This document shows, one piece after another, positions 1-35,183 of a stretch of 35,183 nucleotides of DNA. The first letter of the stretch is position 1. Every line of letters begins with the position of its first letter. The notes under the pieces were generated by a model, which did not search any database, was not told the origin of the DNA, and saw only the letters and a list, made by a program, of their open reading frames with translations. The stretch is from Limisphaerales bacterium (GTDB taxonomy: Bacteria; Verrucomicrobiota; Verrucomicrobiia; Limisphaerales; BOG-1460), in NCBI GenBank assembly GCA_003159675.1, contig PLQC01000120.1, positions 13,565 to 48,747 of the forward strand. Direction: 5' to 3'. Made by a program: the position numbers and the translations under genes.

Positions 1-166
1 CGCGCAGCAGCGCGTCCCTCCCTGGTTCACGGCACGCGAGCAGGTGAGACTGGAAAACCGCAAGCCGATGCGCGTAGCGCGCGCTCCATCAGCAGGCCAG
101 GAGTGACACACACGTTGGTTGGGTTTCCTGGTCTTCATCCGGAGGCTTGCGCGCCACGCGACATTC

Positions 167-951
167 CTAATATCTCAGAAACGGATCGACGTTTGAGCCG
201 TGCACGGACGTGTGGCAGCCCGAAGCCCAGCACGTCGCCTGTCTGAGAAAAGCCGTGTGATCGACTACGCCGATGTAAATCTTTCCGGTCCCGACGGGGT
301 TTTGGGCGTGACAACGGAAGCACAGGTTCGGGTCGGCATCGACGAGCATTTTCCGATTGATGGAACCGTGGGGGTTGTGGCAGACGGTGCAGCCTTCGCG
401 CATCGCCTCATGCTCGAACACTACGGGCCGGGTTTGCTCGCGATGACATTGCGCGCAGCTTTCGTTGTGCCGCGCCATCGCCAGTCCGCCCGCGGGTTTG
501 AAGATGTCGCCGCCGTGAGGGTCGTGGCATTGCATGCAGTTCATATGGCCCTCGATGACCGGATGATGTTGCGGCAGGTTGAACTCCGCTTCGGTCTCGG
601 CGTGGCACTCGAAGCACGCGGCAGGGTCCTTGCCGGGATTCACGATGAACCGGCCGCGTCCGCCGCCGACTTCGATGTGTTTGCTCCCGGGACCATGGCA
701 GGACTCGCAGCCGCTCTGTCCGCTCGCCGGCACGCCTTCCACGCGCAGTCGCGCGTGAGGACTGCCGGGAAGACACGGACGTAGTTTGCGTGACAATCGG
801 AACACGCCTGGTTGCCGGAGTAGTGTGCGCCCGGAATGTCGGGCGGAGCGACGACCGTCAGCGGAATCGAGGAGCACGAATCGAGCAGGCACGCCGCCGC
901 AGCCGCGGCGGCGCAGACGAGGGTGACGGCCACTGTTTGCGTCGATCTCAC
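167..951 (-). pseudogene. DmsE/MtrA-like multiheme c-type cytochrome, split by an apparent 1-nt frameshift near 770-776
   Basis: The N-terminal part (ORF 640..951) has a signal/lipobox-like leader and CSDCH. The C-terminal part (ORF 167..976 frame) has CESCH, CFECH, CMQCH, CAQCH, CTVCH, CFRCH and a CX4CH (CWASGCH). Joining ...NYVRVF to PGSPHARLRVEG... restores one continuous protein with 8 heme sites. Confidence 0.8.
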
Positions 952-981
952 AACAGCGATTTCCTGCGCGTGCCAAAGTGG

Positions 982-2076
982 TCAGGGTCGGCGATTGCCT
1001 GTCTCAGAGGTTTGGCTCGAAACGATTCGCGGCGTTGACGACGCCACACCCCCGTTCGTGTCCCCCGCCACGATCGTGTTGGAACCGGCGCACGCCTTGA
1101 GGATTTCCACGACGATGGCATCCGAGAGATTTCCTCCAAACGGAAAGCTCGTCTGTAATCGACCGGCCGGATCGATGATGAGCGCGCGGAAGTTGTGATT
1201 GAACAGGCCCGCATCGGGATCGACCATCACCCCCGAGAGCTCAGCCAGTTCGTTGATCTCCTCTTTGGGCCCCGTCAGAAAGCTCCAGTGCGCGGGGTCG
1301 TAATGGTAGCGGTTACCGTAGGCCCTCAAGACCGCCGGCGTGTCAAAGGCCGTGTCGAAGGAAACGGACAGGAAATGCCAGTTGGTCGGGGCGCCGGGCC
1401 GGGAAGCGAGCTGGCGCGAGGCCTCTTCGAAATTCTTTGACAGGCGCGGACAATAATCGGGAACCGGACACCGTGTGAAAAAAAACGCGATGGCCAGCGC
1501 CTGGCCTCGAAAATCGCGGAGGCTCACCGGCTGTCCGAGTTCGTTGGTGAACTTGAAGTCCAGGAGCGGATGCCCGGGATGGGCGGCCGGCGCCGCAGCG
1601 GAGGACACAGGCCTCTCCGCAGGGTCCGCTCCCGGGAGGATTGTTCCGGTCTTCCGGATTTCGCCGATCCAACTCTCCGCGTCGCTCACCTCAAGACAAA
1701 ATGAGATCCTGTCTCCGGGCTGCAACCCCTTCAATTCTTCAGGCCGCTCTGCCTTGAACGGCATTGTCATCGCGTCCATGTAACCGGGGATGGCTTCATG
1801 CCGGACCACGATGCCCCCGCCGTCCGGCTCGAGTTTCGTGATGACTCCAGTGACGGCGAAGCTCTTGATATTCGACCCCGTTGCAGGCGGCGGCGGGGAG
1901 GACTCGACGGCAATCACCCGGAACAGGACTGGCGAGCCGAACAGCCCGATGCAAACCAGGAACAGCGTCAGCCGGCTTGCAGGGGTGTATCTGGAAAATC
2001 GACGTCCGAGTGCGACTCTGTCCCGGCACACGGCGGAAGTCCCGACTCGCCCTTGTGGAACAACCGGGGGTTTCAT
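982..2076 (-). CDS. SCO1/SenC-family protein with N-terminal CusF/Cu-efflux-like domain
   Basis: CusF-like segment VTGVITKLEPDGGGIVVRHEAIPGYMDAMTMPF is followed by a thioredoxin-like SCO domain LRDFRGQALAIAFFFTRCPVPDYCPRLSKNF...NHNFRALIIDPAGRL. Confidence 0.85.
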   Translation of the reverse strand: MKPPVVPQGRVGTSAVCRDRVALGRRFSRYTPASRLTLFLVCIGLFGSPVLFRVIAVESSPPPPATGSNIKSFAVTGVITKLEPDGGGIVVRHEAIPGYMDAMTMPFKAERPEELKGLQPGDRISFCLEVSDAESWIGEIRKTGTILPGADPAERPVSSAAAPAAHPGHPLLDFKFTNELGQPVSLRDFRGQALAIAFFFTRCPVPDYCPRLSKNFEEASRQLASRPGAPTNWHFLSVSFDTAFDTPAVLRAYGNRYHYDPAHWSFLTGPKEEINELAELSGVMVDPDAGLFNHNFRALIIDPAGRLQTSFPFGGNLSDAIVVEILKACAGSNTIVAGDTNGGVASSTPRIVSSQTSETGNRRP

Positions 2077-2558
2077 TTACGACTTCCGGATGGGCTGGTT
2101 CCAGAACCGGATCGCCCAGCCGCTGATGCACATCCGATGCTTCGGCGCCGCGCACGAAGCGACGAGGGTGCCGTCGAGACCTGGAAGGAGCCTTTTCACC
2201 GGCGCCGTTCCTTTCCGCTCCCATCGATGTGAGAGTGGCTTTTGGGGAGTGGAGGCTGCGCACGAACGAAGAACGGCGAGCCTGGGCCGACAAGTGCGCC
2301 CGCCGGCAGGACGGCGCTGACGGACGATTGCATTGCGGGTTGCGGTTGATTTTGGATTCATCAAGTTGACCGGCTCGTTGAGGTTCACGGATTCCACGGC
2401 ATCTGTGTGAGGGTCGGGAGAAACCATTTGTTCCCTGGACGGAGGAATTTTTATCTCGTCTTCCCAACCTGTGTTCCCTAACCTTGTGCAGGTGAACCTG
2501 GTGTGAATTGCCGGGGAACATTGTGTGCATCCGCAACTCTTAGGAATGATGCCGGTCT

Positions 2559-3074
2559 ATGGCTTCAGGTGAAGATTTTGAAAGCATAGTGGCCCAGTAT
2601 TACGAGCCGCTTTACCAGTTTGCTTTCAGCCTGACGCGGACCGAAGCCGATGCTTGCGATCTGACCCAGCAGACGTTTTATGTTTGGGCCACCAAAGGGC
2701 ATCAGTTGCGGGACAAGACAAAGGTGAAGACGTGGTTGTTCACGACGCTGCACCGCGGTTTTCTCGAAAGCCGCCGAAGGCAGACGCGGTTTCCCCATTA
2801 CGAATTGAGTGAAGTCCCGCTTGAACTGCCTGAGATGCCTTCACTGTTGGTCAACGAATTGGATTCGCGCCAGGTGCTCCAGGCGCTGTCTCAGGTGGAT
2901 GAAGTGTATCAGGCGCCGGTGGCGCTCTTCTATCTCGAGGACTGCTCCTATAAGGATGTGGCCGAAATCCTCGACGTACCCATCGGCACGGTGAAGTCAC
3001 GGATGGCGCGGGGCATCGCCCAACTTCAGAAGATCCTCATCAGCGGCACGAAACGAACGCCGACGAACAAATGA
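2559..3074 (+). CDS. ECF-type sigma-70 family RNA polymerase sigma factor
   Basis: Region 2 (YYEPLYQFAFSLTRTEADACDLTQQTFYVWATKGHQLRDKTKVKTWLFTTLHR) and region 4 (YKDVAEILDVPIGTVKSRMARGIAQL). Confidence 0.95.
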   Translation: MASGEDFESIVAQYYEPLYQFAFSLTRTEADACDLTQQTFYVWATKGHQLRDKTKVKTWLFTTLHRGFLESRRRQTRFPHYELSEVPLELPEMPSLLVNELDSRQVLQALSQVDEVYQAPVALFYLEDCSYKDVAEILDVPIGTVKSRMARGIAQLQKILISGTKRTPTNK

Positions 3075-3823
3075 ACCGCGAGCAGGCCAAAGAAATTCTT
3101 ACGCTCTATCGGCCCGGAACCGCCGATGCGGAGGATCCCTCTTTTTCCGAGGCGCGGCGGCTTTGCGGACAGGATCCGGAATTGAACCGCTGGTTCGAAC
3201 AGCACTGCGCTCGGTACCTGGCGTTACGGGCCAGGTTCAAACAAGTCGCGATCCCGGCAGGTTTTAAGGAGCAGATTCTGGCCGAACGGAAGATCCACAC
3301 GACACCCGCGTGGCGGCGGCCGGCCGTTCTCCTCACCGCGGTGGCAATGGTAGCGGTGATAGCGGGGAGCGTGATCCTCTGGCAGCGGCCGCGCGAGGAT
3401 CTGGGATTCTCCGGCTATATCAACCGGATGACGGGTATCGCGCGGCGCGGGTACGCGATGGAGTTGGAGACGAAAGACCCGGCACAGGTTCGCGCCTACC
3501 TCACCAGGAGTCAGGCGCCGTCGGACTATGTCCTGCCCCACGCGCTTGAGCAGTCCACCCTGGCGGGTTGCGCCGTCAAGGACTGGCAAGGCGCGAAGGT
3601 TTCCATGATTTGCTTCTATTCCGGCAAACCCCTGCCGCCCGGCGAAACGACCGACCTCTGGTTCTTTGTCATCGACCACTCGTCCGTGCAGGGCGCTCCG
3701 TCTTCAAGCTTGCCAGCCGTGACGGCAATGGACAGGGCGACTGCCGCCAGTTGGACGGTCGGCAACAAGACCTACGTGTTGGTTGCTGAGGGTGACGAGC
3801 AGTTCCTCCGAAAATACCTGTAG
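3071..3823 (+). CDS. Single-pass membrane protein, putative anti-sigma factor, translationally coupled to the sigma gene
   Basis: ATGA overlap with the sigma gene stop; cytosolic N-terminus followed by one TM segment (VLLTAVAMVAVIAGSVILW). The function is inferred from this arrangement. Confidence 0.7.
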   Translation: MNREQAKEILTLYRPGTADAEDPSFSEARRLCGQDPELNRWFEQHCARYLALRARFKQVAIPAGFKEQILAERKIHTTPAWRRPAVLLTAVAMVAVIAGSVILWQRPREDLGFSGYINRMTGIARRGYAMELETKDPAQVRAYLTRSQAPSDYVLPHALEQSTLAGCAVKDWQGAKVSMICFYSGKPLPPGETTDLWFFVIDHSSVQGAPSSSLPAVTAMDRATAASWTVGNKTYVLVAEGDEQFLRKYL

Positions 3824-3982
3824 CCGGGTGTCGGGCTTTCCAAACCGGGCCAAAGTCGAGGGCAACGCGTGGCGACCCTGCGTCCACAAGTTTGACTTGC
3901 CCCTCCCTGAAAAGTCCAATTCAACAGTGCAGCCGGCGGCCCTGTGCTGCGGTGAGAGAATCTCCAACCCGGTCCGGCGCCA

Positions 3983-4894
3983 CTAGGGTGAGCCGTTGCT
4001 CGCCCTCTGCTCGACGCTCATCCGGGAGAGCACCCAGTAGAAATCGGCCATGGCAGCCTGGTCACTGGTTGGAATCGCCTTGGGCAACCCGGCGGCCCCC
4101 GGCAACGGTGGCGGCGTCGTGGTTGGGGAGCGCCACCGGTGCGTTTCCGAATGGCCGTCCACAAATGAAAAACAGGCCGCCCCCCCGTGATAGGAAGCCG
4201 GCAGATCAATCCATGCGTCGGTGTACGCTTTCTCCACAAAAAACCCGTCGTCGATGCTGTCGGGATGTTCGTCCAAAATGACGAATATGTCCGACGGCTG
4301 CGGAATCGATGTGAGGCGGAAGAACTGGACGTAGTCGGGAAGGTCCACGTTCCATCCGGCTTGCGATAAACTTCCGGCGTTGCCGATCATCGCATTCATC
4401 GAGTAACTGCGGACGCGGCCGCTCCAGCCGACACTCCGCTGTGGGCCGCTGACGGCGTGGTCGGAAGGGCACCGATAGACGCTGGCGGTCTTATCGACAT
4501 AGGGCCCGAGGCCGGTTTCAACCATCTTCGCGGCATTCGTGTTGTCGGGATTCGAATTGCTCCAGTCCAGCACATTGTTGACCCAGTTCAGACTCATCGG
4601 AGGCGGGGGCTTCCCCGAACTGGCCATGGAGGCGCCGGTGGCTCCGAGGTTGTATGCGAGGCTCCCGTTGTGGTCGTCGGCGTACATGATCCATGCCAGC
4701 GTAATCTGCTTCTCGTTGTTCAGGCAAAACATGGCCTGGGCTTTTGACTTCGATTTGGAGAGGGTCGGCAACAATATGCCCGCAAGGATGGCAATCACCG
4801 CCATCACCACCAGCAACTCAACCAGAGTAAACCCCTGGCTTCGCCTCGTCTTGCGGGGTTCGGATGGTCTAAAGGCCGGTATGATCATGAGCAA
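3983..4894 (-). CDS. Prepilin-type N-terminal cleavage/methylation domain protein (pseudopilin-like)
   Basis: QGFTLVELLVVMAVIAILAGILLPTLSKSKSKAQ class III signal peptide; C-terminal H-x-G domain typical of verrucomicrobial and planctomycetal paralogues. Confidence 0.9.
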   Translation of the reverse strand: MLMIIPAFRPSEPRKTRRSQGFTLVELLVVMAVIAILAGILLPTLSKSKSKAQAMFCLNNEKQITLAWIMYADDHNGSLAYNLGATGASMASSGKPPPPMSLNWVNNVLDWSNSNPDNTNAAKMVETGLGPYVDKTASVYRCPSDHAVSGPQRSVGWSGRVRSYSMNAMIGNAGSLSQAGWNVDLPDYVQFFRLTSIPQPSDIFVILDEHPDSIDDGFFVEKAYTDAWIDLPASYHGGAACFSFVDGHSETHRWRSPTTTPPPLPGAAGLPKAIPTSDQAAMADFYWVLSRMSVEQRASNGSP

Positions 4895-5167
4895 CGTCGT
4901 GGCCGTATGTGAGTTTGATTGACGACGATGTCAATGGAGAGAAATTAGCACGGACGCGGAACCGTGTCAACGCCTTACCGACTGGAATTGTGCGATTGTT
5001 TCCACCGCGGCTTTGCGCAATATTTCGGGGCTTTATGGCACCAGAACGGGATCAGGTCGAGAAAAGCGAGGATGGTCAGCGAGGGGCAGGAATATTTGCA
5101 GGTGACGGACTGTGGCCGGTCTGCGGCTTGTTCCCAGGCCCACAGGGTGTGGGTCTTTTCAACGGAA

Positions 5168-7435
5168 TCAAGGTGACCAAACGGCGCGCCAGAAGCAAGC
5201 CATGCTGCCGGACATGAGCGCGTTGGTAATGTTGAGCGCCGAGCCGGTGAGCGTGTTTGTGGAGACGGAGGTCCAGGAGGTCAGATTGGTGCTGGATTGG
5301 ATGATATAGCGCACAGCCAGCTGGCCCTGGAGTTGGAAAACGAATTGCCCGGGCTGTTGTTGAGGCGGTGGCATGGCCACCAGCGCGGGAGCCGGCGGGG
5401 TCAGGGTGAACAGTGTGGCCGAATAGGGGGCGAAGGTGTAATTGAACGTGGCGCCGGCGCCGATGAAGTTCGTCCGGGCCAGATCCGGCGAACCGATGCC
5501 GGTTTCGGCGGCGTTGTCTTGCGGCATGCCGTAGGATATAAGCGTTGCGGCAGTGGCGGGGGTGAAGCCGCTGATCGAGATCTGCGCCAGAAAATTGGTC
5601 GTCGGATCCTTGTGGAGGACGAGCAGCGTGACGGCGCCGCTGGCCTTGCGGACTGCGTAGGCCGAAAGGAGCGCATAGTCGCTGGTGGCATTCAGGACGG
5701 TATCGCCGGGCCGGGCGAAGTATTGGAGGAGCTTGGTCACGTAGAAAGTAGGGTAGCTGTCCGTCAGGCCGCCGAGCACGCCTTCGTCACCATAGAGCCG
5801 CCAGCCGTAAATGGATGGGTCGATGTCGCCGCTCGAGATTCCGTTGCGCAGGTCCCACCAGAGAAACGAGTTGAATTCGGTTTTCATCAGGTTGCCGAGG
5901 CTGTCGGCAACGTAGATGCCATTGACCAGGCTGGTGAGTTGTTTGCCGCCGGAGCCGGTGTTGTTCTCCGTGACACAGAGTTCGACGTTGCTGCCGGCGC
6001 CGCCCATATAATCAGCGAGCATTTGACGCAGACTGGCGGCGTCGGAGGCCCAGTCGTTGACTCCCCCGGCAAATTGCAGGAGCGCCGGATCACAATCGCC
6101 CGGGGCGTAACTGTGGTGGATGGCAAAGTCCGGGGCAACGCTGAGGGTATTGAGGGTGGCGAGCATGACGGGCGTCCAGCCGTAATGCAACTGGCTGGTG
6201 CGTGGGTTGAGCGCGAAATGGTTCGCGTTGTTGCTGTAGTTGTCTTCCCCGGGCGCGACGACGACGCCGATTTTGATCGTGGCATCGACGGCTTTCATGA
6301 GCCTGAGGTAATCCCGGGCGCGTGTCGCGTAGGTGTAAGGATCGTTTGGAACGGCGTTGCTGTCGGTTTCCCAGGTGCCGTAGCATTCGTTGCCGATTTC
6401 CCAGTATTTGAAACCGAGTGGAGCTGTTCTCGAGATGCGGAGGAAGTTCCTCCCATCATCGTTGGCGAGCGGCGAGGCGGCGCGCAACGAAGCCCAGTAA
6501 CCCGCGGTTTTCCAGTCGGTGCCGAATTGGTCGGTGCCGAGGGCGAGGGTGTTGGAGCTGGAACCGTTGGCGTAGGCGACCCAGGCGGCGGCTTCATTGG
6601 TAGAGCCGCTCCCGTAGTTGACCGTGGTGACGACCTGGGCGTTGATGTTGGTGGCAACGTGCAGGAAATTGGCGAAGGAGGTTTGCCATGTCCAGGTGTT
6701 GGTGTCCGAGGTGTCTGTGGCCCAATTGTAATCGTCGGAAAGCGAACCGCCCAGGCAACGGAGCGCGAGCGTGCCCATTTCCGTCAACTTGGCAATGGTT
6801 TCCGGGGTGTCGAAGTCGCCGTCCCACATGGCGGTATTGATGCCGAACCAGCGTGCGTCCACGGCCCGGAGGGCCTGGCTGGCGTTGACACTGAGATGCA
6901 CGACCGCTGGGGCGGCCTTGGGCGTGAACTGAACGTCGTCGAAGTAAAACGTGTTGGTACTGCCGTTGCCGGTCAACTGAAAGTTGAGCCGGATCAGGTT
7001 GCTCTTGCTGTCCACGCCGAGGGTGGTCAGCGGGATGATGAACTGCCGCCATGAATTGGCCGGGAGGGCGGACAGCGTGTACACCGGCAGCGAGGTGTTG
7101 TCGTCCAACTGAGCATACACGTTGATGATCTGGCCGCCGCTCGAACCGCCATGAGCCCATAAGCTCAACCCGCTGTAAACCGTCGTATCGAGGTCAGGAT
7201 AATAGAAAGAAAGGCCATCCGACGCCACGAAACTGGCGCTGATGGAATCGGCACCGGAGTGGACCGGGCTGGGATTGCTCAAGTTGCGTGTGCCCCAGCT
7301 CCAATCCTGGAAGCCGTTGACGAGGTTGTCGGTATATATGGGGAGACTGGCCTGACCTTTTCCTTCAAGTCTGCCCAGAAGCAGGAACGCGCTGAGCCCC
7401 ACAAGCCATAAGACAACGATTCGCGGCACCATCAC
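5168..7435 (-). CDS. Secreted alpha-L-arabinofuranosidase-like glycoside hydrolase (GH51-like), with N-terminal beta-sandwich/CBM-like module and C-terminal YIIQSSTNL...FWRA module
   Basis: Signal peptide; ARWFGINTAMWDGDFDTPETIAKLTEMGTLALRCLGGSLSDDYNW; WEIGNECYGTWETD (acid/base Glu context); ENNTGSGGKQ. Confidence 0.75.
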   Translation of the reverse strand: MMVPRIVVLWLVGLSAFLLLGRLEGKGQASLPIYTDNLVNGFQDWSWGTRNLSNPSPVHSGADSISASFVASDGLSFYYPDLDTTVYSGLSLWAHGGSSGGQIINVYAQLDDNTSLPVYTLSALPANSWRQFIIPLTTLGVDSKSNLIRLNFQLTGNGSTNTFYFDDVQFTPKAAPAVVHLSVNASQALRAVDARWFGINTAMWDGDFDTPETIAKLTEMGTLALRCLGGSLSDDYNWATDTSDTNTWTWQTSFANFLHVATNINAQVVTTVNYGSGSTNEAAAWVAYANGSSSNTLALGTDQFGTDWKTAGYWASLRAASPLANDDGRNFLRISRTAPLGFKYWEIGNECYGTWETDSNAVPNDPYTYATRARDYLRLMKAVDATIKIGVVVAPGEDNYSNNANHFALNPRTSQLHYGWTPVMLATLNTLSVAPDFAIHHSYAPGDCDPALLQFAGGVNDWASDAASLRQMLADYMGGAGSNVELCVTENNTGSGGKQLTSLVNGIYVADSLGNLMKTEFNSFLWWDLRNGISSGDIDPSIYGWRLYGDEGVLGGLTDSYPTFYVTKLLQYFARPGDTVLNATSDYALLSAYAVRKASGAVTLLVLHKDPTTNFLAQISISGFTPATAATLISYGMPQDNAAETGIGSPDLARTNFIGAGATFNYTFAPYSATLFTLTPPAPALVAMPPPQQQPGQFVFQLQGQLAVRYIIQSSTNLTSWTSVSTNTLTGSALNITNALMSGSMACFWRAVWSP

Positions 7436-7671
7436 CTTAAAACATATTCTCCTTCTTCGCCCGTGTCGAGATTGATTTGTGGGTCTGGTTTCCCGGAGTT
7501 ATCTTGGAACCCAGAAACTCAGGAATGACGTTGCAAATTTGCCGCAGCAGATTCAGCTTGAAACCCGCTGGAACATTTCGAGTGTTTTTTCATCGCTGCC
7601 CTGTGGCAGGGCTATACAGGACGTTCCGGCTTTTTCTCAGATCCTGTGGGATGGCTGTGAATTTAAATAAA

Positions 7672-10600
7672 ATGAACAAACAACCCACCTATTGCATTCA
7701 TCCCCGACTGTGTTCTTGTGCCGTTTCAGTGCTGGCGATCCTGGTAGGGTTCGGCACCGCGCCTGGCCTGGCCGCTGCCCTACTCCGGGTGGACCAGTTG
7801 AGCTGCGATTCTTTGGAAAATCCTATGGGGATTGATGATGTCCAACCCCGATTAACCTGGATCCTGGATTCGGACATACGCGGCGAGAAGCAAACCGCCT
7901 GTCAAATCCTGATTGCCAGTTCGCCGGAGTTGCTTGGGCAGGATAAAGGCGATCTTTGGGACACCGGCAAGTTGATGTGCGACGAAACCATCGGCACCGT
8001 TTACGCGGGCACCCCGCTGCTGTCACAGGAACACTGCTACTGGAAGGTGCGCGTTTGGGACAAGGACGATCACGCGGTCTGGAGTCGTCCCGCCGAATGG
8101 TCGATGGGCCTGCTCAAACCGGAGGATTGGAAAGCCGGATGGATTGGTTACGACGCGGAACGGTTAAAGAACGCGCTCCAGTCTCCGCTCGCCGGGGCGC
8201 AATGGATTTGGTTTCCCGGAGACGGCAGCAATCCACCCAAAGGCGTTCGTCTCTTTCTGAAAGACTTCACCCTGCCCGCCGACATCAAGGTGAAGCGCGC
8301 GGAATTAACTGCGACCGCCGATGATTCATTCAAGTTTGCCGTCAACGGAGAAATTATTCTGACCGGCAAACCCGGGGCCGATAGCTGGCATCACGCGCCA
8401 ATGATGGACGTGACCCAATGGATCAAGCCGGGAGCCAATCGCCTTCTGGCCGAAGCCGAAAATGCGGCTGCCGGGCCGGCCGGACTGCTGGCCATTCTCG
8501 TGGTCACTACCGAGGAGGCTCAGGTGTTCAAGTTTGTCACCGATGGCACTTGGAAGGCCGCTATAAGTCCGGGTGGACACTGGGAAAGTCAGGCTGCAGA
8601 AACGAATTCATGGTCGGTGGCGAGGATAATCGGCAATTTTGGTGTGGCACCCTGGGGGATTATCCAAACAACCGAAGCGTATCTGCCACCGGCACCCTAT
8701 CTTCGCACCTCATTCAGTGCCGACCGGCCAATCCTGCGAGCCACGCTTTATGCGAGCGCCCTGGGTCTGGTGGAGGTGCATCTCAATGGTCAGCGGGTCA
8801 GCGAGGACTTTTTCACGCCGGGCTGGACCGATTATCACAAGCGTGTGCACTACCGGACTTATGACGTGACCCAATTGATGCGCCGGGGCGAGAATGCCTT
8901 GGGAGCCATTCTGGCAGACGGGTGGTATTGCGGCTACGTCGGTTACAAAGGAGAACGCGACTACTATGGGAAACTGCCGAGGGTTCGCATTCAACTGCAG
9001 GTTGATTATGCGGACGGCTCCAGCACGGTCATTGGCACGGGGTCGGATTGGAAGGCAACTACCGGGCCGGTGTTGGAAGCCGATTTTCTCAAGGGCGAAA
9101 CCTATGATGCCCGAAAGGAACCAAGCGGCTGGGACGAGCCTTCTTTTAACGACGACAACTGGCAACCGGTCGTCGCCGATAACAAGGTGCGGCCTTTAAT
9201 GCAGGCACATCCCGGTCCGCCGGTGCGAGTCATTGCCAAGTTCGAACCGAAGACCATCAATGAACCCAAACCCGGAGTCTATGTCCTCAACCTCGGACAG
9301 AACTTCGCCGGAATTCCGCGATTGAAGATTTCCGGAGAATCCGGGCAAAAAATCACATTGCGCTTCGCCGAGCGGCTGCATCCCGACGGCACGATTTACA
9401 CCAACAACCTGCGCTCGGCGAGATCCACCGACACATACATTTGCAAAGGAACCGGGGTGGAAATCTGGGAACCGCGCTTCACCTTTCATGGTTTTCAATA
9501 TATTGAAGTCTCAGGCCTGAAAAAGCGGCCGTCCAAAAATACGGTCGTTGGTCTGGCCCTCAGCAGCGATACTCCGGTGGTCGGCAGCTTTGCGTCTTCG
9601 GATCCCCTGCTGAACCAGCTTCACAACAACGTTTACTGGACCCAGCGGGCCAACTTCATTGACATTCCCACGGATTGTCCCCAGCGCGACGAGCGGCTGG
9701 GCTGGACAGGGGATGCGCAGGTTTATGTCCGCACCGCGACACTCAACTGCGACGTGGAGGCGTTCTACGCCAAGTGGCTGGTGGATTTGGTTGAAGACGG
9801 CCAGCGCGCCGATGGCGAGTTCCCCATGGTAGCGCCAGTCGAGGTAGCCGGTGACGATGGAGGTCCGGGTTGGGCCGATTCCGGAGTGATTTGTCCGTGG
9901 ACCATCTACGCTGTTTATGGAGATCGCCGGATTCTGGAACGATACTATCCAGCGATGACAAAATTCATCGCTTTCTGCCAGAACCGCAGCAAACCCGACC
10001 TGTTGCCGCCGGATCACTATGCTTGTTTTGGTGACTGGCTGAACATCAATGCTGACACCCCCAAAGACGTTATCTGCACCGCCTACTTTGCCTATTCCAC
10101 CAAACTTACCGCGCGCGCGGCGGAAGTTTTGGGCAAAACGGCTGACGCGACAAAATACAACGAGCTTTTCAACCGTATCAAAACTGCTTTCAACCAGGCG
10201 TATGTCACCGACGATGGCCGCATCGTCGGTGACACGCAGACCGGCTACGTGCTCGCGCTTGCGTTTGATCTGGTGGAAGGTGCGCAGGCCAAGCTTGCCG
10301 CCCGGCATCTGGTGGACAACATTGAGAAACGCGACTGGCACCTTTCCACCGGATTCATCGGCACGAAAGACCTCATGCTGGTGCTGGCCAAGATCGGACG
10401 CAACGACGTCGCTTACCGGCTCATTCACAACAACACCTTTCCGTCATGGGGCTTTTCCATCAAACACGGCGCCACGAGCGTCTGGGAGCGCTGGGACGGT
10501 TGGACGCCGGAAAAGGGATTCCAGGATCCCAACATGAACTCTTTCGCCCACTATTCGTTTGGCGCAGTCTATCAATGGATGGTGGAGAACATTGGTGGCA

Positions 10601-10926
10601 TCCGAAGCGATGGACCCTCCTGCAAGCACATCATCATAGCACCGCAATTGGACAGCAAACTCTCAAGCGCAACGACCGCCTACGACAGCATTTGGGGCCG
10701 CATTGAAACCAACTGGAAGCGGAAAGGCAACAACTTTGCTTTGGAAGTCACCATCCCGGCGAACACCACGGCGACGGTTTATCTGCCATTGAACCGGGCA
10801 GCACATTCTCGAACCATAACGGAGAGCGGCAAGCCGCTTGATCGCGCGCAAGGCGTGAAGCTGCTCCGCATGGAAAGCGACTGCGCCGTGCTGGAGGTGG
10901 AATCGGGCGTGTATAAATTCAATTAA
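7672..10926 (+). CDS. Secreted alpha-L-rhamnosidase, GH78 (start chosen at MNKQPTYC..., track start is 7477)
   Basis: RVDQLSCDSLENPMGIDDVQPRLTWIL N-terminus; DYHKRVHYRTYDVT, DCPQRDERLGWTGDAQVYVRTA and SVWERWDGWTPEKGFQDPNMNSFAHYSFGAVYQWMVENIGGI are characteristic of bacterial rhamnosidases. A signal peptide follows the chosen start. Confidence 0.93.
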   Translation: MNKQPTYCIHPRLCSCAVSVLAILVGFGTAPGLAAALLRVDQLSCDSLENPMGIDDVQPRLTWILDSDIRGEKQTACQILIASSPELLGQDKGDLWDTGKLMCDETIGTVYAGTPLLSQEHCYWKVRVWDKDDHAVWSRPAEWSMGLLKPEDWKAGWIGYDAERLKNALQSPLAGAQWIWFPGDGSNPPKGVRLFLKDFTLPADIKVKRAELTATADDSFKFAVNGEIILTGKPGADSWHHAPMMDVTQWIKPGANRLLAEAENAAAGPAGLLAILVVTTEEAQVFKFVTDGTWKAAISPGGHWESQAAETNSWSVARIIGNFGVAPWGIIQTTEAYLPPAPYLRTSFSADRPILRATLYASALGLVEVHLNGQRVSEDFFTPGWTDYHKRVHYRTYDVTQLMRRGENALGAILADGWYCGYVGYKGERDYYGKLPRVRIQLQVDYADGSSTVIGTGSDWKATTGPVLEADFLKGETYDARKEPSGWDEPSFNDDNWQPVVADNKVRPLMQAHPGPPVRVIAKFEPKTINEPKPGVYVLNLGQNFAGIPRLKISGESGQKITLRFAERLHPDGTIYTNNLRSARSTDTYICKGTGVEIWEPRFTFHGFQYIEVSGLKKRPSKNTVVGLALSSDTPVVGSFASSDPLLNQLHNNVYWTQRANFIDIPTDCPQRDERLGWTGDAQVYVRTATLNCDVEAFYAKWLVDLVEDGQRADGEFPMVAPVEVAGDDGGPGWADSGVICPWTIYAVYGDRRILERYYPAMTKFIAFCQNRSKPDLLPPDHYACFGDWLNINADTPKDVICTAYFAYSTKLTARAAEVLGKTADATKYNELFNRIKTAFNQAYVTDDGRIVGDTQTGYVLALAFDLVEGAQAKLAARHLVDNIEKRDWHLSTGFIGTKDLMLVLAKIGRNDVAYRLIHNNTFPSWGFSIKHGATSVWERWDGWTPEKGFQDPNMNSFAHYSFGAVYQWMVENIGGIRSDGPSCKHIIIAPQLDSKLSSATTAYDSIWGRIETNWKRKGNNFALEVTIPANTTATVYLPLNRAAHSRTITESGKPLDRAQGVKLLRMESDCAVLEVESGVYKFN

Positions 10927-11065
10927 TGTCCGTTCTCCAGGATATCCAGACCGCACTCTTTGAATCGGCAGTCGAATGACGAAAGACATTATCCGGCAAG
11001 CGGAAGGCCGCTTGAAGATCCCGGGGTTTGAGTTTTCGGACAGTCCGCCGACAACCGCCGTCAGT

Positions 11066-13465
11066 TTATGGCGCCCATTGGGCGCGGTAGAAGCACTGCG
11101 TGGGCGAGGCCGGAAACGCGTAGCTGTTCGAGCTGGTGGTCAGCGTGTTTGTCTGCAATGGCTGCCAGTTCAGCAAATCCGAGGAGGTCTGCATGATGTA
11201 GCTCAGGCCGGCCACCCCGTTGGTCAACTGGAAGTTGAAGGTGTTGCTGGAGCTCAAACTGCCCGGCGCCACCAGAACCGGAGGCGGAGGCGGCGCGACC
11301 GGTCCCGCCGGCAGAACAAACAGGGTGATGCTCTGCGCGGGAACGATAGTGCTCAGCATGCTCCCCGACACGGTGACATCACTCAGGCGATTGATGGTGT
11401 TGGCGGACGTGAGTTGCCAGACCTGGGCGGTGCCGGCCATCACAAAATTCGCCAGGTTCACGGTCAGCGCCGAACTGGTTTGTAATTGTTTGTTAATCAC
11501 CATCACCGTCAACGCGCCGTCTGAAGAACGCATGGCGGCAAAGGAGGAAACCAGGTCCACGTTCGTCGAGACGCCGTCGGAAACACTCGTGTCGCCGAAG
11601 GTGGATTTGTTGCCGTCGTAGTTGCGATACATCTTCATCGCGTTGTAAGTGGGCGTGCCCGTGCTGGGCGTGGTCCACCGTGTCGCCAGGTCCAGGCTTT
11701 CCCGGCCGAAAATGCCGTCAATGTCGGCCTGGGCAGTGGCGCCATTGATGTTGGCTTCGGCGCCCCAGTTATACTCGGTGACCCCGATTTTCGTCCCGGG
11801 ATAATAGGCGTTCACCCAGCTCTTCATGCGCGGGATGAGCATAATCACCTGGTTGATCCAGCTCTGATCCACGTAGTTGGTATCCCAGAATACCCGTGTG
11901 CACTGGTTGCGCAGCAGCGCAGTGGTGGTATCGACAGCAGCCCCGCCCACGTTGCCCTCCTGCGGATAGCAATGCAGCGTGAAGTAATCCAGCAACCGCT
12001 GGCCACTGTTCGTGTCATGCTGGTGGATTTGATTCAACAGCCAGGGACAATAATCCCAGCCCCCGTTGTTGGCGCGGTCAACCCCGCCGGCATGCTGCTG
12101 GTCGTAACCACTGTTGAAATAGCCGCCCCAACCCCATTCTTCCGGCGCACAGACCAGAGCATTGGGATCGTTGGATTTCACCAGGCTGGCGCAGGTAAGA
12201 ATGTCGTTGCGGATTTCCTGCATGGTGGGACCGATCGGGTGCACGTCCCGGTGGGTTGAGAACCAGATGCTGTGCTCGTTATCCATGAGGTAGTACTTGA
12301 CGCCGCCGTTCAGCGACGAACCCCAGGTATTGGTCAAGTGCTGCAGCCAGCCCACATAGAAACTGGAATTGGTCGGGAAGTTCGCGTCGTTGGGATTGTT
12401 GACGATATTCGTGCCTCCCACGCTGCTGACGCCGTTGCCCGCGTCAGACCAATAGGGATCCACCTCCTGCTGAGGGCCGTATTTGGCGACGGAAAAGCTG
12501 GAAAGACTGGCGCGGTTGGTTCCCAGCTTGCAGCCCCAGCCGATCATCGGGATCGTGATCATCGGATCCGCCCCGCCGCTTTTGCTGGTGCTGATGAAAT
12601 TGTCGGCGTCAGCGCCTGGAGTCCCTGATCCGTCGGAGATGCTCTCGAAGTACCAGTCGGCTCCGCGATTGTGCGCGTCGATCAGCCAGTTATAGCGTGT
12701 CTCGGCGTTGCCGCCGCTCCGGTGTACCGGCACGTTCAGGTCAGAGATCTGGCTCGCGGAACTGGCAAAAGCAATGCCGTAAATCAACGGGCTGATCGGA
12801 TGCCGGTTCAGTTGCGCGTCAACGTTAATCGTCACGCTGTTGGTTCCGGGAGGGGCTGGCGACGTGCCGTTGGTCAGCAGGGTCATGTCATCGACGTAAA
12901 AGGTGCTGAGTGCCGAATTGGTCTGGCTTTGAATCCAGATTCCATCCAAGTTGGGTTGGCTGGCGACACCGAGAGACGAAAGAGCAACCGTGATTTGCTG
13001 CCATCCGCCGGCGGTTGGGGAAAAGTTGTATTGGCTGCCCGTCACCGTGTCCCCCAGGGTTGCCCTCACGGCCAGCGGTTGTGCTCCGCTGGAACCGCCA
13101 TTAACCCAAAAGGTCAAATTGCCGTAGGGAGTCGAGTCAAATGGGGTGTGCTCGAGGTACAGCCCAGCACTCGCGTTGGTAATGGTAATCGAAATGGAAC
13201 GGGACCCGGAATGAACGGGGCTCGTATTGCCGAAATTGATGGTTGAACCCCAGCTCCAGTTGTTCCAACTGTTCTGAAGCGAATCGGTGTAAATCGCCAT
13301 ATTCTGTTGGGCCGCAATCGGAAAGGCTAATCCAGCCCACAGCAGAAAACTCAGAAAACGACGAGAACCTAGCAAGGCAAGAGGCAAGACCTTCAACATC
13401 ACAGTTAACATTGTCGTAGAAATGGTGTCCTTTGTCGAGCCCAATTTGTAGGCGATATGCCGCAT
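11066..13465 (-). CDS. Secreted GH44-family endoglucanase/xyloglucanase-like enzyme with N-terminal beta-sandwich and C-terminal YIMQTSSDL...FYRA module
   Basis: SPLIYGIAFAS...VPVHRSGGNAETRYNW; YLMDNEHSIWFSTHRDVHP; VTEYNWGAEANINGATAQAD are GH44-type motifs. Confidence 0.85.
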   Translation of the reverse strand: MRHIAYKLGSTKDTISTTMLTVMLKVLPLALLGSRRFLSFLLWAGLAFPIAAQQNMAIYTDSLQNSWNNWSWGSTINFGNTSPVHSGSRSISITITNASAGLYLEHTPFDSTPYGNLTFWVNGGSSGAQPLAVRATLGDTVTGSQYNFSPTAGGWQQITVALSSLGVASQPNLDGIWIQSQTNSALSTFYVDDMTLLTNGTSPAPPGTNSVTINVDAQLNRHPISPLIYGIAFASSASQISDLNVPVHRSGGNAETRYNWLIDAHNRGADWYFESISDGSGTPGADADNFISTSKSGGADPMITIPMIGWGCKLGTNRASLSSFSVAKYGPQQEVDPYWSDAGNGVSSVGGTNIVNNPNDANFPTNSSFYVGWLQHLTNTWGSSLNGGVKYYLMDNEHSIWFSTHRDVHPIGPTMQEIRNDILTCASLVKSNDPNALVCAPEEWGWGGYFNSGYDQQHAGGVDRANNGGWDYCPWLLNQIHQHDTNSGQRLLDYFTLHCYPQEGNVGGAAVDTTTALLRNQCTRVFWDTNYVDQSWINQVIMLIPRMKSWVNAYYPGTKIGVTEYNWGAEANINGATAQADIDGIFGRESLDLATRWTTPSTGTPTYNAMKMYRNYDGNKSTFGDTSVSDGVSTNVDLVSSFAAMRSSDGALTVMVINKQLQTSSALTVNLANFVMAGTAQVWQLTSANTINRLSDVTVSGSMLSTIVPAQSITLFVLPAGPVAPPPPPVLVAPGSLSSSNTFNFQLTNGVAGLSYIMQTSSDLLNWQPLQTNTLTTSSNSYAFPASPTQCFYRAQWAP

Positions 13466-13689
13466 GCGGATGGCGTACGGTCACAATTTTCATGCTATTT
13501 TTGTGCAAGTACAACATACTCTCTATCATCTATTTACAAAAGTGAGTTTAGAAACCGCTTCCATTCAAAAATCAAAGAAATTAGATCCATCTGGCCTGCC
13601 GTTTTCACCTGACAATTTCATGTGAATGCTCAAAAATCGAACCGTAGTTACAGTTCAGGCCCAAAAACCATAACGATTCGATTCGACTT

Positions 13690-14144
13690 ATGAAATCCCG
13701 ATATCAGTTGGCAACCATGGCAATCCTGCTCGGAGGCTTCGCGGCCACCGCCCCAGCACAGGTAATAATATTCAACCAGAACTTTGACGGCGGGTATTCA
13801 GGCGCGTTCGGCACCTCCTCATATCAGGGAGGCAGCCCGACCGCTACCGCCAACGCTGTGATAGCGACCGGCGGAAACCCGAACGGCGCCTGGCAGGAGA
13901 CCATGACGACAACAACCTGGAGTGACTATTCGACCAGTTGACTGCAGCCAATACCTGGCAGACGTTCAGCGTAAACTTGGGCACCATCGTCGGGGCCAGC
14001 CCAATCGGCGCGACCTGGCGGTTGGCCTTCCAACTCAATTCCTGGCTGTGGAACGGCCTCCCCAACACCGACACCCTGACGATCGACAATGTTGTGTTGA
14101 CGAATATTCCTGAGGTTGGCCATAGAATGCCTTTCGTTGTCTGA
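13690..14144 (+). pseudogene. Decayed secreted CBM/PEP-CTERM-style protein gene (signal peptide fragment plus out-of-frame C-terminal fragment)
   Basis: MKSRYQLATMAILLGGFAATAPAQVIIFNQNFDGGYSG...TTTWSDY stops at 13941. The next frame continues DQLTAANTWQTFSVNLGTIVG...WRLAFQLNSWLW...TLTIDNVVLTNIPE. One frameshift, probably with internal loss. Confidence 0.55.
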
Positions 14145-14170
14145 ATCCAACTTGACATCCGCCCGTACGG

Positions 14171-14518
14171 TCAAAAAGCGCGTCCGGCTCGAACATTGAG
14201 GTCGGATTCCTCAACAAACCACTTTGGCTTATCCAGATGGTCGCGATAGTCCTCGATCAAAAAAGTGCGCCGGGCAGGGCTATTTTCAACAGCTCGCCCC
14301 GGGCGTCCCTCGGACCGGCTCCGCCCTTTGAAAGCGGATGTCCCCCGGTCCGTAAACGTGCGGTCCGAGAGTTTCAGGCCGCTCTTCGCGCACCAGCTTT
14401 CAGCCGCCTGCAACTGCCGCCGCTCGTTGTCCCCGAAGTTTTGGCGCTCCGTGCTCCAGCGTATATAGCTGTAAACGTTTTTGCCGCCGTCGTCACCTGC
14501 CGTATTTTTCATTTTCAT
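14171..14518 (-). pseudogene. Truncated serine recombinase/resolvase N-terminal domain
   Basis: [51 protein letters not shown] matches the resolvase N-terminal pattern (Y-x-R-x-S; TDRGxSAFKG). The sequence then degenerates (LIEDYRDHLDK where IEDxDRLSR is expected) and ends without the DNA-binding region. Confidence 0.75.
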
Positions 14519-14541
14519 ATTGCAATAGAACGAAATTTTGT

Positions 14542-17442
14542 ATGTTCACTCGCAACGTTATGCCATCCGGACGCAGGCAATATCCGTTTCATCTCATCGA
14601 ACCCAAGTGGCAGCAATCCTGGGACTTTCAACAGACCTTTCGCGCGTTCAATCCGGGCGACGAGATCCCCCACGGCCACCCCTTCGCGCAACGCCATGAA
14701 CTGGGTGGCTGGAAGCTCTCCACCTCGGAATTGCCCCCCAAATACTATATTCTGGACATGTTCCCCTACCCGTCCGGCGCGGGCCTGCACGTCGGACACC
14801 CGGAGGGCTATACCGCCACGGACATTCTGGCGCGGTACAAACGCGCACAGGGCTTCCACGTCCTGCATCCGATGGGTTGGGACGCCTTCGGACTGCCCGC
14901 CGAGCAATACGCCATCAAGACCGGGCAACACCCCCGCCAAACCACCGAGTCCAACATCGCCAACTTCAAGCGCCAGATCAAAAGCCTTGGCTTCAGCTAC
15001 GATTGGACCCGGGAGGTGAACACCACCGATCCGAATTATTTCAAATGGACGCAGTGGATTTTCCTGAAGCTTTACAACTCGTGGTTCAATCCGGCGACGA
15101 ACAAAGCCGAGCCGATCGAGACGGTGGCGTATCCGCCCGAACTCTCTGGCAGGGGTGCGGAACTCGAATCCGCGCGCCGGACCCACCGCGATTCCCAGCG
15201 CCTCGCCTACGTGACCGACGCCCCGGTCTGGTGGTGCGAACAACTCGGCACCGTTCTCGCCAATGAGGAAGTCATCGACGGCAAAAGCGAAGTCGGTGGA
15301 TTTCCCGTGATCCGAAAGCCGATGCGCCAGTGGATGCTCCGGATCACCGCCTACGCCGAACGTCTGCTGAAGGACCTCGACACGATTGACTGGAACCATT
15401 CGCTCAAGGAAATGCAGCGAAACTGGATCGGGCGGAGCGAGGGAGCGGAAGTTCAATTTCAAATTTCAAATTTCAAATTTCAATTCACGGTCTTTACGAC
15501 GCGGCCCGACACGCTGTTCGGAGCGACCTACATGGTGCTTGCGCCGGAGCACGAGCTCGTCGAACAAATCATCACGAGCGAGCAACGTGCCGCCGTTCAG
15601 GCTTACAAAGCCGAGGTCGCCAGGAAATCGGATCTTGAGCGCACGGAACTCGCGAAAGAAAAGACCGGTGTCTTTACCGGTGGCTATGCGGTTAATCCAG
15701 TCAACGGCGAGAAAATCCCGATTTGGATCGCCGACTACGTTCTAGTCAGCTACGGCACCGGCGCGATCATGGCCGTGCCGGCACACGACACGCGGGACTT
15801 CGAGTTCGCCACGAAGTTTAATCTCCCGGTTGTTCAAGTCGTTCAACCGCCCGATCCCAATATCGACTGGCGCGGCTTCGTGGACGACGGCACTTCGGTG
15901 AACTCGACTGGACCGGAGATTTCAATCACGGGCCTGCCCACGGCTGCCGCCAAAGAGAAAATCGGCGCATGGCTGGAATCCAAAGGCCTCGGCAGGAGGA
16001 CGGTGAACTACAAGCTTCGAGACTGGCTTTTCAGCCGACAACGCTACTGGGGCGAGCCTTTTCCGATTGTGTGGAAGCGTGACGCAAACGGAAATGTTTT
16101 CCACGAAGCCTTGCCGGAATCCGCACTGCCGCTCCTGCCGCCATCGCTCACGGACTTCAAACCCACGGTCACGGGCGAACCCCCGCTTGCTCGCGCCGAG
16201 GTTTGGGTGAATCTGCCGGACGGCCTGCAGCGCGAGACCAATACGATGCCTCAATGGGCCGGCAGTTGTTGGTATTATCTCCGCTACCTCGATGCGCAGA
16301 ACACCAGCGCATTTGTCGGCAAAGAGGCGGAGCAATACTGGATGGGCACAGCAAGTTCCAAGTTGCAGGTTGAAAGTTGCAGGTTGGATGCCGCCGCCAC
16401 GAATCCTGCAACCTGCAACCTGCAACCTGCAACCAAATCCACGACGCCAGGAGTGGATTTGTATGTCGGCGGCACCGAACACGCCGTCCTTCACCTCCTC
16501 TACGCCCGGTTCTGGCACAAGGTGCTTTTCGATCTCGAATGCGTCTCAACGCCCGAGCCCTTCTTCAAACTCGTCAACCAGGGGCTCATCCTGGGTGAAG
16601 ACGGCCAGAAAATGTCCAAATCGCGCGGCAACGTCGTGAATCCCGATGACATCCTGAAAGAATATGGCGCCGACGCGTTCCGTCTGTACGAAATGTTCCT
16701 GGGCCCCCTCGAAATGGTGAAACCCTGGAATACGAAAGGTGTCGAGGGGGTTTACCGCTTTCTCGGCCGTGTCTGGCGCCTGTTCGTGGACGAGCAGAGC
16801 GAAACCGCATTCGAACAGGCAGAGACAACGACGGACATCTGCAGCCGCGGATGCGGATCCGCCGCGGACTCCCGCGCTTTCACAAGCGCGACTACGAGAC
16901 TGCTGAAACTTATCAAACTCAGCTCCGCGATCGAGGATAAGCAGCCGACGCCCGCGCAGTTGAAGGCGCTTCATGCCTGTATCAAGAAAGTGACCGAAGA
17001 TATGGAGGGCATGCGGTTCAACACCGCCATCTCGGCAATGATGGTTTTCATCAATGAAGCGATGACCTGGGAAACAAAGCCTGTGACCGTGCTGCGCGAT
17101 TTTTTGATTCTGCTCCAGCCGTTTGCGCCGCATATCGCGGAGGAGTTGTGGGAGAAGATGAACATCCAACATCCAACATCCAACATCCAACATCCAGCGG
17201 GACTGGCGTACGCGCCCTGGCCGACATTCGATCCGGCCCTGCTCGTCGAGGACACGCTGGAGATTCCGGTGCAGGTGAACGGCAAATTGCGCGACGTGAT
17301 CCGGATCCGCCTCGATGCGTCGCCGGCCGAGATCGAAGCCGCCGCCCGGGCGAGCGAGAAGGTAAAGCCTTTCCTCGACGGCAAGACGGTCAAAAAGGTG
17401 ATTGTCGTGCCAAAGAAACTGGTGAACCTGGTGGTTGGCTGA
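14542..17442 (+). CDS. leuS: Leucyl-tRNA synthetase, carrying several in-frame repeat insertions
   Basis: [98 protein letters not shown]. Confidence 0.99.
15451..15487 (+). repeat. Heptanucleotide tandem repeat (TTTCAAA unit, about 4-5 copies) inside leuS
   Basis: gttcaatttcaaatttcaaatttcaaatttcaattca; encodes [11 protein letters not shown] just before VFTTRPDT. Confidence 0.95.
16351..16435 (+). repeat. Heptanucleotide repeat arranged as an inverted repeat (GTTGCAG units, then CTGCAAC units) inside leuS
   Basis: aagttgcaggttgaaagttgcaggttg...loop...cctgcaacctgcaacctgcaacctgcaacc; CTGCAAC is the reverse complement of GTTGCAG. Encodes [29 protein letters not shown]. Confidence 0.93.
16841..16895 (+). 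repeat. Shortened in-frame copy of the REP-like palindrome inside leuS
   Basis: GCAGCCGCGGATGCGGATCCGCCGCGGACTCCCGCGCTTTCACAAGCGCGACTAC aligns at both ends with the 70-nt elements at 22701 and 27145 (…GCTTTCACAA.CGCG.CTAC). Confidence 0.7.
17161..17196 (+). repeat. Heptanucleotide tandem repeat (ATCCAAC unit, about 5 copies) inside leuS
   Basis: aacatccaacatccaacatccaacatccaacatccag; encodes [12 protein letters not shown]. Confidence 0.95.
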
Positions 17443-17504
17443 CAGCCCGGGGATCGATCGTGCGAGCCGGTCTAGCCAACGATTCGGTAGATTCCGGGTG
17501 GAAC

Positions 17505-17639
17505 ACAGCCAACCTGGCTGTTCTCGGCGGCAAGTTGCCGCCGAGATACGGACTCCAGGATCATCGAGCTGAAGGGTCTGGGACAAAAGCCCGGCTGCTG
17601 GCGGGCGATTCGCCCGCCAGAACGGGCCGGTGGCCCGTT
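17505..17639. repeat. Cluster of four perfect or near-perfect hairpins between convergent leuS and the PD40 gene
   Basis: acagccaacctggctgt (17505..17521); ctcggcggcaagttgccgccgag (17523..17545); ctggcgggcgattcgcccgccag (17598..17620); aacgggccggtggcccgtt (17621..17639). Confidence 0.85.
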
Positions 17640-17710
17640 CCACCCCATCCTTCAACTGAATCGCCAGCCGCTTCGCCCCGCACTTCGGATGTCTTACTTC
17701 GCCCTGCCCA

Positions 17711-20700
17711 TCACTGCACTCCGACGCGATAGAACAAGTGGCCCTGATTGACCGCATTGGTGTCCATGTAAGAGGTTGTGCCGGCTTGCCCGGTGATATT
17801 TCCCTGGATGGTGGAGAACGAATCGCCTTCCCTGAGAGTGCTGCGCTGGAGAAAATACGTGACACCTTCCACACTCTGCCAACTCAAGGTTATTCCCGAA
17901 CTGCTCCAACTCGGAATCAACATGGTTAAGCGCGACAGCGGATCCGTGGGGTCGGTGCCGGCAACCCATTCCTGCCAATTGCTCATGCCGTCACCGTCGG
18001 CGTCGTCACCCGCCCGCGACAGATCGCCTGCCTGCCCTGTGGCGTGCCCGAAGTAAAGCAGCGTCCACCAATCCGGGATTCCGTCCCCATCGCTGTCGAG
18101 CGGCATCCCGATGTTCACCTGCGCAGCAAAGGCATCCGGCACCCGGTTCAGGTCCTCCGCAATCAACCCCGAGCCCAGGCTCGAGAACGCAATCGTTGCG
18201 CCGCTGCCGCTGATCGCCGGCCGGGAAACCCAGGCGATTGGAATTGAATCGGCCTGCCCGGCGGTGAGTACGCTGTTCGATCCGGTCGTTCGGTCGAAGA
18301 TAAACAGCGTGGGTGGCGGATCGGTTGCCCAGGAGAAGCTATTGGTCGCCGTGCGATAGGCCACAAATCGCCCATCGAAACTGACTGCGGGCGAATCAAA
18401 CAGCACACCCTCGCTGCCGCTCGGGCCGACGTTCGGATTCACCAGAGTGATTGAGCCGGTCACAACATCGGCCAAAAAGAGCTTGTTTATGCCGTCATCT
18501 CCGCCAGCCAGGTTCGTGGTTGAAACGAAGGCAAAATACCGTCCGTCCGCGCTCCACTCGGCGGCGTTGCGGATCGGGCGCGTGCTGTTGACTGAAAGAA
18601 GATGCACACCGGTGGGCACGTCATCCAGATATAGAGTGGAGTTGCCGACTTCGTAAAGTAAATGCCTTCCATCAGGAGCCAGGGCCGCACTAGCCCCCTT
18701 CCCGGAAGAAAGAATGGTCGTGTAGATATCGATGCCTGTTTTAGTGTCCCGGATCCGCACTTGTGGCCTCGGTCCAATGTAAGCGACGTAGCGTCCGTCG
18801 CTGCTGATCGATGGCGACATGTCCGGCCCGCCTGTGCCCAGCAACACATTGGTCGCCTGGGTCAGGTCGCGCCAGAAAGTGGAAAGTCCCGAACTCGACG
18901 GTGCCAGGTTGAGAGCTCTGCTCTGGAAAGCCACATACCGACCATCGCCGCTGATCACCGGGTCGGTCGAGTCCAAGCCGCCGCCGCTGAGGCCATCGGC
19001 GCTGATGCTCACCAACACCGTGCTTCCGGTCTGCAGGTCGCGGCGATACACGTTATTATTGGTCGCCACAACGCCCGCCACCAGGTTCGTCGCCGCGCTG
19101 ACAAATGCCACGAAACGGCCATCCGGAGTCATCACGGGATTCCTCGAAGGACCGCCCAATGCCGGGTTCCCGTCGATCCCGGCACTGACGAGGATCCTGG
19201 TCCCGGTCAAGAGGTCTTCGACAAAAACATCCTCGCAACGGTTGGCGTCGTTCGGAACCAGATCGTCGGCTGCACTTGTGAAGGCGACCCAGCGGCTGTC
19301 CGCGCTGACCGAAAGCTGCGACACTGAGCTGCCCGCATCCCCAGTCTGAGGAATCACGGTCGCATCCCGCATGGAAATCATCGCCGTCGAATTCCCGACA
19401 ACATCCCGCACGAAAACGTCGGCGGCACGGTTGTTGTCCAGGCTGACAAGGCTGCCGTCCGGACTGCTGAAAGCAACGAATCGTCCGTCAGCGCTGAGGC
19501 TCAACGCGGCCAGTTCGTCGTCGGTGGTCCCGATCCCGTTGGTGTCCGCGTCCACCAATTGCGTTGTGCCAGCGGGGAGATTCCGCAGGTAAATATGATA
19601 GCCGCTGGAAACGAAACTGGCGGCGAGATTGGTGGCGTTGCTCAAGAAGGCCACGAAGTGTCCGTCCGGGCTGATGACAGGGGATCGGGACCAGGTATTG
19701 GCTGGGACCCCGTTCCCATCGTCGCTGACCAACGTATCGATTGCCGACTGGGAGTTCCATACGTGAACACTGGAGAACGGCGGATTGGTGGCGGTGCCTT
19801 CGCGCTGCACATAAGCAACGAAAATTCCACTCGGCGTCATCTCCGGGCCGAAGGCGTCGTCCTCGTCACTCGACACGGCGACACCATTTGTGCTGACGAC
19901 GGTCGTTCCCGTCGTGGTCGAGTCATACTGGAGAATCACGACCGATTCGCCCGAATTGGTCGAGCCGGATTTGAAGGCTACGTAACGTCCGTCATCGCTG
20001 ATTCTGGGATGGTAGGATACGGCCGTGCTCAGGCCAAGGTCGGACGACACGATCCCCGCGGCGCCGGCACTTGCCCAGGTGGTCGAACCCGTCATCCGAT
20101 CGCGGAGGTAAACCTCGCCGGCGGATGAACTGGGAACTCCCGGGGCGAGGCCGCGCGTATCGCTGAAAAAGGCCACAAACCGGCCGTCGGGTGTGATCAC
20201 CGGTGTTCCCATGCTCGCGCCGGTACTGCCCGAAGGCGGCACGGCTCCGACGCTGATCAGCCAGGTCGTCTGGGTGAGCAAATCCCGCACAAAGACATCC
20301 GCAATGCCGTTCGTATCGCCGGGAACCAGATTGCTCGCCAGGCTGATGAACGCCACGCAGGAACCATCGGGCGTGATGACCGGATCAGATGAGGCGCCGT
20401 TGCCAAACCCGCCATCGGTGGCCACACTGATCAGCCGGGTGGTTCCGGTCAACAGATCGCGCAGGAAAATGTCGCTGACGCCGTTTGTATCGCCCGGCAC
20501 CAGGTCGCTGGCATCGCTTTGAAACACGATGTAACGGCCGTTTGCCGAGACCTGACCGGACACTGAATTGCCGTTCCCGCCGCCGGTGCCCAGATAATTG
20601 GCGCTAACCAGGAGGGTGGCATTTCTCGAACGATCTCGCAAAAACACGTCCAGGCCGGGCTGACTGTTGTCCCCCGGAACGAGGTCGTTGGCCGAGCTGG

Positions 20701-20887
20701 CAAACAATACGTAGCGCCCATCCGAACTGATGTTCGGGGCAACTGAATTATCATCGCCACCTGCCGGCAAGACCGCGAATGGGTCTCGTCCGGAAACCAA
20801 ACGCACCGATGCCGCATTGGCCAGAGAGGCCATTCCCGCAAAGGCCAGAACAGCGATGGACATTCCCAACCGCGTCACGATTTTCAT
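17711..20887 (-). CDS. Secreted PD40/TolB-like beta-propeller repeat protein with Ca-binding-like DxDGD segment and C-terminal YFLQRSTL...FYRV module
   Basis: Signal peptide; about 16 repeats of the type (S/T)xDGR(Y/F)VAFxSxAxxLVPGDTNGxxDVFVRDLLTG; DSDGDGIPDWW...DDADGDGMSNWQEWVAGTDP. Confidence 0.85.
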   Translation of the reverse strand: MKIVTRLGMSIAVLAFAGMASLANAASVRLVSGRDPFAVLPAGGDDNSVAPNISSDGRYVLFASSANDLVPGDNSQPGLDVFLRDRSRNATLLVSANYLGTGGGNGNSVSGQVSANGRYIVFQSDASDLVPGDTNGVSDIFLRDLLTGTTRLISVATDGGFGNGASSDPVITPDGSCVAFISLASNLVPGDTNGIADVFVRDLLTQTTWLISVGAVPPSGSTGASMGTPVITPDGRFVAFFSDTRGLAPGVPSSSAGEVYLRDRMTGSTTWASAGAAGIVSSDLGLSTAVSYHPRISDDGRYVAFKSGSTNSGESVVILQYDSTTTGTTVVSTNGVAVSSDEDDAFGPEMTPSGIFVAYVQREGTATNPPFSSVHVWNSQSAIDTLVSDDGNGVPANTWSRSPVISPDGHFVAFLSNATNLAASFVSSGYHIYLRNLPAGTTQLVDADTNGIGTTDDELAALSLSADGRFVAFSSPDGSLVSLDNNRAADVFVRDVVGNSTAMISMRDATVIPQTGDAGSSVSQLSVSADSRWVAFTSAADDLVPNDANRCEDVFVEDLLTGTRILVSAGIDGNPALGGPSRNPVMTPDGRFVAFVSAATNLVAGVVATNNNVYRRDLQTGSTVLVSISADGLSGGGLDSTDPVISGDGRYVAFQSRALNLAPSSSGLSTFWRDLTQATNVLLGTGGPDMSPSISSDGRYVAYIGPRPQVRIRDTKTGIDIYTTILSSGKGASAALAPDGRHLLYEVGNSTLYLDDVPTGVHLLSVNSTRPIRNAAEWSADGRYFAFVSTTNLAGGDDGINKLFLADVVTGSITLVNPNVGPSGSEGVLFDSPAVSFDGRFVAYRTATNSFSWATDPPPTLFIFDRTTGSNSVLTAGQADSIPIAWVSRPAISGSGATIAFSSLGSGLIAEDLNRVPDAFAAQVNIGMPLDSDGDGIPDWWTLLYFGHATGQAGDLSRAGDDADGDGMSNWQEWVAGTDPTDPLSRLTMLIPSWSSSGITLSWQSVEGVTYFLQRSTLREGDSFSTIQGNITGQAGTTSYMDTNAVNQGHLFYRVGVQ

Positions 20888-20950
20888 AAGTGCCAGAATC
20901 CGAGTTTAAGCATTGTGAATAATTGATTCTCCGGTCTCCGTCGTGCGATA

Positions 20951-21913
20951 TCAGTCCCCCACCGCGACCGTCCACATCCCCTTAGGCGCGGACCGATACC
21001 CCGTGCCGATGGTTGCATTGGTGGTGAGCGCTTGGACGTGGCCGTCGTGAAAGAGATAGTTGAACCGATAGCCGTGATTCCGGTAGAGGAATTTTCCCAT
21101 GTTGACTTGTGCGGATGCACCCTGAGCCGGTAGATTGGCTGCGGGATCCATCTGGGCCAACATTCCAGCGTAAGCGGAGTTCTGCACTGCCAGGCTGACG
21201 GAGGGCCACTCATTGGCGGCCAAATTCTGGTTTTCGCTCTGTTCGACGAGAAGGATCGTGCCTGCAGGATCAGTGACGACAGAGGTTTTAAAACTTTTTG
21301 CGTCCCAGTCTGCCGGGTAACTACTGTCCATCCAATAGATCCCCACGCCCAGCGACGTCCCACCGTTCAAAGTATAGGGCACACTGCCGTAAAAGGTGAG
21401 ACGGACCTGGAGGTATTCCGGGGAACCGACCATGGAATACGTCCTTCTCCCGAACAATTCCTGGCCAGAAACGGTGGCCCAATTGATTATCCGGTCGGGG
21501 GCGGCGGGGCAGATCAACGCTTTGGGCGTGTCGCTGGCATAAAGAGCTCCAGCGGTCAACTCCGCATCGTTGGCCGTGCCCCCGATATAGCGGTGAATAT
21601 AGCTGTCCCAACTCAGTTGGGTGACGCCCAGTCCTCCCAGCGGGCCACCGGCAAACGCCGCGGGCGGAAACATCTGACTATGGTCCTGCTCAAAAAGACC
21701 AAAGCCGAGGCCGAGCTGCTTCATGTTGATCTGGCATTCTGCCCCTGCGGTATCCCTCTTGGTCCCGGCCAATACGGGAATGAGAAGCGTCGCCAGCATG
21801 GCGACCACACCGGCGACAACCACCAGTTCAATTAACGTAAATGCCAGAGCGGCGCTCACCCCGCGGCGGTGTTGGACCGGGTTCTCCGAATACCCTTTGA
21901 TTTCTGTTTTCAT
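20951..21913 (-). CDS. Prepilin-type N-terminal cleavage/methylation domain protein
   Basis: ALAFTLIELVVVAGVVAMLATLLIPVLAGTKRDTAGAECQINMKQLGLGFGLFEQDH. Confidence 0.88.
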   Translation of the reverse strand: MKTEIKGYSENPVQHRRGVSAALAFTLIELVVVAGVVAMLATLLIPVLAGTKRDTAGAECQINMKQLGLGFGLFEQDHSQMFPPAAFAGGPLGGLGVTQLSWDSYIHRYIGGTANDAELTAGALYASDTPKALICPAAPDRIINWATVSGQELFGRRTYSMVGSPEYLQVRLTFYGSVPYTLNGGTSLGVGIYWMDSSYPADWDAKSFKTSVVTDPAGTILLVEQSENQNLAANEWPSVSLAVQNSAYAGMLAQMDPAANLPAQGASAQVNMGKFLYRNHGYRFNYLFHDGHVQALTTNATIGTGYRSAPKGMWTVAVGD

Positions 21914-22100
21914 AGGCTCTCACCATTTGCTGGTTTTCAAATGACCCCTGTTTTCACAAGCAGTTTTTAGCAAATCCGGTCCGGTCTGTCTGTAAGGAAA
22001 ATACGGAAAAACCTGTAGGGCTAAACCTTACAACTCGGCGGCCAGCCCTCCGCCAACTTTCCATCATTGTTTTTCCACCGGTTTCCCCTATATTTACGTC

Positions 22101-22277
22101 ATGAACCGCCTGACAAAACAGGAACAAATGGTGGTCTGCATCGTTCTCGGCCTGTTGTTGACCGGCTGGGCCGTGAAGGCGTATCGGACGGCGCATCCCC
22201 CTGTGAGGATCGAATCGCAGGATTCAAGTCGCGATGGCAACTCGCCGATAGTCACCGTCAAACAGGCGGAACGCTGA
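22101..22277 (+). CDS. 58-aa single-TM protein of unknown function (absent from the supplied ORF track)
   Basis: Translated by hand: MNRLTKQEQMVVCIVLGLLLTGWAVKAYRTAHPPVRIESQDSSRDGNSPIVTVKQAER*. One nucleotide separates its stop from the ATG of the next gene. Confidence 0.75.
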   Translation: MNRLTKQEQMVVCIVLGLLLTGWAVKAYRTAHPPVRIESQDSSRDGNSPIVTVKQAER

Positions 22278-22278
22278 C

Positions 22279-22695
22279 ATGCACGAACCGACTTTCGAAG
22301 ACGGACTGGACCAGATCCTGGCCAAGGACACCCGGTACCATCGGGATGCCTATCTCTTTCTCCGCGAAGCCCTCGATTACACGCAAAAATCCATCCTGAA
22401 GGAAACCCGCGGCCAGATGCGCCATGTCAGCGGCCAGGAACTGCTTGGCGGCATCCGTGAGTATGCCCTCGAGGAGTTCGGACCGATGGTCATCACCGTG
22501 TTCGAGGAATGGGGCATCCGCCACTGCCGCGACTTCGGTGAAATCGTTTTCAACATGGTCGAAACCGGGCTGCTCGCAAAGACCGACAAGGACAATCGGT
22601 CGGATTTTGAGAATGGTTACAGTTTCGAAGACGCCTTCTCCAAACCCTTCCTCCCAAAAAGCAAGCGGGCGAAGGAACCCAAACCGGTGGCCTGA
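22279..22695 (+). CDS. Minf_1886-family conserved protein
   Basis: MHEPTFEDGLDQILAKDTRYHRDAYLFLREALDYTQK...VSGQELLGGIREYALEEFGPMVITVFEEWGI. Confidence 0.85.
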   Translation: MHEPTFEDGLDQILAKDTRYHRDAYLFLREALDYTQKSILKETRGQMRHVSGQELLGGIREYALEEFGPMVITVFEEWGIRHCRDFGEIVFNMVETGLLAKTDKDNRSDFENGYSFEDAFSKPFLPKSKRAKEPKPVA

Positions 22696-22700
22696 CAGTT

Positions 22701-22770
22701 GTAGCCGCCAATGTGAATTGGCGGACCGGCCCCGCAGCGGGGGCCTCCGTGCTTTCACAACCGCGGCTAC
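22701..22770 (+). repeat. 70-nt REP-like palindromic element, copy 1
   Basis: GTAGCCGCCAATGTGAATTGGCGGACCGGCCCCGCAGCGGGGGCCTCCGTGCTTTCACAACCGCGGCTAC; outer arms GTAGCCGC/GCGGCTAC with internal hairpins. Closely matches the reverse complement of 27145..27214. Confidence 0.92.
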
Positions 22771-22832
22771 GCGACCGAATTGGGTTGATCAACCTGCATT
22801 CCCGCCTATTTTTGCTGCCTGACACATCCGTA

Positions 22833-25388
22833 ATGACGCGACCCTCATCCACTGACGAAATCCCGCCGGCCCCGCCCGGCGTGACCCTCACCACCCTCGA
22901 CAACGGCCTGACGATCATCGTGCGCGAGGACCACAGCGCGCCGGTGGTGTCGGCGCAAGCCTGGTGCATGGCCGGGAGTATCCATGAAGGCAAGTGGCTC
23001 GGCGCGGGTCTGTCGCACGTGCTCGAACACATGCTCTTCAAAGGCACCACCACACGCCCCGGCAGCCGGATCGACCAGGAAGTGCAGGAAGCCGGCGGCT
23101 ACATGAACGCCTACACCAGCTTCGACCGCACGGTCTATCACATCGATGTGCCGGACACCGGCGCAATCGTGGCCGTCGATATCCTCTGCGATATCATGCA
23201 GCACGCCACTCTCTTCGCCGAGGAGCTGGCCAAAGAACAGGACGTCATCCGCCGCGAGATGGACATGAACGTGGACGACCCCGGACGCCGGGCCAGCCGC
23301 CGCCTGTTCGAAACAGCCTACACGCGCAGCCCCTACCGCTTCACCGTGATCGGGTATCCGGATATTTTCAACGAACTCAAGCCACCCGACATCCTTGACT
23401 ATTACCGCGAGAAATACGCCCCGAACAATGTGTTCTACGTCGTCGTCGGGGACGTTCACAGCGACAAAGTGGTCGGCCAGATCCGAACCGCTTATGCGAA
23501 TGGCAAAGCCAGGCCGCTGCCGCCGGCCCTTCTGCCCGCGGAACCCAGACAAACGGCGGCGCGCGAACTGGTCGAAGAGGCGCCCGTCGAACTCGGCCAT
23601 CTGCATTTCTCTTGGCATATCCCGGATTTGCGGCATCCCGACGTCCCGATTCTGGATGTTCTGGCCGCGGTGCTCGGCCATGGCCGCAGCTCGCGGCTGT
23701 ATCAGGAACTGCGCGAGAAACAGGCCGTCGTCCATCACGCGGACGCCTGGACTTACAGTCCCGGCGATCCCGGCCTGTTCGGCATGAGCGCGGTGGTGGA
23801 TGCGGACAAATTCACCGCGGCCCGCGACGCCCTGCTCGCCGAGATCGAGAAGGTGAAACGGGCGCCGGTTTCGGCCGCCGAATTGGGCAAGGCCGTCCGG
23901 CAGTTCATGACCGGGACATTGTCGGCCCGCAAAACCATGCAGGGCCAGGCGCAGGACCTGGGTTCGAGCTGGCTGGCGGCGAACGATTTGAACTTTTCCG
24001 AGCGCTACCTCGCCGCCGTCAAACGCATCACCCCGGCGGAGTTGCAACGCGTCGCCAGGGAATACCTCGTCCGCGACAACCAATCCCTGTACGCCCTGCT
24101 TCCGAACGGCAGCGCTCCGAAGGCGGCCGTTGAAACTTCCGTGCGCAGCGACAATGCCATTCAGAAATGGGAGCTGCCGAACGGCCTGCGGCTGCTCGTA
24201 AAGGAAGATCATCGCCTGCCGTTTGTGGAATTCCGCACTGTGTTCAAAGGCGGCGTCCTGGCGGAATCCGCCGCGAACAACGGCGTCACGCAACTGATGG
24301 GCAAGATGCTGCTCAAAGGCACCCCGAAGCGATCGGCCGAGGACATCGCCAGGGAAATCGAATCGGTCGGCGGGAGCATCGACAGCTACGGTGGCAACAA
24401 CAGCTTTGGCGTGAACGCGGAAGTGCTGAGCGCGGATTTCGCGGCGGCCCTGGATCTGCTGACGGACGTGCTGCTTCGTCCGACTTTTCCGGGCGCCGCG
24501 CTGGAACGGGAGCGGGAGGTCCAACTGGCAAACGTGCGCGCGCAGAAAGATCAACTGCTCAAGAGCGCCACGAATGCGATGCGCCGCGCTCTGTTTGGCG
24601 AGGCCGGCTACGGCTTCGACGGGCTGGGCACCGAAGAAAGCCTGCGGAACCTCGATGCCGGGAGCCTCCAATCGTTCCATCAAAGATTTGCCACCCCGGA
24701 CAATTGCGTGCTCGCCATCTTCGGCGATGTCAACCCCGCGGAAGTCAGGCGCGCCGTCGAACAGGCGTTCGCGGATTGGAAGCCGGGTCCGGGCGCACCT
24801 TTGAAGATTTCAGATTTCAGATTTCAGATTTCAAATGCGCCGGCGCGTGTCACGGAAATCCGCGACAAGAAGCAGGCGGTGCTGGTCATCGGCTTCCCGG
24901 GCACCACCCTGCATGATCCCGACCGGTACCCGCTCGAGCTGCTCCAGGAAGCGTGCAGCGACCTGGGCTCGCGGCTGTTCCTGCGCGTGCGGGAGCAGCT
25001 CGGGCTCGCTTACTACGTCGGCGCCCGGCATTTTTCGGGATTGGCACCGGGCTACTTCAGTTTCTACGCCGGCACCATGCCGGAGAAGGTGGATCTGGTT
25101 GAAAAGGAATTGCTGCGGGAAGCCGAATTGCTGCGCATCGAAGGGTTGACGGAAGCCGAATTGAAGCGCGCCACGGCGAAAATCATCGGCCAGAGAAAAA
25201 TCGGCAGGCAGGACCTCGGCGCCCTGGGCATGACCGTTGCACTCGACGAACTCTACGGCCTCGGCTACGCCCACATCGACGCCGAAGACGCGTTGTATGA
25301 AGCCGTCACCCTCGATCGGGTCAAAGCCGCCGCGCAGAAATATCTCAACCCGGAGGCGTCCGTGATCGCGGTGGTCAAGCCCGGGTAG
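22833..25388 (+). CDS. M16-family zinc metallopeptidase with both halves fused (start chosen at MTRPSSTDE)
   Basis: HxxEH motif in GLSHVLEHMLFKGTTTR; the second half repeats the fold (ANNGVTQLMGKMLLKGTPKRSAEDIAREIESVGGSIDSYGGNNSF). Confidence 0.95.
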   Translation: MTRPSSTDEIPPAPPGVTLTTLDNGLTIIVREDHSAPVVSAQAWCMAGSIHEGKWLGAGLSHVLEHMLFKGTTTRPGSRIDQEVQEAGGYMNAYTSFDRTVYHIDVPDTGAIVAVDILCDIMQHATLFAEELAKEQDVIRREMDMNVDDPGRRASRRLFETAYTRSPYRFTVIGYPDIFNELKPPDILDYYREKYAPNNVFYVVVGDVHSDKVVGQIRTAYANGKARPLPPALLPAEPRQTAARELVEEAPVELGHLHFSWHIPDLRHPDVPILDVLAAVLGHGRSSRLYQELREKQAVVHHADAWTYSPGDPGLFGMSAVVDADKFTAARDALLAEIEKVKRAPVSAAELGKAVRQFMTGTLSARKTMQGQAQDLGSSWLAANDLNFSERYLAAVKRITPAELQRVAREYLVRDNQSLYALLPNGSAPKAAVETSVRSDNAIQKWELPNGLRLLVKEDHRLPFVEFRTVFKGGVLAESAANNGVTQLMGKMLLKGTPKRSAEDIAREIESVGGSIDSYGGNNSFGVNAEVLSADFAAALDLLTDVLLRPTFPGAALEREREVQLANVRAQKDQLLKSATNAMRRALFGEAGYGFDGLGTEESLRNLDAGSLQSFHQRFATPDNCVLAIFGDVNPAEVRRAVEQAFADWKPGPGAPLKISDFRFQISNAPARVTEIRDKKQAVLVIGFPGTTLHDPDRYPLELLQEACSDLGSRLFLRVREQLGLAYYVGARHFSGLAPGYFSFYAGTMPEKVDLVEKELLREAELLRIEGLTEAELKRATAKIIGQRKIGRQDLGALGMTVALDELYGLGYAHIDAEDALYEAVTLDRVKAAAQKYLNPEASVIAVVKPG
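24806..24835 (+). repeat. Heptanucleotide tandem repeat (ATTTCAG unit, about 4 copies) inside the M16 peptidase gene
   Basis: gatttcagatttcagatttcagatttcaaat; encodes KISDFRFQISN between WKPGPGAPL and VTEIRDKKQAVLVIGFPG. Confidence 0.95.
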
Positions 25389-26447
25389 TCAATACGTCAG
25401 CATGTCCAGCGCTTCGATCCCGTGGGTGCCCAGTTCCCAGCGGCTGCCCTTCTGAACCACCAGACGCCGGCACGGGTTCTTGTGATATTCGGCTTCGTTC
25501 ACCGACACGAGCTGGTATTTGCCCTTGCCTCGAATTTCCGAGGCGGCGCGCGGGATCACCTCGAACGCCACCCCGTTGAAATTGAGCGCCAGTTCATAGC
25601 CGGCAATGCCTTCCTTTTCCGCAACCGGGTTCGGGTGGATCAACGAGGCGTACCGTTTCAGCCATGGAAAATTCGTTTTTCTCACGATCACCCGGCAAAG
25701 ATCGTTTTGGTTGTGGAGAAAATTCAGCAGGCTGAATTTATCCCCCAGATCGTGCTCGCCCATGAGGACCAGGCGCGGATCGATCCCGAGCAGGTTCTGG
25801 CCGTTCCATTCGCCGTGGTCATTTCGTTCGTTCGGCGACGTCTTTTTGAACCAGCTCGAAAAGCGGTCGTTGACGAACAGGTTCAACTCGAAGTGCACGT
25901 GGGCCCGCTCCTTCGAGATGGACTCGCGCGTGTTGGAAGTGCGGCCCATCACTGCGATGGGTTCACCGGCTTTGACGGGTTGGCCGATTTTCAATCCAGG
26001 CTGGATTCCGCGCAGGTGGGCGTAGAGCGAATCAATCTCCAGGCCTTCGACGTGGTGCTGCACGACGATGTAATTCCCGTAATTGGAAAGCGAAGACCGG
26101 GTGTTGATGTAAACCACCGTGCCGTCTGCCGTCGCCCGCACCGTGTCCGTCGGCTCGCCGCGCTTGTCGCGATCCAGGCACCGGATGTCCAATCCCTCAT
26201 GCATCTGCCAGCCGTCGCTGCGCACACAGCCGAAACACCCGCTCGTCCAGGGCTTGCCGGTCGTGCCGACAAAGAATTTTTCCTCGCCGCCGGGCTCAAA
26301 CAGCGCGTGGTTGGCCGTGGGCAACTGAAACGGCTGCTGCGCGGCGGCGGAAAACGCCGCCAATGAGAGGATCGAAACCGCGGCGCGGCGGCGGAGGATC
26401 GCGCACCATCCCGGCCCACCGGAGTGTCGGGCAGTCGAGGTTACCAT
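25389..26447 (-). CDS. M23-family metallopeptidase, secreted (start chosen at MVTSTARH)
   Basis: HEGLDI (HxxxD) and HVHFEL (HxH) motifs; DGTVVYINTRSSLSNYGNYIVVQH...YAHL. Confidence 0.88.
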   Translation of the reverse strand: MVTSTARHSGGPGWCAILRRRAAVSILSLAAFSAAAQQPFQLPTANHALFEPGGEEKFFVGTTGKPWTSGCFGCVRSDGWQMHEGLDIRCLDRDKRGEPTDTVRATADGTVVYINTRSSLSNYGNYIVVQHHVEGLEIDSLYAHLRGIQPGLKIGQPVKAGEPIAVMGRTSNTRESISKERAHVHFELNLFVNDRFSSWFKKTSPNERNDHGEWNGQNLLGIDPRLVLMGEHDLGDKFSLLNFLHNQNDLCRVIVRKTNFPWLKRYASLIHPNPVAEKEGIAGYELALNFNGVAFEVIPRAASEIRGKGKYQLVSVNEAEYHKNPCRRLVVQKGSRWELGTHGIEALDMLTY

Positions 26448-27046
26448 TTTGATTTTTCCTCGTTTTCCTTGGCGACATTCTGCAGCCCCTCGGCAATGGC
26501 CACAGCCTCCTCGCGGGTGGCATCCGGAGTGAAGGACAGCAAACCGTTGGCAATGCGGCGGGTGATGATCGGTGCCGCCAGCCATCGGCTCTGTTTCCCG
26601 GAGTCACCGACAAACGTGCTGAAGATGGCAAGGTGCTTGCGGAGATTGGTCATCGTGTAGGATTCGAGGAGCCAGGTTCCCTGACGGTCAAGCTGGATCT
26701 GCAAATCAAACCCGCCCGGGACGTCCACCACTCTCGCCCTGGCCACGTTGGCTTCCGTCAGGATGGGCGACTTGTCCACGGTCACCTTCATGGGCGCCGT
26801 GCGGGAGACGGAGACCGTGGTGCAGAAATCCATCGACTCGGGGACGACTTCGACATGCACACGCAGGGTGGCCATGTCTTTGTCCTTCCTGTGGCCAGCC
26901 AGATGACAGCCCGAGACCAGGACGCAGGCAACCACGGACAGCAAATAGATGTTGAATCGGTTCAGGGCTATTATCATAGTGACCTGCATCAAAATCGGAA
27001 CGTGCGGTGGAAATGTAAAGAGCCTTATGAGCAAACAACACAACAA
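26441..27046 (-). CDS. Putative lipoprotein with a SecD P1-head-like domain
   Basis: Lipobox LVSGC; LTEANVARARVVDVPGGFDLQIQLDRQGTWLLESYTMTNLRKHLAIFS...AAPIITRRIANGLLSFTPDATREEAVAIAEGLQ resembles the SecD head domain. ATGGTAA overlap with the M23 gene. Confidence 0.6.
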   Translation of the reverse strand: MLCCLLIRLFTFPPHVPILMQVTMIIALNRFNIYLLSVVACVLVSGCHLAGHRKDKDMATLRVHVEVVPESMDFCTTVSVSRTAPMKVTVDKSPILTEANVARARVVDVPGGFDLQIQLDRQGTWLLESYTMTNLRKHLAIFSTFVGDSGKQSRWLAAPIITRRIANGLLSFTPDATREEAVAIAEGLQNVAKENEEKSKW

Positions 27047-27143
27047 AGCGGAAAAACGAAAACGCCGGCAGAGTTACATCAAACGAAAGAAGAAAGCGGT
27101 CGAGGCGAAAAAGACCGCGAAAAAGACCGCGCCGAAAGCGTAG
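27027..27143 (+). CDS. 38-aa highly basic small protein (start chosen at MSKQHNK)
   Basis: MSKQHNKAEKRKRRQSYIKRKKKAVEAKKTAKKTAPKA, in frame within ORF 26949..27143. Lys/Arg-rich. Confidence 0.65.
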   Translation: MSKQHNKAEKRKRRQSYIKRKKKAVEAKKTAKKTAPKA

Positions 27144-27144
27144 C

Positions 27145-27214
27145 GTAGCCGCCGTTGTGAAACGGCGGAGATCTCCGCTGCGGGACGTGTCCGCCAATTC
27201 ACAATGGCGGCTAC
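27145..27214 (-). repeat. 70-nt REP-like palindromic element, copy 2 (inverted relative to copy 1)
   Basis: Reverse complement GTAGCCGCCATTGTGAATTGGCGGACACGTCCCGCAGCGGAGATCTCCGCCGTTTCACAACGGCGGCTAC aligns without gaps to copy 1. Confidence 0.92.
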
Positions 27215-27399
27215 ATCCTGACAACCGACCCGCCTGCGAGCTTCACGTGCACCGTGTCGCCTTTCTCCGGTTGAACCTCGCCGATTGTCTTCCGGATGGT
27301 CTCCAGTAAATGGTCGCTGTCGATCGGCTTCTGAAAGAATGCGGCTGCGCCCTTGGCGAACGCGCGGTTCCGGTATTCCTCCGGATCCCCCATTGTCAA
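27211..27399 (-). pseudogene. C-terminal remnant of a response-regulator receiver domain
   Basis: DPEEYRNRAFAKGAAAFFQKPIDSDHLLETIRKTIGE matches the receiver-domain C-terminus (…GAxxFxxKPid). There is no phospho-acceptor region, and a stop lies shortly upstream in frame. Confidence 0.65.
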
Positions 27400-27447
27400 A
27401 TCCGAGGCTTGTTCCTGCCTGAATATTTGTTATTCTTCCCGACCTTT

Positions 27448-29049
27448 GTGAGCATTGCGAAAGAGATTCAGAGGCGGCGCACGTTCGCCATCATCTCGCA
27501 TCCGGACGCGGGCAAAACCACGTTGACGGAAAAGCTGCTGCTGTACGGTGGCGCGGTGCAGCTCGCCGGCTCGGTCACCGCGCGCAAAAACCAGCGCGCC
27601 ACGACCTCCGACTGGATGGAACTGGAAAAGAAGCGCGGCATTTCGATCAGCTCTACGGTGTTGCAGTTCGATTACAACGGCTATCGCCTGAACCTGCTGG
27701 ATACGCCGGGCCACAAGGATTTCTCAGAGGACACCTATCGGGTGCTCACGGCGGTGGATTCGGCGGTGATGGTGATTGATTCGGCCAAGGGAATCGAGCC
27801 GCAGACGCGCAAGCTGTTCGAGGTTTGCCGCCAGCGCGGCGTGCCGATTTTCACATTCATGAACAAGTGCGACCGTCCGATGAAAGATCCGCTGGCGCTG
27901 CTCGATGAAGTGGAACGCGTGCTGGGCATGGGCGCGTATCCCATGAACTGGCCCATTGGCAATGGTTTCGACTTTCGGGGCGTGTTTGACCGGCAAACGC
28001 GCCAGATGCACCTTTTCGAGCGCACGGCCGGCGGCCAGTATCGCGCGCCGGTGTCCGTCGGCGGGTTGAACGATACCGCGATACGCGGCCAACTGGACGA
28101 AACAACGTTTCACAAAACCTCCGAAGAACTGGAAATGCTCGAGCACGCCGGGGGCGGCTTCGACGAAGCCGCCGTGCTTGCGGGCCGAAGCACGCCAGTT
28201 TTTTTCGGCAGCGGCATCAACAATTTCGGCGTCCAGCTTTTACTCGATGGGTTCCTGAAATATTCACCGCCGCCCAAGTCGCGCGTGATGGCCGGCGTCG
28301 AGATCTCGCCGGAACACCCGGCCTTTTCAGGTTTCATCTTCAAGATTCAGGCCAACATGGATCCGAAGCATCGCGACCGCATCGCATTCGTCCGCGTTTG
28401 CTCCGGCAAATTCGAGCGCGACATGGTGGTGCATCACTCGCGCTCCGAGAAGAGGGTGCGCCTGTCCAGTTCGCACAAGCTCTTCGGCAACGAACGCGAG
28501 ACGGTGGACGAGGCGTATCCCGGGGACGTCATCGGCCTTGTCGGGCACGAAAGCTTCGGCGTCGGCGACACCCTCACAACCGATCCGCGCATCACCTACA
28601 AGGAAATCCCGCGTTTTACGCCCGAGGCGTTCGCCTACCTGCATAATCCGAACACGGCGAAGTTCAAGCAGTTCAGGCGGGGACTCGATCAGTTGATGCA
28701 GGAAGGCGTCATTCAGGCGTTGTACCTCCGGAATGCCTCCATCAAGCTCCCGCTGCTGGCCGCCGTCGGTCCGCTGCAATTTGAAGTCGTGCAATTCCGC
28801 CTGGAAAACGAATACGGCGCCGCCTCGCGCCTGGAATCCGCGCCCTGGACGGTGGTGCGCTGGCTGCCGACGGACATGAAAGAAGACGAGCTGGACGCGC
28901 TCTCACTTCCCACCGGCGCGCGGCTCGCCCACGACGTGGGCAACAACCCCGTGGTGCTGTTCGCCAACGACTGGTCGGCACATTATTTCGGCGAGACGAA
29001 CCGGAACTGCCCGCTGTCTGTCCTGCCGGTGCAAACGGCGAGGGAGTGA
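27448..29049 (+). CDS. prfC: Peptide chain release factor 3 (GTG start chosen)
   Basis: RRRTFAIISHPDAGKTTLTEKLLLYGGAVQLAGSVTARKNQRATTSDWMELEKKRGISISSTVLQFDY...LLDTPGHKDFSEDTYRVLTAVDSAVMVID. Confidence 0.97.
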   Translation: MSIAKEIQRRRTFAIISHPDAGKTTLTEKLLLYGGAVQLAGSVTARKNQRATTSDWMELEKKRGISISSTVLQFDYNGYRLNLLDTPGHKDFSEDTYRVLTAVDSAVMVIDSAKGIEPQTRKLFEVCRQRGVPIFTFMNKCDRPMKDPLALLDEVERVLGMGAYPMNWPIGNGFDFRGVFDRQTRQMHLFERTAGGQYRAPVSVGGLNDTAIRGQLDETTFHKTSEELEMLEHAGGGFDEAAVLAGRSTPVFFGSGINNFGVQLLLDGFLKYSPPPKSRVMAGVEISPEHPAFSGFIFKIQANMDPKHRDRIAFVRVCSGKFERDMVVHHSRSEKRVRLSSSHKLFGNERETVDEAYPGDVIGLVGHESFGVGDTLTTDPRITYKEIPRFTPEAFAYLHNPNTAKFKQFRRGLDQLMQEGVIQALYLRNASIKLPLLAAVGPLQFEVVQFRLENEYGAASRLESAPWTVVRWLPTDMKEDELDALSLPTGARLAHDVGNNPVVLFANDWSAHYFGETNRNCPLSVLPVQTARE

Positions 29050-29050
29050 G

Positions 29051-30976
29051 ATGCCCACGCTCCTCACCGCCACCGAACTGACCGTGCGCTACGGCGAACG
29101 CGCGGTGCTGGATGGCGCGACGCTCGCGATCGACGAGGGCGACCGCATCGGTCTGGTTGGACGCAATGGCTGCGGCAAGACGACGTTCCTCCGCATCCTC
29201 GCCGGGCTGCAATCGCCGGACAGCGGGGATGTGACGCGGCGGCGCGAGCTGGTCGTCAGTTATCTGCCGCAGGACTTCATGCTCGATGCGGCCAAGTCGC
29301 TGGAAGAAAACATCCGCGACGGCGCGCAGCATGTGCTTGGTTTGATCGCGGAATTTGAATCGTTGCCGCATGACTCGAAGCGCCATGAGCAGTTGGAGCA
29401 TCGCATCATCACGCTGGAAGGCTGGACGCTGGACCAACGCATTGCCACGGCCATGTCGCACCTGAATTGTCCCGCCGGCGACCGTCGCATCGACACGCTT
29501 TCCGGCGGCGAGAAGCGACGCGTGGCACTGTGCCGCGCGATTGTTTCGCGGCCCGATCTGCTGATTCTCGACGAGCCGACCAACCATCTGGATCCGGACT
29601 CCATCGAGTGGGTCGCGGAGTTTCTCGACGAATTCCCCGGCTCATTCCTCGTTGTCACGCACGACCGCTACTTTCTCGACCGCGTGGCGAAGCGCATGGT
29701 CGAGCTTTCCGATGGCCGTTTCTTCTCGCACGACGGCAATTACACCGATTACCTGCTGGCCAAGGCCGAGCGCCAGGCCGCCGACGCGACCATCGAGCAC
29801 AAGCGCCAGATGTTTCTGAAGCGGGAACTGGCCTGGGTGCGTCAGGGTCCACGGGCGCAGCGCAGCAAGCAGAAGGATCGTTTCGAGCGCTACTACGATA
29901 CGGCCGCGCAGGACGGGCCGGTCATTGAGGAAGACGTCGAGTTTTGCATTCCCCCGCCGCCGCAGCTCGGCAACCGCGTCGTCGAGGTGGCCAACCTCGG
30001 CATGGATCTTGGCGGGCGCACGTTGTTTCGCGGATTCAATTTCACGTTCCAGAACGGCCGGCGCATCGGAGTCGTCGGAAGAAATGGCCTCGGCAAGACG
30101 ACGCTGCTCAAAATCATCATCGGTGAACTCAACCCCACGGAAGGCACGGTCAAGACCGGCCAGCTCACAACATTCAACTACGTGGATCAGGGCCGGCTGC
30201 AATTGCGCGAGGAACGCACGGCGCTGGAGGAAGTCGGCGACGGCACGGAATTCGTCATCTTCGGCGACGGCAAGCTGTCGTTGCGCGCCTACCTCAGGCG
30301 GTTTCTGTTCGCCGACGACCGGATCATGACGCAGGTGAAATATCTGAGCGGCGGCGAGCGCAGCCGGCTGTTGCTTGCGCGGATCCTGAAAAACGGCGGC
30401 AATTTTCTCATTCTCGACGAACCGACGAACGATCTCGACCTGCCGACATTGCGCGTGCTCGAGGAAGCCTTGATCGCTTTCCCCGGCGTGGTGCTGGTCG
30501 TGAGTCACGACCGCTATTTCCTGAACCGGGTCTGCACCGACGTGCTGGCGTTCGAGGGCGACGGCAAAATTCACCACAGCGTCGGCGATTACGATTATTA
30601 CCTGGAGAAGAAGAAGCGCTTGACCGTGGCGATCCCGCCACGGCGGGATCAGAGCGCCGCCATCATTTCCACAAACAAATCAGCGGCGCACTCGCGCGTC
30701 GCTGCCACGAAGGCAACGAAACTGGCCAAACCCCGCAAACTTTCGTTCAAAGAATCACGCGAGCTCGAAGGCATGGAGGCGCAAATCCACGGCGTGGATG
30801 CGGAAATCGTCCGTATTGAAGATCTGTTCGCTTCGCCGGATTTTCACCTCACACACGCGACTCAAACGCGCCAACTCACGGCCGATCTCGCCGCTGCCAA
30901 GGAAAATCTCGCGAAGTTCTACGCGCGCTGGGAGGAATTGGAGGCAATCAAGGCCGCGGCGGAACGGCTCGGTTAA
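29051..30976 (+). CDS. uup: ABC-F family ATP-binding protein, Uup-like
   Basis: Two ABC domains (GLVGRNGCGKTTFLRIL, LSGGEKRRVALCRAI; GVVGRNGLGKTTLLKII, LSGGERSRLLLARIL) and a C-terminal coiled coil (LEGMEAQIHGVDAEIVRIEDLFASPDF...). Confidence 0.9.
   Translation: MPTLLTATELTVRYGERAVLDGATLAIDEGDRIGLVGRNGCGKTTFLRILAGLQSPDSGDVTRRRELVVSYLPQDFMLDAAKSLEENIRDGAQHVLGLIAEFESLPHDSKRHEQLEHRIITLEGWTLDQRIATAMSHLNCPAGDRRIDTLSGGEKRRVALCRAIVSRPDLLILDEPTNHLDPDSIEWVAEFLDEFPGSFLVVTHDRYFLDRVAKRMVELSDGRFFSHDGNYTDYLLAKAERQAADATIEHKRQMFLKRELAWVRQGPRAQRSKQKDRFERYYDTAAQDGPVIEEDVEFCIPPPPQLGNRVVEVANLGMDLGGRTLFRGFNFTFQNGRRIGVVGRNGLGKTTLLKIIIGELNPTEGTVKTGQLTTFNYVDQGRLQLREERTALEEVGDGTEFVIFGDGKLSLRAYLRRFLFADDRIMTQVKYLSGGERSRLLLARILKNGGNFLILDEPTNDLDLPTLRVLEEALIAFPGVVLVVSHDRYFLNRVCTDVLAFEGDGKIHHSVGDYDYYLEKKKRLTVAIPPRRDQSAAIISTNKSAAHSRVAATKATKLAKPRKLSFKESRELEGMEAQIHGVDAEIVRIEDLFASPDFHLTHATQTRQLTADLAAAKENLAKFYARWEELEAIKAAAERLG
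30631..30650. repeat. Perfect 9-bp-stem palindrome in the uup inter-domain linker
   Basis: GATCCCGCC-AC-GGCGGGATC; encodes the IPPRRDQ part of the low-complexity linker before the C-terminal domain. Confidence 0.8.
30859..30976 (+). repeat. Direct repeat A1: 3' end of uup (intact copy)
   Basis: Encodes TQTRQLTADLAAAKENLAKFYARWEELEAIKAAAERLG*; paired with 31831..31947. Confidence 0.93.
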
Positions 30977-31031
30977 AGCACATACGCTCCCGCCGTGCGC
31001 CGACCTGCCCCCTAACCTTGCTTAATCCTCT

Positions 31032-31096
31032 AAGGCGTGTTTCCAAAATGGACAATTGTGGACTGCGGCGGCAAGCTGATTTTGAGAACACGCCCT
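31032..31096. repeat. Imperfect terminal-inverted-repeat pair (MITE/IS-end-like remnant) upstream of antitoxin 1
   Basis: Left aaggcgtgtttccaaaa; right ttttgagaacacgccct, whose reverse complement is agggcgtgttctcaaaa. Confidence 0.55.
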
Positions 31097-31154
31097 AATA
31101 ACCGTCCTGCCCCTTTTGGATTGATTCTTTCCAAAGTAATGCTAGGCTTACCGC

Positions 31155-31412
31155 ATGATTGCCAATGTATCAGTCAAAGGACAGATGGTCATTCCCGAAG
31201 CCATCCGCGAACAGGCGCGGATCAAAACCGGCGACAAGTTGGATGTCGGTTACGCCAACGGGCTGATTGTGCTGCGGAAACGCGAGGCACTGACCCCGGC
31301 CCGTGTGCGTTCGCTGCTGCTGGCCGGACGCGGGCTTCCCGGGATGACACCGGCGGATGAAACTGCCGTCACCCGCGCCATGCAACAGGTGAGAAGCCGC
31401 CGCAAACAGTGA
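31155..31412 (+). CDS. AbrB/SpoVT-family antitoxin
   Basis: NVSVKGQMVIPEAIREQARIKTGDKLDVGYANGLIVLRKRE. Confidence 0.9.
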   Translation: MIANVSVKGQMVIPEAIREQARIKTGDKLDVGYANGLIVLRKREALTPARVRSLLLAGRGLPGMTPADETAVTRAMQQVRSRRKQ

Positions 31413-31816
31413 AAGTGGTCTTCGACACCAATGTGGTGGCCAGCGCGAGTTTCTGGCGTGCTGCGCCATTTGACTGTCTGGCGGCATGGGCGAAAGGCCG
31501 CTGCCAAGCCGTGGTCGGCCCCGCGCTGCTGGCCGAGTATCACGAAACTATCGAAGAACTTCGGCTGGACTATCCCCGGCGCGAGCCGGTCGAATGGGTT
31601 GACGCCCTGACCGAGTCGGCTGAATTGATTTTCCCCACGGAACGCGCCACGGGGGCAACGCCCGATCCCGGTGACGAAATGGTTCTGGAATGCGCCTTGG
31701 CGGCAGAAGCAGATTATATCGTGAGCGGCGACAAGAAACATCTGCTGGCACTTCGGGAATTCCACGGCATCCGGATAGTCTCCCCGTCGGATTTTCTGCG
31801 CCGGCTGGCCATCTGA
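31409..31816 (+). CDS. PIN-domain toxin (VapC-like; 'toxin component, PIN family')
   Basis: KVVFDTNVVASASFWRAAPFDCL...DPGDEMVLECALAAEADYIVSGDKKHLLAL PIN acidic motifs; GTGA overlap with the antitoxin stop. Confidence 0.92.
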   Translation: MKVVFDTNVVASASFWRAAPFDCLAAWAKGRCQAVVGPALLAEYHETIEELRLDYPRREPVEWVDALTESAELIFPTERATGATPDPGDEMVLECALAAEADYIVSGDKKHLLALREFHGIRIVSPSDFLRRLAI

Positions 31817-31830
31817 AATAACAAACGAAA

Positions 31831-31947
31831 GCAACGCAAACCAGCCAGCTCACAGCCAATCTCGCCGCCTCGAAGGAAAATCTCGCGAAGCTCTACGCGC
31901 GCTGGGAAGAATTGGAGGCGATCAAGGCGGTGGCGGGCGAAGTCTAA
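31831..31947 (+). repeat. Direct repeat A2: displaced, diverged 3' end of uup
   Basis: Open reading TQTSQLTANLAASKENLAKLYARWEELEAIKAVAGEV* aligns along its length with the uup C-terminus. Starts about 14 nt after the toxin stop. Confidence 0.93.
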
Positions 31948-31990
31948 TTGCCAAACCAAAACGGCAAGCGTCCCGGGCCGCCGCAATGAA

Positions 31991-32557
31991 ATGCTTGACC
32001 GCGAATTAATTTTAATTTTTTCTGTAAAGATAGAAATAAAACTAAACCCAGTCATCGAGAAGTTGGTGCTGCATTGGGGGGAGATGGGCTCGCGCTGGGG
32101 CATCAGCCGCATGGTGGCGCAGATTCACGCCTTGCTTTACTTTTCGCCCAAGCCGATGGCGGCGGATGAAATCGTGGACGCGCTGGGCGTTGCTCGTTCC
32201 CATGTGAGCAACAGCCTCAAGGAGCTGCAATCTTGGGGCGTCGTCAGGGTGGTTCATGTCATGGGCGATCGCCGCGAACACTTCCAATCCATCAAGGATG
32301 TCTGGCAATTGTTTGAGATTCTCCTGGATGAACGCAAGCGGCGCGAGGTTGATCCCACCCTCAAGACGCTCCGTGAAACCCAGGCACTACTGAACGATGG
32401 CGCGAAAGTTGACACGCACACCGCCGGCCGGGTCAAGGAGATGCTGGAGTTTTTTGAGCAAATGGACGGCTGGTTTGGCGAAGTCCGGCGGATGCCGTTG
32501 GAATCGCGCGTGAAACTGGTCAAATGGGCATCCAAACTTCGTGGCTGGCTGGGCTAA
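31991..32557 (+). CDS. GbsR/MarR-family transcriptional regulator
   Basis: VIEKLVLHWGEMGSRWGISRMVAQIHALLYFSPKPMAADEIVDALGVARSHVSNSLKELQSWGVVRVVHVMGDRREHF. The true start may be downstream of 31991. Confidence 0.85.
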   Translation: MLDRELILIFSVKIEIKLNPVIEKLVLHWGEMGSRWGISRMVAQIHALLYFSPKPMAADEIVDALGVARSHVSNSLKELQSWGVVRVVHVMGDRREHFQSIKDVWQLFEILLDERKRREVDPTLKTLRETQALLNDGAKVDTHTAGRVKEMLEFFEQMDGWFGEVRRMPLESRVKLVKWASKLRGWLG

Positions 32558-32608
32558 ATATTTTTGAACCTGATTTTCTCAATTCACAGCAAAACCAGAA
32601 TTTTAACT

Positions 32609-33547
32609 ATGAAATGCAAAACCCATGCGGTGACCGGTGCATTTGGCTATTCCGGTCGTTACATCGCGACCCGCTTGCTGGAGCAAGGCCAGACTGTCAT
32701 CACGCTGACCAATTCGATGAACCGGGCGAATCCTTTCGGCGGCAAAGTTCGCGCGTATCCGCTCGCGTTTGCCGATCCGGGCAAGCTGGCGGCGGCGCTG
32801 GCCGGAGTGGACGTGCTCTACAACACCTACTGGGTTCGCTTCAATCACCGGACCTTCACCCATGCACAGGCGGTGCAAAACACCCTGGCGCTGTTCGAAG
32901 CGGCGCGGCGGGCGGGAGTCAGGCGCGTGGTTCATGTCAGCATCACCAATCCGTCGGAGGCTTCGCCGCTGGAATACTTTTCCGGCAAGGCGCAACTGGA
33001 GCGAGCGCTGCAAGCCAGCGGCCTATCCCATGCGATTCTGCGGCCAACCGTGCTGTTCGGGCGGGAGGACATACTTATCAACAACATTGCTTGGGCACTG
33101 CGACGTTTTCCGTTTTTTGCAGTTTTCGGCGACGGCGCGTATCGGCTGCAACCCGTCCATGTGGATGATCTGGCGGACTTGGCGGTGACCGAGGGAATGC
33201 GGACTGAAAATGCCGTCATTAACGCCATCGGCCCCGAGACATTCGCTTACAGGGACTTGGTCCATGCCGTCGGCACAGCGATTGGGCGGCCTCGGCCCTT
33301 GCTTAATGTGTCGCCAGGGATGGGATGTTTCTTTGGAAAACTGTTGGGTGTGTTCATGCGCGACACCTTCATCACGCGCGAGGAGATTCGCGGGCTGATG
33401 GACGAGCTGCTTTATGTGACCACGCCACCGACCGGCAAAACGCCGTTGACGACCTGGATGCAGAAAAATGCCGCCATGTTGGGGTTGCACTACGCCAGTG
33501 AATTGAATCGTCGTCGCGACCGGCAAACACCGTATTTCCGGGAATGA
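32609..33547 (+). CDS. NAD(P)-binding atypical SDR / NAD-dependent epimerase-like (NDUFA9-like)
   Basis: VTGAFGYSGRYIATRLLEQG Rossmann motif (GxxGxxG variant); FSGKAQLERALQASGLSHAILRPTVLFGRED; VHVDDLADLAV. Confidence 0.88.
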   Translation: MKCKTHAVTGAFGYSGRYIATRLLEQGQTVITLTNSMNRANPFGGKVRAYPLAFADPGKLAAALAGVDVLYNTYWVRFNHRTFTHAQAVQNTLALFEAARRAGVRRVVHVSITNPSEASPLEYFSGKAQLERALQASGLSHAILRPTVLFGREDILINNIAWALRRFPFFAVFGDGAYRLQPVHVDDLADLAVTEGMRTENAVINAIGPETFAYRDLVHAVGTAIGRPRPLLNVSPGMGCFFGKLLGVFMRDTFITREEIRGLMDELLYVTTPPTGKTPLTTWMQKNAAMLGLHYASELNRRRDRQTPYFRE

Positions 33548-33639
33548 CCTGGATCAACCATTCACGGGGCACATGACTTGCGTGAATGCTAATGCGACGC
33601 AGTGGCAAGCATCGGCCTTCCCATTGCCATTGCAGCTTC

Positions 33640-33706
33640 GTAGAGTGGCTGGTCTGTGCCGGCCACGTTATATGATCTGATTCCGCGGGATGAGAACCAC
33701 GGCAAC
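33640..33706 (+). repeat. Direct repeat B1: displaced 5' end of the helicase gene
   Basis: gtagagtgg...ctgtgccggccacgttatatgatctgattccgcgggatgagaa..acggcaa ([17 protein letters not shown]) matches 34471..34537. Ends about 8 nt from the toxin-2 stop. Confidence 0.93.
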
Positions 33707-33713
33707 AGGAATT

Positions 33714-34121
33714 TCAGGGCAGCAGGCACGGCACGACCTGGCGGCTGTGGCGGCGGTAGATTTTGAAATCGGTATCGGTGGTCAGCACCACCGGTTCGGG
33801 CAGCGTTTCAGTCATGCGCACGAGGCAGGCATCGGCCAGGCTCATGGGCACATCGGCGTATTTGTCCATCAAGTCAAGCACCGGCGCAAGTTGATCGCCC
33901 AACTCAAACGAGAGCACGACCGCTTCCTGCCGCAACAAATCCTTCAGTCGCGGGGCGCCCTTTTCGCCGAGAAGATGGAAGGCCTCGGTCAAGGCCGCCT
34001 CGCAGGTGAGCCAGGGCCAGGGCAGCGTGCCGGCTTGCACGGCGATCCAGTCATGATGCTGGTCGTCGCGGCTGAGCAACGCCACCAGGACGGAACTATC
34101 GGCGATGTAGTTTTTTGGCAC
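33714..34121 (-). CDS. PIN-domain toxin, VapC-like (GTG start)
   Basis: YIADSSVLVALLSRDDQHH...TCEAALTEAFHLL...SLADACLVRMTE...VLTTDTDFKIYR. Confidence 0.92.
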   Translation of the reverse strand: MPKNYIADSSVLVALLSRDDQHHDWIAVQAGTLPWPWLTCEAALTEAFHLLGEKGAPRLKDLLRQEAVVLSFELGDQLAPVLDLMDKYADVPMSLADACLVRMTETLPEPVVLTTDTDFKIYRRHSRQVVPCLLP

Positions 34122-34356
34122 GGATCAACCCGGGAAGGTATTTTTTCTTGTTGCGGGCCAGGTCGGTCGGCAGGCCTTCAACCGAACCGATGAGGTCGCC
34201 CAACAGCTCCCGCATCGTGCCGCGCTTGCCGGGCGGGCGGGGCGACTGGCGCAGCCGTTCCCGCACCACGTCAGATTTCGAGACGCTGCGCGCCCGCGAC
34301 TCGTGCTCGATCTCCGTGACGAGGGAATCGGGCAGCCGGACGGTCAACGTTTTCAT
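34096..34356 (-). CDS. Ribbon-helix-helix (CopG-like) antitoxin
   Basis: MKTLTVRLPDSLVTEIEHESRARSVSKSDVVRERLRQS; overlaps the toxin start by about 26 nt. Confidence 0.88.
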   Translation of the reverse strand: MKTLTVRLPDSLVTEIEHESRARSVSKSDVVRERLRQSPRPPGKRGTMRELLGDLIGSVEGLPTDLARNKKKYLPGLIRAKKLHRR

Positions 34357-34470
34357 GGACCAAGTGTAAGACAAATGTGGCAGTCATGCAAAACGATTGT
34401 TTCAACGTCGTCACTTCGTTGAGCAGCCGGAGGATTTGCGCATCAGTCTTTTCAACGCGGCTCCCCCTCC

Positions 34471-34537
34471 GTAGAGTGGAGTCCTGTGCCGGCCACGTTA
34501 TATGACCTGATTCCGCGGGACGAGAAGCCCGGCAATG
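34471..34537 (+). repeat. Direct repeat B2: 5' end of the intact helicase gene and its leader
   Basis: gtagagtgg...ctgtgccggccacgttatatgacctgattccgcgggacgagaa..ccggcaa; the counterpart of 33640..33706. Confidence 0.93.
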
Positions 34538-35183
34538 ATGTCTTGCTGGGGCGCTTTCTGGAATACGTGGAAGGACGGCGGCTGCAACTTTATCCCGCCC
34601 AGGAATCGGCCATCCTCGAGTTGTTCGAGGAAAAGAACGTCATCCTGAACACGCCCACCGGGTCGGGCAAATCGCTCGTGGCCACGGCGATGCACTTCCA
34701 GGCCATCGCCCAGGGACGACGCTCCATTTACACCTGCCCGATCAAGGCGCTCGTGAATGAGAAATTCATGGCCCTCTGCCACGAGTTCGGCCCCGACAAT
34801 GTCGGCCTCAGCACCGGCGATGCGTCGGTCAATCGCGACGCGCCCATCCTTTGCTGCACCGCGGAAATCCTCGCCAACATCGCGCTGCGCGAGGGCGCGC
34901 AGGCCAATGTGCAGGAGGTGGTCATGGACGAATTCCATTATTATGCCGATCGGGAGCGCGGCGTGGCGTGGCAGGTGCCCTTGTTGACGTTGCCACAAGC
35001 GCGGTTTCTCCTTATGTCCGCAACGCTGGGTGACACCACGTTTTTCGAGGAGGAACTCACGCGGGTCAACCGGCGGCCAACGGTTGCAATCTCATCAACG
35101 CACCGGCCGGTCCCGCTGGAGTATGCCTACTCGGAGTTGACGCTGGCCAAAACGCTGGAAAGCCTCGCCGCCGAGGGCAAGGC
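34486..35183 (+). CDS. DExH-box (Ski2-like) helicase, 5' part only, runs off the window (absent from the ORF track)
   Basis: GTG start translated by hand: [71 protein letters not shown]...[15 protein letters not shown]...LLMSATLGD. Confidence 0.93.

Follow-up and report, generated by a model that had tools for sequence, protein, structure and literature searches.

Type II toxin-antitoxin modules of Limisphaerales flanked by duplicated gene ends: probable insertions with long target duplication

Stand-alone toxin-antitoxin (TA) modules seldom carry a mobility gene, and how they come to reside in chromosomes is therefore an open question. A 35,183-nt stretch of DNA from a Limisphaerales bacterium (contig PLQC01000120.1 of assembly GCA_003159675.1; hereafter, the window) raises this question twice over, as each of its two PIN-toxin modules is flanked by the intact end of a gene on one side and by a truncated copy of the same end on the other. 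The features of this region are as follows, in window positions, L071 being a locus of the Limisphaerales MAG palsa_1396.

29051..30976, + strand: intact uup-type ABC-F ATPase gene, which insertion 1 targeted (Pfam ABC_tran, ABC_tran_CTD; 85-88% amino acid identity in relatives)
30857..30962, + strand: repeat copy A, 3′ coding end of uup (intact copy), by its match to copy B
31155..31412, + strand: module 1 antitoxin, MazE/AbrB-type (PF04014, E=1.7e-7)
31409..31816, + strand: module 1 toxin, PIN_3 (PF13470, E=4.4e-18)
31831..31948, + strand: repeat copy B, a remnant consisting of a truncated tail of uup that ends in a stop of its own, 91/106 identical to copy A; reads ATQTSQLTANLAASKENLAKLYARWEELEAIKAVAGEV and then stop
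31991..32557, + strand: MarR-type regulator, between the two remnants (PF12802)
32609..33547, + strand: NAD-dependent epimerase-like gene, likewise lying between the remnants (PF01370)
33590..33705, + strand: repeat copy C1, a remnant made up of the spacer upstream of the helicase and a truncated 5′ head; 48/52 core, spacer homologous to L071
33714..34121, - strand: module 2 toxin, PIN (PF01850, E=3.2e-6)
34096..34359, - strand: module 2 antitoxin, RHH (PF01402, E=3.2e-5)
34426..34535, + strand: repeat copy C2, 5′ head of the helicase gene (intact) and the spacer before it; homology with the junction of uup and helicase in L071
34486..35183, + strand: DEAD/DEAH helicase gene, running off the window end, target of insertion 2 (PF00270)

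In module 1, positions 30857-30962, comprising codons near the 3′ end of uup, align without gaps to 31831-31936, and the truncated copy has its first base 14 nt past the toxin stop at 31816. In module 2, positions 33654-33705 match 34484-34535 at the 5′ end of the helicase gene (48 of 52 identical), the match extends upstream with gaps (33636-33705 against 34467-34535, 87% over 70 nt), and 8 nt separate the end of the truncated copy from the toxin stop. This geometry had been described in a sequence-only reading of the window, along with the points that the two TA families differ yet share it and that the host gene is left intact by the insertion; all of these held, with Pfam assigning a MazE/AbrB-type antitoxin and PIN_3 to module 1 and RHH_1 and PIN to module 2. 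The antitoxin and toxin are the only ORFs between the window repeats, with no integrase or recombinase gene among them, and the module boundaries show neither inverted repeats nor a transposase ORF. An Rfam scan of 30500-34800 gave no matches, and no second match to the whole stretch was found in its own genome.

The ancestral state of the interval can be read from L071, in which uup (85% amino acid identity) is followed after ~60-75 nt by the helicase gene (88%), and in which the spacer between them is homologous to the DNA upstream of both helicase-head copies in the window. Because uup directly adjoins the helicase gene in L071, all that lies between them in the window is inserted. By this comparison of the two sequences, the window lineage has gained TA1, remnant B, the MarR-epimerase pair, remnant C1 and TA2. 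Close homologues of the MarR-epimerase genes occur as a free-standing pair elsewhere (genus g42 and genome G106), and the idea that they form part of a TA cassette was rejected on that ground. Two separate events probably brought the window modules into the stretch between uup and the helicase gene, which the MarR-epimerase pair also entered. The nested layout could alternatively have arisen in a single event, from one donor fragment running from uup tail to helicase head between two convergent toxins. This is possible, and we disfavor it, because a similar nested double layout in genome G024 (UbiA-TA-remnant ... mqnC-like remnant-TA-gene) has both TAs on one strand and because single-TA cases are commoner. 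At another G024 locus the uup tail is duplicated (29/34 identical) around a different, 156-aa ORF, and the remnant begins right past the stop of this ORF, for which no Pfam or PADLOC match was found.

The sequence-only reading had proposed a scan of TA flanks, and such a scan was run across the order. The sample consisted of 163 PIN-toxin loci on sampled contigs and capped regions, mostly of MAGs, with simple gene calls, the TA loci being picked by profile score and by genome rather than at random; the bacteria concerned are soil and water bacteria. With a module defined by a toxin frame and an adjacent antitoxin, the 500 nt before the antitoxin were compared with the 250 nt past the toxin stop, within the same module or between mismatched modules, and matches of at least 45 bits were counted. 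Own flanks matched in 16 of 155 modules, or in 14 of 153 without the two window modules, which amounts to a repeat-flanked share of ~10%, or one in ten. Mismatched flanks matched in 6 of 23,870 pairs, a rate more than 300-fold apart from that of own flanks, so that the enrichment looked for was seen and the coincidence conceded for the two window cases is excluded. Own flanks matched in inverted orientation in 3 of 155 modules. Among 544 non-TA gene units of similar size (549 minus four TA loci and one locus counted twice), ~6 matched (Fisher p=4e-6 versus PIN modules), these controls being mostly resident core genes, such that the enrichment mixes retention of TA inserts with the rate of insertion. 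One of the six control matches is a UPF0175/DUF3368 pair, likely a toxin-antitoxin pair, and another is an ORF of 185 aa next to one for an AAA-type ATPase (locus L355); the first adjoins locus L309. These two matches imply that the process extends beyond the PIN families searched, and perhaps beyond TA. An assembly artefact is argued against by the 80-90% identity of the copies in independent assemblies.

The gene ends duplicated in other cases are given below by locus.

L309: UbiA 3′ end, 90 nt, stop codon included
L309, second TA: mqnC-like radical SAM 5′ end, 87 nt
L337: MFS 3′ end, 94 nt, stop codon included
L314: UbiD 3′ end, 58 nt
L303: xseA 5′ end, 34 nt
L356: 3′ end of a DUF1553-like gene (named by eye), 67 nt
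L253: 3′ end of a prepilin-peptidase-like gene (named by eye), 45 nt
L259: 3′ end of a HEAT-like gene (named by eye), 34 nt

Nearly every case thus has a different target, both 3′ and 5′ gene ends are used, the repeats range from a length of 34 nt to one of 130 nt or longer, and by-eye inspection revealed no apparent end motif shared among the inserts. Non-TA cargo is flanked in a like manner, and all these features speak against the defined cassette format of TA plus gene terminus that had been proposed from the window. The right-hand repeat copy lies 4-163 nt past the toxin stop, with a median of 46 nt; in the remaining modules, the distance from the toxin stop to the ORF that follows is 111 nt (p=0.0097). 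Of the 10 cases that could be assigned, 7 have the intact gene next to the antitoxin and 3 have it next to the toxin (p=0.34). Hence, of the earlier claim that the truncated copy always abuts the toxin stop, the proximity of one repeat copy stands and the invariable identity of that copy as the truncated one does not.

That the TA and the duplication together constitute an insertion follows from empty sites. In G075, which belongs to the same genus as G024, both L309 TA insertions are absent, and a single UbiA end runs straight into the sequence found beyond the remnant in G024. Two species, G036 and G080, both carry the L356 insertion, with the intact copies 62/67 and the remnants 61/67 identical between species, so that it is inherited.

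These observations bear on two rival accounts. If local or interspersed repeats flanked TAs by chance, own and mismatched flanks should match at equal rates, a prediction that was tested and rejected by the more than 300-fold gap; the few inverted matches and the empty sites in relatives likewise weigh against this account. Some flanking repeats do belong to families that are intergenic and either multi-copy or of low complexity (L004, L006, L384), as it would have it, and we nevertheless consider it extremely improbable. The modules might instead be remnants of site-specific integrative elements of the phage or ICE type whose att sites were the ends of genes or tRNAs and whose integrase has been lost. 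The gene-end geometry accords with such an origin, as does a relative of module 1 (L210) that adjoins tRNA-Arg, with a 39-nt, 100% identical 5′ half. This origin is largely refuted by target diversity, since the targets are nearly all different and include gene 5′ ends; moreover, the inserts examined carry no integrase gene, and the repeats, of 34 to more than 100 nt, show no common core. It is therefore highly improbable, and a tRNA-type att remnant was rejected as a general account.

Homology-anchored import deserves more weight, although we still regard it as rather unlikely. Incoming DNA, either linear, by homology-facilitated illegitimate recombination (HFIR), or circular, by a single crossover, would bring a relative's gene end together with a TA; the gene end would pair with the resident gene, the resident end would be displaced past the TA as the remnant, and the intact gene would keep the incoming end or a mosaic. 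Such import is likened to e14 in icd and to displaced T6SS and Rhs effector ends, with host recombination replacing the integrase. It agrees with L314, where 92% DNA identity between G036 and its sister species G080 stops at 2673 and the C-terminus of G080 is the one in the G036 remnant, the intact G036 gene having another: G080 ubiD ends in MDAAVKAKVEKLF and a stop, the G036 remnant reads MDAAVKAKIDALF, and the intact G036 gene ends in MDEVTRKKIDALFGHKP and a stop. On these sequences, L314 suggests that the gene end may be incoming. In addition, 52 of 96 pooled differences between intact and remnant copies fall at third codon positions (0.54), compared with 0.425±0.047 when local duplication and remnant decay were simulated (3/300 simulations), and this bias, along with L314, hints that one end was imported. 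Decay of an in-situ duplicate had also been judged from module 1 alone, an approach dropped because of too few sites. At L309 the intact and remnant copies (71/90) are as distant as the intact copy and that of the sister species (72/90). HFIR has been proposed for displaced gene ends in the T6SS effector arrays of V. cholerae (PMC5361080). Against import, the intact ends at L309 and L337 are not abruptly foreign relative to G075, the two L337 copies resemble each other more than they resemble G075, the pattern expected from local duplication, and donors must already carry a TA at the same gene.

We therefore favor, with moderate confidence, the reading that each module is a minimal TA unit inserted at a gene boundary with a long, variable target duplication. 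An insert comprising promoter, antitoxin and toxin would land at a gene boundary, such that one flank keeps the complete end of the target gene and the opposite flank carries a truncated duplicate. The ends may be joined at a staggered break or between sister chromatids, or incoming DNA may be captured through an anchor of homology, presumably with no encoded recombinase acting. Only insertions that damage none of host gene, TA promoter and toxin stop would survive, and the spacer asymmetry, with the longer spacer on the antitoxin side, may arise because surviving insertions must keep this promoter and stop. Insertions would then persist because TA addiction penalizes the repeat-repeat deletion that restores the empty site. 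A bolder version, in which a repeat-flanked TA is a recombinase-free mobile element, excised as a circle with a gene end and entering the matching gene of related genomes by host homologous recombination, with the terminus swapped and addiction stopping back-deletion, seems to us decidedly unlikely. The measurable scar in ~10% of PIN modules provides dated and polarized insertion events for study, and remnant gene ends beside TA genes should be annotated as remnants, not as small genes.

Several known systems resemble these modules in part. The element e14 in icd and the islands that target tRNA genes each carry an integrase gene and insert at one fixed site. They share with our cases an intact target gene end and a truncated end at the far junction, and differ in the integrase and the fixed site, neither of which holds here. 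In T6SS arrays attributed to HFIR and in Rhs orphan tips, old gene 3′ ends are likewise stranded downstream of a new toxin-type module (PMC5361080), although the anchor there is the toxin locus itself, whereas here it is provided by unrelated housekeeping genes. As in VapBC and MazE-PIN type II systems, the PIN toxin overlaps or adjoins an upstream RHH or AbrB antitoxin, and the window genes, which encode predicted toxins, are in themselves nothing unusual. The sequence-only reading had known of no named system with this layout, which is nonetheless that of 'insertion with long target duplication' (LTD), reportedly described for restriction-modification (RM) systems by Nobusato et al. 2000 and Furuta et al. 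2010. Three papers (PMC3874152, PMC3031569, PMC1643837) describe LTD for RM genes from H. pylori genome comparison and review it as a route of RM gene movement that involves no known mobile element and produces duplications on the order of 100 bp. Both LTD and our cases involve variable direct repeats of ~100 bp around a self-contained addictive unit (addiction being predicted here), relatives with an empty allele (G075 for L309, L071 for uup-helicase), and no known mobile element as carrier. They differ in cargo, which is RM in LTD and here type II TA with a PIN RNase, occasionally other ORFs; in host, LTD having been found first in Helicobacter pylori and our cases being in Verrucomicrobiota; and in the repeats, which here are often gene termini; nor is a DNA-cutting product required here. 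No report of LTD-like insertion for type II TA modules was found in full-text searches of an open-access collection. The modules look like the product of an LTD process acting on type II TA and probably stabilized by addiction, which would extend LTD-type insertion from DNA-cutting enzymes to RNase-type toxins; its occurrence with the latter argues that the factor common to both is addiction or DNA uptake, and not restriction cutting.

PIN toxin-antitoxin (TA) modules adjoin partial tRNA copies, and fragments of protein-coding genes are duplicated, at the following loci from genomes of the order Limisphaerales:

L165 13483-14083, and L003 (both in the genome that holds the window): tRNA-Met; next come its 3′ half as tandem 60-bp repeats, a further copy and a PIN TA module
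L210 895-933 and 2216-2291: AbrB-PIN_3 module between a 39-nt tRNA-Arg 5′ half (100% identical) and the whole tRNA-Arg
L169 1551-1602 and 2287-2338: stretch from inside carB, duplicated over 52 nt (87%)
L355 1915-2583: 185-aa ORF adjoining an AAA-type ATPase ORF

The tRNA-Met region of L165 and L003, where an identical 33-nt copy of the tRNA 5′ end lies 3 kb downstream, looks like an att-type region. In L210, an outer 163-nt repeat encloses the tRNA-Arg 5′ half and the whole tRNA-Arg together with the AbrB-PIN_3 module, which is a relative of module 1, the TA pair inserted at the 3′ end of uup in the window. The carB ORF of L169 ends after 520 aa, and the carB-internal copy abuts the stop codon of the next gene. 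The L355 ORF is flanked by a 48-nt copy (96%) of the 3′ end of the neighbouring gene.

Elsewhere in the window's own genome, AT-rich interspersed repeats with the motif TTTCAGC/TTTCTGC surround the PIN loci L167, L004 and L006, and probably constitute a separate repeat family. A short palindrome, AGGCGTGTTTCCAAAAT...ATTTTGAGAACACGCCCT, lies 5′ of the AbrB antitoxin of module 1 (window 31026-31100); it is MITE-like and was present as a single copy in the 0.62 Mb sample of this genome that was searched.

Two loci of a relative's genome (G024) parallel the window. On its contig C6, uup is followed by an inserted 156-aa ORF, which had no match in Pfam or PADLOC, and then by a 34-nt copy of the uup 3′ end (L011); the target gene is thus common to L011 and the window, whereas the cargo differs. 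On contig C3, two TA modules of different families lie within 3 kb (L309 2621-5475), each with its own gene-end duplication, and their nesting is the arrangement seen in the window.
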